This document shows, piece by piece, positions 1 through 64,000 of a stretch of DNA of 64,000 nucleotides. This DNA comes from Lentibacillus sp. Marseille-P4043. GTDB lineage: Bacteria > Bacillota > Bacilli > Bacillales > Amphibacillaceae. The notes under the pieces were generated by a model. That model was given only the letters and a program-made list of their open reading frames with translations. It was not told the origin of the DNA and did no database searches. The stretch covers positions 1,623,168-1,687,167 of the forward strand of contig NZ_LT984884.1 of NCBI RefSeq assembly GCF_900258515.1. Reading direction: 5' to 3'. Position 1 is the stretch's first letter, and each line of letters opens with the position of its first letter. Position numbers and translations under genes: made by a program.

Positions 1-1
1 T

Positions 2-421
2 ACGGTGGACAATGAAATCGAGTGGAATGATGGGAAGTACGATTTTGACCTGGGTCCGGTTGAAATGGATGGGGATAAAACGATGCACTTCGTTCGCATG
101 CGTAAGAAGGATCCAAATGGTGATTTTGGTAGAACAAAACGTCAACGCCAAGTGATTCAAGGCATTGTTGATAAGGGTGCAAGCGCTGGATCTGTTAGTA
201 AGATTAATGGTGTAATCGACATTCTTGGAAACAATATGGCAACAAACTTGGATTTTGATGATATGAAAAATTTGATGAGTGGATATAAGGATACAAGAAA
301 AAATGTTACGAGTTATATGATGAAAGGGAACGGAACCAAAATTGACGGTGTGTATTACCTGATGATTCCTAATGAAGAGGTTGAGAAAGTGCATGGGATG
401 ATTGCGGGTGTGGATATATAG
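2..421 (+). CDS. LytR-CpsA-Psr (LCP) family protein, 3' part only
   Basis: The reading frame is open at the left edge, so only the C-terminal ~139 residues are visible and the true start lies outside. The stretch HFVRMRKKDPNGDFGRTKR followed by QRQVIQGIV is the conserved core of LCP proteins, whose arginines bind the polyprenyl pyrophosphate. Family knowledge: membrane-anchored phosphotransferases that attach teichoic acid or other anionic polymers to peptidoglycan on the outer face of the membrane. A hairpin terminator follows at once. Which LCP paralogue (TagT, TagU or TagV type) cannot be told from this fragment. Confidence 0.85.
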   Translation, partial: TVDNEIEWNDGKYDFDLGPVEMDGDKTMHFVRMRKKDPNGDFGRTKRQRQVIQGIVDKGASAGSVSKINGVIDILGNNMATNLDFDDMKNLMSGYKDTRKNVTSYMMKGNGTKIDGVYYLMIPNEEVEKVHGMIAGVDI

Positions 422-429
422 GGGGTGAG

Positions 430-458
430 GGCCTGCGCGGGTGCGTGGGTCTTTTTTT
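430..458 (+). terminator. Rho-independent terminator after LCP gene
   Basis: A 9-bp stem with G-U pairs (GGCCTGCGC against GCGTGGGTC), a 4-nt loop and seven T residues follow the LCP stop by 8 nt. Confidence 0.75.
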
Positions 459-487
459 GCGTCAGCCAACAGGAGTTTTCATCTTCT

Positions 488-576
488 GGGACAAGAGACC
501 TGTCCCCGCGTCCCAGCTCAAACTTAAAGCCCCGTCTGAATATGGCGCTGGGACAAGGAACCTGTCCCCATGTCCC
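488..576. repeat. REPIN-like repeat locus 1 (two units, same orientation)
   Basis: Two 27-nt units at 488-514 and 550-576, both of the right-hand form (GGGACAAG..ACCTGTCCCC..GTCCC), separated by 35 nt. Unlike most loci the units are in direct rather than inverted orientation, so this may be a rearranged pair. Confidence 0.9.
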
Positions 577-624
577 CTGGGATGAAATGGGTATTGACAA
601 CAAAAAATCATTTTTAAAAATATA

Positions 625-653
625 TTGACAATAGGTTGCCATGATGCTAAACT
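625..653 (+). promoter_or_regulatory. Sigma-A promoter of siaPQM
   Basis: TTGACA at 625-630, a 17-nt spacer and TAAACT at 648-653 preceded by an extended -10 TG. A second TTGACA at 594-599 lacks a good -10. Confidence 0.6.
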
Positions 654-666
654 CTACTTAAACATA

Positions 667-680
667 TGAAAGCGCTATAA
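667..680 (+). promoter_or_regulatory. cre-like CcpA site before siaP
   Basis: TGAAAGCGCTATAA fits the CcpA consensus TGWAARCGYTWNCW except at position 13. It lies downstream of the predicted promoter, where CcpA binding would block elongation; carbon catabolite repression of sialic acid uptake is inferred. Confidence 0.55.
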
Positions 681-707
681 TTTTAATTACTGGAGGGGGA
701 TTATGGT

Positions 708-1736
708 ATGAAGAAGAGTTTTCTGTATTTAGGTATCTTACTATTGGCAATTGTCGGGCTGGCAGGTTGCTCAGGTGGGGACGACGATGAGGCTTCAGCT
801 GATGGGGGTAATGGTGATAAGGATTATGAGTTAAAGTTTGGCTTGGTGGCTGGGAATCAACAGGTTGAATACAAAGCCGTTGAAAAACTAGCAGACTATG
901 TAAATGAAGAAAGTGATGGTCAATTAACAATTAAGATTTATCCAAATTCACAGCTTGGTGATGATCGTGCAATGCTTGAACAGCTTCAAGAAGGTACATT
1001 GGATATGACGCAAGCTGAGGGTGGACGATTCGGTATTTGGGTACCTCGCGCATCATTATTGGGACTACCGTATGTGGTAGATGACTTTGAACAATTAAAG
1101 GCAGCAATTCATAATACCGAGTATGGAAAAGGCTTGTTAAGTGAATTGGAAGAAGAACATAACTGGAAGATTGTTGCTTCATCGTATAATGGTACACGTC
1201 AAACGACATCAAACCGTGCTATTAAATCACTTGACGATATGGAAGGATTAAAATTACGTGTTCCTGAAGCTGATACATTACTAGATTATGCGAAATTCAC
1301 AGGTGCTTCTCCTACACCAATGGCATTTACAGAAGTATACACTGCACTACAAACAAATGCCGTTGATGGTGAGGAAAATCCACTCACAACAATTGATGCA
1401 CAGAAGTTTTATGAAGTACAGGACTATTTGGCATTAACGAACCACGTTGTTAACGATAATGAATACGTTGTTAGTACGAAGACATTAGAAAAGTTACCTG
1501 ATGACTTAAAACAGATTCTAATTGATGGAATTGAAATGGCTGCAGAGGAACATACAAACATGGTTAAGAAACAAGAGGAAGAACTCGTATCTAAATTTGA
1601 GGATGAGGGCGTAACTGTTACAGAACCAGATTTAGAAGAATTTAAAAAAGCTGTGTCTGAAGCATATCCAAAGTATTTAGAGGAAATTGGTGATGGTGCG
1701 GAAGATTATTTGAAACAAATTCAGGAAGCAAAATAA
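708..1736 (+). CDS. siaP: Sialic acid TRAP transporter substrate-binding lipoprotein
   Basis: Binds N-acetylneuraminate outside the cell and delivers it to the SiaQM permease. The 342-residue product starts with a lipoprotein signal (LAGC, lipid on Cys21), which suits a Gram-positive cell without a periplasm. From memory of Haemophilus SiaP, the blocks SQLGDDRAML, NGTRQTTSNRAI, GLKLRVP and ASPTPMAF are shared, including the arginines (R164 and R184 here) equivalent to the two that hold the sialate carboxylate. The ATG at 708 has GGAGGGGG 8 nt upstream. It heads an operon with both permease genes and lies upstream of nanE, nanA and nanK, which supports the substrate call. Confidence 0.9.
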   Translation: MKKSFLYLGILLLAIVGLAGCSGGDDDEASADGGNGDKDYELKFGLVAGNQQVEYKAVEKLADYVNEESDGQLTIKIYPNSQLGDDRAMLEQLQEGTLDMTQAEGGRFGIWVPRASLLGLPYVVDDFEQLKAAIHNTEYGKGLLSELEEEHNWKIVASSYNGTRQTTSNRAIKSLDDMEGLKLRVPEADTLLDYAKFTGASPTPMAFTEVYTALQTNAVDGEENPLTTIDAQKFYEVQDYLALTNHVVNDNEYVVSTKTLEKLPDDLKQILIDGIEMAAEEHTNMVKKQEEELVSKFEDEGVTVTEPDLEEFKKAVSEAYPKYLEEIGDGAEDYLKQIQEAK

Positions 1737-1754
1737 AAAGCTCAGGTGAATTAT

Positions 1755-2222
1755 ATGAAAAAATTTTTTGCTAACCTGGAAGAAATCATTGGAGGGTCAT
1801 TATTTATTATCATGTTAATAATCTTGACCCTGCAGATTTTTTCTAGACAAATTATGGACTCGCCACTAACATGGTCCGAGGCATTGGCTAAATTTATATT
1901 CGTTTATGTTGGCTATTTATCTATTTCATTTGGTATTAAAGAAAGTAATCACGTTTTGATCGATTATTTTGTTAATAAATTTCCGAAGTTAATTCGGAGT
2001 ACGATTTACTATGTATTCCAGGCTGCTATTTTTATTGCGATTTCTATTATGGGATATTTAGGCTATGAAATGGCATTGCGTAAAGTGCCGGTCGAGATTG
2101 TTTCCTTAAATATTTCTTATATGTATATGTACATTGCCTTACCATTGATTTCTATTCTAATTTTATATCGACTTGTTGAGGTGAATGTAAAACAAATCAA
2201 GAATAAAAGTGAGGTGAAATAA
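1755..2222 (+). CDS. siaQ: TRAP transporter small membrane subunit (DctQ type)
   Basis: A ~155-residue four-helix membrane protein of the DctQ family that pairs with the large SiaM subunit. LTWSEALAKFIFVYVGYL is a typical DctQ stretch. The ATG at 1755 is preferred over the in-frame GTG at 1746 because AGGTGA (1744-1749) overlaps the GTG but lies 5 nt before the ATG. It directly follows siaP and ends at the base before the siaM start. In Haemophilus the Q and M parts are fused; here they are separate. Confidence 0.88.
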   Translation: MKKFFANLEEIIGGSLFIIMLIILTLQIFSRQIMDSPLTWSEALAKFIFVYVGYLSISFGIKESNHVLIDYFVNKFPKLIRSTIYYVFQAAIFIAISIMGYLGYEMALRKVPVEIVSLNISYMYMYIALPLISILILYRLVEVNVKQIKNKSEVK

Positions 2223-3503
2223 ATGAGTGCACTTACAATACTTATCGGCTGGCTTGTACTGTTGTTTTTAGGGATGCCGGTTGGATTCACACTGATCATC
2301 GCTGCACTTGTTTATTTTGCCACTAATGATTGGGAAATGGCATACTTTTCAGCTGCAAAATTAATTGACAGTATTGATACATTTTCTCTATTGGCAGTTC
2401 CGTTTTTCATATTAACTGGATCTTTAATGAATTCATCTGGAATAACAGAGCGTATTTTTAACTTTGCTAAGTCATTTGTTGGTCATTTTACTGGCGGTCT
2501 AGGCCATGTAAATGTTATGGCAAGCCTTCTTTTTTCCGGGATGTCTGGTTCAGCGTTAGCGGATGCTGGCGGTATTGGCCAGTTGGAAATAAAATCGATG
2601 CGTGATGAAAAGTATGATGATGATTACGCAGGTGGTCTGACGGCGGCTTCAGCGATTATTGGTCCGATCATTCCTCCAAGTATTCCACTGATTATTTATG
2701 GGGTTGTCTCCGATCAGTCGATTGCTTCATTATTTTTGGCTGGTGTCATTCCAGGGTTGATTATGACAGCTTCTTTAATGGTTATGGCATACTTTTGGGC
2801 AAAAAAACGTGGCTATCCAAAGGCTAAAAAAGCCACAATGAAAGAACGATTTTACCATTTTAGAAAATCATTTTGGGCATTGCTCACACCGGTCATTATT
2901 ATTGGCGGTATTTTTTCGGGGTATTTTACACCAACCGAAGCTGCTGTAATTGCTACGTTATATGCAATGTTTTTAGGGTTTTTTGTTTATAAAGAATTGA
3001 CATTGAAAAAGTTCTTTTTAAATGTTGTTGATTCGATGCGGTTGACGGGGATTGCGGTGTTGATGATTGTCGGGGTTGAATTTTTTGGCCAAATGATTGC
3101 AATTGAACAAATACCGATACAAGTTGCTGACTTCTTCTTAGATGTATCATCAAACCCAATCGTACTATTGCTACTGATAAACGTACTATTAATCTTTTTA
3201 GGAATGTTTATTGAATCATTGGCATTATTGATTCTGTTAATACCTATCCTAGTTCCAGTTATTGTAAGTGCTGGAGTAGATCCGGTTCATTTCGGAATCA
3301 TAGTTATATTAAATCTTATGATTGGTATTTTAACTCCACCGATGGGAATGGCTTTGTTTGTCGTATCTAAGGTCGGAAATATATCGATGAAAACAATTAC
3401 TAGAGGGGTTGTTCCATTTTTAATTCCGCTAGTAATAACGTTGCTAGTCATTACTGTGTTCCCGCAGTTGGTGTTATTTTTACCAAATGCATTAAATCCG
3501 TAA
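2223..3503 (+). CDS. siaM: TRAP transporter large permease subunit (DctM type)
   Basis: A 426-residue polytopic protein with the DctM family pattern of about a dozen hydrophobic segments. It carries conserved motifs such as GMSGSALADAGGIGQLE and GPIIPPSIPLIIYG in the first half and ILTPPMGMALFV in the second, the regions that form the sodium- and substrate-coupling sites in this family. The ATG at 2223 abuts the siaQ stop, with GAGGTG just upstream. The operon ends here with a hairpin terminator. Confidence 0.9.
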   Translation: MSALTILIGWLVLLFLGMPVGFTLIIAALVYFATNDWEMAYFSAAKLIDSIDTFSLLAVPFFILTGSLMNSSGITERIFNFAKSFVGHFTGGLGHVNVMASLLFSGMSGSALADAGGIGQLEIKSMRDEKYDDDYAGGLTAASAIIGPIIPPSIPLIIYGVVSDQSIASLFLAGVIPGLIMTASLMVMAYFWAKKRGYPKAKKATMKERFYHFRKSFWALLTPVIIIGGIFSGYFTPTEAAVIATLYAMFLGFFVYKELTLKKFFLNVVDSMRLTGIAVLMIVGVEFFGQMIAIEQIPIQVADFFLDVSSNPIVLLLLINVLLIFLGMFIESLALLILLIPILVPVIVSAGVDPVHFGIIVILNLMIGILTPPMGMALFVVSKVGNISMKTITRGVVPFLIPLVITLLVITVFPQLVLFLPNALNP

Positions 3504-3510
3504 GTTTTCA

Positions 3511-3548
3511 GGGGAAAAATACCTTGCTCGGGGTTTTTCTCCTTTTTT
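3511..3548 (+). terminator. Terminator of siaPQM
   Basis: GGGGAAAAATACC pairs imperfectly with CGGGGTTTTTCTCC and is followed by a T run, directly after the siaM stop. Confidence 0.6.
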
Positions 3549-3606
3549 CATTTACCTGCTATACTAAAAATACTTAATTAGAAATTGCTTTAAAGGACGG
3601 GGTTGT

Positions 3607-4452
3607 ATGTCAAATAAAGATTTTCAAGGAAATCAGAAAAAGCCGACCGTGATTATGGAACAGAATAAGCCAATCTTTACGAAATCAGAGCAGAAAATCT
3701 ATACCTACATTAATGAGAATATGGACAAAGTTTTATATGATTCACTAACTGAACTTTCTGAAGCGAGCGGTGTAGCAGAGGCGACAGTATTGCGTTTCTT
3801 TCGTAAGCTTGGATTTAAGGGGTTTCAAGATTTTAAATTCCTCTTGGCGCAGGAACGAACAATGCATCCTAATCATGACAATGATGGAACGTTTATTGAA
3901 AAGATTCGCAACAATATTGTGCAGGCCATTAATGACTCATCGGAAATCATTGAGATGGATACATTGCAACAGTGTGTGGATATAATTGATTCGTCAAATG
4001 ATGTCGTTATTTTTGGTGTTGGCTCATCGGGAATTGCTTGTCACGATATGCATAATCGCTTAATGCGAATCGGGAAACACGCCGAAGTAATTACAGATCC
4101 ACATTTCCAAGTCATGCGCGCTTCGACCATGACGAAGGAAACTGTTGTTATAGCTGTTAGTCTCTCGGGTAGTACGAAGGATATTTATGATTCCGTAGAG
4201 ATTGCGAAGGCGAGTAATGCTGCGGTTATTGCATTGACCAATTATGTGAAATCACCACTAACGAGACTATCGGATCATGTATTATTATCCTCAGCTAAGG
4301 AAAACCCCTTAGATAGCGGTTCATTAGTGTCTAAAATTTCGCAGTTGTATATAATTGACTTGATTTGTACGGGACTTACGATGAAAAACGTAGAAAAGGC
4401 AAAAGAAATTAAGATGAAAATTAGCGAAAATGCCGCTAATAAACTGTATTAA
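3607..4452 (+). CDS. RpiR/MurR family transcriptional regulator
   Basis: A 281-residue protein with an N-terminal RpiR helix-turn-helix (about residues 25-100, including SEASGVAEATVLRFFRKLGF) and a C-terminal SIS sugar-phosphate domain (VVIFGVGSSGIACHDM, then ISLSGSTKD-like AVSLSGSTKD). Regulators of this type sense phosphosugars, so this one probably responds to ManNAc-6P or GlcNAc-6P and controls the surrounding sialate genes. It has its own ribosome site (AAAGGACGGGG) and stands alone between siaM and nanE. Its operator was not identified. Confidence 0.88.
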   Translation: MSNKDFQGNQKKPTVIMEQNKPIFTKSEQKIYTYINENMDKVLYDSLTELSEASGVAEATVLRFFRKLGFKGFQDFKFLLAQERTMHPNHDNDGTFIEKIRNNIVQAINDSSEIIEMDTLQQCVDIIDSSNDVVIFGVGSSGIACHDMHNRLMRIGKHAEVITDPHFQVMRASTMTKETVVIAVSLSGSTKDIYDSVEIAKASNAAVIALTNYVKSPLTRLSDHVLLSSAKENPLDSGSLVSKISQLYIIDLICTGLTMKNVEKAKEIKMKISENAANKLY

Positions 4453-4491
4453 TGTTAGTAGTGACAATTAATTATCATTTTTATTATATTA

Positions 4492-4521
4492 TTGACAGTT
4501 TAATTTCAATGGTGGTATGAT
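4492..4521 (+). promoter_or_regulatory. Promoter of nanE-nanA
   Basis: TTGACA at 4492-4497, an 18-nt spacer and TATGAT at 4516-4521, about 70 nt before the nanE start. Confidence 0.7.
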
Positions 4522-4588
4522 TTGTGTATTAAAAGCTTATGTTTCATGTATGAATGAAGGTATTAGTCAACAACTGAGGGGAATTTAA

Positions 4589-5293
4589 ATGAATATACTT
4601 GATAAGGTAAAAGGACAATTAATTGTTTCATGTCAAGCACTGGAAGATGAACCGCTCTATAGTTCATTTATTATGAGCAAGATGGCGCTTGCAGCTAAAC
4701 TTGGCGGTGCGGCGGGAATACGTGCGAATACAGTAGAAGATATTCGTGCCATTAAACAAGAGGTCGACTTGCCGATCATTGGGATTATTAAAAAAGATTT
4801 TCCGGGCAATGGCGTTTTTATTACACCAACTATCCAAGAAGTAGATGAACTTTATCGTGAAGGTGTTGATGTCATTGCTTTTGACGCAACTCAGCGCGAG
4901 CGGCCTGATGGTAAGTGTTTCGATCAATTTTTTAAAGCTATTAAATTGAAATATCCAGATCAACTTTTTATGGCTGATATTTCAACTGCAGAAGAAGGAA
5001 TGAAGGCAGCCCAAGCAGGAGTAGACATTGTTGCTGCTACACTTGCAGGGTATACGCCATACTCGAAGGAAATCAAGCCGATGGAATTAGTACAGGAACT
5101 TGTAACAAAAGTTGATGTGCCTGTCATTGCAGAAGGTAATTTTGATACACCAGAAAAGGCGAGCAAGGCACTTGAAGCGGGGGCACACGCAGTTGTCGTG
5201 GGAAGTGCGATTACACGGCCGAAACATATTACAGAAACATTTGCTCAAGCGATACAAAACAGCAAAACCATACAAATAGGGGAGGATGCTTGA
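4589..5293 (+). CDS. nanE: N-acetylmannosamine-6-phosphate 2-epimerase
   Basis: Converts ManNAc-6P to GlcNAc-6P in the sialic acid pathway. The 234-residue TIM barrel shows NanE landmarks: [15 protein letters not shown] at the N-terminus, [18 protein letters not shown] (catalytic lysine region), [11 protein letters not shown] and a C-terminal phosphate site [13 protein letters not shown] / [11 protein letters not shown]. Length is normal for the family. The ribosome site GAGGGG precedes the ATG. Its stop overlaps the start region of nanA, so the two are probably co-transcribed. Confidence 0.95.
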
Positions 5294-5294
5294 C

Positions 5295-6161
5295 ATGAAG
5301 GGTATTTTTACAGCGCTGATGTGTGCTTTTGATGAAAACGGAAATATAGATGAAAAAGGTTTGCGGGAAATTGTTCGTCATAATATTGAGGAATCAAAGG
5401 TCGATGGTCTTTATGTGAATGGAAGTACGGGAGAAAGTTTCATGCTTACTACTGAAGCTAAAAAGCGTATTTTTGAAATTGTAAAAGACGAAGGCGGCGA
5501 TCAAGTGAAATTAATCGCTCAAGTCGGATCTTTGAATATAGATGAAGCGGTTGATCTTGCTAAATTTGCTACAAAGCTAAACTATGATGCTATCTCTGCT
5601 GTTACACCGTTCTATTACAAATTTGATTTTGAAGAAATTAAGGATTACTATGAAACGATTGTAAATAGTGTCGATAATAATTTGATTATTTATTCCATCC
5701 CAGCGTTAACTGGGGTAAATATGAATTTGGATCAATTTGGTGAATTGTTAGCACATGACAAAATTATTGGTGTGAAATTTACGGCACCGGATTTCTTCCT
5801 ATTAGAACGATTGCGCCATGCATTCCCAGACAAATTAATTTACTCAGGATTCGATGAAATGCTGTTGTCTGCAAGTGTTTTGAATGTTGATGGTGCGATA
5901 GGAAGTACGTTTAATGTAAATGGGAAGCGTGCTCGTGATATTTTTGAATTAGCACAAAACGGAAATGTTGCCGAAGCATTGGAAGTTCAAAAAGTGACGA
6001 ATGATTTGATTGCAGGCATTCTTGATAATGGACTCTATCAAACGATCAAAGAAATGCTGAAATATAAGGGTGTTCATGCTGGTTATTGTCGCAAGCCTAT
6101 GAAACAACTTCCAGAAGAGAAAGTTGCCCGTGCTCAGGAACTTGCTAAAAAATATATGTAA
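5295..6161 (+). CDS. nanA: N-acetylneuraminate lyase
   Basis: Splits sialic acid into N-acetylmannosamine and pyruvate. The 288-residue member of the DapA/NanA aldolase family has the GSTGE carboxylate site (about 43-47), catalytic Tyr133 in IIYSIPA, and the Schiff-base Lys161 in GVKFTAPD. The ATG at 5295 is preferred over the one at 5286, because GGGGAGG (5279-5285) sits 9 nt before the former and touches the latter. It is translationally linked to nanE. The sialate-specific residues and the neighbours separate it from the genuine dapA at 57.7 kb. Confidence 0.92.
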   Translation: MKGIFTALMCAFDENGNIDEKGLREIVRHNIEESKVDGLYVNGSTGESFMLTTEAKKRIFEIVKDEGGDQVKLIAQVGSLNIDEAVDLAKFATKLNYDAISAVTPFYYKFDFEEIKDYYETIVNSVDNNLIIYSIPALTGVNMNLDQFGELLAHDKIIGVKFTAPDFFLLERLRHAFPDKLIYSGFDEMLLSASVLNVDGAIGSTFNVNGKRARDIFELAQNGNVAEALEVQKVTNDLIAGILDNGLYQTIKEMLKYKGVHAGYCRKPMKQLPEEKVARAQELAKKYM

Positions 6162-6227
6162 GTGGTAAAGAGATAAAAAATGCGGACGTTTTTGCATTGT
6201 AGGAAAGCAATATAGAGCTTGTATACG

Positions 6228-6276
6228 AAAATGCCGGCACGTGTTCATACTGGTTGAGGTGTATGCCGGGCTTTTC
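6228..6276 (+). terminator. Possible terminator between nanA and nanK
   Basis: AAAA..CCGGCA and TGCCGG..TTTT form an imperfect stem with a long loop, ending in a short T run. Weak by eye. Confidence 0.35.
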
Positions 6277-6309
6277 TATTCTCTTTCTACTTAACAAGGA
6301 GTAAAGCTA

Positions 6310-7209
6310 ATGGAATTAATCGTTATCGATATTGGCGGAACAGCGATAAAATATGGTGTGCTTGATGAACATGAGAATCTATTGTTTCGCGAAAGTATTC
6401 CATCTGAGGCACATCTTGGCGGTAATGAATTGATAAAGAAAGTTTTACGTATTTGTGATCAAGTGAAGCGTAAGTGGGATGTCTTCGGTGTCGCAATTAG
6501 TTCGGCGGGACAAATTGATAGTGAGCATGGTGTTGTTGTTCATGCTACCGAGACAATTCCAGGATATACAGGGATGTCTGTCACGGAAATGGTTACCGAA
6601 CATACGGGGCTACCTGCAACGATTGAGAATGATGTTAACTGTACAGCAATCGGTGAACATTGGAAAGGCGCAGCTGTTGGTGTAGACGATTTTGTGTGCA
6701 TGACATTTGGAACGGGAATTGGCGGTGCTTTATTTATGAATGGTCAGTTGCATGCCGGTGCCAACTTTTCAGCAGGCGAATTCGGACATATCAATTTGTA
6801 TAAGGACGGTAAGCTGTGTACCTGTGGCAATTATGGTTGTTACGAGCGTTATGCTTCAAGTGCGGCATTATCTGAAATTGTTGCAAGTGAGTTTGGTAGA
6901 TCCATCCAGTTACCAGTGTTTTTTCAGATGGTGAAACAAGGTGATGCGTTAAGCGTGGAGATCTTCAATAAATGGATTGATGATGTTGCGACAGGTATTC
7001 AATCAATTGTACATATTTTTAACCCTAAGCTGGTTGTTATTGGCGGTGGAATTACCGCACAAGGTGACTTCTTGCTACATGCTATGCAATCCGCAGTCGA
7101 TGAAAAGCTAATGCCAAACCACCGCAACCAACTCAACCTAAAGCTAGCCCTAAATGATAATAATGCAAACCTATTAGGAGCAGCAAAGCACTATTTCACG
7201 AAGCAGTGA
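6310..7209 (+). CDS. nanK: ROK family kinase, probable N-acetylmannosamine kinase
   Basis: A 299-residue ROK kinase. It has the N-terminal phosphate loop DIGGT (Asp7-Thr11), the catalytic block IENDVNC, the glycine-rich MTFGTGIGGALF and a ROK zinc motif with the ligands GH, CxCGxxGC and a following E (residues about 160-180). Phosphorylation of ManNAc to ManNAc-6P is inferred from its place after nanE and nanA; ROK sequences alone do not separate ManNAc, glucose and fructose kinases. The ribosome site is AAGGAG before the ATG at 6310. A repeat unit begins 3 nt after the stop. Confidence 0.85.
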   Translation: MELIVIDIGGTAIKYGVLDEHENLLFRESIPSEAHLGGNELIKKVLRICDQVKRKWDVFGVAISSAGQIDSEHGVVVHATETIPGYTGMSVTEMVTEHTGLPATIENDVNCTAIGEHWKGAAVGVDDFVCMTFGTGIGGALFMNGQLHAGANFSAGEFGHINLYKDGKLCTCGNYGCYERYASSAALSEIVASEFGRSIQLPVFFQMVKQGDALSVEIFNKWIDDVATGIQSIVHIFNPKLVVIGGGITAQGDFLLHAMQSAVDEKLMPNHRNQLNLKLALNDNNANLLGAAKHYFTKQ

Positions 7210-7212
7210 TTT

Positions 7213-7239
7213 GGGACATGGGGACAGGTTCCTTGTCCC
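7213..7239. repeat. REPIN-like repeat locus 2 (single left unit)
   Basis: A lone 27-nt left-form unit (GGGACATGGGGACAGG then TTCCTTGTCCC), 3 nt after the nanK stop, without an inverted partner nearby. Confidence 0.85.
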
Positions 7240-7240
7240 A

Positions 7241-7560
7241 CCAATTTTTTCCAAAATGCTTGGTGCTTATGGAATTCTGCTGATGCAAAAGAAGGAAGCA
7301 ATCGACAAATTAAACCAAGTGCAGCAGATGCGGAAGTGACAGTGTTGTTCTACCTGATCAAATAAAAGGTGCACCACATGTTATTCAGTCCGAAAAAGGT
7401 GCGTTGCTGGTTCAATTTGTTCGGATATTTAGCAAATCATCTGCTAGTCCAGCTGTTTTTTTTCGAGTGTTTCGTTGATAGCTCTACCTTGTCACGAAGT
7501 ATTTTAAGTATTTAGGAATTTTACTGTATAAAATGGAATAGATGCTTCATTGCATATTTT
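7241..7560 (+). pseudogene. Coding-like debris of unknown origin
   Basis: No open gene is present, but short stretches look like decayed protein code in shifting frames, for example VVLPDQIKGAPHVIQSEKGA around 7340-7410 after a frame correction. It is followed by a strong terminator with no intact gene ahead of it, as expected if a gene after nanK has decayed. I do not recognise the family. Confidence 0.3.
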
Positions 7561-7578
7561 GTCTTTAAGCATGAAAAT

Positions 7579-7642
7579 ACCCCCAGTTTGGTTGATGGTC
7601 TCTTCGCAATTCTATTATGCCAAATTTTGGGGGTGTTTTTTT
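7579..7642 (+). terminator. Rho-independent terminator (orphan)
   Basis: ACCCCCAGTTTGG pairs with CCAAATTTTGGGGGT across a ~28-nt loop, followed by a run of seven T residues with the first after one G. No intact gene lies directly upstream. Confidence 0.65.
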
Positions 7643-7670
7643 AGTTTTTAATAAGGTATTGAATTTTCAG

Positions 7671-7762
7671 TGCAGCTTTTTAAGTGACCTCGACCTGTCC
7701 CGGTGTCCCATCCCCAGTTTAAAGCTCTGTCTTAAAATAGCGCTGGGACAAGAAACCTGTCC
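7671..7762. repeat. REPIN-like repeat locus 3, with remnant of a second element
   Basis: A decayed right-form unit ends at 7709. After the usual 35 nt, a second right unit begins at 7745 but is cut at 7762 by the 140-bp element below and resumes at 7903-7920. The bases before the first unit (TTTTTAAGTGACCTCG) resemble the right end of the 140-bp element, so an older copy may once have sat here as well. Confidence 0.7.
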
Positions 7763-7902
7763 GAGGCCACTGAAAAAGTCCGGTTCACAAAAATGAAAAG
7801 TATACTATCCACGGTATATAGATGATTATATTTGATAACGACACTAAATATAGCGTTTTGTTCAATGCTATCTTATATAATAGTCACTTTTTCAGTGGCC
7901 TC
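7763..7902 (+). mobile_element. 140-bp MITE-like element, copy 1, inserted in a repeat unit
   Basis: Ends GAGGCCACTGAAAAAGT and ACTTTTTCAGTGGCCTC are perfect inverted repeats. The flanking 9 bases AACCTGTCC (7754-7762 and 7903-7911) are duplicated, as left by transposition. It has no coding capacity. The interior is similar throughout to copy 2 at 22714-22852. The parent transposase is not in the window; which IS family it derives from is unknown to me. Confidence 0.85.
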
Positions 7903-8049
7903 AACCTGTCCCCATGTCCCATAATTAATGCGCATGACTATTACGTTTCTGTTATTATTGGTATAATGAAGTTGAAGGTTCTTTACATTCATGATATAAA
8001 TTATCTTAGTTGAAAAAAGGTAATTTACCACATAAAAGGAGTGGAACTT

Positions 8050-8937
8050 ATGCAACAGAGTCAATTTGAAAAAATGAAAAACGGTGAAGGGTTTATCGCA
8101 GCACTTGATCAAAGTGGTGGTAGTACTCCAAAAGCACTAGCCTTGTATGGTATTGAAGAGGATTCGTATAACGGCAAGGACGAAATGTTTGATCTTGTAC
8201 ACGAGATGCGGACTCGAATCATCACATCACCTGCTTTTGATTCCGAATATATCATCGGTGCCATTTTGTTTGAACAAACGATGGATCGCGAAATCGAAGG
8301 AATGTACACAGCTGATTATTTAGCTGAAAAAAAAGGCATTGTTCCTTTCTTAAAAGTGGACAAGGGTCTTGCTGAAGAGTCAAATGGCGTGCAAATGATG
8401 AAGCCGATCACTGACTTGGATGAAACATTGAAACGAGCGAATGAACGTCACATCTTTGGAACAAAAATGCGCTCCGTTATCAAGGAAGCAAATCCAGAAG
8501 GTATCAAGGCTGTCGTCGCGCAACAATTCGAAATTGGTAAACAGATTGTAGCTGCTGGTCTTGTTCCAATTATTGAGCCGGAAGTAGACATTAACAGTAA
8601 AGAAAAAGAAAAATGTGAGGAACTATTGAAAGCTGAGATTCTTGATCAGCTTAACAAGTTGGGTGACGATGAGCATGTGATGTTGAAAGTTACCATTCCA
8701 ACTGTTGCAAACACATACAAAGAATTGATTGAGCATCCAAACGTTGTGCGTGTTGTCGCACTTTCTGGTGGTTACGCTGTAGACGAAGCAAATGAAAAGC
8801 TGAAGGAAAATAATGGACTTATTGCCAGCTTCTCCCGTGCACTATCACAGGATTTAAATGCCAACCAAACAGATGAAGAATTCAATAACGCGCTTGGCAA
8901 GGCAGTAAAATCTATATACGAAGCTTCAATTTCATAA
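8050..8937 (+). CDS. fda: Class I fructose-bisphosphate aldolase
   Basis: A 295-residue metal-independent aldolase like the staphylococcal class I enzyme, splitting fructose-1,6-bisphosphate into two triose phosphates. Recognisable blocks are [16 protein letters not shown] at the N-terminus, the VPFLKVDKG region, [10 protein letters not shown], and [10 protein letters not shown] carrying a candidate Schiff-base lysine. The ATG at 8050 is preferred to the GTG at 8041, since the AAGGAGTG ribosome site overlaps the latter. It stands alone between a repeat-rich region and its own terminator. Confidence 0.92.
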
Positions 8938-8950
8938 GCTTAGCAATCCA

Positions 8951-8979
8951 ATCCTGGGGAATTCCCCCAGGATTTTTTT
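8951..8979 (+). terminator. Terminator of fda
   Basis: A perfect 9-bp stem (ATCCTGGGG with CCCCAGGAT), a 5-nt loop and a run of T residues. Confidence 0.85.
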
Positions 8980-8984
8980 GTGCT

Positions 8985-9093
8985 GGGACATGGGCGGTCA
9001 CGGTGGGACATGGGGACAGGTTTGTTGTCCCGGCTGAGATTGTCGGAGTGATGCGGGATAGAGGGTGGGACGCGGGACCTGTCCCCATGTCCC
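8985..9093. repeat. REPIN-like repeat locus 4
   Basis: A left unit at 9005-9031 and a right unit at 9067-9093 are separated by 35 nt. A broken left unit (GGGACATGGG) precedes at 8985, 20 nt upstream. Confidence 0.9.
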
Positions 9094-9119
9094 AGTTATT
9101 TTATTTTTTAAAAAATATA

Positions 9120-9148
9120 TTGACAATGAATACGTTTTCATTTATATT
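9120..9148 (+). promoter_or_regulatory. Promoter of the LacI-family regulator
   Basis: TTGACA at 9120-9125, a 17-nt spacer and TATATT at 9143-9148, about 33 nt before the start codon. Confidence 0.75.
9127..9140 (+). promoter_or_regulatory. LacI/CcpA-type operator in the regulator promoter
   Basis: TGAATACGTTTTCA lies between the -35 and -10 boxes. It fits the general LacI-family half-site pattern and differs from the cre consensus at position 5. A close relative, TGAATACATTTGCA, occurs before the aldehyde dehydrogenase gene, so autorepression by the neighbouring LacI protein is as likely as CcpA control. Confidence 0.5.
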
Positions 9149-9180
9149 TAGTTTAAATATTTAAAAAATAGGTGGTTGGG

Positions 9181-10182
9181 ATGGTTTCATCAAAAGATGT
9201 AGCAAGTTACGCAGGTGTATCACAAACGACGGTATCTAGAGTGCTTAATTCTCCAGATAAAGTGAATAAAGAAACATATGAAAAAGTTCTCGCAGCAATG
9301 AAGGAATTGAATTATCGTCCAAACTCAATTGCCCAATCATTAGTTAATAAAAAGACAGGATCGATAGCGCTATTATCAGGTCCGCTACACAATCCTTTCT
9401 TTGTAGAAACAACGACTTCTATCGTTAATTATGCAAAAGAAAGTGGATTCAATGTAAATGTCCATTTTGAAAATCTTGGGGATAACATGTCCGTTTACCA
9501 GGATGTTTTAAGTCATCGGGTTGATGGAATAATTTTGTCTTCCGTTTTGTATGATGATCCAATTTATGACCAACTTAAGAACCTTGATATTCCATTTATC
9601 ATGTTTAATCGAAAACATAAAGAACCGGGACATTTTGTTGAAATGGATAATGTGCAAGCAGGGAGAATAGCTACGGATCATTTGATTAATTTGAATCATC
9701 GCGAAATTGTGTGGGTAGGCGGCCCTACTAACATGACAACTTTTAGTGGTCGATTAGAAGGATTCAAACAATCTTTAATCGCGAACAGTATTGCCGAAGA
9801 TCCTAGGAACATTATTATAACTGATACGAGCAAGCAATCCATTTTTGAGGTAATTGAGTCTGTTATGTCGCGCAAAGAACGTCCGACTGCTATTTTTGCA
9901 GCAACAGATTCTATTGCAATTTATATTATGGATTTTCTTCAACAAAAAGGCTACAGGATTCCTGATGACATTAGCATTATAGGTATTGACAATGTGGAGT
10001 TAAGTCGTCATCATTCATTCCAACTTAGTACCGTTGGAATCATCAATAACAAAAACCTTGGCAGGATTGCTATTGAAAATCTTGTTAACCTTATTGATGG
10101 AGAAGGAAACAATAATCCAGGCTTTGTTCAGAAAACATTGGAAACAAAATTATTTTCCAGAATAACAACCAAAAAGTTGTAG
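9181..10182 (+). CDS. LacI family transcriptional regulator
   Basis: A 333-residue repressor with the LacI helix-turn-helix (VASYAGVSQTTVSRVLN) and hinge (YRPNSIAQSLVNKKTGSIAL) at the N-terminus. A periplasmic-binding-protein-like effector domain follows, with a DNVQAGRIATDHLINLNH block and a C-terminal ATDSIAIYIMDFLQQKGYRIP block. The ATG at 9181 has AGGTGG 6 nt upstream, better than the GTG at 9172. It precedes the aldehyde dehydrogenase/symporter operon on the same strand and probably controls it. The effector is unknown. Confidence 0.9.
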   Translation: MVSSKDVASYAGVSQTTVSRVLNSPDKVNKETYEKVLAAMKELNYRPNSIAQSLVNKKTGSIALLSGPLHNPFFVETTTSIVNYAKESGFNVNVHFENLGDNMSVYQDVLSHRVDGIILSSVLYDDPIYDQLKNLDIPFIMFNRKHKEPGHFVEMDNVQAGRIATDHLINLNHREIVWVGGPTNMTTFSGRLEGFKQSLIANSIAEDPRNIIITDTSKQSIFEVIESVMSRKERPTAIFAATDSIAIYIMDFLQQKGYRIPDDISIIGIDNVELSRHHSFQLSTVGIINNKNLGRIAIENLVNLIDGEGNNNPGFVQKTLETKLFSRITTKKL

Positions 10183-10202
10183 AATAAACCTAAAGTTAAA
10201 AT

Positions 10203-10216
10203 TGAATACATTTGCA
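10203..10216 (+). promoter_or_regulatory. Second candidate operator of the LacI regulator
   Basis: TGAATACATTTGCA differs at two positions from the site in the regulator's own promoter and lies 31 nt before the aldehyde dehydrogenase start. Confidence 0.4.
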
Positions 10217-10246
10217 TAAAATATACAAAAATAAGGAGGTTTTATA

Positions 10247-11680
10247 ATGTGTTATGTCAATAACTATTTAGAAAGGTTAAGGGAATCAAGTTTGAATACG
10301 TATTCACTATTAGATCCTCATACTCGAGAGGAAATTAGAGATATCCCTGATTGCAGTGATATTCAAATGAAAGAAGCAATAACGAAAAGTAAACAAGCAT
10401 TTAATAAAATGAGAGCGCTGACTTCAGAGGAACGATCGAATATTTTGGACAGGGCTAGTAGCATTATTGCGGAAAATAGAGAAGACTTTGCTCAAACCAT
10501 TACATTAGAATCAGGGAAGCCTATCAAGTTTGCTAGAGGGGAAGTTGACCGGACTATTCAAACACTGAAATTCGCGTCAATTGAAGCAAGAAAATTAGAA
10601 GGAGAATCAATTCGATTAGATGCTGCGACAAATGGTGGCGGAAGAGATGCTTATACAATTTACCAACCAATTGGTGTTGTTGGTGCAATTACTCCCTTTA
10701 ATTTCCCGCTAAATTTGGTCGTACATAAAGCGGGTCCGGCGCTTGGGGTAGGAAATACAATCATCGTGAAACCAGCTGAAAAAACTCCGCTATCGGCTAT
10801 CAAACTAGCAGAATTTTTTGAGCAGGCGGGTTTACCTGATGGAGCGTATCAGGTTGTTACTGGTGATGGCCCTAGACTAGGTAAAGTGCTAATTGACCAT
10901 CCTGACGTACAAAAAATTACGTTTACTGGGAGCCCGCAAGTTGGGGAACATATTAAGTCACAAGCTGGCTTGAAAAAGGTAACCTTGGAGCTGGGCAGTA
11001 ATTCCGCTCTATACATTGATGAAAGCGTTCATAATAAAGTGCAGGAAATCGCTAAAAAAGCAGTCAATGGTGCTTTTTCATATAATGGGCAAGTATGTAT
11101 TAGCACGCAAAGAATTTATGTCCACAAAGATGTGAAAGAAGAATTTATCACTTCATTTAAAATGGCTACAGAATCACTACAATATGGAGATCCTAGAGAG
11201 GATACGACAGATATATCCGGGGTCATTGACCAGAAGTCACAGCAGCGTATTCTTAGTTGGATTGAAGAAGCGATACATGAAGGAGCAGAGTTAATTACGG
11301 GTGGAACGATGGAGGATAACGGCGTGAAACCAACCGTACTTGCAAATGTATCATCGAGATCAAAAGTAGCTTGTAAGGAAGTGTTTGGACCTGTCGTATT
11401 AATAAATACAGTGGATAGTGCAGAAACAGCACTGACAGAAATGAATAATAGCGAGTACGGATTAAATGCAGGTGTCTTCACGTATGATCTACCGCAGGCG
11501 TTTAATTTTGCTCATAAATTAGAAGTTGGCCAAGTTCTAGTTAATGACTTGCCAACGTTACGTTTTGATCATATGCCATATGGCGGATTAAAATCATCTG
11601 GTTATGGATACGAAGGAATCAAGTATGCCATGCGGGAAATGGTTCATATGAAATTTATTAGCATGAATTATACCTTTTAG
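10247..11680 (+). CDS. Aldehyde dehydrogenase family protein
   Basis: A 477-residue NAD(P)-dependent aldehyde dehydrogenase. Catalytic Asn152 is in TPFNFPLN, general base Glu248 in TLELGSNSA and nucleophile Cys284 in NGQVCIS; the cofactor lysine is in IIVKPAEKTP. A good AAGGAGG site precedes the ATG. It begins an operon that also encodes an iron alcohol dehydrogenase, suggesting alcohol to aldehyde to acid oxidation of a substrate brought in by the symporter. The sequence does not reveal which aldehyde; the family covers semialdehydes, lactaldehyde and others. Confidence 0.88.
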   Translation: MCYVNNYLERLRESSLNTYSLLDPHTREEIRDIPDCSDIQMKEAITKSKQAFNKMRALTSEERSNILDRASSIIAENREDFAQTITLESGKPIKFARGEVDRTIQTLKFASIEARKLEGESIRLDAATNGGGRDAYTIYQPIGVVGAITPFNFPLNLVVHKAGPALGVGNTIIVKPAEKTPLSAIKLAEFFEQAGLPDGAYQVVTGDGPRLGKVLIDHPDVQKITFTGSPQVGEHIKSQAGLKKVTLELGSNSALYIDESVHNKVQEIAKKAVNGAFSYNGQVCISTQRIYVHKDVKEEFITSFKMATESLQYGDPREDTTDISGVIDQKSQQRILSWIEEAIHEGAELITGGTMEDNGVKPTVLANVSSRSKVACKEVFGPVVLINTVDSAETALTEMNNSEYGLNAGVFTYDLPQAFNFAHKLEVGQVLVNDLPTLRFDHMPYGGLKSSGYGYEGIKYAMREMVHMKFISMNYTF

Positions 11681-11691
11681 GTGGTGAAGTA

Positions 11692-12189
11692 ATGTATACA
11701 TTTTCATTGGATGGAATTAGAGCACCGCAAAACGCCAAACCCTTGTTTTACCCTTACGAAGTTACACAATGGCAGATACAATATAAACCATTTCCCTTTA
11801 TGAAAATGAAAACAGAGAACAAATATTTAATTACGAATCTAACAAGAAAAGAAACGAACTTTTTTGAAGGAAATGTAAATAAATTTGTCCCTTTCCAAGA
11901 AAAAGAGGATGCGCTAATCTTGCCAACGAATTATTTGCAAGAAGAACGGGTTAACGTTTCTGATAAATTTTTGGAAAATTACTACATCCATAAAAGAAAA
12001 GTATGGTCATATCCTAAAATAAGCTTGTTGAATACGTATGCATTGTTTGTACCTTATTTCATTTATAAAAAGCGAATCAAAAATGTGGAAAAAGATTTTT
12101 TATTGGAACCGTCAAGTGGGAGTGAGGATTTGCTAGACAAATATAAAGAAATCCAAAAATATGTACAAGAACAGGGGGTGATCACTTGA
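11692..12189 (+). CDS. Conserved-looking protein of unknown function in symporter operon
   Basis: A 165-residue protein I do not recognise. It has no signal peptide or clear membrane helix. It is rich in aromatic and basic residues, with tracts such as KPFPFMKMKTENKYLITNL and ALFVPYFIYKKRIKN, and an acidic C-terminus. It starts 11 nt after the aldehyde dehydrogenase stop behind AGGTGGTG, and its stop overlaps the start of a 30-residue membrane peptide by 3 nt. Tight packing suggests a role with the enzyme or the symporter; no function is assigned. Confidence 0.75.
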   Translation: MYTFSLDGIRAPQNAKPLFYPYEVTQWQIQYKPFPFMKMKTENKYLITNLTRKETNFFEGNVNKFVPFQEKEDALILPTNYLQEERVNVSDKFLENYYIHKRKVWSYPKISLLNTYALFVPYFIYKKRIKNVEKDFLLEPSSGSEDLLDKYKEIQKYVQEQGVIT

Positions 12190-12278
12190 CTTTCCTATTT
12201 GTAATGATTGGTGTCTTAGTCACAACATGGGTGGGTATGGCAATTGTGTTATTTAAAACTAGTTTATTAGACAAATAA
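12186..12278 (+). CDS. Small membrane peptide, probable symporter accessory protein
   Basis: A 30-residue frame starting TTG, with AGGGGG 7 nt upstream, overlapping the preceding stop. The peptide LTFLFVMIGVLVTTWVGMAI plus VLFKTSLLDK is one membrane helix with a short charged tail. It ends one base before the GGGAGGTGG ribosome site of the sodium/solute symporter. Short helices encoded just ahead of symporters of this family are known as symporter small accessory proteins, and this fits that pattern in size and position. It would be missed by a length cutoff. Confidence 0.7.
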   Translation: MTFLFVMIGVLVTTWVGMAIVLFKTSLLDK

Positions 12279-12293
12279 GGGAGGTGGATGGAA

Positions 12294-13796
12294 TTGGATA
12301 GTGTAATGATTTATTCATGGATTTTTATGGCTCTTTTTATCATTATGATGCTAGTAATGGGTTATATCGGAATGAAACGTACGAATAACCCAGACGATTT
12401 TGCAACAGCGCGATCTAGTTATGGGCCAATTACGATTGCACTTGTTATAAGTGCAGGTATTTCAAGTGGGTCAACCTTTATGGGAATGCCTGGGTTAGCT
12501 TATGATATTGGAGCACCAAGTTTGTGGTATCCATTACTATACCCTGTTGCTACGGTAATTGGGATGTTGTTTGTAGCAAAAACTATAAAAGTTTATGGCG
12601 ATAAATTTGGAACGAGAACTATTCCAGACTTTATCGGTGATCGTTTTAATAGTGAGTTTCTAAGAATTACACTTTCTATTATTACGATCTTGTTAATATT
12701 TTATGTTGTATCCCAGTTTGTAGCAGCTGCGACTATGTTCCAAACTATGATGGGTGTGGATTACAATGTTGGCTTGTTTATTACAGGTATTGTATTAGCG
12801 GTTTATGTATTTTTAGGTGGTTCCCACTCAGACATTTTAACAGATGCAGTCCAAGGATTTTTAATGGTTATTACAGCGATCGTTGTTGTTATATGTTTTG
12901 TAACTAGTGTAGGGGTAGATGGTGGTTTTGGCGATATGATTTCCTTAATTAAAGACAGAAACCCAGAAGGAGCTTTTGACCAGTTATTTATTCATGGCGA
13001 TATTACTTATGGCTCATTTTGGTTAGTTGGGTTGTTATTTATTGCTCACTTACCATTCGGTGTTCTGCCGCACTTAGGAAACAAATTCTTAGCTGTTAAG
13101 TCAAATAAAGATATGAAAAAATTAATTATGTACTGTACTATTTTTGCTACTATTCTCCCACTTATGGGGTTGGGCGGAATGTTAGGAGTAGCTGTTATCG
13201 ATCCCTCCATGAACATACAACCAGATCAGGTAATACCAGTGTTATTCCAAGAAATATTCCCTCCATTTATCGCAGCATTTTTGGCAGTAGCTGTACTTTC
13301 GGCAGTTTTATCTACATCTGATGGATTAATTGTTTCACTGACACAAGTACTTGCAAATGATATTTATCGAAAAACGATTGTTCCGAAGATAACTATATCT
13401 GAAAAGAAATCACAAAAAATAGAGCTACTCATTAGCAGGTATTCGACATTTATTGTTATTTTGGCAGCAATATTAATGGCATGGTCACCACCGAAATATT
13501 TATCCGTATTTATGTGGATTGGAATAGGTGGAATTGTTTCAGCAACTGCTGGACCTTTAGTTGTCGGGGCATTGTGGAAACGTGCGACGAAAACAGGAGC
13601 AATCTTGTCATTATTATCAGGAACTGTCGTGTATTGGATCGTTTACTTGCCATTTGGATTCGACTTCAGTAATCCGTTTGGGGCTGCAGGTATTGGTGTT
13701 CTTACTAGTATGTTAGTAATGGTTTTTTATACGTTATTAACCTCTCATAAAGATAAAGAAGTAAATGTAAGCGAAGACAAATTATCAGTAAACTAA
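12294..13796 (+). CDS. Sodium:solute symporter (SSS) family protein
   Basis: A ~500-residue protein with some 13 hydrophobic segments and SSS motifs: ISAGISSGSTFMGMPGLAYD in the first third, FVVSQFVAAA-like VVSQFVAAATMFQ, and VAVLSAVLSTSDGLIVS in the sodium site region. The TTG at 12294 lies 9 nt after GGAGG and suits the spacing better than the ATG at 12288, which nearly touches it. It is the likely importer for the substrate of the LacI-controlled cluster. The substrate is unknown; SSS members take up organic acids, sugars, proline and others. Confidence 0.88.
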   Translation: MDSVMIYSWIFMALFIIMMLVMGYIGMKRTNNPDDFATARSSYGPITIALVISAGISSGSTFMGMPGLAYDIGAPSLWYPLLYPVATVIGMLFVAKTIKVYGDKFGTRTIPDFIGDRFNSEFLRITLSIITILLIFYVVSQFVAAATMFQTMMGVDYNVGLFITGIVLAVYVFLGGSHSDILTDAVQGFLMVITAIVVVICFVTSVGVDGGFGDMISLIKDRNPEGAFDQLFIHGDITYGSFWLVGLLFIAHLPFGVLPHLGNKFLAVKSNKDMKKLIMYCTIFATILPLMGLGGMLGVAVIDPSMNIQPDQVIPVLFQEIFPPFIAAFLAVAVLSAVLSTSDGLIVSLTQVLANDIYRKTIVPKITISEKKSQKIELLISRYSTFIVILAAILMAWSPPKYLSVFMWIGIGGIVSATAGPLVVGALWKRATKTGAILSLLSGTVVYWIVYLPFGFDFSNPFGAAGIGVLTSMLVMVFYTLLTSHKDKEVNVSEDKLSVN

Positions 13797-13814
13797 TAAA
13801 GGGAGTTGTCATCT

Positions 13815-14987
13815 ATGAGTCAATTTATTTCACCAAAAAACATCTACCATGGCAAAGGGTCATTAAGCAACTTAGAAGGAATTTTAACAGACCTACAAGT
13901 TCAAAAGGTTTTTCTTGTTACCGATCCAATGTTAAAAGAACTTGGTGTGATTGATCCTTTGTTGGAGCAATTATCAAATTTAAATAAGAAAGTGGAAGTG
14001 GTTACGGACGTCGTTCCGGAACCACCGTTAGAAGTGGGAAATAAAGTGGTGGAGAAAGTACGGAAAAGCCAAGCCGATTTAGTAATTGGAGTTGGTGGAG
14101 GAAGTGCACTAGATTTGGCAAAAGCAGCAGCTGTACTCGCTAAAAATGATGGGGCTATCGAGGATTACCTGAATCTTAGCGGGGAAAAGAAGCTAACCAA
14201 TAAAGGCTTGCCAAAAGTATTGATCCCAACAACAGCTGGTACGGGAGCAGAAATAACGGATATTGCCGTTTTTTCTTTAGAGGATACTAAAGATGTTATT
14301 ACCCATGAATTTTTGCTGGCTGACTATGCTATCGTTGATCCTGTTTTAACCTATACATTACCACCAAAAGTAACGGCGGCAAGTGGGGCTGATGCGCTGA
14401 CACACGCGATAGAAGCGTATACATCGATAAATGCAACTCCATTAACAGACACACTGGCACTAGATGCAATGAATCGAATCATCAATCACATAAGAACCGC
14501 TGTATGGAATGGCAAGGATAAGGAAGCAAGAGAGCAAATGTCATTAGGTAGTTTAATAGCGGGTATGAGTTTCTATAATGCTGGTGTAGCGGGCGTGCAC
14601 GGGCTGGCATATCCATTGGGAGGCCTGTTTAAAATTCCACATGGTGAATCGAATGCGGTGCTGCTGCCATATGTGTACGACTACATCTGGCCATCCTGTT
14701 TGAAAAAGATGACCAACATTGCGAACGTATTTAACCTGCCAACAGACGGAAAAAATGAACGAGATATCGCTTTGGATGTCGTTCAAAGCTTACAAAAGTT
14801 AGTAAAAGATGTTGGTCTACCAACTACGATAAGTGAATACAATATTACCGCTGCGGATATTGACCGGTTGACGGAAAATGGTATAAAACAAACTAGATTA
14901 TTGAAACGCAGTCCGAAACCGTTGGACAGAGAAGCAGTTAAGGAAATTTATACAAATGCCTATGAAGGAAAACGAACGAATTTTTAA
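13815..14987 (+). CDS. Iron-containing alcohol dehydrogenase
   Basis: A 390-residue group III alcohol dehydrogenase. The NAD(P) site VIGVGGGSALDLAK is near residue 95, and the metal-binding region includes SGADALTHAIEAYTS and HGLAYPLGGLFKIPHGESNA with its histidines. The ATG at 13815 has AAAGGGAG 9 nt upstream. It follows the symporter and precedes a thioesterase in one operon. With the aldehyde dehydrogenase it would oxidise an imported alcohol or hydroxyacid in two steps; 4-hydroxybutyrate or a similar compound is possible but not shown. Confidence 0.9.
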   Translation: MSQFISPKNIYHGKGSLSNLEGILTDLQVQKVFLVTDPMLKELGVIDPLLEQLSNLNKKVEVVTDVVPEPPLEVGNKVVEKVRKSQADLVIGVGGGSALDLAKAAAVLAKNDGAIEDYLNLSGEKKLTNKGLPKVLIPTTAGTGAEITDIAVFSLEDTKDVITHEFLLADYAIVDPVLTYTLPPKVTAASGADALTHAIEAYTSINATPLTDTLALDAMNRIINHIRTAVWNGKDKEAREQMSLGSLIAGMSFYNAGVAGVHGLAYPLGGLFKIPHGESNAVLLPYVYDYIWPSCLKKMTNIANVFNLPTDGKNERDIALDVVQSLQKLVKDVGLPTTISEYNITAADIDRLTENGIKQTRLLKRSPKPLDREAVKEIYTNAYEGKRTNF

Positions 14988-15004
14988 CGACGGGAAAGAG
15001 TGAA

Positions 15005-15403
15005 ATGTATAAAACGATTATAGAGCCACGTGTCTCGGAAACCGATGGAGTTGGCCATATTAACAATACGGTTGTTCCTGTTTGGTTAGAAGCAGGCAGA
15101 AATAAAATTTTTGAGTTGTTTACGCCAAATCATGACTTTGAAAATTGGAAAATGATTATCATCAATATGAATATTGATTATGTGAGTCAGATTTATTTTG
15201 GGAAGAATGCTGAAGTTTGTACGTGGGTGAAAAAGATCGGCAATACCAGTCTACAATTATATGAAGAGATCTGGCAAGACGAAACATTATGTGCGAGCGG
15301 GACGACAACCTATGTGAATTTTAATTTGGAAAAACAAGCTTCTAAACCAATTTCAGGATCAATTAGAACGGAACTGGAAAGACATTATTACGACGGTGAA
15401 TGA
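15005..15403 (+). CDS. Acyl-CoA thioesterase (4HBT hotdog fold)
   Basis: A 132-residue hotdog protein of the 4-hydroxybenzoyl-CoA thioesterase group. It opens with the YKTIIEPRVSETDGVGHINN segment typical of the family, in which Asp/His residues near DGVGHINN form the active site. It starts 17 nt after the alcohol dehydrogenase stop and is last in the operon. The presence of a thioesterase suggests that a CoA ester forms during breakdown of the unknown substrate. A repeat pair follows immediately. Confidence 0.82.
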   Translation: MYKTIIEPRVSETDGVGHINNTVVPVWLEAGRNKIFELFTPNHDFENWKMIIINMNIDYVSQIYFGKNAEVCTWVKKIGNTSLQLYEEIWQDETLCASGTTTYVNFNLEKQASKPISGSIRTELERHYYDGE

Positions 15404-15414
15404 ATGAGAATGAT

Positions 15415-15502
15415 GGGACATGGGGACAGGTTAATTGTCCCGGCTGGAAATCGCATGGATACAGGGTTTCAGGGTGGGACGCGGGACCTGTCCCCATGTC
15501 CC
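15415..15502. repeat. REPIN-like repeat locus 5
   Basis: Left unit 15415-15441 and right unit 15476-15502 with a 34-nt spacer, placed between two convergent genes and ending 2 nt before the stop of the AEC transporter. Confidence 0.9.
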
Positions 15503-15504
15503 AC

Positions 15505-16401
15505 TTACACTACAATATTTAACAGTATGCTAAGTGTTACAATACTGGTTAACGTTGATATTAACGTAATGCTGGATACTAGTTCTGGTTCGGTGTCGAA
15601 TTCGATTGCGTACATTGTTGTTGTGGCGGCGGTTGGCATCGCCGAAATGATAATGAGTACCGAAGCGATGATGGGATCCATATCGACCATCCATACAAAT
15701 AATGCGGCAATGAGTGGTGCTACAATCATTTTTAGGGTGACAGCTGACGTGACCACTTGCCAATTGAGCTTCAACCCTGTTATCGATCCGAGCTGCATGC
15801 CCAGCATAATCATCATAACTGGTATGGCAGCATCACCTACCATGGATAGGGTAGAATGGATGGCATCCGGCACACCGATAGAATAGTAATGAAAGATAAA
15901 TGCCAAAATTGCCGCATATGTAGTAGGCATTTTCATTACATTTTCAAGTGCACGCCGCATTCCACTCGTACTTCTGGATGCATAATAGATTCCAAAGAAA
16001 TTATTTTGCAAAGCTTGCACAACCATAATAAAAATAGCATATGGCGCGGCAGCATTTCCAACACTAAACAGCACAACAGGCAACCCGTAATTTCCAGAAT
16101 TCATAAAACCAGTTGCTAAAATTGATGCACTCTCCGTGTTTGTTTCCCATTTAAAAACCTTTGATAGAATTTTATTTAAAACTACCATCGCATAAAAAAG
16201 GACAAACATATAAATCAGAATAACAAGAAAACCACTATCATAATTGGCATCCAACAACGTAACAAAAATAAGACAAGGTGACAGGATGTATAACGACACC
16301 GCTGACACAGACTTCACATCAAGCACACGAATACGCTGCAGGATAAACCCCGAAGCAAACACAGCCATTATCGGCAAAATCACACTCAAAAACAAACCCA
16401 T
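15505..16401 (-). CDS. AEC family transporter
   Basis: A ~298-residue polytopic protein of the auxin efflux carrier family, with two bundles of five helices. Typical blocks are ATGFMNSGNYGLPVVLFS in the first bundle and the VGDAAIPVMMIMLGMQLG and ISAMPTAATTTMYAIEF stretches in the second. The start at 16401 is chosen because GGAG lies 9 nt upstream; longer in-frame starts would run back into a repeat unit. It is a single gene between two repeat loci. Substrate unknown; relatives export or import malate and similar acids. Confidence 0.85.
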   Translation of the reverse strand: MGLFLSVILPIMAVFASGFILQRIRVLDVKSVSAVSLYILSPCLIFVTLLDANYDSGFLVILIYMFVLFYAMVVLNKILSKVFKWETNTESASILATGFMNSGNYGLPVVLFSVGNAAAPYAIFIMVVQALQNNFFGIYYASRSTSGMRRALENVMKMPTTYAAILAFIFHYYSIGVPDAIHSTLSMVGDAAIPVMMIMLGMQLGSITGLKLNWQVVTSAVTLKMIVAPLIAALFVWMVDMDPIIASVLIIISAMPTAATTTMYAIEFDTEPELVSSITLISTLTSIVTLSILLNIVV

Positions 16402-16448
16402 AGAAAACAACTCCATTAATAGAACTAGAGAATAGTTTATCATAAGGT

Positions 16449-16559
16449 GGGACATGGGGACAGGTTTGTTGTCCCAGCTCTAGTGGATGCAAGAACCAAA
16501 GCGTAGTCTGCTCTGATGGAGGGAAGCCTAGTGGGACAAGAAACCTGTCCCTATGTCCC
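16449..16559. repeat. REPIN-like repeat locus 6 (long spacer)
   Basis: Left unit 16449-16475 and right unit 16533-16559 with a 57-nt spacer. Confidence 0.9.
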
Positions 16560-16663
16560 GTTAAAAATGTTCATTTATTCTATAGCAGATGAATAGATAT
16601 AAATGAAGGCGAATTTATACTTAAAATAGCAGATTAAAATCATAATTATCGAGGTGTACCTTT

Positions 16664-17341
16664 ATGGTAAAACAACCAATGAGCCAATTTGTATACCAAA
16701 AATTGAAGACAGGGATTATTGAGCGCAAGCTGGCTCCTGGTCAGAAGTTAGTGGAAAATGATATATCAAATTCTTTGTCAGTTAGTCGTACTCCTATTCG
16801 ACAAGCCTTTTCAAAGTTGCAAAAGGAAGGGTTTATTACGATTATTCCAAATAGGGGTGCACAGGTAATTAATCCTACTATTGACGAAATCACAGATGCT
16901 TTTACACATCGAAAACAATTGGAACTACTTGCCACAATGGATATAATGGAAAAAATTAAACAGGAGGATATTGATAATTTAAATATACTTATTCAAGAAG
17001 AGGCGGAAGCATTTGTTAAAAAAGACCTTGTTCAATATATACATGTTAATACAAAATTTCATATCACGTTAATGGGTGGGTGTACAAATCGATTTTTAAA
17101 AGAGAATGCAGTAAAAATGATAAATCAAACTCATATTTATCTCATTTTATATGACCATTTTTATAAAATTGACGAAAAAAACACCCGCGGCTCCAACGAA
17201 CACAAACTTATGGTCAACGTTATTGAAAAAGGAGACACAGGTGCCTTTATTACTCTGCTTGACAAGCATATCAGTAGTACAATCGAAGAATACAAAACAA
17301 GGGTGAAAAGATTTCATCATACTAGCGAGCTATTTGATTAG
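16664..17341 (+). CDS. GntR family regulator, FCD type
   Basis: A 225-residue protein with an N-terminal winged helix (VYQKLKTGIIERKLAPGQKL, then SVSRTPIRQAFSKLQKEG) and an all-helical FCD effector domain carrying metal-binding candidates in HVNTKFHITLMGG and near the C-terminal histidine. GAGGTG precedes the ATG. It converges on the saccharopine-dehydrogenase-like gene, and its last codons lie in a 16-bp tandem duplication shared with that gene. Probable target: the NhaC/dehydrogenase operon or the nitrilase gene, inferred from position only. Confidence 0.87.
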   Translation: MVKQPMSQFVYQKLKTGIIERKLAPGQKLVENDISNSLSVSRTPIRQAFSKLQKEGFITIIPNRGAQVINPTIDEITDAFTHRKQLELLATMDIMEKIKQEDIDNLNILIQEEAEAFVKKDLVQYIHVNTKFHITLMGGCTNRFLKENAVKMINQTHIYLILYDHFYKIDEKNTRGSNEHKLMVNVIEKGDTGAFITLLDKHISSTIEEYKTRVKRFHHTSELFD

Positions 17342-17354
17342 CGAGCTATTTGAT
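17323..17354. repeat. 16-bp tandem duplication at a convergent gene junction
   Basis: TAGCGAGCTATTTGAT occurs twice head to tail (17323-17338 and 17339-17354). The GntR stop (17339-17341) and the stop of the opposing gene (17346-17348) both fall in the second copy. Confidence 0.9.
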
Positions 17355-18524
17355 TAACTTTTTTGTTTCGTTAATTTTTATACCTCGCTTACTTATTTCT
17401 TTTATAAATAGTTCAAAAGGAATATCCGTTGTTGGGCTTAAAACACCCGTCTTTGTTATTATTTTTTTTGCAATCATTTGAGCTACAATGCTAGCCGTGT
17501 ATCCTACTGTTCTATTCATTGCGAATAAACCAGTTGTTAAGTCTCTTCTTGCGACCATATCATACGTTATCTCTACTTTTTGGCCGTCTTTTTTTCCCCT
17601 TATTATATTTTTCATTAGAACTAAGTCTTTTTCAGTTTTACCATATTGTAATCGGGGTTCTAAATGTGCAACCATAAACTGATGTGGTGTTATTTTAGCT
17701 GGTAAGTCATGAACAGGTTCTGTTTCTAAAAAACCTAAATCCACCATTTTCCTCCAAAAGTTCGCATGACCTGCCCATCGTATCGTTCTTCTTTCCGTAT
17801 TCCTAACACTATCTTCAATTCCAAACAGCTTAGCAAACTTAATTGCATTTCCATTTGGAGTAGATTCTAAATTATCAATACCCGGGAATGATATTTCTTC
17901 TAACCATTTTTCGCTGTGCTGGTCTTTGGCGGGTATATCAATGACATTCCCATTTTTCAACATTTTTGCGGGTCGCTTATACGACATTAATGTGCTGTCT
18001 AAATTCCAACTTATTTTATATTTCAATAGATTATCTATTGCATTTGCATCAGGAATACCACCACAGTAAGAATAAAGTTCATTTACTTCGTCTAATTGGC
18101 TAACACCATACCCGCATAATATTAAATCTATACCAGGGTCTAACCCTGCTTCAGGTATAATAGTGACAGCATTTTTTTTAGCTTGTTCATAAACTTCATT
18201 CGAGAGACCATTAGCGTAGGAGCAATTGACTAAAGGAACATTAGCTTCTATAGCTGCCTGAACCGCTGTATTGTTAAATTGCTTTGGCAACAAGTCAATC
18301 GCAACATCTACATTATCTATAAATAAATCAATTAGGGATTCTATATTTGTTGCATCAATAACTTTTTTATTTATTTTGTCCATATTCAAATGGTGACTAA
18401 ATGAATCCAGACCATTGAAATTCACATCACCACAAACGATGCCCGTAACATCCGATGAGTGGCTTAAATCTTGTAAAGCCGCCCTTCCTTGTAAACCTGA
18501 TCCGCCAAGCACAACAACATTCAT
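17346..18524 (-). CDS. Saccharopine dehydrogenase family oxidoreductase
   Basis: A 392-residue protein with an N-terminal Rossmann fold (VVVLGGSGLQGRAALQDL) and the saccharopine dehydrogenase pattern NCSYANGLSNEVYEQAKK / IIPEAGLDPGIDLILCGYG. Family members act on amino-acid-derived substrates such as saccharopine or carboxynorspermidine. TAGGAGG precedes the ATG. It lies 20 nt downstream of the NhaC-like antiporter on the same strand, so the pair is an operon. The substrate is not evident; the neighbouring nitrilase and FCD regulator suggest amino acid or amine catabolism. Confidence 0.82.
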   Translation of the reverse strand: MNVVVLGGSGLQGRAALQDLSHSSDVTGIVCGDVNFNGLDSFSHHLNMDKINKKVIDATNIESLIDLFIDNVDVAIDLLPKQFNNTAVQAAIEANVPLVNCSYANGLSNEVYEQAKKNAVTIIPEAGLDPGIDLILCGYGVSQLDEVNELYSYCGGIPDANAIDNLLKYKISWNLDSTLMSYKRPAKMLKNGNVIDIPAKDQHSEKWLEEISFPGIDNLESTPNGNAIKFAKLFGIEDSVRNTERRTIRWAGHANFWRKMVDLGFLETEPVHDLPAKITPHQFMVAHLEPRLQYGKTEKDLVLMKNIIRGKKDGQKVEITYDMVARRDLTTGLFAMNRTVGYTASIVAQMIAKKIITKTGVLSPTTDIPFELFIKEISKRGIKINETKKLIK

Positions 18525-18544
18525 ATTAATTGCCTCCTAAACTT

Positions 18545-19954
18545 TTATGCTAGAAATCCAATGATCAAATAGACTATTATTCCTATCGATCCTACAATTA
18601 AAGAATATGGAATCTGAGTTTTTACATGATCTATATGATCAGCGGCTGCTCCAGTTGAAGATAGAATTGTTGTGTCTGATAGAGGAGAACAATGATCCCC
18701 AAAAACTCCACCTCCAGCAACAGCTGCTATCGTAGCTAAAACAATCGTGTTAACATCACCACCAGCAAATCCTATTGCAATGGGAACAGCTATTGGTATC
18801 ATGATTCCAAATGTTCCCCACGATGATCCTGTTGAAAAAGATACAATTCCTGCTAACACAAATGTGATTGCTGGGAGCAAACTAGGCGACAGCCACGACT
18901 CAGTTGCATTTATTAAATAATTGGCTGTTCCCATGTTTTCGCTTAATGTATTAATGGTATACGCAAATGCTAGAATCATAACTGCGGGCATGATTCCCTT
19001 AATACCACTCATAGCAGTATCCATAATGTCTTTAATTGGAATTCCTTGAATACGCATCACTATACCAAGAAAAACTGCAGCAGCCAGGAATGCTTCCATC
19101 GTTTTTGCTGACCCCAATCCAATATACGTACCAACAGCAATCGTGATAATTAGAAGCACTGGCATTAAAAAGTTCCATTTTATATTAAGTAGCCGATCTT
19201 GATAATATGGCTCTATATTTGTAAGTTCCTTTGATATTAGCGGATTTGATTTATTTCCCAGAACTTTTCCTTCATGAAGCGCTCTCTGTTCTGCTTTTCT
19301 CATCGGTCCAAAGTCTTTAATTAATCCTGAAGTTATTAATCCAACTAATAGAACAGATAATATCGCATATATATTAAATGGTATAGATTGGGTGAATACT
19401 GCTAAAGCTTCTTTTTCATTGGTAATCGGTCCCATTCCGATTAAAAGGCCCGAAATAAAAACAGCCCATCCAGTAATTGGGACAATGACACTTACAGGTG
19501 CTGATGTAGAATCACATATATAAGCAAGTTTTTCACGTGAAATTTTCACCCTATCTGTAACTTTTCTCATCGTTGACCCAACAAAAACTGGACTAAAATA
19601 GTCACTAAAGAAAACGAACATTCCCATAAACCATGTTGTCATTCCGATTTTCTTTCGCGAATACCTTTTCCGTTCTATGATATTGGCAAACGATTGAATA
19701 GCACCTGTGCGCTGAAAAAATGCAATTAATACACCAATAAACAATTCCAAAAGGAAAATCCATGAAAAGCTTGTGTTTCCTAACGCTTCTTTCATTAAAT
19801 TTGGGAATCCCAATAATCCATCGCCTGCAATCAATACACCGAAGACACATGCAATACCTAACGACAAAATTGTGTCCTTTGTCCAAAATGCAAGTACAAT
19901 TGCAATTAATGGTGGTAAAATTGAAATAAAGCCTATAGTTGAATCCGCATCCAT
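18545..19954 (-). CDS. NhaC family Na+/H+ antiporter-like transporter
   Basis: A 469-residue polytopic membrane protein. The motif SSWGTFGIMIPIAVPIA followed by AAVAGGGVFGDHCSPLSDTTILSSTGAA is diagnostic of the NhaC antiporter superfamily. Some members exchange organic acids or amino acids rather than Na+ and H+. It is first in an operon with the saccharopine-dehydrogenase-like gene, which argues for a metabolite exchanger here. The ribosome site AGAGGGA precedes the ATG. Confidence 0.85.
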   Translation of the reverse strand: MDADSTIGFISILPPLIAIVLAFWTKDTILSLGIACVFGVLIAGDGLLGFPNLMKEALGNTSFSWIFLLELFIGVLIAFFQRTGAIQSFANIIERKRYSRKKIGMTTWFMGMFVFFSDYFSPVFVGSTMRKVTDRVKISREKLAYICDSTSAPVSVIVPITGWAVFISGLLIGMGPITNEKEALAVFTQSIPFNIYAILSVLLVGLITSGLIKDFGPMRKAEQRALHEGKVLGNKSNPLISKELTNIEPYYQDRLLNIKWNFLMPVLLIITIAVGTYIGLGSAKTMEAFLAAAVFLGIVMRIQGIPIKDIMDTAMSGIKGIMPAVMILAFAYTINTLSENMGTANYLINATESWLSPSLLPAITFVLAGIVSFSTGSSWGTFGIMIPIAVPIAIGFAGGDVNTIVLATIAAVAGGGVFGDHCSPLSDTTILSSTGAAADHIDHVKTQIPYSLIVGSIGIIVYLIIGFLA

Positions 19955-19990
19955 TATTATCCCTCTTTTTTTTAGTAAGCGTCTTCATTT

Positions 19991-20021
19991 ACAATATTGT
20001 TGCTCATAATTGTTGAACAAT
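19991..20021. promoter_or_regulatory. Pair of palindromes in the nhaC-like/nitrilase divergent region
   Basis: ACAATATTGT (19991-20000) and ATTGTTGAACAAT (20009-20021) share ATTGT/ACAAT half-sites. The second fits the TTGTnnnACAA pattern common for FCD-type GntR operators. They lie 37-67 nt upstream of the antiporter start. The rest of 19955-20289 holds no gene or strong hairpin that I can see. Confidence 0.4.
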
Positions 20022-20289
20022 TTTGTTATAATTAGATTATGTGCAATATTTAAAATTATGTTCTTTGATTTAGTTGACATTATTGATTGCTTTCTCTACG
20101 TTCCTATAGTGATGTGATCTGAGCCAATGCCAACCAAAAGAGATTATTGTTTAAGGGTTTTCCGCGAAAGTGTAAAACATAATCTTTCTTTCTATTTTCG
20201 TCAATATATGGAAATAGGCAATCAGACGGTTATGTTGAAATTGTTAGTTGATATTTGGAATCATTAGTTCATAAGAAAGGGATGATCAT

Positions 20290-21252
20290 TTGGATAAAAT
20301 AGAACAATTTAAAGTAGCGGTTGTCCAGGCTGGTTCAGAGGTGATGGATAAGGAAAAAGGGGTTAAAAAGGTAATTAGATTAATAGAAGAAGCTGAGGAA
20401 AATAATGCAAAAATCATTGTTTTTCCAGAGGCTTTTATACCGGCCTACCCACGTGGAATGTCGTTTGGCGCGGTAGTTGGGAGTAGAACGAGTGAAGGAA
20501 GAAGAGATTTTTACAATTATTGGAACAACTCGATCACAGTACCGGGCCCTGAGACTGAGCAAATCGGTAAGGCTGTAAAAAAGGCAGGAGCATATGCTGT
20601 GATCGGGGTCATTGAAAAAGATGATGATGACGGCCAAGGAACTCTTTATTGCACGGCATTATTCTTTGGCCCTGATGGAAAATTACTAGGAAAGCATAGA
20701 AAATTAAAGCCGACCGGTTCGGAACGATTAATCTGGGGCGAGGGTGACGGTAGTACGATGCCTGTTTTTGATACACCGTACGGAAAAATTGGCTCGCTAA
20801 TTTGCTGGGAAAATTATATGCCACTTGCCAGAACCGCGATGTATGCGAAAGGAGTTCAAATCTATATTGCCCCAACAGCAGATGCCCGTGATACTTGGTT
20901 TGCATCCATGAGGCATATTGCTGCAGAAGGAAGATGTTTTGTTCTATCGTGCAATCAGTACATGACCAAGGAAATGTTCCCAGAAGAAATAGCCTCCCGC
21001 GATGAATTTAAAAAATTGCCCAATGAATTAACACGGGGTGGCAGTTGTATAGTTGATCCTCTAGGTGAATATATAGCTGAGCCTGTTTTTGGTGAGGAAA
21101 AGATAATTTATGGTGATATTAATTTGGGAAAAATAGCAGAGGGTAAATTTGACTTTGATGTAGTTGGACATTATTCGCGGCCGGATATTTTCAAGTTGTC
21201 TGTGAATGAAAAAAAGCAAGATAATGTGGATTGGAATGAGGGTGATAAGTGA
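20290..21252 (+). CDS. Nitrilase (carbon-nitrogen hydrolase family)
   Basis: A 320-residue nitrilase with the full catalytic set: Glu47 in VFPEAFIPAYPRG, Lys138 in HRKLKPTGSERLIWGEGDG and Cys172 in LICWENYMP. The last two blocks match true nitrilases (nitrile to acid plus ammonia) better than amidases. Start is TTG at 20290, 8 nt after GAAAGGG. It is divergent from the NhaC-like operon and ends at its own terminator. The nitrile substrate is unknown. Confidence 0.9.
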   Translation: MDKIEQFKVAVVQAGSEVMDKEKGVKKVIRLIEEAEENNAKIIVFPEAFIPAYPRGMSFGAVVGSRTSEGRRDFYNYWNNSITVPGPETEQIGKAVKKAGAYAVIGVIEKDDDDGQGTLYCTALFFGPDGKLLGKHRKLKPTGSERLIWGEGDGSTMPVFDTPYGKIGSLICWENYMPLARTAMYAKGVQIYIAPTADARDTWFASMRHIAAEGRCFVLSCNQYMTKEMFPEEIASRDEFKKLPNELTRGGSCIVDPLGEYIAEPVFGEEKIIYGDINLGKIAEGKFDFDVVGHYSRPDIFKLSVNEKKQDNVDWNEGDK

Positions 21253-21275
21253 TTAATTAACTTAAATTGGAGCAA

Positions 21276-21312
21276 AATAATCCCCGGCTGTGGATGCGGG
21301 GATTATTTGTTG
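21276..21312 (+). terminator. Terminator of nitrilase gene
   Basis: Perfect 11-bp stem AATAATCCCCG / CGGGGATTATT with a 10-nt loop; the T tract after it is short. Confidence 0.75.
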
Positions 21313-21843
21313 TGCTGTAATTTGGCAGTGGAATGAGTTGTTTTCTGTATTTATAACATGAACCTTAATCGGATAGATGGTCTTGATAATAGTGATGTTT
21401 TACTAGGAAGTATGGGACTCCAATAAGTGGAAGTGTTAATCAAATGAAATGCGGGGTTGGAAAATTTGTTGTAAACATGCGTTCGATCACACTTAATTCG
21501 TACTGTTTTCCCGCAAAATTTTTCCTGATACGAATTATTTAGTACTTTTGAAGTGAAAGGAGGAATAATTATAAATAGAAAGAGGTAACTGGGGGGCGGT
21601 ATGGATGGTTTAAATCATTTGTGACTTTGAGGCGGGGATAGGGTACTGTTACAATCATTTTTATAGTGGCTTTTTATGAAATACATAACATAGGATCTTC
21701 CTGGAGACATAACGAAGAATGGAAGTAATGAATGAGGAAAAACTAAAATATGAACAATATCGGAAATGGTGATTGGCAGTGCTCACTATTTTGGACAAAG
21801 ATCCTGTCGCTTTGTCCCTCAATTTATGCAAGGGGGGATAGTT
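21313..21843. other. Gene-poor interval with one decayed repeat unit
   Basis: No convincing gene. At about 21793-21819, GGACAAAGATCCTGTC and TTTGTCCC look like a decayed right-form unit of the GGGACA family. An AGGAGG at 21560-21566 has no useful frame after it. Otherwise nothing recognisable. Confidence 0.5.
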
Positions 21844-22572
21844 TTGGAGATAGCGAAGAAAGGAAAAAAGTTTTGGACGATTATTGTGGCCATTGCAGTT
21901 GTCATTTTAGTAGTAATTGGATTTGTTGGTAATAAAATAGCTGAATCAAAACAAGCAAATAAACAGGTAGTTAATTTAGAAAATGATTTAGAAAAAGAGC
22001 GTGCAAAAATTGAAGAGTTAAAAACCAATCTTGAAAAAAAGAACGGACAAATCGCTGAATTAGAAGCAAAGGTGGAAGAGGCAGAACCTTGGTTTGAAAT
22101 GTCTAAAAAGGAACAAGAGAGAAAAATAGCGGAAGAGAAGAAAAAGCAGCAAGAAGAAAAAGCGGCCGCTAAGAAAAAAGCAGAAGAGGAGGAAAAAGCA
22201 AGATTAGCTGCAGAGGAAGAGGAAAGAAAAAAGCAAGAAGAAAAGGAAAAGAAAGGTTATGAAACTGGTATTACATTTGACCAGCTTGCGAGAACACCAG
22301 ATGATTATAAAGGAAAGAAAGTTAAATTTTCCGGCAGGGTGGTGCAGGTAATAGAAGGAGATGGTTTGACTGTTCAATTAAGAATTGCAGTAAACGATGA
22401 CCATGACAAGATTATCTATGTAGAGTATGATTCAAGCATTGTTGATTCTAGAATATTGGAAGATGATCAGATAACTATAATGGGATTATCAGCAGGTTTA
22501 CTTACTTATGAGTCAACTCTGGGTGGAGATATAACTATCCCGGCAATTGTTGTTGATAAAATCGAACAATAA
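21844..22572 (+). CDS. Membrane-anchored coiled-coil protein with C-terminal globular domain
   Basis: About 242 residues. A basic N-terminus (EIAKKGKKFW) is followed by one membrane helix (~residues 11-30). A long coiled coil and a highly charged KKQEEKAAAKKKAEEEEKAR-type helix run to ~residue 138. A ~100-residue C-terminal domain (GITFDQLARTPDDYKGKKVK, then FSGRVVQV..) resembles small OB-like domains that follow such stalks. Start TTG at 21844 is chosen for the AAGGGGGG site just upstream; a longer frame begins in a decayed repeat. Function unknown; the single anchor suggests it sits at the membrane surface. Followed by a hairpin. Confidence 0.75.
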   Translation: MEIAKKGKKFWTIIVAIAVVILVVIGFVGNKIAESKQANKQVVNLENDLEKERAKIEELKTNLEKKNGQIAELEAKVEEAEPWFEMSKKEQERKIAEEKKKQQEEKAAAKKKAEEEEKARLAAEEEERKKQEEKEKKGYETGITFDQLARTPDDYKGKKVKFSGRVVQVIEGDGLTVQLRIAVNDDHDKIIYVEYDSSIVDSRILEDDQITIMGLSAGLLTYESTLGGDITIPAIVVDKIEQ

Positions 22573-22657
22573 AGGGATAGAGTTTGATGTGGGTCGTCCT
22601 TGTTAAAGCAATTATTCCGCCTGAGCTTGTCATCGCCAATTTTAAATAAAGAAAAGC

Positions 22658-22687
22658 GAATCCCCACCTACTTATAGTTGGGGATTC
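22658..22687 (+). terminator. Hairpin after coiled-coil gene
   Basis: GAATCCCCA pairs with TGGGGATTC. A T tract is lacking, so termination is uncertain. Confidence 0.5.
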
Positions 22688-22695
22688 TATGATGT

Positions 22696-23011
22696 GGGAC
22701 ACGGGGACAGGTTGAGGTCACTGAAAAATCCAGTTTACAAAAATGAAGAGCATACTAAACACAATATATAGATGCTTACATTTAACAACTTCACTAAATA
22801 TAGTGGTTTGTTCAATGTGACTTTTTAAAGTGATTACTTTTTCAGTGGCCTCGGACAGGTTAGGTGTCCCACTCTGTTGGTATATTAGGACGATTGACCT
22901 GTCTACGTTTTCCGCCACTAACTAACTGGGACAAGAGACCTGTCCCCGCGTCCCGCCCTGTACCCCATGTCTTCCGCACCTTTGTTTGGGAGGAAACTGT
23001 CCCCATGTCCC
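22696..23011. repeat. REPIN-like repeat locus 7 (interrupted by MITE copy 2)
   Basis: A left unit starts at 22696, is split by the MITE and resumes at 22853-22870. After a 57-nt spacer comes a right unit (22928-22954), then a decayed right unit (22988-23011). With the insertion and its 9-bp duplication removed, this is a normal long-spacer pair. Confidence 0.85.
22714..22852 (+). mobile_element. 139-bp MITE-like element, copy 2, inserted in a repeat unit
   Basis: Ends GAGGTCACTGAAAAA and TTTTTCAGTGGCCTC; interior aligned along its whole length with copy 1. The flanking GGACAGGTT (22705-22713 and 22853-22861) is a 9-bp target duplication. It is the reverse complement of the duplication at copy 1, so both copies hit the same point of the same repeat unit. 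Confidence 0.85.
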
Positions 23012-23139
23012 ATCCGTCTCGTCCCAGGAACCGACCATACGTCCTAATTATCTAAATATTAAGATGATTATTATTAATCATGAAATAGTTTGTCTATGCC
23101 TCTATAATAGAGTTATTAATCTATTAGGAGGTATGTTTG

Positions 23140-24795
23140 TTGAAGAAAAAGTATATTGTTCCTGCCGTTCTATCATCTGCTCTATTAGCAAGTTCTGTCT
23201 CTATGAGTAATGTTTTGGCAGCGCCACAGGAGTCTAGTGTATCTAGTAGTGTACAAGCTCAAAAGGAATGGAACCAAAAAGCGAATGTCCCTATTTTTGT
23301 GAAGGAAAAGTTTGCAGAGAAACATTCTGCTAGTAATGCATCCAATGCACTAAATTATTTGGGTAAAAACGAGGAAAAGATTGGGATTAAGAATCCAAAG
23401 AAAAATTTAAATGTAAAAAGTGTCCAGGAAGATGATCTGGGAATGACGCACGTACGCCTTAAGCAAACAAAAAATGGAGTACCCGTAGAAGGTGCTGAAG
23501 TTATTGTCCATTATAATAAGGATAACGAGATTGTTGCAGTAAACGGACATCATAACAAAGAAGTGGAAGGGGCTACTATTGACACAAAAGCTTCTGTTTC
23601 AGCTGACCAAGCTTTACAAGCGGCCAAAACATCAGTGAATGCACCAGAAAAATTAACCTACACACCTACTACAGATCTTGTTGTATATCCATTTACGGGA
23701 AAAAATAGTTTGGCCTATAAAATCAATGTTAACTTCCTAGGAGACGAACCCGGTAACTGGTTTGTTTTCGTTGATGCTAATACAGGGGAAGTAATTGATC
23801 AATACAATGCGTTATTACATGCTAATGAGATCAAATCGAAGGCGCATAAAAGTGTTGGGGAAGGGGTACTTGGCACACTACGACATTTGAATACAACAAA
23901 AGAAAAATTGCCTAAACAAGGTACTACATTTAAATTATATGATGAATCCCATGAGAATCTAGAAGGCATTTATACGTATGACTTTAATACGGGCAAGGTT
24001 TTTGAAAACAAAAGTGCTTCGTGGAAAGATGAATATCAAGGACCGGCTGTAGATGCCCACTACAATTCGGAAAAGGTCTATGAGTATTACCTTAATGAGC
24101 ATGGGCGTAACTCGCTTGATGGTGAAGGAATGGCTATTAAATCATATGTTCACTATGGCAATGATTATAACAACGCATTCTGGAATGGTCGATACATGAC
24201 GTATGGCGATGGTGATGGTGAGTATATGGTACCGCTATCAGCCGGTCTCGATGTAGCTGCCCATGAAATGACGCATGGTGTTATCACACATACGGCAAAT
24301 TTAAACTATCGCTTCCAATCCGGTGCACTAAACGAATCATTTGCTGACGTATTTGGTACACTCATCGATGAAGATGACTGGGAAATGGGTGAAGACATTA
24401 TGGCGCCAGCTGCAAAAGAAGATGGAAGAACAGCATTACGCAGCCTAAGCAACCCGGATCAATTTGAAGTATCTGGCGAAAGAGCTCAATATGGAGACGG
24501 AAGGTACCCGGAACATATGGATGAATTTTACAACATGCCATTATCAGTTGACAATGGTGGAGTCCATGTAAACTCGTCTATTACCAACCATGCCGCATAC
24601 TTGATTGGCGAGCAAATTGGCAAGCAAAAACTTGGACAGATATACTATCGGGCAATATCTACTTATTTAACACCAACTTCCGACTTTAGCGACGCCCGAA
24701 AAGCCATCGAACAATCAGCAACTGACATTTACGGAGAAAACAGCCCCGAATTCACAGCAGTCACCAACGGATTCGACCAAGTAGGAATTTACTAA
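23140..24795 (+). CDS. Secreted M4 neutral metalloprotease (thermolysin/bacillolysin type)
   Basis: A ~551-residue preproprotein. A signal peptide (KKKYIVPAVLSSALLASSV) is followed by an FTP/PepSY-containing propeptide to about residue 240. The M4 catalytic domain has HEMTH (zinc histidines and catalytic Glu) and the third ligand in GALNESFADVFG; the family's catalytic histidine lies in DNGGVHVNSSITNHAAYLIG. Start TTG at 23140, with AGGAGGT 7-8 nt upstream and a TATAAT at 23103. Stands alone between repeat loci. Broad extracellular protein degradation is expected. Confidence 0.93.
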   Translation: MKKKYIVPAVLSSALLASSVSMSNVLAAPQESSVSSSVQAQKEWNQKANVPIFVKEKFAEKHSASNASNALNYLGKNEEKIGIKNPKKNLNVKSVQEDDLGMTHVRLKQTKNGVPVEGAEVIVHYNKDNEIVAVNGHHNKEVEGATIDTKASVSADQALQAAKTSVNAPEKLTYTPTTDLVVYPFTGKNSLAYKINVNFLGDEPGNWFVFVDANTGEVIDQYNALLHANEIKSKAHKSVGEGVLGTLRHLNTTKEKLPKQGTTFKLYDESHENLEGIYTYDFNTGKVFENKSASWKDEYQGPAVDAHYNSEKVYEYYLNEHGRNSLDGEGMAIKSYVHYGNDYNNAFWNGRYMTYGDGDGEYMVPLSAGLDVAAHEMTHGVITHTANLNYRFQSGALNESFADVFGTLIDEDDWEMGEDIMAPAAKEDGRTALRSLSNPDQFEVSGERAQYGDGRYPEHMDEFYNMPLSVDNGGVHVNSSITNHAAYLIGEQIGKQKLGQIYYRAISTYLTPTSDFSDARKAIEQSATDIYGENSPEFTAVTNGFDQVGIY

Positions 24796-24803
24796 GAGGT
24801 TCT

Positions 24804-24953
24804 GGGACATGGGGACAGGTTAGTTGTCCCACCCCTAAACCCACGTTTACCGGGGGATTGCGCTGGGACAACTAACCTGTCCCTATGTCCCAAGCTACAC
24901 CCCGCGCCACTCCGGCAAATCAGGCTGGGACAAGAAACCTGTCCCCATGTCCC
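24804..24953. repeat. REPIN-like repeat locus 8 (three units)
   Basis: Left 24804-24830, right 24865-24891 and right 24927-24953, with spacers of 34 and 35 nt. The last unit forms the 3' end of the LysR reading frame on the minus strand. Confidence 0.92.
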
Positions 24954-25827
24954 ACTCTTTTACTGATGTTATGAAGCTCATTACTAGTGGTGAGAGGTAG
25001 CGGTTTTTGTCGTGTGCTAGGTAAACGGTTCTGGAGATGGTTGAATCGTCAATTCGTTTGATGCTGCAGCTGGTCTTTTTGGAATAGTGGGCATAGTTTT
25101 CTGGGATAATGGTAATTCCTAAATTGTTTTCCACCAAACTGCAGCATGTTTCAAATCGCTCAATCTCAAATTGAATATTTAAATCGACACCAGATTTTTT
25201 GAACGCATTTAAAATATCAGTTCTTGTTTGGAAGCCTTCTTTACTAACAATAAAATCTTCCCCTTCAAAATCCGTCAACTGGAGGCAATCTTTATTTTCT
25301 AAATAATGATTAGGAGGGAGAAGTGCCACTAAGTTTTCCTTATAAATAGGTATTGTTTCGATATCCGAATTATGAATGTATTGATTTGTAATGGCTACGT
25401 GAATATCGAAATTATTCAACGCCTTTTCCACATCGTCCAGACTCAATGTTTCCAGTAAACGAACGCGAACCTTGGTAAACTCTTGCTTAAAAACGGATAA
25501 GATCTTTGGCACGAAAAACATCGATGATTCGATCAGTCCGATTGACAGTTCTAGCGGGCCTTCTTCTTTTAATCGACGCATCTCATCGGATACATTTTCA
25601 TAATGCTTCAGCAGCTTTTTTGCTTCCTGATACATTATTTTTCCTTCCTTGGTAATCTGGATATGTCGAGAGGTTCGATCAATTAAAGGAAAGCCGACTT
25701 TATCTTCTAATCTTTTCATTGCAACACTTAATGATGGCTGGGAAATATGAAGCACATTAGCAGCCTTGGTAAATGTTGATTGATCCACGATTGCAACGAA
25801 ATACTGTAAATGTTTGATATCCACCAT
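24895..25827 (-). CDS. LysR family transcriptional regulator
   Basis: About 310 residues. The N-terminal helix-turn-helix is classical (DIKHLQYFVAIVDQSTFTKA / LHISQPSLSVAMKRLE), followed by a LysR substrate domain. AGGAGG lies 4 nt before the ATG at 25827 (a GTG one codon later is also possible). It is divergent from hutG and is the probable regulator of the histidine genes. The last ~20 residues (from EWDMGTGFLSQ onward) are read from a GGGACA repeat unit, so the natural stop seems to have been replaced when the repeat arrived. Confidence 0.88.
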   Translation of the reverse strand: MVDIKHLQYFVAIVDQSTFTKAANVLHISQPSLSVAMKRLEDKVGFPLIDRTSRHIQITKEGKIMYQEAKKLLKHYENVSDEMRRLKEEGPLELSIGLIESSMFFVPKILSVFKQEFTKVRVRLLETLSLDDVEKALNNFDIHVAITNQYIHNSDIETIPIYKENLVALLPPNHYLENKDCLQLTDFEGEDFIVSKEGFQTRTDILNAFKKSGVDLNIQFEIERFETCCSLVENNLGITIIPENYAHYSKKTSCSIKRIDDSTISRTVYLAHDKNRYLSPLVMSFITSVKEWDMGTGFLSQPDLPEWRGV

Positions 25828-25861
25828 TTGACCTCCTATAGACAAAAACTATTGAAACATA

Positions 25862-25877
25862 ACAAATAAGTATTTGT
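25862..25877. promoter_or_regulatory. Candidate LysR operator between lysR and hutG
   Basis: Perfect inverted repeat ACAAATA-AG-TATTTGT, 35 nt upstream of the lysR start and about 77 nt before hutG, as usual for a LysR activation site. Confidence 0.5.
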
Positions 25878-25953
25878 ATTTATAGTATAGACTAATTATA
25901 ATATTATACAAAGAAAATAAATTCTGAATTTTATTACAGAATAAAAAGCAAGG

Positions 25954-26919
25954 GTGGTAACTATCTATAAATTGTCGAACACAAATCTTTGGAGCGGGAG
26001 AATTGATGGCGTGGATGCAACTGATTTACGCTTCCATCAAATCGTTCAACTCCAAACTATGGATACGATAACAAAAAATGAACCTGCTTTTGCAATGATA
26101 GGATTTGCAAGTGATGAAGGGGTTAGGCGAAATAAAGGGAGAATTGGAGCCCGCCTTGCCCCTGATGAAATTAGAAAGCAGCTGGCAAAACTGCCGTACA
26201 ATCTCAACCATGATAGAAAAGTTTTCGATTATGGCGACGTTATTTGTGAAAACGATCAATTGGAAAAAGCACAAGCAGAATTAGGGGAGAACGTTCACAA
26301 ATTATTACTTCATTCCACAATTCCAATCATTCTTGGCGGCGGCCACGAAACATTGTACGGGCATTATGTTGGGGCAAGGACATATGCAGGGGATGACAAG
26401 ACAATCGGCATTATAAATATTGATGCACATTTTGATTTGCGCAGCGATGCATTGCCTTCTTCGGGAACGATGTTTAGACAAATTTTGCAAAATGATGATA
26501 ATGCAGGATATTTATGCTTGGGGATTCAGCGGTTTGGCAATACGACAGCTTTATTCGAAACAGCGGCAGAGTATAACTGCCAATACGTCCTTGAGGAAAA
26601 TATGAATCTGATGAACATCCAAAACACGTTTGAAAAAATCGATGAATTTGCAGAAAAGTACGATTACATTATCATGACATTGTGTACGGATTCGATCATG
26701 GCCTCAGCAGCACCAGGCGTGAGTGCGCCATCACCACTTGGTTTGGATCCGAAAATAGTAAAAAAATTGCTGACGTACACTGCCGCAAAGGAAAACACCA
26801 TAAGTTTTGATATATCTGAGGTAAACCCAAAAGTTGATGAAGATAATAAAACAGTGCGCTTGGCCGCGTATTTGGTTGCGGAAACGATGAAAAGTTTTAG
26901 CGAAAAAGAACAACGATAA
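25954..26919 (+). CDS. hutG: Formimidoylglutamase
   Basis: Hydrolyses N-formimino-glutamate to glutamate and formamide, the last step of one histidine degradation route. The 321-residue ureohydrolase has the manganese motifs GGGHETLYGHY and NIDAHFDLR, then LCTDSIMASAAPGVSAP. The first metal Asp of the usual DxD pair in that last motif is Cys here, a variation I believe occurs in some formimidoylglutamases. The start is uncertain: GTG at 25954 is in frame, but AAGGGTGG overlaps it. It lies 24 nt before the hutU start. Confidence 0.87.
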   Translation: MVTIYKLSNTNLWSGRIDGVDATDLRFHQIVQLQTMDTITKNEPAFAMIGFASDEGVRRNKGRIGARLAPDEIRKQLAKLPYNLNHDRKVFDYGDVICENDQLEKAQAELGENVHKLLLHSTIPIILGGGHETLYGHYVGARTYAGDDKTIGIINIDAHFDLRSDALPSSGTMFRQILQNDDNAGYLCLGIQRFGNTTALFETAAEYNCQYVLEENMNLMNIQNTFEKIDEFAEKYDYIIMTLCTDSIMASAAPGVSAPSPLGLDPKIVKKLLTYTAAKENTISFDISEVNPKVDEDNKTVRLAAYLVAETMKSFSEKEQR

Positions 26920-26943
26920 CAGTTAGGAATGGGAGATGGTTGG

Positions 26944-28614
26944 ATGGTTACAAAGGCGAATAGTAAGGTGGCACAATATCGCGGAACAGAGCTTCATACG
27001 AAAGGGTGGCTTCAAGAAGCGGCTTTAAGAATGTTGAATAACAACTTGAATGCAGAAGTGGCGGAAAATCCTGATGAACTAGTCGTTTATGGCGGAATCG
27101 GAAAAGCTGCACGGAATTGGGAATGTTATGAGGCAATTGTAAGAGAGTTGAAGACGTTAGAGAACAACGAAACATTACTCGTTCAATCTGGTAAGCCTGT
27201 TGCTGTATTTCGTACCCATAAAGACGCGCCAAAAGTATTGATCGCTAACTCTAACTTGGTGCCGGCATGGGCAAATTGGGAGCATTTTAACGAGTTAGAT
27301 CAGAAGGGCTTAATGATGTATGGGCAAATGACCGCGGGCAGCTGGATTTATATCGGGAGTCAGGGGATTTTGCAAGGAACCTATGAAACGTTTGCGGAAT
27401 GTGCAAGACAGCATTTTGCAGGTAGTTTAAGAGGAACGATTACAGTTACAGCAGGCCTTGGTGGTATGGGTGGTGCACAACCGTTAGCTGTCACGTTGAA
27501 TGAAGGCGTTTGCATTGCGATTGAAGTCGATCAGCATCGGATTGACCGCCGTTTAGAGACAAATTATCTAGATACACAGACAGATAGTTTGGATGAAGCT
27601 ATTAAACTGGCAAAAGAAGCCCGCAACGAGGGAAAAGCGCGTTCCATTGGATTGTTAGGAAACGCAGCTGAATTACTGCCAAAAATGATAGAAAAAGGCT
27701 TTATCCCAGATGTGCTAACGGATCAGACATCATCACATGATCCACTTAATGGGTATGTGCCAGTTAATATGTCACTTTCAGAAGCGGCGGATTTGCGAAA
27801 AAAGGACCCGGACAACTATTTGAAACGTTCCAAACAGAGTATTGCCCGTCATGTTGAGGCAATGCTTACCATGCAGCAAAAAGCGTCCGTAACATTCGAT
27901 TACGGGAACAACATACGTCAGGTTGCAAAAGATGAAGGGGTCGAGAATGCGTTTGACTTCCCTGGTTTTGTACCGGCTTATATCAGGCCGCAGTTTTGCG
28001 AGGGCAAGGGGCCATTCCGCTGGGTAGCACTATCTGGTGATCCGGAAGATATCTATAAAACGGATGAAGTGATTTTAAAAGAATTCAGCCACAATGAATC
28101 TTTATGCAAATGGATTCGAATGGCACGGGAGAAAGTCAGCTTTCAAGGATTACCGTCCAGAATTTGCTGGCTTGGCTATGGAGAACGTGCGCGGTTCGGC
28201 AAAATTATCAATGACATGGTTGCGAGTGGCGAATTAAAAGCACCAATTGTGATCGGGCGGGACCATCTTGATTCCGGTTCAGTTGCATCCCCAAACCGTG
28301 AAACAGAAGGAATGAAAGATGGAAGTGACGCGGTTGCCGATTGGCCAATATTAAATGCGCTTATCAATAGTGTTGGCGGGGCCAGTTGGGTAAGTGTCCA
28401 TCACGGTGGCGGCGTTGGCATGGGGTACTCGCTGCATGCTGGTATGGTAATTGTAGCGGATGGCACAAAAGATGCGGAAGAACGTCTGGACAGAGTGTTA
28501 ACAACAGATCCTGGTATGGGCGTAGCAAGACACGTCGATGCAGGATATGAACTTGCTGAGGAAACAGCGCGGGAGAAAGGGGTTACGATCCCGATGTTGA
28601 ATAAAGGAGAATAA
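26944..28614 (+). CDS. hutU: Urocanate hydratase
   Basis: Converts urocanate to imidazolonepropionate using tightly bound NAD+. The 556-residue sequence shows urocanase landmarks throughout: [17 protein letters not shown] near the N-terminus, [14 protein letters not shown] for NAD, and [14 protein letters not shown] containing the active-site cysteine, then [14 protein letters not shown]. The ATG at 26944 has GGGAGATGG upstream; one at 26929 is poorly placed. It forms an operon with hutG. The histidase and imidazolonepropionase genes are not in this window. Confidence 0.95.
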
Positions 28615-28620
28615 GACAGT

Positions 28621-28709
28621 GGGACATGGGGACAGGTTAGTTGTCCCGGTCCGGTTTGGCGGTGTGGCGCGGGTTTGCGCGTGGGACAAGAGACCTGTCC
28701 CCACGTCCC
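28621..28709. repeat. REPIN-like repeat locus 9
   Basis: Left 28621-28647 and right 28683-28709, 35-nt spacer, inserted between hutU and the M20 hydrolase gene in the same transcription direction. Confidence 0.92.
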
Positions 28710-28759
28710 AGCGCCACACCAAACCCGCGTCTCACTTTAAATCGGAGAGGTGATTTTAA

Positions 28760-30046
28760 TTGCGAGAGAAGTTGTTGAAGGATTATGATGAGGCTTTTGA
28801 CTATGATGGCGTTTCTGGAAAACGGTTGGCTTCGAGGTTGGACGAGTTGGCTCAAATTGGATTGACGAAGGATAATGGCTCAAATCGTCCAGGTTTTTCG
28901 AGGGAAGAAAAGGAAGCCAGGGAGAAGGTGTCTGGCTGGATGCGGGAGGCAGGCTTGGAGGTCCATGAAGATGGGGCCGGAAATATTTTGGGTAGAATGG
29001 AAGGCAAAAACAATAAACTGCCGGCAATTATGAGTGGGTCCCATGTTGATAGTGTACCGAATGGCGGGCATTTTGATGGGGTACTCGGTGTGTTAGCTGC
29101 ACTGGAGGTTGTGGAAGCGTGGAATGCAACTGGTCACCAACCGGAAAAGCCGTTTGAGGTGGTTATTTTTACGGATGAAGAAGGTGCCCGTTTTAATGGT
29201 GGTTTAAACGGCAGTGAGGCAATGATTGGAAAAGGTGATATGGACAAAAAGTTACAACTCGTTGATAAGGATGGCATGCGTTTCGCTGAGGTTTTGGCGG
29301 ATGTAGATCTTAGTGTCGACGGTTATCAAGCGGCAAAACGAAACATGGATGAACTTGATCTATTTGTTGAGGTACATATTGAGCAAGGAAAACGACTGGA
29401 AAAAGAAAATTTACCGTGTGGAATCGTAACAGGGATTGCAGGCCCGTGTTGGTTAGAGTTCACCATATTAGGTGAAGCAGGGCATGCCGGAAACACGCCG
29501 ATGGATGACCGACACGATGCGCTCGTTGCTGCAAGTGAATTTATTTTTGAGATTAATAAGCTGCCGCGCCAAATAAATGATTCCGCTGTTGCGACGGTGG
29601 GGAGGCAATTTGTCGAACCGAATGGAGTGAATGTCATACCAGGCCAAGTTAAGTTTTACGTTGACATTCGCGATATTCATCGTGTGACAAGGGATCAATT
29701 GGTGGACCGTGTGTTGACTTTGGGTGAAAAAATTGCAGATAAACATCACGTTGAGGTGGAGTACACGGAGAAAATGCGAGTGGAGCCAGTTCCTATTAAA
29801 GAAGAAATACAACAAATTTTAGAGCATTCCTTCCAAGAAAAAGGAATCAGACCCTACAAACTGTCAAGCGGTGCCGGACATGACGCAATGATTATCGGCG
29901 AAAAACTCCCCATTGCCATGCTGTTTGTCCGAAGCAAAGCAGGCATCAGCCACAACCCAGCAGAATGGTCCAACCTGAACGACTGCATCCAAACCGTACA
30001 CACACTAAAAACCTTTATAGAAAAGTGGGACATGGGGACAGGTTAA
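28760..30046 (+). CDS. M20 family Zn-dependent amidohydrolase (N-carbamoyl-amino acid hydrolase type)
   Basis: A 428-residue di-zinc hydrolase of the M20 hydantoinase/carbamoylase group. Zinc-site motifs are MSGSHVDSVPNGGHFDGVLG and TDEEGARFNGG, then EVHIEQGKRLE, and a late GAGHDAMI plus SHNPAEW. Members hydrolyse N-carbamoyl amino acids, allantoate or ureidoglycolate. Its place behind hutU suggests a histidine-related or other nitrogen role. Start TTG at 28760, 7 nt after GGAGAGGTG. The last residues (KWDMGTG and the stop) come from a repeat unit. Confidence 0.87.
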   Translation: MREKLLKDYDEAFDYDGVSGKRLASRLDELAQIGLTKDNGSNRPGFSREEKEAREKVSGWMREAGLEVHEDGAGNILGRMEGKNNKLPAIMSGSHVDSVPNGGHFDGVLGVLAALEVVEAWNATGHQPEKPFEVVIFTDEEGARFNGGLNGSEAMIGKGDMDKKLQLVDKDGMRFAEVLADVDLSVDGYQAAKRNMDELDLFVEVHIEQGKRLEKENLPCGIVTGIAGPCWLEFTILGEAGHAGNTPMDDRHDALVAASEFIFEINKLPRQINDSAVATVGRQFVEPNGVNVIPGQVKFYVDIRDIHRVTRDQLVDRVLTLGEKIADKHHVEVEYTEKMRVEPVPIKEEIQQILEHSFQEKGIRPYKLSSGAGHDAMIIGEKLPIAMLFVRSKAGISHNPAEWSNLNDCIQTVHTLKTFIEKWDMGTG

Positions 30047-30115
30047 CTGTCCCAGTCCAAAATGCCGTAGTGGCGTTGGTTAGAGGGTGGGACAAGAAAC
30101 CTGTCCCCACGTCCC
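30027..30115. repeat. REPIN-like repeat locus 10
   Basis: Left 30027-30053 and right 30089-30115, 35-nt spacer. The left unit supplies the terminal codons and stop of the M20 hydrolase. Confidence 0.92.
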
Positions 30116-30321
30116 ACCCAGAATAGTAATATTTATTTTTTGTTGGGGTTTTTTCTTTGAATACGCTAGTGCATGTGGGGTTAGGTGTTTTTATGAGAAA
30201 ATCTATGGGCAAAAACTGATTTTCACCTGTATATATAAGATTTTGCCTTTTTGACTTTTGCTTGGTTAATCGTTATGTTTAGCATAATCACAGCCAACTG
30301 CAAATCCTCTAATATAATCTC

Positions 30322-30714
30322 CTACTGCTGCATATGAATGGCTTTTCTTGCTAATTGATCTGCATGGTTATTTTTCTTTTCTGGTATCCATTTGATAAAA
30401 AAATGCGGAAATGCGCTTGCTTCAGTCCGAATTTTCTCAAGGTAAGGAAGAAAAGTTTGGTTCTTTGTGAAATCTTTTTCGACCACATCCACAACTATTC
30501 GAGAATCAGATCGAAAGGAGAGTATTTCATCCGGAAAGCGTTCTTTGCATATCTGTAATGCTTTTAAAACCGCTTCAAATTCAGCTTCATGATTAGATAG
30601 GATCCCTAATGGAAAGCTGTATTCATATATGTTCCCACTTGCTTTAATATAAATCCCTGCACCACTATTTCCGGGGTTCCCGCTAGCAGCCCCATCTGTA
30701 TAAACTTCAATCAA
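30322..30714 (-). CDS. RNase HI family protein
   Basis: A 130-residue RNase H fold with the acidic active-site residues in place: Asp7 in YTDGAASGNPG, Glu45 in NHEAEFEAV, the Asp in FRSDSRIVVD and the late Asp in NNHADQLARKA. It would cut RNA in RNA:DNA hybrids. Start TTG at 30714, preceded by AAGGGGAGC. It is divergent from the transposase gene that follows; whether the two are linked is unclear, as such RNase H paralogues are common in Bacillaceae. Confidence 0.88.
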   Translation of the reverse strand: MIEVYTDGAASGNPGNSGAGIYIKASGNIYEYSFPLGILSNHEAEFEAVLKALQICKERFPDEILSFRSDSRIVVDVVEKDFTKNQTFLPYLEKIRTEASAFPHFFIKWIPEKKNNHADQLARKAIHMQQ

Positions 30715-30864
30715 CGGTTTAGCTCCCCTTTATTTTCTAGATTTTAGTAGATTATAACAGTTTTGTGATAAACCTGCATTTTCATTTGGAAAAGCCCCTA
30801 TTGCGCGCTTTACAAAAATTGATGCATTTTTATTAAGCAAAATTATCCCCGAGGTGATTTTTAA

Positions 30865-31626
30865 ATGACAAGAATACCTAGAAGAAAAAGTACGAACGGT
30901 ATATATCACATCATGCTGCGAGGAATTAATAGACAAACCATTTTTGAAGATGATGAAGACAAGTTAAGGCTTTTATCAACAATTAAGAGATTCAAAGGAA
31001 AGGATAGCTTTGAACTCTTTGCTTACTGTTTGATGGATAATCACATTCATCTGTTAATAAAAGAGGCGGAGGAATCGATTTCGAAAACAATCCAAAGAAT
31101 CAGTGCAAGTTATGTGTATTGGTACAACAACAAATATGAACGCTTTGGGCATTTGTTTCAGGAAAGGTTCAAAAGTGAAAATGTGGACACGATTGCTTAT
31201 TTCTTCACCGTTTTGCGATATATCCATCAAAACCCCGTCAAGGCCGGAATAGCAAATAATGCTTTTGCGTGTGAATGGACGAGCATACATGAGTATTACG
31301 GCCGCGCTAATTTAGTTACTGTTGATTTCGTGTTCCAATTGATCTCCCCCAACAGAAATAAAGCCACCCAATTGTTTACCGAATACATGTTAGCAACAAA
31401 TGATGATGAATGTCTGGACAATGATGTGAAAGTGAAGCGATCAGATAGCGAAGTCAAGCGGCATCTAGCAAACTTAGGGATTCCCAATAATACCGTTCTG
31501 CAGCAGATGGAAAAACAAAAAAGAAATAAAATCATCTCAGAACTCAGAGGATTAGAAGGCATAACAATCAGACAACTAGCCAGAATAACAGGCATATCCA
31601 AAAGCGTCATCCACCGCATCCAATAG
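30865..31626 (+). CDS. REP-associated tyrosine transposase (RAYT, Y1/IS200-like)
   Basis: A 253-residue HUH single-strand transposase. The histidine pair is in MDNHIHLL (His60, His62) and the nucleophile Tyr119 is in RYIHQNPVKAG, both hallmarks of TnpA-REP proteins. A C-terminal helix-turn-helix (GITIRQLARITGISKSVIHRI) is an addition found in many RAYTs. Family knowledge: RAYTs cut and join REP/REPIN hairpins in single-stranded DNA and are single-copy genes flanked by REPs. Here a repeat pair begins 4 nt after the stop and a near-identical pair lies 0.9 kb on. No IS-type ends of its own were seen. Probable mobiliser of the GGGACA family. Confidence 0.9.
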   Translation: MTRIPRRKSTNGIYHIMLRGINRQTIFEDDEDKLRLLSTIKRFKGKDSFELFAYCLMDNHIHLLIKEAEESISKTIQRISASYVYWYNNKYERFGHLFQERFKSENVDTIAYFFTVLRYIHQNPVKAGIANNAFACEWTSIHEYYGRANLVTVDFVFQLISPNRNKATQLFTEYMLATNDDECLDNDVKVKRSDSEVKRHLANLGIPNNTVLQQMEKQKRNKIISELRGLEGITIRQLARITGISKSVIHRIQ

Positions 31627-31630
31627 AGGC

Positions 31631-31718
31631 GGGACATGGGGACAGGTTAGCTGTCCCAGCCGCCAAGCCTGCCACTACGCCAATTCCGCCTGGGACAAGG
31701 AACCTGTCCCCATGTCCC
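31631..31718. repeat. REPIN-like repeat locus 11, abutting the RAYT gene
   Basis: Left 31631-31657 and right 31692-31718, 34-nt spacer. It differs from locus 12 at only about three of 88 positions. Confidence 0.93.
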
Positions 31719-31788
31719 AGTGATTATGTGTGGGTTTTTTGGGGTATATAATTAGTGTGGGTATTTTAGTGATGAAGGAGTGGATGGT

Positions 31789-32505
31789 ATGGCGACATAT
31801 ACGATTAAGTTACTGAAAAAGGAAATGGTTGCGAATGATACGATGGCTTTTCACTGGGAAAAACCAGATGGATTCGAATTTAGAGCGGGGCAGTTTGGTG
31901 ATTTTACCTTAATTGATCCAAGCGAGACTGATGAAGAAGGAAATACGAGAGCTTTTTCATTTGTATTTGCCCCGAGTGAGGATGAATTGGTCACTGCGAC
32001 TCGTTTGCGTGACTCGGCATATAAACGGGTGCTGAAAGATTTGCCAGTGGGCAGTGAAGTGAAGTTTGATGCACCACATGGTAATTTTACCCTGCATAAA
32101 ACCGAATCAACACCTGCAGTTTTTCTCATTGGTGGTATTGGTATCACACCTATACGAAGCATGATTGCAGAAGCGACATTTCAAAAGACATCACATGATA
32201 TGACATTGCTTTTTTCCAATAAAACTCCGGAAGATGCACCATTTCAATCTGATTTGGAGGACTTAGCTGAAAAAAATCCTAATTTTAATTTTGTACCTGT
32301 CATGACACGAACGGATTCTGGTGAATGGAGTGGTGAAATTGGCCACATTGATGCTGACATGTTAAAAAGGCATGTTTCCGATATTAGTAAACCAAACTAT
32401 TATCTAGCTGGTCCTGCTGATATGGTTCAAGCAATGCAGAAAATGCTGATAGAAGCTGGAGCCAATGAAGACAATATTCGGGCAGAGGAATTTTCGGGAT
32501 ATTAA
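31789..32505 (+). CDS. FAD/NAD(P)-binding oxidoreductase (ferredoxin-reductase-like)
   Basis: A 238-residue FNR-superfamily protein. The FAD domain carries FEFRAGQFGDFTL and the flavin motif TRAFSFVFAPS (an RxFS variant of RxYS). The NAD(P) domain has VFLIGGIGITPIRSMI, LFSNKTPED and YYLAGPADMVQAM. It lacks an iron-sulfur domain, so it must work with a separate redox partner. ATG at 31789 is 9 nt after GAAGGAG. It is enclosed by the two most similar repeat pairs and ends at a terminator. Partner and pathway unknown. Confidence 0.85.
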   Translation: MATYTIKLLKKEMVANDTMAFHWEKPDGFEFRAGQFGDFTLIDPSETDEEGNTRAFSFVFAPSEDELVTATRLRDSAYKRVLKDLPVGSEVKFDAPHGNFTLHKTESTPAVFLIGGIGITPIRSMIAEATFQKTSHDMTLLFSNKTPEDAPFQSDLEDLAEKNPNFNFVPVMTRTDSGEWSGEIGHIDADMLKRHVSDISKPNYYLAGPADMVQAMQKMLIEAGANEDNIRAEEFSGY

Positions 32506-32547
32506 GTGGAAGTGTATTGCAAAAAATAAAAATAACATAAGTGCTAC

Positions 32548-32580
32548 AAATGCCACAGAATTTTACTCTGTGGCATTTTG
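32548..32580 (+). terminator. Terminator of FNR-like gene
   Basis: AAATGCCACAGA and TCTGTGGCATTTT form a 12-bp perfect stem with a 7-nt loop and T tail. Confidence 0.85.
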
Positions 32581-32647
32581 TATGTTTAATATAATAGTGA
32601 AAGGAAGCTAGCCTGGACTATTTAACGTCCTACAAAGATTAATAGCT

Positions 32648-32735
32648 GGGACGTGGGGACAGGTTAGCTGTCCCAGCCGCCAAGCCTGCCACTACGCCAA
32701 TTTCGTCTGGGACAAGGAACCTGTCCCCATGTCCC
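32648..32735. repeat. REPIN-like repeat locus 12
   Basis: Left 32648-32674 and right 32709-32735, 34-nt spacer; near-identical to locus 11 on the other side of the FNR-like gene. Confidence 0.93.
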
Positions 32736-32840
32736 ACTGTTGCAGTTGTCACGGCCTGTCTTCTAATCTCTTAAGGCGCACAAAAAATTCGTCCTGGGCA
32801 TAAATTGAGAGTGAATGAAATAGCAGGAGGTTATATAACA

Positions 32841-33392
32841 ATGTATCCATATATGTATTATCCGTATTTAATGTATTATCCGTATTTAATGTATTATCCG
32901 TATTTAATGTATTATCCAGTAAGGAATGAAGCGGGGCGGGCATATGCGGAAATAAGGGGCAGTGAGCTAGCACCCAATTTAAGAGGTTATGTTACATTTA
33001 CGGATGTCCCGCATGGTGCGGAGGTATCGGTTGAATTATTCGGATTGCCAGATTATAAGCCGGCAGTGGGAAATCAAGCACCCGTAGGACCGCATGGATT
33101 TCATATTCATGAAAATGGGGATTGTGGAGTTGGCGATAAGACAGACCCTTTCAAACAGGCAGGAGGTCATTGGAATCCTAAAAATCAGCCACATGGCCAT
33201 CATCCGGGTGATTTTCCAGTTCTGTTTTCCAATAATGGGTATACAAGAATGTCCTTTTTCACGGATAGATTCAAAAGTAAAGATGTGATCGGAAAGTCAG
33301 TAATCGTTCATCAAAATCCAGATGATTACCGATCACAACCATCAGGAAACGCCGGAAAACGAATAGGCTGCGGTGTCATTAGGGGGTATTAA
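32841..33392 (+). CDS. Cu/Zn superoxide dismutase family protein with tyrosine-rich N-terminus
   Basis: A 183-residue protein with the copper and zinc ligands of Cu/Zn SOD: His88 and His90 in GFHIHENGDC, His110 in GGHWNPK, the HGHHPGD block (118-124) and His157 in VIVHQNPDDY, plus Cys95 and Cys177 for the disulfide. The first ~26 residues are a repeat of MYYPYL units, from an 18-bp DNA repeat, instead of a signal peptide. This recalls tyrosine-rich spore coat proteins, but a coat role is conjecture. ATG at 32841 lies downstream of AGCAGGAGG. Confidence 0.88.
   Translation: MYPYMYYPYLMYYPYLMYYPYLMYYPVRNEAGRAYAEIRGSELAPNLRGYVTFTDVPHGAEVSVELFGLPDYKPAVGNQAPVGPHGFHIHENGDCGVGDKTDPFKQAGGHWNPKNQPHGHHPGDFPVLFSNNGYTRMSFFTDRFKSKDVIGKSVIVHQNPDDYRSQPSGNAGKRIGCGVIRGY
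32853..32917 (+). repeat. 18-bp in-frame tandem repeat in the SOD gene
   Basis: ATGTATTATCCGTATTTA occurs three times head to tail (32853, 32871, 32889) plus a partial fourth copy of 11 bases, encoding MYYPYL units. Perfect copies suggest variable length by slippage. Confidence 0.92.
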
Positions 33393-33395
33393 ATT

Positions 33396-33545
33396 GAGAC
33401 ATGGGGACAGGTTAGGTGTCCCACCCGCCAAACGCGCCATGACGCCAATCTTGCCTGGGACAAGGAACCTGTCCCCGCGTCCCATCGCACAACCCGCGCC
33501 CCGCCTGGCACAAGGCCTGGGACAAGAAACCTGTCCCCATGTCCC
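33396..33545. repeat. REPIN-like repeat locus 13 (three units)
   Basis: Left 33396-33422 (first bases GAGACATG), right 33457-33483 and right 33519-33545; spacers 34 and 35 nt. Lies between the convergent SOD and reductase genes. Confidence 0.9.
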
Positions 33546-33552
33546 CCACCAC

Positions 33553-34542
33553 CTAGGCGAAGAGGTGGGTGCTGTGGACGTGGAGTTTGGCTTTTGGGTC
33601 GATTAGGGTTTTGGCGTGGTTGACGGCGATGGTTGCTTCGCCGAATCCGGTGGCGATCAGTCTTGGTTTGCCGTCATAGGTACATACATCGCCTGCTGCA
33701 AAGATGCCTGGGATGTTTGTCTCCATTTTTTGATTGACGTAAATCGCGTTTTTGGATGTTTCAATTCCCCACGTTTTTAATGGTCCGAGTGATGTTACAA
33801 ATCCGTAATTCACAATGAGGTCATCCACATCAAGTAAATGCGTCTGCTCCCCTTTTACTTCCTGGATTAATACCTGTTCAATTGTTTCATCACTGCCAAT
33901 TAACTTGCTTGCTTCATATGGTGTTTTTATATCAACACTAGAGTTCTCAAGTAAAGAAATACTATGTTCATGTGCACGGAATTTATTGCGGCGGTGAATC
34001 AATGTCACATGCTCAGCGATGGGCTCCAGGGCTAGTGACCAATCAACTGCTGAATCACCACCACCGCAAATTAATACCCGGCGATCCCTGAAATTCTCCA
34101 ACTCTTTGACGAAATAATGGAGATTCCCATTTTCATATTCCTCTGCTCGATCCACCTTCAATTTGCGCGGCTGAAATGCGCCGGCCCCAGCCGTAACAAT
34201 GATACTTCTGGAATAATAGGTATTGGTTGCTGTCACCAATTCAAATGTACCATCCTCTAGTTGAATGACATCTTGAACAGATTCATTCAGATGGATTGCA
34301 GGGGAAAATGTCCTTGCCTGCTTATCTAATTGATCCACAAGGTCCTTCGCTTTAATATTTGGAAAACCTGCCACATCATAAATGTATTTATCTGGATAAA
34401 GCGCAGCCAATTGCCCGCCAACTTCCGGCATGCTGTCAATAATCTGAACAGACGCATTTCGCATCCCGGCATAAAACGCAGTAAATAGGCCAACAGGACC
34501 AGCACCGATTATCGTAATATCACGTAATTCTTCTTTTGACAT
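33553..34542 (-). CDS. Ferredoxin--NADP+ reductase, thioredoxin-reductase-like type
   Basis: A 329-residue FAD protein of the YumC class. It has FAD motif TIIGAGPVGLFTAFYAGMR, NADPH motif VLICGGGDSAVDWSLAL with the following HRRNKFRAHE, and the FAD-binding end IFAAGDVCTYDGKPRLI; the CxxC of thioredoxin reductase is absent. It passes electrons between NADPH and ferredoxin. ATG at 34542 is favoured by AAGGAG 9 nt upstream. It lies 141 nt downstream of the ferredoxin gene on the same strand and is probably transcribed with it from the operator-bearing promoter. Confidence 0.9.
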   Translation of the reverse strand: MSKEELRDITIIGAGPVGLFTAFYAGMRNASVQIIDSMPEVGGQLAALYPDKYIYDVAGFPNIKAKDLVDQLDKQARTFSPAIHLNESVQDVIQLEDGTFELVTATNTYYSRSIIVTAGAGAFQPRKLKVDRAEEYENGNLHYFVKELENFRDRRVLICGGGDSAVDWSLALEPIAEHVTLIHRRNKFRAHEHSISLLENSSVDIKTPYEASKLIGSDETIEQVLIQEVKGEQTHLLDVDDLIVNYGFVTSLGPLKTWGIETSKNAIYVNQKMETNIPGIFAAGDVCTYDGKPRLIATGFGEATIAVNHAKTLIDPKAKLHVHSTHLFA

Positions 34543-34683
34543 TCCAATCATCTCCTTTTCATCTTGTCATAATGGTTGAAAAAATCCGTTCCGTTCTCCG
34601 GCATTCCCAAGATAAATAAAGTGGAGGATAAAGGCCGCATTCCCAAAAATCGCAGCTAAACCTCTACCGCTCCCCCAAAAGCA

Positions 34684-34979
<296 letters not shown>

Positions 34980-34999
34980 TTGTTATTTTTATTATATAA

Positions 35000-35028
35000 A
35001 TAGTACAAAAATTAAAAAATGTTGTCAA
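35000..35028 (-). promoter_or_regulatory. Promoter of fer-reductase
   Basis: On the minus strand TTGACA (35028-35023), a 17-nt spacer and TACTAT (35005-35000). Confidence 0.7.
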
Positions 35029-35122
35029 CAGGAGAATAGGAAAAATATAAATGGATCCTCTTCTAAGGCATGCCAAAATTGATTTACGCGCGATAAAATA
35101 TATTTAAAGATTCTAAATAGTG

Positions 35123-35151
35123 TTGACACAAATAAACCATATCGATATTAT
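35123..35151 (+). promoter_or_regulatory. Promoter of paaK
   Basis: TTGACA at 35123-35128, a 17-nt spacer and TATTAT at 35146-35151. Confidence 0.78.
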
Positions 35152-35157
35152 TATAGA

Positions 35158-35176
35158 TAACGAATTTGTAACGTTA
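35158..35176 (+). promoter_or_regulatory. 19-nt operator B (paaK promoter)
   Basis: TAACGAATTTGTAACGTTA begins 7 nt after the -10 box, at about the transcription start. Confidence 0.65.
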
Positions 35177-35209
35177 CTATTATTAAATGTAATGCAAAGG
35201 GGAGATTAC

Positions 35210-36782
35210 ATGATTTTTAATGAAAAAGTGGAAACATTAGAGAGGAGTAAAATGGAAGCGCTTCAGTTAGAGAAATTGCAGGAAACGGTGAATCGTGTGT
35301 ATACGAATGTTGCGTTTTATCGGGAAAAGTTTTCTGAATTAGGAGTAGAACCAACGGATATTCAGTCGTTAGAAGATATTAAAAAGCTGCCTTTTACCGT
35401 CAAAAAAGATTTGCGAGATCATTACCCATTCGGTTTATTCGCAACGCCAATGGAGGATGTTGTTCGATTGCATGCTTCTTCAGGGACTAGTGGGAAGCCG
35501 ACAGTTGTTGGATATACAAAGACTGACATCGAAAATTGGGCCGAAATTGTCGCACGTTCGATTGCGGCTGCAGGTGGCCATCGTGATGATGTGCTGCATA
35601 ATGCGTATGGGTATGGCCTGTTTACTGGTGGGCTTGGAATTCATCATGGCGGAGAAAAGCTTGGGATTACGACTGTACCAGTTTCTGGCGGTAATACGAA
35701 ACGACAGATGCTGCTGATTGAGGATCTTAAACCGAAAGTGATCTGCTCCACTCCTTCTTATGCGTTACATATTGCAGAAAAAATGGAAGATGAAGGGCTT
35801 GATCCAAGGAATACAAGCCTGGAATACGGTATTTTTGGTGCGGAACCATGGTCAGAGGAAATGAGAAAAACATTGGAAGAAAAAATGGGAATCAAAGCGA
35901 TGGATATTTATGGACTTAGTGAAGTTGTCGGGCCGGGCGTTTCCATTGAATGTGTCGAGGAACAGGATGGGCTCCATATTCAAGAGGACCAGTTTTTTGT
36001 CGAGATAATTGATCCGGATACACTCGAACCGCTGCCAGATGGGCAATACGGGGAGCTTGTATTTACAAGTTTAACCAAAGAAGCACTTCCGATCATCCGT
36101 TATCGCACAGGAGATATTGCTGCAATCACACGGAAAAAGTGCAGCTGTGGACGAACAACAGCCCGGATGACACGTGTCAAAGGCCGAATTGACGATATGC
36201 TCGTCATTCGCGGTGTTAATGTTTTTCCATATGAAATGGAGCGATCTTTACTCCAAGTGAAAGAACTGACTCCACATTACCAATTGCATTTACATAAAAA
36301 AGGGCAATTGGATGCGGTGGAATGAAGCACTTCCGATCATCCGTTATCGCACAGGAGATATTGCTGCAATCACACGGAAAAAGTGCAGCTGTGGACGAAC
36401 AACAGCCCGGATGACACGTGTCAAAGGCCGAATTGACGATATGCTCGTCATTCGCGGTGTTAATGTTTTTCCATATGAAATGGAGCGATCTTTACTCCAA
36501 GTGAAAGAACTGACTCCACATTACCAATTGCATTTACATAAAAAAGGGCAATTGGATGCGGTGGAATTATGTGTGGAAGTCGCTGATGATATTTACGTAA
36601 AGTGCCAGCAAGATATGGAGCACGTGAGAATAGCTGAAATAAAACAGCGGGTGAAGAAACTAATTAAGCAGGAATGTCTCGTCACGGTAGATGTCGATGT
36701 ACTTCCGCCAAAATCAATACCACGGTCAGAGGGAAAAGCAGTACGTATTGTCGATCAACGAGTAAAACAAACCGTAAAATAA
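35210..36782 (+). pseudogene. paaK: Phenylacetate-CoA ligase, split by a 244-bp tandem duplication
   Basis: Should activate phenylacetate to phenylacetyl-CoA. The AMP-binding core is clear: [18 protein letters not shown] near residue 85, [12 protein letters not shown] near 230 and YRTGDIAAI. As written, the frame stops at 36325, after 371 codons. There a 244-bp block (36080-36323) is repeated (36324-36567), and since 244 is not a multiple of three the frame shifts; the true C-terminus continues in another frame to 36782. Removing one copy restores a 442-residue protein, the usual PaaK length. ATG at 35210 follows AAAGGGGA. Non-functional as read, unless this is an assembly error or a reversible duplication. 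Confidence 0.9.
36080..36567 (+). repeat. 244-bp direct tandem duplication within paaK
   Basis: Copies at 36080-36323 and 36324-36567 appear identical by eye. The junction creates the TGA that ends the first frame. Confidence 0.93.
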
Positions 36783-36856
36783 AAGACGTTGTTACTAAGG
36801 ACATGATGCGGCATCGGTGATTTGATAAAAAGAACCGCACGGGCGATGGCACCTGA

Positions 36857-37047
36857 ACTCGTGCCATAACCGCTGAAACTCAGTCGACGGAGCGCGCAAC
36901 TCGTGCCATAACAGCCGGAACTCAGTCGATGAAGCGCACAACTCGTGCCATAACCACCAGAACTCGGTCGACAGGTAGCTCAACTCGTGCCATAGCCACC
37001 GGAACTCGGTCGACAGGAGCGCCAACTCGTGCCATAACCGCATGAAC
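36857..37047. repeat. 42-bp tandem repeat array between paaK and paaI
   Basis: Four 42-bp units starting ACTCGTGCCATAACC at 36857, 36899, 36941 and 36983, plus a 23-nt partial. The period is 14 codons, and the minus strand reads an open repeat of the form LWHELxxxSTEFxx. No ribosome site or other gene signal goes with that frame. With flanks it fills the 36783-37126 gap. Confidence 0.92.
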
Positions 37048-37126
37048 AGGAAAGATCAGGCATATAAAAATAAAAACGCAGGCACTCGTCCCTAATAAAA
37101 TAAAAAATCAGAGGAGTTATCGATTC

Positions 37127-37555
37127 ATGGCTACACAGTATAAAATGAGTGATTTTCACAAGGTTGCAGATCAAAAAATGGCGCCACCGCCGTGTGATGA
37201 TACGATGCAAATTACGGTGCTTGAATCGTATGACGGGGTTGCCCGTGGAACATGGCATGTGGATCATCGCTATATCAATGGGATTGGTGTGGCGATGGGA
37301 GGTTTTTCATCTGCTGCGGCGGATATTATGATGGCCTATGCGATTGCCTCTAAATTGACCGATCAATACGGGTTTGCATCCATTGATTTGGATACAACTT
37401 TTCATCGGCCCATTTTAGAAGGTGACGTGGACATAACGGCGAAAGTAGAACGGCTTGGCAAGACGCTTGCTTATGTGGTTACCGAGCTAACGCAGAATAA
37501 CAAAAAAGCAGCAACATGTGTATCTTCTATTCTCATTAAAAATTTGGAGCAATAA
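37127..37555 (+). CDS. paaI: Phenylacetate-pathway thioesterase
   Basis: A 142-residue hotdog thioesterase. The block INGIGVAMGGFSSAAADIMMAYA holds the helix and glycine turn that bind CoA in PaaI proteins. PaaI is thought to rescue CoA from dead-end ring-hydroxylated phenylacetyl-CoA esters. A GAGGAG site precedes the ATG. It is followed 15 nt later by the gamma carbonic anhydrase-like paaY, the usual paa pairing. Confidence 0.85.
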   Translation: MATQYKMSDFHKVADQKMAPPPCDDTMQITVLESYDGVARGTWHVDHRYINGIGVAMGGFSSAAADIMMAYAIASKLTDQYGFASIDLDTTFHRPILEGDVDITAKVERLGKTLAYVVTELTQNNKKAATCVSSILIKNLEQ

Positions 37556-37570
37556 AGGAGGACTTTATAG

Positions 37571-38098
37571 ATGATTTATCGTTTTAATGAACATGAACCG
37601 GATATTCATGATACGGTTTTTATTGCGGATGGTGCGAGGGTGATTGGCGATGTGACGATCGGTGCCGAATCCAGCATCTGGTTTAATGTGGTGCTTCGAG
37701 GTGATGAAGGGCCGATCCGAATTGGTGAGCGCTGCAATATCCAGGAAAATAGCATGTGTCATCTGTACGAACAGTTCCCGTTAACATTGGAAGATGAAGT
37801 TTCCGTCGGCCATAACGCAATTGTCCATGGATGTACGCTGCGAAAGGGGGTACTTGTCGGCATGGGGGCAACCGTTTTGGACGGCGCAGAAATAGGGGAG
37901 TACTCGATTATCGGTGCCAATAGCCTTATTCCGTCGGGCAAAAAAATTCCACCGCGTTCACTTGTCATCGGATCACCTGGTAAAGTCGTGCGCACGTTGA
38001 CAGATAAGGACATGGAAATGATTGAAGAAACGATTACAACCTACGCGAATAAAGGCCAGGCATTCCGGCAAAAAGAGATCTTTGAAAAAATTCGCTAA
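37571..38098 (+). CDS. paaY: Gamma-carbonic anhydrase-like hexapeptide protein (PaaY type)
   Basis: A 175-residue left-handed beta-helix protein with hexapeptide repeats (VIGDVTIGAESSIWFNVVLRGD). The metal histidines lie in MCHLYE and VSVGHNAIVHGCTL. In phenylacetate clusters PaaY is a thioesterase acting on stalled ring-opening intermediates; elsewhere such proteins are carbonic anhydrase-like. AAAGGAGG stands before the ATG. Co-transcribed with paaI. Confidence 0.85.
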   Translation: MIYRFNEHEPDIHDTVFIADGARVIGDVTIGAESSIWFNVVLRGDEGPIRIGERCNIQENSMCHLYEQFPLTLEDEVSVGHNAIVHGCTLRKGVLVGMGATVLDGAEIGEYSIIGANSLIPSGKKIPPRSLVIGSPGKVVRTLTDKDMEMIEETITTYANKGQAFRQKEIFEKIR

Positions 38099-38121
38099 TG
38101 GAAAAATACACGAAACATGAC

Positions 38122-38150
38122 GATAGCACGCTAGAAATTAGCGTGCTATC
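38122..38150 (+). terminator. Hairpin after paaY
   Basis: GATAGCACGCTA pairs perfectly with TAGCGTGCTATC around a 5-nt loop; the T tract is weak. It lies between paaY and the convergent paaX. Confidence 0.6.
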
Positions 38151-38237
38151 TGTGTTTATCCGAACTAACGGAAGGTGCCTGTGCGGTTGTACGATGTGCA
38201 AGCGATGTGAGCACACTCCCTCACGAAATGAAATCCC

Positions 38238-39086
38238 TTATTTATTCTCACTCTTTATTTTTCCCATTTCAAAAACAGACTCAAAAAAGCGTGTCGCGGG
38301 CTTCTGCAGCAATTGATAATAGTCGGCAAACAGGGAAGATGCAGAATCCCCGAGCCATTTTGCTGGTAAAAGCTCTTCTGGTAGATTTGGGTCAATGAAT
38401 AGGAACTTTCGGAACTGGTGAACTAACAATGCACATTCTACAAAACAGCTTCCCTCACTCATTTCCCCTTTTTCAATTTTGTTTTTGTCGATCACATATT
38501 TTTGGCTGTATTCCTGAATGAATTGGGAGTAGCGCTCATTCACATCATCAATATCCCAACACTTCGTCACCAAATCTTCGTTGCTGCTCATCCCTTCATA
38601 TGTGGAGCGGAAAAATGAAACATACTCCCCGATCTCATACTTTGTTACCAAGCGATTGATTTGTTCTTCCAACGGGTTTGGTGTAATCCAGCAGCTGTTA
38701 GAGAGAAGACCAAATCCGCTCCAGACTAACTCTTTACGCAGTTCATCACGCAAATGGCGCTTTTCCTCAGGGATGGTATAGACAAGCATTCGCCATTTGC
38801 CGTCCCATGAAGGTGATTTCGATTTGTAAATTCTTTTTGATGCTTCTTCCATCCGAGCTTTTCCGTCTTCTGTTAATGAATAATAGCTTTTGTTGCCAAC
38901 TTTTTCAGATTGTACCCATCCTTGTTTGTTCATACGAGAAATGGCAGCGCGTACGGATTGTTCATTATGACCAAATTCCTCGAGCAGTCGGATCAAACTG
39001 CCAATCCAAATCGCATTACCATAATGACGTATGTAATCCCCATACAAAGTAAAAATCATGGAACGTGTATTAAATTGTTTATCCAT
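38238..39086 (-). CDS. paaX: PaaX family transcriptional repressor
   Basis: A 282-residue PaaX protein. It has an N-terminal winged helix (NEQSVRAAISRMNKQGWVQS), the central KWRMLVYTIPEEKRHLRDELRKELVWSGFG segment (family signature) and a C-terminal PaaX domain. PaaX proteins repress phenylacetate genes and release DNA on binding phenylacetyl-CoA. It converges on paaY and has AAAGGA before the ATG. It is the likely reader of the four 19-nt operators, though none was found at its own promoter. Confidence 0.92.
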   Translation of the reverse strand: MDKQFNTRSMIFTLYGDYIRHYGNAIWIGSLIRLLEEFGHNEQSVRAAISRMNKQGWVQSEKVGNKSYYSLTEDGKARMEEASKRIYKSKSPSWDGKWRMLVYTIPEEKRHLRDELRKELVWSGFGLLSNSCWITPNPLEEQINRLVTKYEIGEYVSFFRSTYEGMSSNEDLVTKCWDIDDVNERYSQFIQEYSQKYVIDKNKIEKGEMSEGSCFVECALLVHQFRKFLFIDPNLPEELLPAKWLGDSASSLFADYYQLLQKPATRFFESVFEMGKIKSENK

Positions 39087-39469
39087 TTGATTATCCTTTC
39101 TAGTGTATTTTCTTGTTGATGTGATATCTTTTTTGTTTTGAATCCTTCATAGAATGTTGTTGTCTTAAAACATGTAGTTGATAGAACGCTGAAACTGAAT
39201 TAAGAAGTTATTCTCCCGCCGTTCCGGAAAGCGAAGTATATTTCCGTAGCGGTGAAAGAGCACCAATCATCGTCTCAGATAACGTGTCGCAGTAATCTTC
39301 TATGTCAAAAACAACAATCTTCCAAGAAAACAGGCTAGGTTATAAAAACGTAATAGTAAAATTTGTATTAAAAATAAACTGAAAATACAAATATGCATCT
39401 TAAATAGTATCGACTTTTCAGGTTTCTGTCAATTCCAATGCGATTAATTTGGAGATAAGTACCTCACAA

Positions 39470-39585
39470 GCAGACCGTATACACGTAGACTCCTGGGGGA
39501 GGAAAGGCATCGGTGAGACCCCGCAGTGCGTTAGCACGAGGAGGCTCTCCAGCCGCCCCCGGAAAGCGTAGTGTATACGGGCTGC
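39470..39585. repeat. 116-bp Bacillaceae-type intergenic palindromic element
   Basis: Inverted ends CCGTATACAC (39475) and GTGTATACGG (39571) enclose the string CTGGGGGAGGAAAGGC...GAGACCCCGC and GGAGGCTC...GCCCCCGGAAAGCG, which I recognise as a repeat scattered in many Bacillaceae genomes. A decayed part of another copy lies at about 39208-39245. The rest of 39087-39711 holds only the paaA promoter region. Confidence 0.8.
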
Positions 39586-39649
39586 GGGTTAGATAGCAGC
39601 AATTATGTGCGAGAGCATCCTTAATATTTAAATTATTAGAAAAATCATC

Positions 39650-39678
39650 TTGAACATTATATAACGGTTTGATATAAT
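39650..39678 (+). promoter_or_regulatory. Promoter of paaABCD operon
   Basis: TTGAAC at 39650-39655, a 17-nt spacer and a perfect TATAAT at 39673-39678. Confidence 0.72.
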
Positions 39679-39696
39679 GACGTTAATAAAACGTGA
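39678..39696 (+). promoter_or_regulatory. 19-nt operator C (paaA promoter)
   Basis: TGACGTTAATAAAACGTGA starts at the last base of the -10 box, a position that would block RNA polymerase. Confidence 0.68.
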
Positions 39697-39711
39697 TGGG
39701 GAGTTGTCAAA

Positions 39712-40701
39712 ATGTATAATTATATTCCCGATACAGATTCTGTGATGAGCACGTATTCTGGAGAGGATCAGGAAAAATACGACGCTTTTATGGCACGCAT
39801 TAACGCGGGGGAAAAAATTGAAGCGGATGATTGGATGCCGGATGATTATCGACAAGCATTAATCAAACTTATTTCCATGCATGGTATTAGTGAAATTATG
39901 GGGGCGTTGCCGGAGAAGGAATGGGTTCCAAAAGCGCCAACATTGAAACGCAAGCTTGGCATTATGGCGAAAGTACAAGATGAAATGGGGCATGGCCAAT
40001 TGCTGCTTCGTGTGGCGGAGGATTTAATGAAGCCATACGGAAAAACGAGAGAAAATTTAATGGAAGATCTATTAAATGGAGATTTGAAGTTTCATAACGT
40101 TTTCCATATGCCAACAAAAACATGGGCTGATGCCGGAATGGTTGGCTGGATGGTCGATGGAGCGGCAATCATTTCCCAAACGAATATGCTTGATGCTTCT
40201 TATGGTCCATACCAACGGGCGCTTCAGCGGATTTGCGCCGAGGAGGTTTTCCACGCCCAACATGGGGAGTCAATCATTATGGCGTTGGCTGAAGGGACAA
40301 AAGAGCAACGGGAAATTTTGCAGGAATCGCTTAATCGCTGGTGGCCTTCCTTGTTGATGTTTTTCGGGCCGTCGACAGCGGAAACTACCGGATCTTCCAA
40401 GCAGGATATTATGATTAAATACCGCATTCGTAAAAGTAATAATGAAGAACTGCGCCAGGCATTTTTGGATAAATATTTGCCGCGAGCATTTTCACTTGGA
40501 TTGACCGTTCCAGATGACACGGTTCATTACGACAAAGAAGCTGAAAAGTGGGTTTACCAAGAACCAGATTGGAAGGAATTCAAACAAATCATTGCCAATA
40601 AAGGTCCAAAGTCAAAGGATCGGTTGCGGTTACGGGAAATTGCTTATGAGAAAAATCGCTGGGTAAGGCAGGCATTAGCGCCACAAGTAGTCGGTTCGTA
40701 A
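39712..40701 (+). CDS. paaA: Phenylacetyl-CoA 1,2-epoxidase subunit A
   Basis: Catalytic di-iron subunit of the PaaABC(E) epoxidase, which converts phenylacetyl-CoA to its ring-1,2-epoxide. The 329-residue protein carries the ferritin-like iron ligands in VQDEMGHGQLLLRVAEDL and CAEEVFHAQHGESIIMALAEG. The N-terminal half is lined with the conserved PEKEWVPKAPTLKRKL stretch. Good length for PaaA. It starts the epoxidase operon, 16 nt after operator C; GGGGAG is the ribosome site. Confidence 0.95.
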   Translation: MYNYIPDTDSVMSTYSGEDQEKYDAFMARINAGEKIEADDWMPDDYRQALIKLISMHGISEIMGALPEKEWVPKAPTLKRKLGIMAKVQDEMGHGQLLLRVAEDLMKPYGKTRENLMEDLLNGDLKFHNVFHMPTKTWADAGMVGWMVDGAAIISQTNMLDASYGPYQRALQRICAEEVFHAQHGESIIMALAEGTKEQREILQESLNRWWPSLLMFFGPSTAETTGSSKQDIMIKYRIRKSNNEELRQAFLDKYLPRAFSLGLTVPDDTVHYDKEAEKWVYQEPDWKEFKQIIANKGPKSKDRLRLREIAYEKNRWVRQALAPQVVGS

Positions 40702-40774
40702 CATTTTTCAGGTAGATGACGGGGGCAGTACCCCGATAGCATAATAGATTGATTTTGGAAGGGGAGGTATGACA

Positions 40775-41128
40775 ATGCAGGATGAAGCAAATTTTTATCA
40801 AGAATATGAAGTGTTTAGCAAGCGCAGTGCCAAGGCATCCGTTCAGCATCAATTCAGTTTGTTGGCACCAAATGACGAGATGGCGATGGTGATGGCTCAG
40901 GAAAACTTTATGCGTCGTGAGGATGTGCTTGATGTATGGGTTGTACCACGAAATAAAATTCGTTCCATGACAAGTGAGGAACGCGAAACATGGACGAAGC
41001 GACTTGATAATAAAACATATCGGACGACAAAAGGATATGGCTATTTACGGAAAAAATGGCGGGAAAAAGAACAAGGGATGTTGGATGAAAAAGAGATTAT
41101 GTCTTGGAAAGAGGTGAAAAAGTCATGA
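40775..41128 (+). CDS. paaB: Phenylacetyl-CoA epoxidase subunit B
   Basis: A 117-residue PaaB subunit, which bridges PaaAC units and lacks a metal centre. Blocks FSKRSAKASVQHQFSLLAPN and AQENFMRREDVLDVWVVPR are typical. ATG at 40775 is chosen since GGGGAGG lies 7-8 nt upstream; an ATG at 40769 nearly touches it. The stop overlaps the paaC start (ATGA), showing translational coupling. Confidence 0.92.
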   Translation: MQDEANFYQEYEVFSKRSAKASVQHQFSLLAPNDEMAMVMAQENFMRREDVLDVWVVPRNKIRSMTSEERETWTKRLDNKTYRTTKGYGYLRKKWREKEQGMLDEKEIMSWKEVKKS

Positions 41129-41943
41129 CGAAACGAATCGAGACAGCTGAAGAAGCAAAGCAAAATAAAGCATATCTGGAAGCATTGACAGAACTGATCT
41201 ATCAATTAGCGGATGATGATTTCATCGTTTCCTTTCGAGGGTCAGAGTGGCTTGGTTTGGCACCACATATTGAGGAAGATGTTGCTTTTTCATCGATTAC
41301 GCAAAATACGATGGGGCACGCGGCAATGTATTACGATCTTTTAGAGGAACTAGGGGAAGGGCAAGCAGATGTCCTTGCACATGAACGTACGGGAAATGAG
41401 CGGCGGAATGCAGTTTACTTAGAAAAACGAAATGGCGATGGCTCCTATCTGGATGAACCATATTTCGATTGGGCGTTGACCGTTGTTCGTCATTATTTTT
41501 ATGAAGTATTGAAGAAAACTAAATTGGAAGCAATCAGCCAAAGTTCCTATGTTCCACTAGCGAATATCGCGCAAAAAGTATTGATGGAACAGCCTTATCA
41601 TTTGGCACATTGGAAACTATGGATACAGCAATTGCAACAATCGGGTGAAGATGCTCAATCCCGCATCCACGCACGAATTGTGGAGGCATGGCAAGAGTTT
41701 GGGGATGCACTTGAACTAGGGGAGAAAGCCGATGCGATGGTAAAACACGAGTTGGTTGCAAGTGAAGCATTTTTGAAAAAACAATGGCAACAGGAAGTAG
41801 AAACTATTGTTACATCTGTGCCTGAATCGCCCCTCGGCAAACAACTGGGGAATGGCAGAAATAAGGAGCATACGGCAGATCTTGACCAAGCGATCAAAAC
41901 GTTTGCCGAGGTGTACGAAAGCGATAAGGAAGCCGTTTGGTAA
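41125..41943 (+). CDS. paaC: Phenylacetyl-CoA epoxidase subunit C
   Basis: A 272-residue inactive ferritin-like paralogue of PaaA that pairs with it in the epoxidase core. Typical stretches are LTELIYQLADDDFIVSFRGS, WLGLAPHIEEDVAFSSITQN and TMGHAAMYYDLLEEL. AGAGGTGAA precedes the ATG at 41125, which overlaps the paaB stop. Confidence 0.93.
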   Translation: MTKRIETAEEAKQNKAYLEALTELIYQLADDDFIVSFRGSEWLGLAPHIEEDVAFSSITQNTMGHAAMYYDLLEELGEGQADVLAHERTGNERRNAVYLEKRNGDGSYLDEPYFDWALTVVRHYFYEVLKKTKLEAISQSSYVPLANIAQKVLMEQPYHLAHWKLWIQQLQQSGEDAQSRIHARIVEAWQEFGDALELGEKADAMVKHELVASEAFLKKQWQQEVETIVTSVPESPLGKQLGNGRNKEHTADLDQAIKTFAEVYESDKEAVW

Positions 41944-42040
41944 GGAGATCGGAAATCGAGAAAGGTAGTTTGCTGGTTAGAAAGTATGCAATCATGCCTT
42001 TCTAAGGAAATTTAACCGGGTTCATATAAGGGGGGATTTC

Positions 42041-42544
42041 ATGCAGGAAAAGCAGTGGAAAGAGGAAATTCTTGCTGTGCTTAAAACAGTCGATGATCCA
42101 GAGCTCCCATCTGTTAGCGTGTTTGATCTTGGGATGATCCATGAAATAGAACGGAAGCAAAATCACATTGCGATTACGATGGTGCCAACGTTTGCGGGGT
42201 GCCCTGCCCTTGATATCATTGAGCAACATGTAAAAAAAGCAGTCGAGGCGTTGGAGTGGGTTGCGGAATGTGAGGTAACATTTTCTTTTCAGCATCAATG
42301 GTCAACAGATGCGATCACGGAAACAGGGAAGGAAAATTTGAAAAAACACGGCATCGCCCCGCCACCGGAAAATTATCGACCTGGGGAAGAATGGACGGTG
42401 AATTGCCCGTATTGTGATTCAGCCTACACATCGATGGAAAATGTGTTTGGCCCAACTGCTTGCCGTAGTATTTTATATTGCATGACATGCAGGAATCCAT
42501 TTGAGGCGATGAAACCAGTAGTGAAGCATACGCTCACATCATAA
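42041..42544 (+). CDS. paaD: Phenylacetate-pathway Fe-S assembly protein PaaD
   Basis: A 167-residue protein with an N-terminal MIP18/DUF59 domain (KTVDDPELPSVSVFDLGMIH, PTFAGCPALDII) and a C-terminal zinc-ribbon-like CPYCDS...CRSILYCMTC. In the paa system PaaD is needed for the epoxidase, probably for Fe-S maturation of its reductase. Its retention here, although no PaaE is seen, suggests that an Fe-S partner is still used. Confidence 0.9.
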   Translation: MQEKQWKEEILAVLKTVDDPELPSVSVFDLGMIHEIERKQNHIAITMVPTFAGCPALDIIEQHVKKAVEALEWVAECEVTFSFQHQWSTDAITETGKENLKKHGIAPPPENYRPGEEWTVNCPYCDSAYTSMENVFGPTACRSILYCMTCRNPFEAMKPVVKHTLTS

Positions 42545-42604
42545 AGGATATTTTAGGCAGAATTGAAACCGCATTCATTACAATTGAAGGAGAGAATTTT
42601 TACA

Positions 42605-42910
42605 ATGGCAAAATTAATAGCTTTGTATAAACAACCGGAGGATCAAGCGAAATTTGATGAACATTATTACAATGTGCACACACCAATTACCAAAGAAATC
42701 CCAGGATTAAGAGAAATGAACGTTACAAAAATTGTTGGGTCACCAATGGGAAAAAGCGATTATTATTTGCTTTGCGAAATGATTTACGATGACCAGGAAT
42801 CACTAAAAAAAGCAATGAAAACAGATGAAGGCAAGGCATCAGGGAAAGATGTCATGCAATTCGCTGGTGATATTGTCACATTGATGATCGGTGAGGAAGT
42901 CGATGGTTAA
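42605..42910 (+). CDS. EthD family protein
   Basis: A 101-residue ferredoxin-like-fold protein of the EthD group (KLIALYKQPEDQAKFDEHYY, then HTPITKEIPGLREM). The group includes small proteins of unclear role in oxygenase pathways. The ATG at 42605 follows GAAGGAGAG, and the stop overlaps the next gene's start region. A member here is a common feature of Bacillales paa operons as I recall. Confidence 0.83.
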   Translation: MAKLIALYKQPEDQAKFDEHYYNVHTPITKEIPGLREMNVTKIVGSPMGKSDYYLLCEMIYDDQESLKKAMKTDEGKASGKDVMQFAGDIVTLMIGEEVDG

Positions 42911-43679
42911 TCGTTCCTATATAAAGGTTTTTGTTGAAAATGGTGTTGGGGTGATTCAGCTTGATCGTCCTCAAGTTGCCAACGCATTGAATCGGGAAAT
43001 GGTTGATGAAATTGTTGCGGAAACAGAAGCTTTTGACCGGGATGAATCCGTTCGCGTCATTGTGGTGAAAGGCAATGACAAGGCATTTGCAGCGGGTGCG
43101 GATATTGAGGAAATGCTGGAAGATACGCCATTATCCATGGAGTTGTTAGACCCGTTCGCGGTGTGGGATCGGCTGACTAGAATCAAAAAACCACTGATTG
43201 CTGCGGTGAATGGATTTGCGTTGGGTGGCGGATTTGAGTTAGCACTTCACTGTGATCTAATTATTGCTGGCGAAACTGCTCAATTCGGTTTTCCTGAAGT
43301 GAAATTAGGTGTCATGCCCGGTGCTGGTGGGACACAGCTTTTAACGAAGGCAATGGGGAAGCGAAAAGCATTGGAATGGATTTGGTTTGGAGCCTCCATG
43401 TCTGCAAAAGAAGCCATGAATCATGGTGTTATCAATCGTGTTGTCGCACCGGAAATGCTTGAGGAGGAAACAATGAACATGGCGAATCAATTAGCAAACC
43501 AAGCACCAATTTCCGTTCGTCTGATTAAGGAAGCAGCGGGTAAAGCTGAGGAATTATCGCTGCTTGACGGGATGAAACTGGAGCGGAAAAATTTTTACTT
43601 AACGTTTGACTCACAAGATCAAACAGAAGGCATGCAAGCGTTTATGGAAAAACGATCCCCTTCTTTCAAAGGAGTGTGA
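42903..43679 (+). CDS. Enoyl-CoA hydratase/isomerase, PaaF-like
   Basis: A 258-residue crotonase-fold enzyme with the oxyanion loop DKAFAAGADIEEML and the GFALGGGFELALHCDLIIAG block; catalytic glutamates lie in FPEVKLGVMPGAGGTQLL. The two Glu-bearing motifs point to hydratase activity, fitting hydration of 2,3-dehydroadipyl-CoA (PaaF). A third crotonase at 48.6 kb competes for this role. The ATG at 42903 overlaps the EthD gene end. Confidence 0.88.
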   Translation: MVNRSYIKVFVENGVGVIQLDRPQVANALNREMVDEIVAETEAFDRDESVRVIVVKGNDKAFAAGADIEEMLEDTPLSMELLDPFAVWDRLTRIKKPLIAAVNGFALGGGFELALHCDLIIAGETAQFGFPEVKLGVMPGAGGTQLLTKAMGKRKALEWIWFGASMSAKEAMNHGVINRVVAPEMLEEETMNMANQLANQAPISVRLIKEAAGKAEELSLLDGMKLERKNFYLTFDSQDQTEGMQAFMEKRSPSFKGV

Positions 43680-43683
43680 GCAA

Positions 43684-44469
43684 ATGGGAGCGCGTGATTT
43701 TCAAACCATTATGTATCAGCAAGAAGATGGTATCGCAACCATCATGTTAAACCGACCGTCAGCTTTTAATGCCTTTACAGCTGAAATGAACAAGGAAATT
43801 ATCCAGGCTTTGAAAGTGGCGAGCAAGGATGATGACGTCAGGTGCATTGTTTTTACGGGAAACGGCAAGGCATTCTGTGTGGGCGAAGATCTTGGCGGCG
43901 TTGATGAACATACGAACCATGCTACTTTTCTAAGGGAACGTTACCATCCGATGATGAAGGCGATAAAAAATGTGCCAAAGCCCATTGTGGCAGCGGTCAA
44001 TGGTACGGCTGCAGGTGCAGGGATGAGTTTAGCGTTGGCAGCAGATTTCAGGCTCGTTCAGCCGAGGACCAAGTTTGTCAGTGCGTTTATGAACATTGGT
44101 CTGTTACCTGATTCTGGGTTTATGTATGTGTTGCCCCGTTTAATCGGATATGCGAAAGCACTTGAAATAGCGGTATTAGGAAAACCCATCTCAGGGGAAG
44201 AAGCGGTAAAACTTGGGCTGGCTACAGAAATGATCGATGTGGATGATTGGGAAGAAAAAGTTCATACATTTGCAACGACCATGGCTGGACTGCCGACAAA
44301 AGCCTTTTCCTTAATCAAGCGTTACATGATGGACGGGATGCATCTTCCGTTTGACGAAGCGCTGGAACAAGAAGCGCAAGCACAGCGTATTGCGGGGATG
44401 TCCGATGATCATCAAGAGGGATTACAGGCGTTTAAGGAAAAGCGCAGTCCCAATTTTACCGGCAACTAA
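43684..44469 (+). CDS. paaG: Enoyl-CoA isomerase, PaaG-like
   Basis: A 261-residue crotonase-fold protein. NGKAFCVGEDLGGVDE and VNGTAAGAGMSLALAADFRL are like PaaG, and the hydratase Glu pair is replaced (FMNIGLLPDSGFMYVLPRL, with Asp). This fits isomerisation of the ring epoxide to the oxepin and later delta isomerisations. AAAGGAG sits 9 nt before the ATG at 43684. Confidence 0.87.
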   Translation: MGARDFQTIMYQQEDGIATIMLNRPSAFNAFTAEMNKEIIQALKVASKDDDVRCIVFTGNGKAFCVGEDLGGVDEHTNHATFLRERYHPMMKAIKNVPKPIVAAVNGTAAGAGMSLALAADFRLVQPRTKFVSAFMNIGLLPDSGFMYVLPRLIGYAKALEIAVLGKPISGEEAVKLGLATEMIDVDDWEEKVHTFATTMAGLPTKAFSLIKRYMMDGMHLPFDEALEQEAQAQRIAGMSDDHQEGLQAFKEKRSPNFTGN

Positions 44470-44519
44470 GTGGAAATTTTGGAAGAATCAATTAACCAAT
44501 ATGAGGAGGAATCGGAACT

Positions 44520-46043
44520 ATGACACAAACAATCAATAAGGAAACAATTACAGAAGTAGGCGAAATGAAGCGTGATCATTATGCAATGATTATTAATGGC
44601 GAGCGTGTGGAAAGTAGTTCGGGTGATACGCTTCAAACATTTAACCCAGCAAAAGGGGAAATGTTAGCAAGTGTCGCCAAGGCGAACGAAGAAGACGCGG
44701 AAAAAGCGGTACAAGCGGCAAGAAACGCATTTGACCATGGAAAATGGCGTAAATACCCAGTTGGAAAACGTTCCCGGGTGCTAAATAAAATTGCTCAAAT
44801 TATGCGAGACCGTTTTAAGGAAATCGTGGAAATGGAAGTACTGAATAGCGGAAAATCGGTCGGTGCTGCCCAGACACAGGTTGGTCAGGCGATCGAGGAT
44901 TTTGAATTTTATGCGGGTGCAATCGTTGGGCACCGTGGAACCGTGAACAATATGCCATATGGCTTTTTTAACTATACACATAAGGAACCTGTCGGGGTGT
45001 GTGCGCAAATTATTCCATGGAACTATCCGATGATGATGGCAGCATGGAAAATAGCACCGGCCATTGCTGCTGGTTGTTCGGTTGTTGTTAAACCAGCAAG
45101 CCTTACACCGGTTACAGCAATTTTATTGAACGAAATCTGCCATGAAGCGGGTGTACCAGCGGGGGTTGTCAACACAATCCCAGGATCCGGCCGAGTTGTT
45201 GGTGATTATCTCGTTAAACATGAAGACATCAATAAAGTTGCATTTACCGGCTCCACACCAGTAGGTAAAGATATTATGGGAAAGGCTTCGGAAACATTGA
45301 AGCGAATCACACTTGAGCTTGGCGGAAAGTCCCCGAACATCGTTTTTGATGATGCAGATATCGATGCTGCTGTTGCAGGCTCGTTATTTGGTATTTATTT
45401 TAATACCGGTCAATCCTGTGAAGCACGGTCACGCATGTTCGTGCATGAATCCATCTATGACGAGTTTATGGAGCAATTTATTGCCAAAACGCAAAAATTG
45501 AAGTCTGGTGATCCGTTTGATAAAGGAACACACTTAGGTTCGATCATTAGTCAGGAGCAGGTGGAAGTGATTGATGGATATGTCCAATCTGCCAAAGCGG
45601 ATGGGGCCACAATTGCTACAGGTGGAAAAGTGTTGCAACCAGAAGGCTTTGAAAATGGGCATTGGTATGCACCAACCGTTATTACGGACGTTACGCCTGA
45701 CATGAAAGCAGTTAAAGAGGAAATCTTTGGCCCAGTTGTCGTTGTGGAAAAGTTTACCGATGAAAAAGATGTCGTCAAACGTGCCAATGATACGAAATAT
45801 GGATTAGGTTCCGCAATCTGGACAACAAACCAGGCAAAAGCAACCCGTGTCGCCCATCAAATTCAAGCAGGGATTGTCATGGTAAATAGTCCATTTTCCG
45901 CATTCCCAGGAACCCCATTTGGCGGCTACAAAGAATCCGGATTCGGAAGAGAACTAGCAGTAGAATCACTCGACCTATACATGGAAGACAAAAGCGTACT
46001 CTCCTACTACGGAGCAAAACCACTAAACCCATTCGGCGTGTAA
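44520..46043 (+). CDS. Aldehyde dehydrogenase of the phenylacetate cluster
   Basis: A 507-residue NAD(P)-dependent aldehyde dehydrogenase with Asn168 (IIPWNYP), Glu266 (TLELGGKSPN) and Cys300 (NTGQSCEARSR). In the cluster it could oxidise the ring-opened 3-oxo-5,6-dehydrosuberyl-CoA semialdehyde, as the PaaZ dehydrogenase domain does, or phenylacetaldehyde. It lacks the C-terminal hydratase (MaoC) domain of PaaZ, so the ring-cleaving hydrolase must be elsewhere. GAGGAA precedes the ATG. A repeat array starts 5 nt after the stop. Confidence 0.85.
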   Translation: MTQTINKETITEVGEMKRDHYAMIINGERVESSSGDTLQTFNPAKGEMLASVAKANEEDAEKAVQAARNAFDHGKWRKYPVGKRSRVLNKIAQIMRDRFKEIVEMEVLNSGKSVGAAQTQVGQAIEDFEFYAGAIVGHRGTVNNMPYGFFNYTHKEPVGVCAQIIPWNYPMMMAAWKIAPAIAAGCSVVVKPASLTPVTAILLNEICHEAGVPAGVVNTIPGSGRVVGDYLVKHEDINKVAFTGSTPVGKDIMGKASETLKRITLELGGKSPNIVFDDADIDAAVAGSLFGIYFNTGQSCEARSRMFVHESIYDEFMEQFIAKTQKLKSGDPFDKGTHLGSIISQEQVEVIDGYVQSAKADGATIATGGKVLQPEGFENGHWYAPTVITDVTPDMKAVKEEIFGPVVVVEKFTDEKDVVKRANDTKYGLGSAIWTTNQAKATRVAHQIQAGIVMVNSPFSAFPGTPFGGYKESGFGRELAVESLDLYMEDKSVLSYYGAKPLNPFGV

Positions 46044-46047
46044 AACT

Positions 46048-46342
46048 GGGACATGGGGACAGTGGGACATGGGGACAGGATCCTTGTCCCAGCCTAAGCG
46101 AAGTCGCGAGAGCAATCGTGACGGGCACTTGAGCCGATTGAGGAAGTGGGACATGGGGACAGGATCCTTGTCCCAGCTCAAGCAAAGTTGCGAAGGCCAT
46201 CGTGACGGGCACTTGATCCGATCGAGGAAGTGGGACATGGGGACAGGATCCTTGTCCCAGCTCAAGCAAAGTTGCGAAGGCCATCGTGACGGGCACTTGA
46301 TCCGATCGAGGAAGTGGGACGCGGAACCTGTCCCCACGTCCC
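46048..46342. repeat. REPIN-like repeat locus 14: amplified 84-bp array
   Basis: Left units at 46064, 46148 and 46232 and a closing right unit at 46316-46342 lie exactly 84 bp apart, all with 57-nt spacers. A broken left unit precedes at 46048. The second and third spacers look almost identical, pointing to recent tandem amplification. Confidence 0.95.
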
Positions 46343-46367
46343 ATATTTAATAGAAAGGGTGATAGAT

Positions 46368-47243
46368 ATGACGATTCGGAATGTTACTGTTGTGGGTGCT
46401 GGTATAATGGGGCGCGGGATTGCTTATGTTTCTGCTCTAGCCGGCTTTTCTACGACATTAGTAGACGTAGCGGAAGACAAGTTGCATGAAGCATATGAGT
46501 CTATTAAACAGACAGCAAATAAAGGAATGGACCGTGGGAAGGTGACGAGTGAACAGAAGGAAAGTCTAGTTGCAAACTTAAACACGACGCTATCACTTGA
46601 AGCGGCCGTAATACATACAGATCTCGTAATCGAAGCAGTACCGGAGAAACTAGCTTTAAAGAAACATATTATGGAAACAGCCGAGGCACACGCTCCAAGC
46701 CATGCAATATTCACGTCCAACACATCGACAATCAGCCCAACTGAACTGGCATCCTATACAAAACGACCCGAGCAATTTGCGGTGATGCATTTTTTCAATC
46801 CAGTTCACCGGATGCGCCTTGTGGAAATGGTCAGAGGGTTAGATACGACAGATGAAACGATTGCTGTCATTCGTACTGTTGCAGAGCAAATGGGCAAGGA
46901 GACCGTGGAAGTGAACGAGTTTCCAGGATTTGTGACAAGTCGGATTAGTGCACTAGTTGGTAATGAAGCTTTTCATATGTTGCAGGAAGGTGTCGCGACA
47001 GCTGAAGATATTGATAAAGCGATTCGTTTAGGGCTGAATTATCCAATGGGCCCGTTGGAACTTTGTGATCTAGTCGGATTGGATGCACGACTAAACAATT
47101 TAAACTATCTGCATCAAACACTTGGAGAAAAATATCGCCCTGCACCACTTTTAGAACAATATGTGAAGGCAGGACGGCTCGGTAGAAAAGCGGGCAAAGG
47201 AGTTTACGACTATACCAATACGAGTGAGTTGATAAAAAAATGA
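46368..47243 (+). CDS. paaH: 3-hydroxyacyl-CoA dehydrogenase, PaaH-like
   Basis: A 291-residue enzyme with the NAD motif VVGAGIMGRGIAYVSALAGF and the catalytic MHFFNPVHRMRLVEMV, then EFPGFVTSRI and GLNYPMGPLELCDLVGLD. It oxidises 3-hydroxyadipyl-CoA to 3-oxoadipyl-CoA. ATG at 46368 is preceded by AAAGGGTGAT; any longer frame would start in a repeat unit. Its stop overlaps the thiolase start (ATGA). Confidence 0.92.
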   Translation: MTIRNVTVVGAGIMGRGIAYVSALAGFSTTLVDVAEDKLHEAYESIKQTANKGMDRGKVTSEQKESLVANLNTTLSLEAAVIHTDLVIEAVPEKLALKKHIMETAEAHAPSHAIFTSNTSTISPTELASYTKRPEQFAVMHFFNPVHRMRLVEMVRGLDTTDETIAVIRTVAEQMGKETVEVNEFPGFVTSRISALVGNEAFHMLQEGVATAEDIDKAIRLGLNYPMGPLELCDLVGLDARLNNLNYLHQTLGEKYRPAPLLEQYVKAGRLGRKAGKGVYDYTNTSELIKK

Positions 47244-48445
47244 AAGAAGTCGTGATTGTTGATGCGGTTCGTACGCCGATTGGCAGATATAGAGGAACAC
47301 TAAAGGATATTCGCCCTGATGATCTAGGCGCGATTGTTATAAAAGCACTACTTGATAGAAATCCGAACCTTCCAGCTGAAGCGATTGAAGACGTGGTTCT
47401 TGGCAATGCCAATCAGGCTGGAGAAGATAACCGCAATGTTGCGCGCATGTCTGGATTGCTGGCTGGATTACCTGTGCAAGTTGGGGGAACGACGATTAAT
47501 CGGCTTTGTGGATCTAGTCTTGATGCGGTGATGTATGCGGCACGGGCAATTGCTGTTGGAGAAGGGGATATTTTTATTGCTGGTGGGACAGAAAGCATGA
47601 CACGTGCACCATTGGTCATGGCAAAACCTGACAAAGCATTTCCGCGTGGCAATAGTCAGCTTTATGATACAACGATAGGCTGGCGGTTCACGAATCCACA
47701 ACTAGAAAAAGTTTATGGTGCGGATTCGATGCCACAAACGGCAGAGAATGTTGCAGCCGACTATAACATTTCCCGGGAAGCGCAGGATCATTTTGCATAT
47801 GAAAGTCAAATGAAGGCAAAAAAAGCGATGGAAGCGAATCGTTTTGCCGAGGAAATCGTTCCTGTCGTTTATCATGACCGCAAAGGCAATGAAATCACTG
47901 TTGCAACCGATGAACATCCACGATCAGAAACATCATTGGAAAAGCTCGGTAATCTGAAGCCGATTTTTGACGCTGGTACGATCACGGCCGGAAATGCATC
48001 TGGTGTAAATGATGGTGCGTCTGCATTGTTGGTTATGAGTGCTGATAAAGCTGCGGAGCTGAATCTTAAGCCATTGGTAAAATATAAAGTTGGTGCTACG
48101 GCTGGTGTGGAACCGCGGATCATGGGGCTTGGACCAATCGAAGCAACACGAAAAGCACTCGGACGAACGAACTTGAATGTTGCTGACTTGGGCCTTGTAG
48201 AGTTGAATGAGGCGTTTGCTTCCCAATCCCTCGAATGTATCTGTCAATTAGAGCTTGAACCAACAAAAGTCAATGTAAATGGTGGCGCCATTGCTTTTGG
48301 CCATCCCCTAGGCGCAAGCGGGGCGCGTATTTTAACAACACTCATCCATGAATTAAAAAAGCAAAACAAACAATACGGCCTGGCCACAATGTGCGTCGGA
48401 GTCGGCCAAGGAATCGCAACAATTATAGAAAATATCGAAACCTAG
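47240..48445 (+). CDS. paaJ: 3-oxoadipyl-CoA/3-oxo-5,6-dehydrosuberyl-CoA thiolase
   Basis: A 401-residue thiolase with the acylated cysteine in [16 protein letters not shown], the histidine block in [13 protein letters not shown] and the second cysteine in MCVGVGQG. It releases acetyl-CoA and succinyl-CoA at the end of the phenylacetate pathway. It overlaps paaH by 4 bp, so the two are coupled. Confidence 0.92.
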
Positions 48446-48458
48446 CTGGAGCATGGGT

Positions 48459-48568
48459 GGGACATGGGGACAGGTCCCTTGTCCCGGTAGGCAAAATGGC
48501 GTGAGACTTGATCTCATGCGCTGCTGACAATGTGATGAAGTGGGACGCGGGACCTGTCCCCACGTCCC
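48459..48568. repeat. REPIN-like repeat locus 15 (long spacer)
   Basis: Left 48459-48485 and right 48542-48568; 56-nt spacer holding an internal hairpin (GCGTGAGA..TCTCATGC). Spacer shared with locus 16. Confidence 0.93.
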
Positions 48569-48592
48569 ACCTCTAAAAGGAGCGTGTGTGTT

Positions 48593-49369
48593 ATGTCGAC
48601 TGTTTTGTTAAAGAAGGAAAACAATATTGCGTATGTAACGATTAACCGGCCGGAGGTGTTGAATTGCTTTGATTATCAAACACTTTGTCGGCTTCGGGAT
48701 GTGACGGAAGAAGTTCATCTGGATCCTGATGTAAAGGTTGTTATTTTTACCGGTGCAGGGGATAGAGCCTTTAGTGCAGGCGCGGATTTGAAGGAAAGAA
48801 AGACAATGGATGAAACGGAAGTCCGTAGAAATGTAAAAGCAATTCGGGATGTCTTTCATCAGATCGCATCCCTGCCACAGCCAACAATTGCTGCGGTTAA
48901 CGGGTATGCTTTTGGAGGAGGATTCGAGCTGATGCTTGCCTGCGACTTTTCCATTGCAGCCCATGGAGTGAAAATGGGCCTCACCGAAACAAACTGGGCA
49001 ATCATCCCAGGTGCAGGCGGAACCCAGCGCCTACCACGATTAATTGGTGAAATGAAAGCAAAGGAATTTATTTTTACGGCTAAAAAATGTACTGCCGAAG
49101 AGGCGCTGGACTTAGGAATGGTTTTACGCGTTGTGGAAAAAACAGAACTACTAGCAACCTGTAACCAATTTGCCGCAGACATTATGAAAAATGGACCCGT
49201 CGCAATTAAACAGGCAAAATACGCGATAACACAAGGGATGAACACTGATATTCAAACAGGCTTAGAAATCGAAGCAAAAGCGTATGAATTAACAATCCCA
49301 ACCGAAGACCGCCTCGAAGCATTACAAGCATTCCATGAAAAGCGAACCCCAAGCTTCACAGGGAACTAA
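48593..49369 (+). CDS. Enoyl-CoA hydratase
   Basis: A 258-residue crotonase-type hydratase: oxyanion loop DRAFSAGADLKERK, VNGYAFGGGFELMLACDFSIA and catalytic Glu motifs in LTETNWAIIPGAGGTQRLPR. It is the third crotonase of the region and may serve as PaaF or in ring hydrolysis. ATG at 48593 lies downstream of AAAAGGAGCG; a GTG at 48584 is also in frame. Repeat pairs flank it on both sides. Confidence 0.88.
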   Translation: MSTVLLKKENNIAYVTINRPEVLNCFDYQTLCRLRDVTEEVHLDPDVKVVIFTGAGDRAFSAGADLKERKTMDETEVRRNVKAIRDVFHQIASLPQPTIAAVNGYAFGGGFELMLACDFSIAAHGVKMGLTETNWAIIPGAGGTQRLPRLIGEMKAKEFIFTAKKCTAEEALDLGMVLRVVEKTELLATCNQFAADIMKNGPVAIKQAKYAITQGMNTDIQTGLEIEAKAYELTIPTEDRLEALQAFHEKRTPSFTGN

Positions 49370-49390
49370 ACCGAAGCGGAACATGAGAGC

Positions 49391-49501
49391 GGGACATGGG
49401 GACAGGTCCCTTGTCCCAGCAGACAAAATGGCGTGAGACTTGATCTCATGCGGGATAGACGATTATAACAAAGTGGGACGCGGAACCTGTCCCCATGTCC
49501 C
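49391..49501. repeat. REPIN-like repeat locus 16 (long spacer)
   Basis: Left 49391-49417 and right 49475-49501; 57-nt spacer close to that of locus 15, so the two pairs bracketing the hydratase gene are recent relatives. Confidence 0.93.
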
Positions 49502-49525
49502 ACATTATTCAAAGGAGGTAATAAC

Positions 49526-50494
49526 ATGAATCCTATTTGTAAGTTGCTTGACATTACATATCCGATTATTCAGGGTGGCATGGGGAATATTAGCAATGCT
49601 CCGCTAGCGGCTGCTGTTTCGGAGGTTGGTGGACTTGGTACGATTGGTTGCGGCACGATGTCACCTGACGAAGTGGAAGAGATTATTTTGGAAACAAAGT
49701 CGTTAACGAACCAACCGTTTGCGATTAATATTGCCATTAACGTAACACCTTTTATCGATCAATTGGTTGAGTTGGTGTTGAAACATCAGATCCCTGTTGT
49801 AACGCTGTCTGCCGGAAATCCTGCAGCCTACATACCTATTTTTCATGAGCATGATATAAAAGTACTGACAGTGGTTGCGTCGGTTAAGCATGCGAAAAAA
49901 GCAGAGAAAGCTGGTGCTGATGCTGTTGTCGCAGAAGGATTTGAAGCGGCCGGCATTAATTCAAATTACGAATTAACCACTTTCACATTGATCCCGCAAG
50001 TTTCCCAGCATGTTACAATTCCAGTCCTTGCTGCTGGAGGGATTGGGGATGGAAAAGGTCTTGCGGCAGCACTCATGCTTGGGGCAAGTGGTGTACAGCT
50101 TGGAACGCGTCTAATTGCAACGAAAGAGTCACCTTTTCATGATGTTTATAAGCAGCAATTAATTGAATCAGAAGGAACACAAACAGCCATTATTGGACGC
50201 TCACTTGGCCAAATGCGCCGTGTCTTAAATACGGCCTATGCTAAAAAAATACATGATCTTGAGAAAAGCGGGATGACATTGGAAGAATATCGTACCCTTA
50301 CATCAGAAACCCATCATCGAAAAGGAGCACTCAGCGGCGATTTGGAAGGCGGCTTTTTAAATGCTGGTCAAGTAACCGGATTAATTACAAATGTTATCAG
50401 TGTAAAGGAACTTCTTGATGGAATGGTCTACGATGCAAACGAGCAAATGCATCGCACAACAGGGTTATTAGATACACAATCCAATCCCACATAA
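49526..50494 (+). CDS. Nitronate monooxygenase/FabK-like FMN protein
   Basis: A 322-residue FMN barrel (ITYPIIQGGMGNISNAPLAA, VLAAGGIGDGKGLAAAL, LGASGVQLGTRLIATKES). The usual catalytic histidine motif EAGGH is EAAGIN here, so classical nitronate or FabK chemistry is doubtful. AAAGGAGGT precedes the ATG. It lies at the end of the paa block, just before the phenylalanine dehydrogenase promoter; the real substrate is unknown. Confidence 0.82.
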   Translation: MNPICKLLDITYPIIQGGMGNISNAPLAAAVSEVGGLGTIGCGTMSPDEVEEIILETKSLTNQPFAINIAINVTPFIDQLVELVLKHQIPVVTLSAGNPAAYIPIFHEHDIKVLTVVASVKHAKKAEKAGADAVVAEGFEAAGINSNYELTTFTLIPQVSQHVTIPVLAAGGIGDGKGLAAALMLGASGVQLGTRLIATKESPFHDVYKQQLIESEGTQTAIIGRSLGQMRRVLNTAYAKKIHDLEKSGMTLEEYRTLTSETHHRKGALSGDLEGGFLNAGQVTGLITNVISVKELLDGMVYDANEQMHRTTGLLDTQSNPT

Positions 50495-50542
50495 AAGGAA
50501 AGGAAAGCCACAACCCTAAATAGATGAATTTTTCAAAAAATA

Positions 50543-50571
50543 TTGACTACACTATAACATGGTGATATAAT
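50543..50571 (+). promoter_or_regulatory. Promoter of the phenylalanine dehydrogenase operon
   Basis: TTGACT at 50543-50548, a 17-nt spacer and TATAAT at 50566-50571. Confidence 0.8.
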
Positions 50572-50589
50572 AACGTGTAAATAACGTTA
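50571..50589 (+). promoter_or_regulatory. 19-nt operator D (pdh promoter)
   Basis: TAACGTGTAAATAACGTTA, the most symmetrical of the four copies, starts at the last base of the -10 box. Confidence 0.7.
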
Positions 50590-50605
50590 TATATAATAAT
50601 ATCAA

Positions 50606-50694
50606 GGGACATGGGGACAGGTTAGTTGTCCCAGTGTCTTTCTCAACAGGGGCATAGGGTTGCGCGTGGGACAAGAAACCTGACCCCATGTCCC
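50606..50694. repeat. REPIN-like repeat locus 17, in the pdh leader
   Basis: Left 50606-50632 and right 50668-50694 (one mismatch), 35-nt spacer. It lies between the operator and the start codon, so its hairpins would be part of the mRNA leader. Confidence 0.92.
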
Positions 50695-50704
50695 ACCTAG
50701 TAAA

Positions 50705-50718
50705 TGAAAGCGCTTTAT
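50705..50718 (+). promoter_or_regulatory. cre-like site before phenylalanine dehydrogenase
   Basis: TGAAAGCGCTTTAT has the cre core with a mismatch at position 13; it lies downstream of the promoter, 28 nt before the start codon. Confidence 0.5.
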
Positions 50719-50746
50719 CATATTTTGTTTTGCAGGAGGATGGTTT

Positions 50747-51889
50747 ATGGCGTTCGTTCAGGAATCGTTAATTACGGATGATTTTGCGTTGCTTGATAGG
50801 ATGGCAGATCATGAGCAGGTCGTATTTTGCAATGATCCAACGAGTGGGTTGCGTGCAATTATTGCGATACATAATACTACACTTGGGCCTGCACTAGGCG
50901 GGTGCCGGATGCAGCCTTATGCGAATCTTGATGAAGCACTTGATGATGTGCTGCGTCTTGCGAAAGGCATGACATACAAATGTGCCGCAGCGGATGTTGA
51001 TTTTGGCGGTGGGAAAGCGGTTATCATTGGTGATCCACATACAGACAAAACACCAGAGCTTTTCCGTGCTTTTGGTCAATTTGTTGCTTCGCTTGGAGGT
51101 CGTTTCTACACAGGAACAGATATGGGAACAACAATGGATGATTTCGTCTATGCCAAAAAAGAAACCAATAACATTGTAGGCATACCTGAAGCATTTGGCG
51201 GTGGTGGTGATTCCTCCATCCCAACGGCTAAAGGGATTTTGTATGGAATCATGGCTACAAATAAGATGCTGTTTGGAAAAGAAGAACTGAACAACGCAAC
51301 TTATGCTGTCCAAGGGCTTGGAAAAGTCGGATTCAAAGTTGCAGAAGGTCTTCTCCAAGCAGGTGCTACTATTTATGTAACCGATATTGATGAAGAAAAC
51401 GTTGCTGCAATTTTAGAAAAGGCAAAAACGACGACAGGGTCTGCCCAATTCGTACCAAGTGAGGAAATTTACGCGCAGGATGTTGATGTTTTCGTACCGT
51501 GTGCGTTTGGCGGGGTTATTAATGATGACACACTTCGAAAATTAAAGGTAAAAGCAATCGCAGGCTCAGCAAACAACCAATTGCTGACAAATCAACATGG
51601 TGTAGAACTGGCAGAAAAAGGGATCCTTTATGCCCCGGATTATATTATTAATGCTGGTGGACTAATCCAGGTTTCCGATGAATTATATGGTGCAAATAAA
51701 GAGAGAGTACTGCTAAAAACGAAAGAGATTTACAATGTGCTTCTCAACGTGTACCAGCAAGCAACAAAGCAAAATCAATCAACAATGGAAGCTGCCAACC
51801 ACATCTGTGAAAATGTGCTCGCAAACCGAGAAAAGCGGAATAGTTTTTATACGGCTTCCATTAAACCGAAATGGGATATCCGCAATTAA
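50747..51889 (+). CDS. pdh: Phenylalanine dehydrogenase
   Basis: Oxidative deamination of L-phenylalanine to phenylpyruvate with NAD+. At 380 residues it has the length of Bacillus phenylalanine dehydrogenases rather than leucine dehydrogenases (~365). From memory it matches the former closely: [30 protein letters not shown], the lysines in GMTYKCAA (Lys78) and [11 protein letters not shown] (Lys90), and the C-terminal [14 protein letters not shown] precedes the ATG. It is first in an operon with the two E1 genes, and its promoter carries operator D. Confidence 0.9.
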
Positions 51890-51904
51890 GAGGGAGGGGA
51901 GCAG

Positions 51905-52963
51905 ATGGAAACGAATTATCCAATGAAACAGATCATGGATGAACAGGGAAATTTCGTTGATGACACGTACAAGACGCAAATCGATTCCCGGCTTGTAGAA
52001 ACGATGTATTACAACATGTACCGGATCCAGGCTTTTGATCAAAAAGCGATCCGTCTCCAGCGTCAAGGACGAATTGGAACATATCCACCATTTGCAGGTC
52101 AAGAGGCCGCACAAGTTGGCAGTGCCTTAGCGCTTGGTGATGGGGATTGGATTTTTCCAACGTATCGTGATCATGGTGCAACATTGACGTATGGTGCTGA
52201 TATGACGCGAATGTTTCTTTATTGGAATGGTCAGATGGAAGGATGTATCCCGCCAAAAGGCAAGAACATTTTCCCTGCCGCAGTACCAATTGCCTCACAA
52301 ATTCCGCATGCAGTCGGTGCATCATGGGCTGAAAAAAGGAAAGGAACCGATCGGATTGCACTTGCCTACTTCGGGGATGGCGCGACGTCAGAGGGTGATT
52401 TTCATGAAGGCCTTAATTTTGCCAGTGTGTTCCAAACACCAACTGTATTTTTTAACCAAAATAATGGCTATGCGATCTCTGTTCCAACCGAAAAGCAAAT
52501 GAACGCAAAAACAGTCGCACAAAAAGGGATAGCCTATGACATGAGAAGCGTTCGGGTGGATGGTAATGATTGTTTCAGCGTTTATTTTGCAATGAAAAAT
52601 GCTGTTGACTTCGCTCGCGCTGGGGAAGGGCCAACATTAATTGAAGCTGTTACATGGCGGGCTGGCGCACATACGACAGCAGATGATCCAGATAAATATC
52701 GTCCAGCTAATAAAGGCGAGGATATTGTAGAGCCATTAACCCGCTTGGAACGTTTCATGAAAACAAATCAATTCTGGAATGAAGCAAAAATTGCCGACAT
52801 GCAAGCTACTGTGAAAGCAGAAGTCGATGCGGCAGTGGAAGCGATGGAAAATCACCCGGAAGCAAAAGTGGAAGATTTGTTTGACCACGTATTTGCGGAG
52901 CTTCCAGAACAGCTTGTTGCGCAAAAAGAATCTTATTTGGCGCTTTTGGAGGAGGATGCATGA
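51905..52963 (+). CDS. 2-oxoacid dehydrogenase E1 component, alpha subunit
   Basis: A 352-residue E1 alpha with the thiamine diphosphate motif GDGATSEGDFHEGLNFASVF...NN and the phosphorylation-loop-like RAGAHTTADDPDKYR. It decarboxylates a 2-oxoacid; the gene order makes phenylpyruvate (giving phenylacetyl-CoA) the likely substrate, although relatives use pyruvate or branched-chain oxoacids. GAGGGAGGGG precedes the ATG. No E2 or E3 gene follows, so those subunits must be shared from elsewhere. Confidence 0.9.
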   Translation: METNYPMKQIMDEQGNFVDDTYKTQIDSRLVETMYYNMYRIQAFDQKAIRLQRQGRIGTYPPFAGQEAAQVGSALALGDGDWIFPTYRDHGATLTYGADMTRMFLYWNGQMEGCIPPKGKNIFPAAVPIASQIPHAVGASWAEKRKGTDRIALAYFGDGATSEGDFHEGLNFASVFQTPTVFFNQNNGYAISVPTEKQMNAKTVAQKGIAYDMRSVRVDGNDCFSVYFAMKNAVDFARAGEGPTLIEAVTWRAGAHTTADDPDKYRPANKGEDIVEPLTRLERFMKTNQFWNEAKIADMQATVKAEVDAAVEAMENHPEAKVEDLFDHVFAELPEQLVAQKESYLALLEEDA

Positions 52964-52999
52964 CGGAGAATCGATGTACGTTAGGGAGGGGTGATGAAC

Positions 53000-54019
53000 A
53001 TGACAATGGAAATGAAACAGAAAAGAGAGCAACGCGTTAAGACGCAGTCGCTGACAATGATTCAGGCGATTAATGAGGCGATGGAAACGATGTTGGAAAT
53101 GGATGAGATGACAATCGTTTTAGGGGAAGATGTCGGAAAGAATGGTGGTGTGTTTCGCGCAACAGAAGGGCTTCAGGAACAATTCGGTGAAGATCGCGTT
53201 GTCGATACCCCACTATCAGAATCAGGTATTATTGGAACATCAGTCGGGCTTGCGGTAAATGGATTTAAACCAATTGCGGAGATTCAATTTATGGGTTTTA
53301 TTTACCCGGCTTACAATCAGATCATGACACATGTATCACGGTTGCGCATGAAAACAATGGGGAGTTTTTCGGTGCCAATGGTGATTCGAGCTCCATATGG
53401 CGCAGGAATCCGGGCCCCAGAAGTGCATTCGGATAGTACAGAGGCGATTTTTACCCATATGCCTGGGTTAAAAGTTGTCTGCCCGTCTTCCCCTTATCAT
53501 GCAAAAGGGCTGCTTATTTCCGCGATCGAGGACCCTGATCCAGTGCTGTTCCTGGAGCCAATGCGCAATTACCGTGCTGGTCGTGAGGAAGTCCCGACTG
53601 GAAAATATACAGTTGAGATTGGCAAGGGAAGAAGGTTGCATGAGGGGATGGATGTGAGCATCATTGCTTGGGGTTCGATGATTCCGATTGCTGAGCGGGC
53701 GAGGGAGCAAGCAGAACAAAAGGGGATTTCTTGTGATCTCATTGATTTGCAGACATTATACCCACTTGATCGTGCTTTGATTGCCGATTCCGTACAAAAG
53801 ACAGGAAGAGCGGTCATTGTTCATGAAGCACAAGCAACAGGTGGGCTCGGCAATGACATTGTTTCAGCAATTAACGACACAGCGTTTTTATATTTACGAT
53901 CCCCAATCGAACGGGTCACTGGTTTTGATGTTCCCGTGCCATTTTTTGGCTTGGAAGATCACTATCTCCCTACAGCTAAGCGTGTTTTGAAAAGTGTTGA
54001 GAAGGTTGTTAATTTTTAA
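53000..54019 (+). CDS. 2-oxoacid dehydrogenase E1 component, beta subunit
   Basis: A 339-residue E1 beta subunit: VLGEDVGKNGGVFRATEGL, DTPLSESGIIGTSVGLAVNG and EIQFMGFIYPAYNQI are typical, as is the C-terminal transketolase domain ending in FDVPVPFFGLEDHYLP. ATG at 53000 is 8 nt after GGGAGGGG; ATG 52994 is too close. It follows the alpha gene by about 36 nt and ends the operon. Confidence 0.9.
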   Translation: MTMEMKQKREQRVKTQSLTMIQAINEAMETMLEMDEMTIVLGEDVGKNGGVFRATEGLQEQFGEDRVVDTPLSESGIIGTSVGLAVNGFKPIAEIQFMGFIYPAYNQIMTHVSRLRMKTMGSFSVPMVIRAPYGAGIRAPEVHSDSTEAIFTHMPGLKVVCPSSPYHAKGLLISAIEDPDPVLFLEPMRNYRAGREEVPTGKYTVEIGKGRRLHEGMDVSIIAWGSMIPIAERAREQAEQKGISCDLIDLQTLYPLDRALIADSVQKTGRAVIVHEAQATGGLGNDIVSAINDTAFLYLRSPIERVTGFDVPVPFFGLEDHYLPTAKRVLKSVEKVVNF

Positions 54020-54338
54020 GAAAGAGAATCCCACTAGTTTCACTTACTAGAATACAACTAGAACTACCGAGCTAAATCCCAACTAGAAAAACCACTCAAG
54101 ATACTGAACCAATCCATTTGTACTACACCCAGATAAAAAACTTTATTCCAGATACCCCGATTCGCGTATACAAAAAGCTATCGCAAGCGGGCTCATCACG
54201 TATTCGCATAAGGACATAATTGCCACTTAAATATTTAGAATATAAATTATTCGGCTAATAATCCATTTTATGTACAAATAGTCGGAAAGTTATGTTATAA
54301 TTTTTCAAACTTTTAAAATAATAGAGGGGGAATACGTT
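54020..54338. other. Intergenic region before the ABC importer
   Basis: No gene or T-box signature seen. A TATAAT at 54296-54301 is the probable -10 of the importer promoter; the -35 is unclear. Short CTAGT/ACTAG repeats occur after the E1 beta gene without a T tract. Confidence 0.5.
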
Positions 54339-55376
54339 TTGAAAAGATGGTTATTTATGATGATTGCAATACTGGGGATATTTGTACTAACTGCTTGTGG
54401 CTCAGATGAATCATCCGATGCTAAGGGTTCTAGTGACAATGGTGAACAAACAGAGGATACAGACGAAAATGCAGAAGATACGGGAGATAAGACCTATCAT
54501 ATCGGAGCTACCCAGATTCTGGAGCATCCGTCACTTGATGCAGCTTATGAAGGCTTTAAGACGGCGCTGGATGATGCAGGATTGGATGTAGAATATGACT
54601 TCCAGAGTGCGCAAAATGATCAAAATAATGTTAGTACAATCAGTAATAAATTTGTTGCCGATGGTGTTGATTTGATTTTTGCCAATTCTACACCTAGTGC
54701 ACTTGGTGCTTTGCAGGCAACAAGCGATATTCCTATCTTATTTACATCTGTAACAGACCCAGTTGAAGCGGGGTTGGTGGAATCCGTGGATCAGCCTGGG
54801 GATAATATTACTGGGGTAACAGACCTTCATCCAGACGCGATTAAGAACACGGTTGAGTTTATCGATAAGTATTTTGAAGGTGCTTCCGTCGGTTTAATTT
54901 ATAATGCAGGGGAACAAAATTCTGTTTCGCAAATTGAATCGGTTAAAGAAGCTGCAGATGGAACGAGTTTGAGCTTTGTTGAGCGGACGGTTGCTAATTC
55001 AGCCGAGGTTCAGCAAGCAGCAAGTACGATTGTCAGTGAAGCGGATGTCATCTACATTGTGACGGATAATACAGTTGTATCCGCATTGGAAACCGTTGTC
55101 GGTGTTACCAATGAACAAGATATTCCATTAATTGTGGGGGAACCAGATTCATTAGCAAAAGGTGGATTCGCTACATATGGAATCGACTACAATACAATCG
55201 GTTACCGGACAGGAGAAATGGCTGCGGAAATTTTAACAGGGGAAAAAACAACCGCAGATATTCCGGTTGAGTACCCACCAGAAATTCAACTATTCATTAA
55301 CAAACAAGCCGCTGAAGAACAAGGGATTGAATGGAATAGTGACTGGGACGAGGCAAAATTTGTAGAACAAGAATAG
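54339..55376 (+). CDS. ABC transporter substrate-binding lipoprotein (TrpX/DUF534 type)
   Basis: A 345-residue lipoprotein: signal WLFMMIAILGIFVLTAC with the lipidated Cys in LTACG, an acidic linker, then an ABC substrate-binding domain of the type with IGATQILEHPSLDAAYEGFK, VDLIFANSTPSALGALQATS and PILFTSVTDPVEAGLVES. Such proteins work with permeases and ATPases like the next two genes; some were linked to tryptophan or other aromatic compounds, but the ligand here is not shown. Start TTG at 54339 after GAGGGGG. Confidence 0.87.
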   Translation: MKRWLFMMIAILGIFVLTACGSDESSDAKGSSDNGEQTEDTDENAEDTGDKTYHIGATQILEHPSLDAAYEGFKTALDDAGLDVEYDFQSAQNDQNNVSTISNKFVADGVDLIFANSTPSALGALQATSDIPILFTSVTDPVEAGLVESVDQPGDNITGVTDLHPDAIKNTVEFIDKYFEGASVGLIYNAGEQNSVSQIESVKEAADGTSLSFVERTVANSAEVQQAASTIVSEADVIYIVTDNTVVSALETVVGVTNEQDIPLIVGEPDSLAKGGFATYGIDYNTIGYRTGEMAAEILTGEKTTADIPVEYPPEIQLFINKQAAEEQGIEWNSDWDEAKFVEQE

Positions 55377-55405
55377 TGAGAGATTGAGGGATTTTTAATA
55401 ATAAA

Positions 55406-55458
55406 GGCTGTTTCATCAAGGTCTGAATTCCTTATGAGGCAGCCGTTTGTTTCTTTTG
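55406..55458 (+). terminator. Attenuator-like hairpin between binding protein and permease genes
   Basis: GGCTGTTTCATCAAGG pairs with CCTTATGAGGCAGCC, followed by a T-rich tract. Partial termination would give more binding protein than permease. Confidence 0.55.
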
Positions 55459-55496
55459 AAAGTTTTGTTTTAAAAGTTGCGAGAAGGAGGGAAAAC

Positions 55497-56483
55497 ATGC
55501 TTTTATCATTATTTAACGCAATTGAACTAGGCGTAATCTATGCACTCATGGCTTTAGGAGTCTACTTATCTTTTCGCGTCTTGGATTTCCCTGATTTAAC
55601 TGTTGATGGAAGTTTTGTAACAGGTGCGGCAGTTGCTGCGATCTCGATTATGAATGGTGTACCACCGATTATTGCAAGTCTTTTGGCAGCCTTAGCCGGG
55701 TTTTTAGCAGGCTGTGTTACAGGGGTGCTACATACGAAGGGGAAAATTAACGCCCTATTATCAGGGATTCTCATGATGATTGCCCTTTATTCTATTAATC
55801 TCCGAATCATGGGACAGCCTACATTGTCCCTTTTAAATGGAAAAACTATTTTTACACAGCTAGAGTCGGTTTGGGCGGCAACAGGGTTGGACCAATTATT
55901 AAATGGTGTGTTAACGTTCTTCGGTGCGGATCGGGTTCCAGCGACATGGAGCATTGTCATCGTGATGATTGTCATAACATTAGCTTTCAAACTGTTGACA
56001 GATTACTATTTGAAAACAGAGGTGGGCCTTGCGTTAAGGGCTACAGGTGATAATCAGGTGATGATCCGAAGCCTGTCTGCGAATACGGACTCATTAATTA
56101 TTGTTGGGATCGGCTTTTCTAATGGACTTGTCGCGTTATCGGGCGGCTTGATTGCGCAACATGGGGGATTCGCTGATGTAAACATGGGAATCGGTATGAT
56201 CATCATCGGTTTGGCTTCCGTAATTATTGGAGAAGCACTATTTGGTACTAAGACAATTGCTAGAGCCACATTAGCTGTTGTTGGTGGGGCGATTATTTAT
56301 CGGATTGTCGTTGCGATGGCACTGCGGGTTGAATTTTTGGAAACAGGCGATATGAAATTGATCACCGCATTGCTCGTAATCGCTGCATTGGTAACACCAA
56401 AAGTTTTACAGGCAAGGAAAGAGAAAAAGCGCCGTTTGGAAAAGCGCGCCAGCCTTAGCCAGGAAAAAGTAAGGGAGGTGTAA
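55497..56483 (+). CDS. ABC transporter permease (branched-chain/TrpY type)
   Basis: A 328-residue membrane protein with about nine hydrophobic segments. FRVLDFPDLTVDGSFVTGAA and GLALRATGDNQVMIRSLSAN are typical of this permease family, as is GLIAQHGGFADVNMGIGMII. ATG at 55497 follows GAAGGAGGG; a longer frame starts upstream in the hairpin. Middle gene of the importer operon. Confidence 0.87.
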   Translation: MLLSLFNAIELGVIYALMALGVYLSFRVLDFPDLTVDGSFVTGAAVAAISIMNGVPPIIASLLAALAGFLAGCVTGVLHTKGKINALLSGILMMIALYSINLRIMGQPTLSLLNGKTIFTQLESVWAATGLDQLLNGVLTFFGADRVPATWSIVIVMIVITLAFKLLTDYYLKTEVGLALRATGDNQVMIRSLSANTDSLIIVGIGFSNGLVALSGGLIAQHGGFADVNMGIGMIIIGLASVIIGEALFGTKTIARATLAVVGGAIIYRIVVAMALRVEFLETGDMKLITALLVIAALVTPKVLQARKEKKRRLEKRASLSQEKVREV

Positions 56484-56486
56484 ATT

Positions 56487-57281
56487 TTGCTCGAAATGAA
56501 AAATATCTCAATTACCTTTAACGAAGGAACACCAGATGAAAAGAAAGCATTACAAGGTGTAGATTTGGAACTAAAGGAAGGCGAATTTGTTACTGTGATT
56601 GGCAGTAATGGTGCGGGTAAGTCGACACTAATGAACGTTGTCTCCGGAAATTTAATCCCGGATGTTGGCGATGTGATTATCAATGACAAGCAGGTTGTTC
56701 ATTTGCCCGAATACAAACGTTCTGCCTATATCGGTCGTGTTTTCCAGGATCCAATGGCCGGTACAGCACCATCCATGACCATTGAGGAAAACCTGGCAAT
56801 GGCATATGCGCGTAATAAGAGAAGAAAATTGAAACCAGGTGTTACGAAGAAGCGGAAGGAAATGTTTAGGAAGACATTGGCATCCCTAAATTTGAATTTG
56901 GAAGATCGGTTAAATGCCAAAGTCGGCTTTCTCTCCGGTGGGGAACGTCAGGCATTGTCACTATTGATGGCCACTTTTACCGAACCAAATATTTTACTGC
57001 TTGATGAGCACACAGCGGCATTGGACCCTTCACGTGCAGAATTAATCACCAAACTTACCGATGATGTCATCAGCAAATTTAACTTAACGACACTAATGGT
57101 CACCCACAACATGCAACAAGCACTCGATTTAGGCAACCGATTAATCATGATGGATAAAGGCCAAATTATCCTAGACGTAAACGGAGAAGAAAAGCAAAAA
57201 CTAACCATCGAAGACCTACTAAAAGAATTCCAACGCATCCGCGGCACCAAATTCGAAAGCGACCGCGCCGTATTAGGATGA
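56487..57281 (+). CDS. ABC transporter ATP-binding protein (TrpZ type)
   Basis: A 264-residue ATPase with Walker A GSNGAGKST, Q-loop VFQDPMAGTAPSMTIEEN, signature LSGGERQALSL, Walker B ILLLDEHTAALDP and switch histidine VTHNMQQA. Start TTG at 56487, 6 nt after GGGAGGTG and directly behind the permease stop. The last gene of the operon; a repeat pair begins 3 nt after the stop. Confidence 0.9.
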   Translation: MLEMKNISITFNEGTPDEKKALQGVDLELKEGEFVTVIGSNGAGKSTLMNVVSGNLIPDVGDVIINDKQVVHLPEYKRSAYIGRVFQDPMAGTAPSMTIEENLAMAYARNKRRKLKPGVTKKRKEMFRKTLASLNLNLEDRLNAKVGFLSGGERQALSLLMATFTEPNILLLDEHTAALDPSRAELITKLTDDVISKFNLTTLMVTHNMQQALDLGNRLIMMDKGQIILDVNGEEKQKLTIEDLLKEFQRIRGTKFESDRAVLG

Positions 57282-57283
57282 GC

Positions 57284-57372
57284 GGGACATGGGGACAGGT
57301 TAGTTGTCCCAGCCTGAAATGCCGTAGTGATGCGTGATAGCGGGTGGGACGCGGAACCTGTCCCCACGTCCC
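57284..57372. repeat. REPIN-like repeat locus 18
   Basis: Left 57284-57310 and right 57346-57372, 35-nt spacer. Confidence 0.93.
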
Positions 57373-57454
57373 ACTCCACACCTCTTGTAATCGTTACGTT
57401 TGTGTGTTATTTTAGAGTTTAAATTAAATCATTTCTTGTTTCAATATGTTTGAA

Positions 57455-57630
57455 GTGAGGATAGAGGCGCAAGGGCCATCAGTACACAATGTGAGGAAAA
57501 TGGGTTCCAATGACGATTGTGGAAAGGGGTGATTTGCCGAAGCAGAGAGAATCTCATGTTCTTGAAGCTGGGACTGTGTTGAAGAAATGCAGGACTGTCA
57601 TATAGGTGACTATATGAAGGGCTATCTTAC
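57455..57630 (+). ncRNA. Lysine riboswitch (L box)
   Basis: The hallmark lysine-riboswitch strings are present in order: GATAGAGGCGCAAGG, GGAAAGGGGTGATTTGCCGA, then GCTGGGACTGT. The closing stem P1 can form from GTGAGGATAG (57455) and CTATCTTAC (57622). A terminator follows and dapA is downstream, so lysine binding should stop transcription of dapA. Confidence 0.9.
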
Positions 57631-57652
57631 GCAGGAAGCGATCGTTTCTACT

Positions 57653-57684
57653 GCAACAGCGAAGCCCTCGTTGTTGCTTTTTTT
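57653..57684 (+). terminator. Riboswitch-controlled terminator before dapA
   Basis: GCAACAGCGA pairs with TCGTTGTTGC (one G-U) and is followed by seven T residues. Confidence 0.85.
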
Positions 57685-57747
57685 GCGTTTGCTTTGCGAT
57701 ACCCTTACTACCTTACTTACTAAAAAATATGTAAAGGGTGTGTCGTC

Positions 57748-58611
57748 ATGGATTTTGGTAAAGTTTTAACTGCAATGGTTACCCCATTTGATCAAAATGG
57801 AGAGATTGATTTTGACGCTACAAGTAATTTAGTGAATCATTTAATTACAAATGGTTCTGATGGACTAGTGATCGCCGGAACAACTGGAGAAAGTCCTACA
57901 CTAACAACCGATGAAAAAGCGGAATTGTTCACCTATGTTGTTAAGGTTGTGGACGGTAGAATACCTGTTATCGCTGGGACCGGATCGAATAGCACGAAAG
58001 CTTCTATTGATTTAACCAAAAAGGCTGAACAAGCAGGTGTCGATGGTGTAATGCTTGTGACACCTTATTACAACAAACCATCACAAGAAGGATTGTTTCA
58101 ACATTTTAAAGCTATTGCAGCGTCCACGTCACTACCAGTAATGCTATATAATGTACCTGGCCGAAGCGTTGTTGCAATAGCGGTAGAGACAGTTGTCCGA
58201 TTAGCAGAGATTGAAAACATTGTGGCGATAAAGGATGCGAGCGGTGATTTGGATGCAATGGCGAAAGTGATCAGCCAAACCCCTGATGATTTTACACTGT
58301 ACAGTGGAGATGATAGTTTGACATTACCAGTTATGTCCATCGGCGGAGCAGGCGTTGTCTCTGTTGCTGCCCATATCGTGGGGAATGAAATGCAGGAAAT
58401 GATCAGCCATTTTAACAATGGTGATACACAAGCGGCGGCTTCGATGCATCGAACGCTTCTCCCAGTGATGAAGGCATTATTTGCGCAACCAAGCCCATCA
58501 CCAACAAAAGAAGCGTTAAACCAAAAAGGCATTCGCGTTGGAAATGTTCGGTTGCCAATGGTGCCTTTAACAGATGAAGAAAAAAGGAGATTGCAAGCGG
58601 TTCTGAGATAG
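57748..58611 (+). CDS. dapA: 4-hydroxy-tetrahydrodipicolinate synthase
   Basis: Condenses pyruvate with aspartate semialdehyde in lysine and cell-wall diaminopimelate synthesis. The 287-residue barrel has GTTGESPT (pyruvate site), VTPYYNKPSQEG, catalytic Tyr134 in MLYNVPGRS, and the Schiff-base Lys162 in VAIKDASGD. The C-terminus ends in LPMVPLTDEEKRRL. AAAGGGTG stands before the ATG. It is a lone gene under the riboswitch, probably a second lysine-responsive copy next to a biosynthetic operon elsewhere, but that cannot be seen here. Confidence 0.95.
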   Translation: MDFGKVLTAMVTPFDQNGEIDFDATSNLVNHLITNGSDGLVIAGTTGESPTLTTDEKAELFTYVVKVVDGRIPVIAGTGSNSTKASIDLTKKAEQAGVDGVMLVTPYYNKPSQEGLFQHFKAIAASTSLPVMLYNVPGRSVVAIAVETVVRLAEIENIVAIKDASGDLDAMAKVISQTPDDFTLYSGDDSLTLPVMSIGGAGVVSVAAHIVGNEMQEMISHFNNGDTQAAASMHRTLLPVMKALFAQPSPSPTKEALNQKGIRVGNVRLPMVPLTDEEKRRLQAVLR

Positions 58612-58636
58612 ATTGGGACGCAGGATGGTGGCAGGT

Positions 58637-58725
58637 GGGACATGGGGACAGGTTTGTTGTCCCACCCTCTAACCCGCGCCACTACGCTAAATCAGGCTGG
58701 GACAACAAACCTGTCCCCACGTCCC
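58637..58725. repeat. REPIN-like repeat locus 19
   Basis: Left 58637-58663 and right 58699-58725, 35-nt spacer. Its right edge lies about 10 nt from the broken 5' end of the PTS remnant. Confidence 0.93.
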
Positions 58726-58735
58726 CCAAAAAAAG

Positions 58736-59002
58736 TAGGTTCCATATGGTAAATCTTCCGCTGTAAAACGTCCATCTGTTGCATTTGGAATTAACCGTGA
58801 TGGAGTAGATTGGAAAGGCATGGATGGTACGGATGCGCGATTAATCTTCATGATTGCTGTACCAGAAGAGAGTGCAGGGGATGCCCATTTGAATATCTTA
58901 CAAATGCTTTCCCGCAAATTGAAGGTCGAGACATTCAGGGGAAAGCTGCTGAACGTAACGACTAAGGAAGAAGCATACGAACTGTTGGATACGATTCATT
59001 AA
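58736..59002 (+). pseudogene. 5'-truncated PTS fructose-type EIIA domain
   Basis: The frame reads PYGKSSAVKRPSVAFG then IFMIAVPEESAGDAHLNILQ and LLNVTTKEEAYELLDTIH, the C-terminal half of a type 2 EIIA (fructose/mannitol) domain beginning at the phosphohistidine region; the expected IPH is PY here. The N-terminal half and a proper start are absent, and a repeat pair adjoins the break. A remnant, not a working phosphocarrier. Confidence 0.8.
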
Positions 59003-59042
59003 GGTTGGCTGTGTAATGGACTGAAATTTGGTCGGGAATGTG

Positions 59043-59073
59043 GAAAAAGAGAGCAGTTACGCTCTCTTTTTCA
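59043..59073. terminator. Bidirectional terminator between the EIIA remnant and GNAT gene
   Basis: GAAAAAGAGAGC pairs with GCTCTCTTTTTC around 6 nt, giving A/T runs on both sides. The GNAT stop codon lies in its loop. Confidence 0.85.
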
Positions 59074-59596
59074 ATATCTCGAAAATATGATTCCAGGTAG
59101 TCTGTTCTTCATTTGTGTTGTAAACGGGCTTGAAGCCGAATTGACTGTATATGTGGATGGCGGCTTGACTAGATGCTTGTGTTTTTAGGTAAGCTTTTTG
59201 ATGATACTGGGAAAGAAGTTTCATCGCCTCGTATATTAATGGTTTACCGAGTTTTTTTCCTTGGAAGCCAGGGATAATTTCAATCCAATGTAATCGGCCG
59301 ATCGTTTCTTTATTCCATTCACCAAACCAAGCAGTCGCTGTTCCGATTGTTTGTCCATCGGTTGTTTCAAGGAAGATGATCCGCTTTTTTACTTCAATTG
59401 GGTGGATGCTGAATTCGTGGTTGAAGCGTTGTAAAGCGTTCTGTTCGCTTGAAAATTCATTCGTTGCAGTTACAATTTTTGCCCATGTTTCATGATCATT
59501 TTCCCGATTATACAGGCGAAAATGAAAACCACTCGGGAGCGGATAGTTTGGTATGTCGTTCAAATCGTGTAACATATATAAAGCAGTCTCCGTCAT
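59057..59596 (-). CDS. GNAT family N-acetyltransferase
   Basis: A 179-residue acetyltransferase with the GNAT acetyl-CoA motif HWIEIIPGFQGKKLGKPLI and the C-terminal ASSQAAIHIYSQFGFKPVY. Substrate unknown. GTGAGG lies 7 nt before the ATG. Single gene between a terminator and a repeat pair. Confidence 0.85.
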   Translation of the reverse strand: MTETALYMLHDLNDIPNYPLPSGFHFRLYNRENDHETWAKIVTATNEFSSEQNALQRFNHEFSIHPIEVKKRIIFLETTDGQTIGTATAWFGEWNKETIGRLHWIEIIPGFQGKKLGKPLIYEAMKLLSQYHQKAYLKTQASSQAAIHIYSQFGFKPVYNTNEEQTTWNHIFEILKKRA

Positions 59597-59652
59597 AAAT
59601 TAGCCTCACTTTGTTTAAGGTTTTGATGATTTCATTATATCAGACGCGAGGT

Positions 59653-59741
59653 GGGACATGGGGACAGGTCCCTTGTCCCACCTCCAACCCCACGCCACTC
59701 CGGCAAATTGGACTGGGACAGTAAACCTGTCCCCACGTCCC
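59653..59741. repeat. REPIN-like repeat locus 20
   Basis: Left 59653-59679 and right 59715-59741, 35-nt spacer, ending 36 nt before the manA start. Confidence 0.93.
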
Positions 59742-59776
59742 AGATCGAAAAAGATTTTCATTGGAGGGAAAGAGAG

Positions 59777-60733
59777 ATGTATCAGGAACCTATTTTTTTA
59801 AAGTCAACTTTTCATGAACGTATTTGGGGTGGACAGAAACTTCATACGTTATATGGGTACAATATTCCTTATGAGAAAACGGGTGAAGCATGGGTTATAT
59901 CTGCGCATCCGAATGGACCAAGCACGATTACAAATGGTCCTTTAGCAGGGAAAACACTAGCGGATGTTTGGAAAGAACATGGGGAATTATTTAATAGAGA
60001 GGGCGAACGTAACGAAGCGTATCCATTACTGGTAAAAATGTTGGATGCAAATGATGATTTATCTGTCCAGGTACATCCGGACGATACGTTTGCTCAAGAA
60101 GTGGAAGGACAGCCATATGGAAAAACGGAATGCTGGTACGTGCTCAGCGCCGAACCTGGTGCCGAAATTGTGTTGGGACACCATGCCAACACAAAGGAAG
60201 AGTTAGAACGGATGATGGATAACGGCGAATGGGACAAGCTGTTGAAGCATGTCAGTGTAAAGGCTGGTGACTTCATTTATGTTCCAAGTGGTACGATCCA
60301 CGCTATTGGCAAGGGGATTGTCATTTTGGAAACACAGCAAAGTTCCGATATTACCTATCGTGTGTATGATTATGATCGGGTTGGCGCGACTGGGCAGAAA
60401 CGGGAATTGCATTTGGAACAGGCAAAAGAAGTAACAACTGTACCACATCAACAAGTGGCTGTTGATCAACGCGAAGAACATGTTGCTGATTTAACCATTA
60501 AGCAGCTAGTGGAAGCACAGTATTTCAGTGTGTATCGCTGGGAGTTAAATGGGAAAACTGTTCGAAAGCCGGATCAAGACTTTTTACAAGTTAGTGTGAT
60601 TAATGGAAATGCAACTATCGCCATTGACGGAAAAACCTTTGATATCGAAAAAGGGAACCATTTTATTTTACCTTCCACAATTGAGGAATATGAGCTTCAA
60701 GGGCACGCAACAATGGTTGTTTCTCATACGTGA
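59777..60733 (+). CDS. manA: Mannose-6-phosphate isomerase, class I
   Basis: Interconverts mannose-6P and fructose-6P. The 318-residue cupin enzyme has the zinc ligands in SVQVHPDD and GKTECWYV and in VPSGTIHAIGKG, at normal spacing for Bacillus ManA. WGGQKLHTLYGYNIP and the early GEAWVISAHPNGPS are typical. ATG at 59777 follows GGAGGGAAAGAGAG; the longer frame begins in a repeat unit. Followed by a double repeat locus and then the PTS operon. Confidence 0.92.
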   Translation: MYQEPIFLKSTFHERIWGGQKLHTLYGYNIPYEKTGEAWVISAHPNGPSTITNGPLAGKTLADVWKEHGELFNREGERNEAYPLLVKMLDANDDLSVQVHPDDTFAQEVEGQPYGKTECWYVLSAEPGAEIVLGHHANTKEELERMMDNGEWDKLLKHVSVKAGDFIYVPSGTIHAIGKGIVILETQQSSDITYRVYDYDRVGATGQKRELHLEQAKEVTTVPHQQVAVDQREEHVADLTIKQLVEAQYFSVYRWELNGKTVRKPDQDFLQVSVINGNATIAIDGKTFDIEKGNHFILPSTIEEYELQGHATMVVSHT

Positions 60734-60739
60734 TTGAGC

Positions 60740-60952
60740 GGGACATGGGGACAGGTTCCTTGTCCCGTCCTCGATCCCGCACCACTCCGCTATCCTTCAG
60801 TGGGACAACGAACCTGTCCCCGCGTCCCACCCTCAAACCCACGTCACTCCGTCATCCTTCAGTGGGACATGGGGACAGGTCCCTCGTCCCACTCTCTATC
60901 CCGCGCCACTCCGCCAAATTAGACTGGGACAACAAACCTGTCCCCATGTCCC
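60740..60952. repeat. REPIN-like repeat locus 21 (two tandem pairs)
   Basis: Left 60740, right 60802, left 60864, right 60926-60952: four units exactly 62 bp apart with three 35-nt spacers. Confidence 0.94.
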
Positions 60953-60960
60953 CCCTAAAA

Positions 60961-61025
60961 TGTAAGCGTTTAACTATTTCCTCTATAATCCGGAAAAACA
61001 ATGTGTGTAGATGAAAGCGCTTTTA
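60961..61025 (+). promoter_or_regulatory. Two cre-like sites before the cellobiose PTS operon
   Basis: TGTAAGCGTTTAAC (60961-60974) and TGAAAGCGCTTTTA (61012-61025) carry the CcpA core. The second precedes a TATACT (61029-61034) that may be the -10, so CcpA would cover the promoter. Confidence 0.6.
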
Positions 61026-61080
61026 AATTATACTAATAGTACAGTAAAAATTATCAATTCAACTTCAGGAGGAATTATAA

Positions 61081-61389
61081 ATGAAAAATATTTTATTAGC
61101 ATGTTCATCAGGAATGTCAACTAGTTTGTTAGTTTCCAAAATGGAGGAGGCTGCGAAAGAGAAGGGGATTGAAGTAACCGTTTGGGCAGTTGCACAGGAC
61201 AAGGCTGCAAAGGAAATGAAAAAGGCAGATGTGCTTTTAATTGGACCACAAATGCGGTTCATGAAAAAGAAATTGTCGAAAAATGCGGATGAAGCGGGTA
61301 TTCCTTTGGATGTCATTGACCCAGTTGCATACGGGAGAATTGATGGACAAGCCGTGTTAGAAAAAGCTTTGGAGTTAATAGGGGAATAA
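61081..61389 (+). CDS. PTS cellobiose/lichenan-type EIIB
   Basis: A 102-residue EIIB of the lactose/cellobiose family with phospho-accepting Cys8 in ILLACSSGMSTSLLVSKM and LLIGPQMRFM. It passes phosphate from EIIA to the sugar carried by EIIC. AGGAGG stands before the ATG. First gene of an operon with EIIC, EIIA and a 6-phospho-beta-glucosidase, so a beta-glucoside such as cellobiose is the substrate. Confidence 0.92.
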   Translation: MKNILLACSSGMSTSLLVSKMEEAAKEKGIEVTVWAVAQDKAAKEMKKADVLLIGPQMRFMKKKLSKNADEAGIPLDVIDPVAYGRIDGQAVLEKALELIGE

Positions 61390-61410
61390 TCAAGAACAGG
61401 GGGAGAAAAT

Positions 61411-62694
61411 ATGAATAAGTTCATGGAATTCCTAGAAAATATCCTGTTGCCAATAGCCGATAAATTAAACAATAATCGCTATTTAACGGCACTTCGGGAT
61501 GGATTTATGGTTGCCTTGCCGTTGATTATATTTGGTTCTATTTTCGTTGTTATTGCCAACTTTCCTTTCCTTGATAAGCTAATCGGGGAAGAGGCATTCG
61601 CAACGTATCAGGATGCATTAGGGCCTGCATCGGCAGCGACATTAAGTATTATGGGGATCTTTGTTATTGTTGGTATTGGGTATAAATTAACCGAACATTA
61701 TGGGCTCGAGGCTATTTATGGTGGTGTTGTTGCCTTAGCAGCATTCCTTATTTTAACACCACAAGTACTTGAAGGTGTGTCTGGTGTTATTCCAACAGCA
61801 AGCTTAGGTGCAGAAGGAATGTTCTTGGGGATATTCACTGCGTTCGTTTCTGCAGAACTATACCGTTTCTTTGTGCAAAAGGATTGGACGATTAAAATGC
61901 CGGCTGGTGTTCCGGGGGCAGTATCGAAATCATTTAGTTCCTTAATTCCAATTACATTAACACTCGCTGTATTTTTAATCGTTCGGATTATCTTTAGTTA
62001 CACACCATTTGATACAGTACAAAATTTCATTTATACCGTCATTCAAGAACCACTGACAGTATTGGGTAGTGGATTACCAGCAACAATCGTAGCCGTATTA
62101 TTGATTCAGATTTTTTGGTTCTTTGGTCTGCACGGTCAAATTATTGTGAACTCGGTATTTGATCCAATTTGGTATTCATTAAATGATCAGAACTTAGAGG
62201 CTTTCCAGGCAGGTTCGGAACTGCCAAATATTATTACCAAGCAATTTGTTGATTCTTTCCTTGTTGGAATGGGTGGATCAGGGATGACGTTAGCCGTCGT
62301 TATTCTGATTTTCTTAATCGGTCGAAGCAGACAATTGAAAGAATTAGGTAAATTAGGTGGACCTGCTGGTATCTTTAATGTAAACGAACCGATCATTTTT
62401 GGATTACCGATTATTATGAATCCATTGGTAATCATCCCATGGTTGCTTGCACCAGTTATCGTAACCATCATCACCTATTTTGCGATGTCGATTGGACTGG
62501 TTCCACCTCCAGCAGGAATTATTGTTCCATGGACAACGCCACCAATTTTGAATGGGTTCCTGGCAACGGGTAATGCATGGCAGGGCGGTGTGTTACAAGC
62601 ATTTAACCTCGTTATCGTTATATTGATCTGGTGGCCATTCTTGAAATTATTGGACAAAAACTATTACGAATCCGAGAAAAATGCTGAAAAATAG
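61411..62694 (+). CDS. PTS cellobiose-type EIIC permease
   Basis: A 427-residue membrane permease of the lactose/cellobiose family. The amphipathic start MEFLENILLPIADKLNNNRY, the GLHGQIIVNSVFDPIW block and the substrate-loop FNVNEPIIFGLPIIMNP are diagnostic. CAGGGGGAG precedes the ATG, 21 nt after EIIB. A 14-bp hairpin follows in the gap before EIIA. Confidence 0.93.
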   Translation: MNKFMEFLENILLPIADKLNNNRYLTALRDGFMVALPLIIFGSIFVVIANFPFLDKLIGEEAFATYQDALGPASAATLSIMGIFVIVGIGYKLTEHYGLEAIYGGVVALAAFLILTPQVLEGVSGVIPTASLGAEGMFLGIFTAFVSAELYRFFVQKDWTIKMPAGVPGAVSKSFSSLIPITLTLAVFLIVRIIFSYTPFDTVQNFIYTVIQEPLTVLGSGLPATIVAVLLIQIFWFFGLHGQIIVNSVFDPIWYSLNDQNLEAFQAGSELPNIITKQFVDSFLVGMGGSGMTLAVVILIFLIGRSRQLKELGKLGGPAGIFNVNEPIIFGLPIIMNPLVIIPWLLAPVIVTIITYFAMSIGLVPPPAGIIVPWTTPPILNGFLATGNAWQGGVLQAFNLVIVILIWWPFLKLLDKNYYESEKNAEK

Positions 62695-62708
62695 ATTCCT
62701 AGACTTGT

Positions 62709-62740
62709 GGATATAGTTCCGATGATTCGGAGCTGTATCC
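62709..62740 (+). other. Intercistronic hairpin between EIIC and EIIA genes
   Basis: GGATATAGTTCCGA pairs with TCGGAGCTGTATCC (two G-U pairs) around TGAT. There is no T tract, so it may stabilise or separate mRNA segments rather than terminate. Confidence 0.6.
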
Positions 62741-62774
62741 GCTTAAATTAGAAAACATCAGGAGTGAGTAAATC

Positions 62775-63080
62775 GTGGAAAATATGACGGAAATCGCTTT
62801 TCAAATTATCCTATTTGCCGGGAATGGTAAATCCAATGCAATGGAAGCAATTCAAGAGGCAAAAGAAGGTAATTTTGACCAAGCGGATCAACTAATTGAA
62901 GAAGCTGGCACAGAATTGGGCAAGGCACATGACTATCAAACAAAACTACTGCAACGGGAAGCAAATGGTGAGGAAAATCCGGTCAATGTGCTGCTTGTTC
63001 ATTCACAGGATCATTTGATGACATCAATGACAGTACGTGATTTGGCTGTTGAAATTGTGGAACTTTATCGTAATAAATAA
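62775..63080 (+). CDS. PTS lactose/cellobiose-type EIIA
   Basis: A 101-residue three-helix EIIA with the phosphohistidine region LLVHSQDHLMTSMTVRDL (His76 or His80) and FAGNGKSNAMEAIQEAKEG. It receives phosphate from HPr. Start GTG at 62775, with AGGAGTG upstream. Confidence 0.92.
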   Translation: MENMTEIAFQIILFAGNGKSNAMEAIQEAKEGNFDQADQLIEEAGTELGKAHDYQTKLLQREANGEENPVNVLLVHSQDHLMTSMTVRDLAVEIVELYRNK

Positions 63081-63117
63081 TCGTAACAATTTTGGTATTG
63101 AAAAAGGAGGAGCTTTC

Positions 63118-64000
63118 ATGACGATTAACTACAAGTTTCCAGATGGTTTCTGGTGGGGAAGTGCAACATCCGCAACACAAATAGAAGGAGCCGCAAATGA
63201 AGGTGGAAAAGGCAAAAATATTTGGGATCATTGGTACGAAACAGAACCAAATCGCTTCTTTGAAAATGTCGGTCCGGAAACAACATCCGATTTCTATCAT
63301 AAATACAAAGAAGATATTCAATTGATGAAGGAAATTGGCCACAATACATTTCGACTATCCATTTCTTGGTCAAGGCTGATTCCAGGTGGCAGGGGAGAAG
63401 TGAACCAAGAAGCGGTAACCTTTTACAACAATGTCATCGACGAATTAATCGCAAATGATATTGAACCATTTGTGAACCTGTTCCATTTCGATATGCCATT
63501 GGAACTGCAAAATGAAGGTGGCTGGGAAAATAGAGAAGTGGTAGAAGCCTATGTTGACTATGCAAAAGCATGTTTCCGCTTATTTGGTGATCGCGTGGCA
63601 AAATGGTTTACTTTTAATGAACCAATAGTACCTGTCGAAGGTGGCTATTTATACGACTTTCATTATCCAAATGTTGTGGATGGTAGTCGAGCAGCACAAG
63701 TAGCTTACCATACGATGATTGCCCATGCCAAAGCAGTAGAAGCATTCCGCACGTATACGATTAAGGATGGAAAAATTGGGATTATCTTGAATCTGACTCC
63801 ATCTTATCCACGTAGTCAGAATCCAGCAGACTTAAGAGCGTCACGGATTGCCGATTTATTTTTCAATCGCAGCTTTTTAGATCCAGCTGTACTTGGCGAG
63901 TATCCACAAGAGTTGATTGACATCTTGATAGAACATGGTCAACTACCGGTTTCCCAAGCAGGGGATCGTGAGTTGTTGAAAGCAAATACTGCAGACATAC
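63118..64000 (+). CDS. 6-phospho-beta-glucosidase (GH1), 5' part
   Basis: The frame is open to the window edge, ~294 residues seen. The N-terminus FPDGFWWGSATSATQIEGAA, the LSISWSRLIPGG block and WFTFNEP with the acid/base Glu are GH1 signatures. It would split phosphorylated cellobiose or a similar beta-glucoside delivered by the PTS. AAAGGAGGAG stands before the ATG. The nucleophile Glu lies beyond the edge. Confidence 0.92.
   Translation, partial: MTINYKFPDGFWWGSATSATQIEGAANEGGKGKNIWDHWYETEPNRFFENVGPETTSDFYHKYKEDIQLMKEIGHNTFRLSISWSRLIPGGRGEVNQEAVTFYNNVIDELIANDIEPFVNLFHFDMPLELQNEGGWENREVVEAYVDYAKACFRLFGDRVAKWFTFNEPIVPVEGGYLYDFHYPNVVDGSRAAQVAYHTMIAHAKAVEAFRTYTIKDGKIGIILNLTPSYPRSQNPADLRASRIADLFFNRSFLDPAVLGEYPQELIDILIEHGQLPVSQAGDRELLKANTADI

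Follow-up and report, generated by a model that had tools for sequence, protein, structure and literature searches.

A gene for a domesticated RAYT-like transposase in Lentibacillus sp. Marseille-P4043 lies in a cloud of short hairpin repeats, which it appears to copy to nearby places. We consider it probable that gene and repeats together make up a REPIN-RAYT-like system in which the hairpin loop carries a tag, the RAYT acts as mobilizer in trans and the repeats spread by local transposition that keeps the strand. Repeats and gene are associated across genomes, the hairpin has a constant geometry and a covarying stem, copies cluster around the gene, and neighbouring copies resemble each other and share their orientation. 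The features found in the window (the whole 64,000-nt stretch of DNA analysed) are collected in the table. The source genome of the window is denoted G000; other G numbers are family genomes, and L numbers are loci in named genome records.

Table. Features of the RAYT gene and of the repeats, in window coordinates.
Feature	Position	Strand	Remarks
Two single units on the same strand	488..576	-	488-514 and 550-576
Single unit	7213..7239	+	
REPIN, 89 bp	9005..9093	+	
REPIN, 88 bp	15415..15502	+	
REPIN, long class, 111 bp	16449..16559	+	
Single unit	22928..22954	-	
REPIN, 88 bp	24804..24891	+	Extra single unit 24927-24953
REPIN, 89 bp	28621..28709	+	6 nt past hutU stop
REPIN, 89 bp	30027..30115	+	Overlaps 3' end of ORF 28760-30046
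RAYT/TIRYT-like HUH-Y1 transposase, 253 aa	30865..31626	+	Y1_Tnp profile match, orthologue alignment, AF2 model
RAYT catalytic residues	His60 31042-31044, His62 31048-31050, Tyr119 31219-31221	+	Invariant in alignment
RAYT C-terminal helix-turn-helix domain	31513..31617	+	HTH_24 weak match, model helices, conservation
REPIN, two 27-nt units, 88 bp	31631..31718	+	4 nt past RAYT stop
27-nt unit	31631..31657	+	Stem 31631-31636 with 31652-31657; loop tag GGGGACAGG 31638-31646; from geometry and covariation
REPIN	32648..32735	+	3 of 88 bases off 31631-31718, same orientation, unrelated flanks
REPIN, 88 bp	33396..33483	+	Extra single unit 33519-33545
Tandem array of half-elements	about 46064..46342	+	Three + units 84 bp apart, last one paired with a - unit as 111-bp REPIN (46232-46342)
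REPIN, long class, 110 bp	48459..48568	+	
REPIN, long class, 111 bp	49391..49501	+	Spacer related to that of 48459 element
REPIN, 89 bp	50606..50694	+	
REPIN, 89 bp	57284..57372	+	
REPIN, 89 bp	58637..58725	+	Spacer close to that of 60864 element
REPIN, 89 bp	59653..59741	+	
REPIN, 89 bp	60740..60828	+	
REPIN, 89 bp	60864..60952	+	

The RAYT protein scores 63.4 bits against the Y1_Tnp profile (cut-off 23) and 71 bits against NCBIfam REP_Tyr_transpos, which is under the cut-off of 80. Its closest protein, with 89% identity, is from Virgibacillus sp. FSP13. The HUH residues and the tyrosine are unchanged in all 28 aligned orthologues (this RAYT included; the other 27 are 51-68% identical to it), and the protein thus has the intact catalytic residues of an HUH-Y1 transposase that mark REPIN-RAYT systems. 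The Y1 core is followed by a C-terminal helix-turn-helix (HTH), as in TIRYTs and RAYT subclass 2.1.2: the match to HTH_24 (E 2.5e-4) is just below the Pfam cut-off, the AlphaFold2 model (mean pLDDT 88.5) places the HTH helices at residues 217-228, 235-242 and 246-251, and the region is conserved among the aligned orthologues. The best PDB match of the model is 4er8 (E 9.8e-9; TM 0.75 by target length, 0.50 by query length), a complex of the E. coli RAYT with its REP hairpin, and 4er8 was also the only solved structure at E <=0.01 in the profile search.

G000 has five Y1 matches, of which the RAYT is one, and the genome search found the orthologous RAYT gene in single copy. Two further Y1 genes outside the window, at G000:C1:824075-824431 and 1891838-1892194, have equal scores of 130.2 bits and a 136-aa open frame; they are probably copies of a true IS200-type element. 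A distant Y1 relative with 29% identity, at G000:C1:1586953-1587408, has three TGA codons in its reading frame.

The initial annotation had counted about 48 repeat copies at 21 loci, and our count comes close. The 16-mer GGGACATGGGGACAGG with at most 3 mismatches gives 51 matches in the window (shuffled mean 0.19, maximum 2), at 24 places when grouped within 200 bp; among the matches, the one at 46056 is an overlap artefact and the one at 21803 (3 mismatches) is weak. By the 27-nt definition given below the window holds 44 units. Exact copies of the 16-mer number 115 in G000 (69 on the + strand and 46 on the - strand), with none for the reversed control. The pair reported 4 nt past the RAYT stop is indeed there (31631-31718 after the ORF 30865-31626), and so is the near-identity of the pairs at 31631 and 32648, which differ at 3 of 88 bases and have differing outer flanks. 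Placement almost entirely between genes had also been reported; by a crude ORF call, this holds for most of the length of 41 of the 49 pairs found between 1.40 and 1.80 Mb. A repeat family that adjoins the RAYT and is dispersed, mostly between genes, is a feature of REPIN-RAYT systems. In 22 of 51 cases (two of these being overlaps) a gene 3' end is no more than 15 bp away, as compared with 1 of 42 non-overlapping cases for gene 5' ends. At window 32805-33392 there is also a Cu/Zn superoxide dismutase ORF with about three repeats of an 18-bp stretch in its 5' part, giving a tyrosine- and proline-rich reading.

We defined the repeat unit from the flanks of 30 orthologues and from 80 loci, the best 80 of a larger number obtained with alignment A1 against named genome records. 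The unit is a 27-nt hairpin in which positions 1-6 pair with 22-27 and the word GGG[AT]CAG occupies 9-15. The surroundings of these best 80 loci yielded 153 units, and shuffled sequence 10. Among L066-L094 (46-63% identity), 25 of 29 loci have a unit no farther than 500 bp from the gene, as do 3 of the 51 loci L095-L145. Most stems are GGGACA/TGTCCC; others are GGGCCA/TGGCCC, GAACCG/CGGTTC, GAAACG/CGTTTC and TTACAC/GTGTAA. Covariation was assessed in 99 units, one per locus, picked by either tag and by nearness to the gene, blind to pairing. The outer stem (1-6 with 22-27) is paired in 78.8% of cells, compared with 27-47% when one side is slid; it has 140 double-change cells against 50 in shuffled data, and a covariation score of 0.573 against 0.216. 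At least five of the six pairs form in 65 of the 99 units, and fewer in the other 34. Read from these sequences, the stem varies between species yet stays complementary, and the tag in the loop is constant, or nearly so, within a RAYT group.

An earlier fold had paired the second GGGACA with TGTCCC; we revise this, the conserved stem being the first GGGACA with TGTCCC, where alone covariation is seen. The functional hairpin might still be the inner one, with the first GGGACATG as a 5' guide, and the inner helix is the minimum-energy fold of the G000 unit (-7.4 kcal/mol, z -4.0); across species, however, it has one double-change cell against 5.1 in shuffled data, compared with the 140 against 50 of the outer helix, and we regard this reading as unlikely. 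At the foot of the outer hairpin, the two bases outside the unit favour GT in G000 (54 of 92 and 62 of 92), so that GTGG can be read there. These positions are unconserved around the RAYTs of other genomes, and the conserved GTAG/GTGG of REPIN-RAYT systems was not found at the hairpin foot. The initial annotation had named a different flanking repeat at the RAYT elsewhere as evidence against the link between the two. Some orthologues do have a different stem beside them, but the geometry and the loop tag are unchanged, and genomes with a changed stem beside the RAYT carry copies of that changed form.

We counted the broad pattern GGGACNNNGGGWCAGR in 159 family genomes, taking as orthologous any RAYT of at least 50% identity, broken ones included. 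At least nine copies are present in 27 of 33 genomes with an orthologous RAYT and in 5 of 126 without (Fisher 7e-20, an optimistic value since the genomes are related). The within-genus comparison is the better control: in all nine genera that have both kinds of genome, mean copy number is higher with the RAYT. Copy number thus follows RAYT presence, a relation that the initial annotation had suggested as a check, and the repeat is not equally abundant in relatives without the gene, the same-genus genomes G057 and G058, in which no RAYT match was found, having 10 and 1 copies against 174 in G000. The five genomes with at least nine A-tag copies and no orthologous RAYT are G054, G057, G083, G094 and G149; RAYT remnants were found in G054 and G083 only. 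Six genomes with an A RAYT have fewer than nine copies of GGGACNNNGGGWCAGR, and in three of these (G044, G082 and G097) the stem beside the RAYT is changed; changed-stem copies number 22 in G044, 34 in G097 and 2 in G082, and 18 in G086, whose RAYT is broken. Changed-stem copies also occur in two genomes without an orthologous RAYT, G067 (13) and G098 (5). The highest GGGACNNNGGGWCAGR count (194) is that of G016, whose RAYT reads one in-frame TGA and may have been stopped recently.

More distant RAYTs (group B, 41-51% identity) have units of the same 27-nt geometry with GGGACGG in place of GGGACAG. When L090-L145 of the best 80 loci (56 loci) were searched, with GGGACGT allowed too, paired units with the B word stood within 500 bp at 41. 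At least nine copies of GGGGACGGTTCT were found in 8 of the 13 family genomes with a RAYT of 42-46% identity (one broken) and in 1 of the 146 without, out of the same 159; the other 5 of the 13 have fewer. One genome in which no B RAYT was found, G081, carries 40 copies of the B tag. G027 has both RAYTs. Counted to a distance of 15 kb, the A RAYT has near it 7 of the 15 A copies and none of the B copies, and the B RAYT has 5 of the 22 B copies and none of the A copies (p 0.0013). In a RAYT tree of 77 rows, 35 of 36 A-tagged rows are on one branch with support 100/99; these 36 are the 28 of A1 and eight of ten listed named loci (the other two have internal stops), and the A-tagged L091, L094 and L099 (45-46% identity) were left out. 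Because the tree has no root, B is not necessarily a clade. A clean split of the tags into two clades was rejected, since the A-tagged L089, from a Negativicutes MAG, has its place beside a B-tagged RAYT; a switch of tag is possible there. Four alignment columns (80, 139, 175 and 201 in the numbering of the G000 RAYT) differ consistently between A- and B-tag RAYTs at the thresholds used.

The 400 kb of G000 examined for pairing contain 49 inverted pairs, 43 of 88-89 bp, five of 110-111 bp and one of 100 bp. Their 34-35 nt spacers are related, with a smallest edit distance of 0 for tandem copies and 2 elsewhere, compared with 14 for shuffled spacers. By these discrete lengths and copied spacers the inverted pair is the copied unit in G000, as in REPIN-RAYT systems; pair lengths vary widely in most other genomes. 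The 20 kb around a group B RAYT in Mesobacillus subterraneus L130 contain 36 units and nine inverted pairs, five of them 79 bp long. At the ends of the pairs we found no target duplication of 4-8 bases (0 matches), and matches of 2 bases (3 against 2.5 expected) and 3 bases (2 against 1.6) are near expectation. IS200/IS605 elements are not known to make target duplications. No empty sites were found in two same-genus genomes, in which the stretches compared share only the hut operon and one 236-bp match with the window; homology to these genomes stops at the hutU stop and REPIN start (window 28616-28621).

The units beside the RAYT could instead be terminal inverted repeats (TIRs): the RAYT would then belong to an autonomous TIRtron or IS, and the dispersed pairs would be MITEs derived from it by internal deletion. 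Many RAYT genes have units on both sides, and TIRs of this kind have been described for TIRYTs (PMC3733652). G000 has one orthologous gene copy against its 115 exact repeat copies, however, and no unit lies within 300 bp upstream of the RAYT here, so that this origin seems improbable.

Clustering of the repeats on the RAYT was tested in G000, G150 and G154, with copies within 500 bp taken as one locus. Within 50 kb of the RAYT are 28 of the 73 loci listed for G000, where a further 15 copies past 1.99 Mb stand outside the list; in G150 the count is 26 of 72 loci and in G154 9 of 39. Random placement of the gene reaches the observed clustering in 0.6%, 0.4% and 3.1% of cases respectively (combined rotation p 8e-5), and in 0.2% to 4.0% when the size of the counting interval is changed. 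The replication terminus does not seem to be the cause of the clusters: in G000 the dif-like site (2.88 Mb) is away from the RAYT (1.65 Mb), and so it is in G154 (2.24 Mb, with the RAYT at 3.88 Mb), although these sites have 3 mismatches each and the termini are therefore uncertain; no dif-like site was found in G150. Second dense clusters of units occur at G150:C1:3839388-3886983 and G154:C1:1179889-1232973, where no orthologous RAYT was found. At a guess, these are perhaps older sites of the RAYT gene.

Similarity among the G000 pairs is also local. Over 40 pairs, spacer similarity declines as the pairs lie farther apart (Mantel r 0.245, a value reached in 2 of 5000 permutations). For 19 of the 40, against 1.9 expected, the closest relative is among the two pairs lying nearest; for other pairs the closest relative is up to 249 kb off. 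An orientation scan covered 19 pieces of 15 genomes, with comparable pairs in 10 pieces of 9 genomes. Similar pairs are direct or inverted in the ratio 24/0 at less than 10 kb, 7/2 at 10-30 kb and 4/4 at 30 kb or more. Ten of the 24 close direct pairs involve the tandem block 1698285-1700675 of G000, and the other 14 comprise 12 in G000 and two in G154. Twenty further pieces added three direct and one inverted close pairs, all in M. subterraneus L130. It is thus mainly G000 that argues for local spread on the same strand, with weak support from other genomes.

Local recombination, gene conversion or segmental duplication, rather than transposition, might produce similar neighbouring pairs. The tandem block at G000:C1:1698285-1700675, with REPIN copies 432 bp apart and shared flanks, is of the kind expected, and replication-driven local amplification of REPINs has been proposed in E. 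coli (PMC8049555). Outside that block, however, the flanks of close pairs match at no more than 17 of 40 bases, save for the left side of 1751787/1755590 (25 of 40), and gene conversion would neither create copies at new sites nor explain the clustering on the RAYT; we regard this origin as unlikely. Very improbable is a host origin of the repeats, as terminators or mRNA 3'-end hairpins that arose or spread on their own, with the RAYT merely inserted among them: the hairpins are stable and often within 15 bp of gene 3' ends (the 22 of 51 distances above), but copy number tracks RAYT presence in nine of nine genera, the tag matches the kind of RAYT and the stem matches the RAYT flank of the same genome, and discrete lengths with related spacers mark copied elements.

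For the transposition that we favour, the mobile element would be the inverted pair of 27-nt units (REPIN), here mostly 88-89 or 110-111 bp long. Each unit folds into a hairpin whose stem of about 6 bp encloses a loop with the tag GGGGACAGG. The RAYT would be the acting protein and would read the loop tag, and the stem would mainly have to be a stem, free to drift by compensatory change. By analogy with IS200/IS605 and with E. coli TnpA-REP, the enzyme would cut and rejoin one strand of the single-stranded element. The single-stranded state would probably arise on the lagging-strand template, so that copies would tend to land a few kb away and on the same strand; short hops, a kept strand and no duplication are what we would expect of a single-strand transposase at the fork. 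Such hops could build the cloud of copies around the transposase gene, and surviving copies would be intergenic, often directly past stop codons. With local spread that keeps the strand, the RAYT would sit within an expanding cloud of its own copies, which would record its history. The initial annotation had called the system active or recently active, and the near-identical copies suggest that it may be so at present.

A wider proposition is that the HTH-bearing RAYTs of Firmicutes, which had been taken to be without REPs, own a distinct class of REP (a 27-nt hairpin with a loop word read by the enzyme and a free stem), which spreads by local single-strand transposition that keeps the strand; the chances for and against it seem to us evenly balanced. 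If true, a large HTH-bearing subclass of RAYTs would gain a substrate, and TIRYTs and RAYTs would come into one picture. There would also be a natural code: the kind of RAYT sets the tag word, the stem is free, and where a genome has both words each lies close to the matching RAYT. The proposition makes local one-strand jumps of RAYT copies at the replication fork testable.

The comparison with known systems refers to the portions of the cited papers available to us. Neither the 16-mer GGGACATGGGGACAGG nor its parts were found in the literature searched; by title and abstract we found no work on bacterial repeats with the tag words and none on RAYT repeats of Firmicutes, though Figure 9 of PMC3733652 may include a Firmicute. 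Two Geobacillus genome papers, as far as available, have RayT only as a counted COG name. Neither a cloud this wide nor local copies that keep the strand were found in the literature searched, in which subscription journals are partly covered.

With IS200/IS605 elements (IS608, ISDra2) the system shares the fold, a hairpin substrate and the lack of target duplication. It differs in that the orthologous gene is single-copy here, and pairs of about 90 bp are too short for a gene; we thus found no transposase gene inside a unit with several near-identical copies.

TIRYTs and TIRtrons were described in 2013 by Di Nocera and colleagues (PMC3733652) as RAYT-like genes between inverted repeats, some of the form GGGGWSAS; the repeat families are moderately abundant, many as dimers, and were called TIRs unrelated to REPs. 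That motif is matched by GGGGACAG here and by GGGGTCAG in several orthologues, but the group B tag GGGGACGG does not fit it, and many Firmicutes have here a single hairpin of fixed geometry, in which the loop bears the tag and the stem is free. Quentin and colleagues (PMC6006769) placed 20 of 26 TIRYTs in subclass 2.1, with a C-terminal HTH, and, in the portion available, found no REP-like sequences by subclass 2.1 genes. Our RAYT resembles subclass 2.1.2, reported without REPs, in a length near the median of 238, the C-terminal HTH, NHxH, FQ and 59 residues from the first histidine to the tyrosine. Its motifs are NHIH, FQ and YIHQNP, compared with the printed NHVH or NH[YF]H, FQ, and YIELNP or Y[IV]HLNP; the tyrosine motif YIHQNP reads like that of subclass 2.6 instead (PMC6006769). 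The repeats described here address the gap at subclass 2.1, being REP-like hairpins in which the loop holds the word and the foot does not have GTAG. A precedent for reading of the loop comes from the Stenotrophomonas and Marinomonas enzymes, for which loop positions are critical (PMC8266576).

REPIN-RAYT systems of Pseudomonas and E. coli (PMC3116915; PMC8049555) have in common with ours an HUH-Y1 enzyme, copied inverted pairs of short palindromes, intergenic placement and clusters beside the RAYT gene; such clusters were already known (PMC3116915). Here, as compared with the accounts available, the hairpin foot has no conserved GTAG/GTGG, the tag is in the loop, the enzyme has a C-terminal HTH, and the cloud around the RAYT measures some 100 kb or more, similar copies being close neighbours that share their orientation. 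The REPIN-RAYT reading of the initial annotation is therefore supported, but the RAYT resembles the HTH-bearing subclass and not the GTAG-reading RAYTs of gammaproteobacteria. As the system works like REPIN-RAYT without its GTAG feature, we file it as a variant of that system, apparently nearest to TIRYT and subclass 2.1.2.
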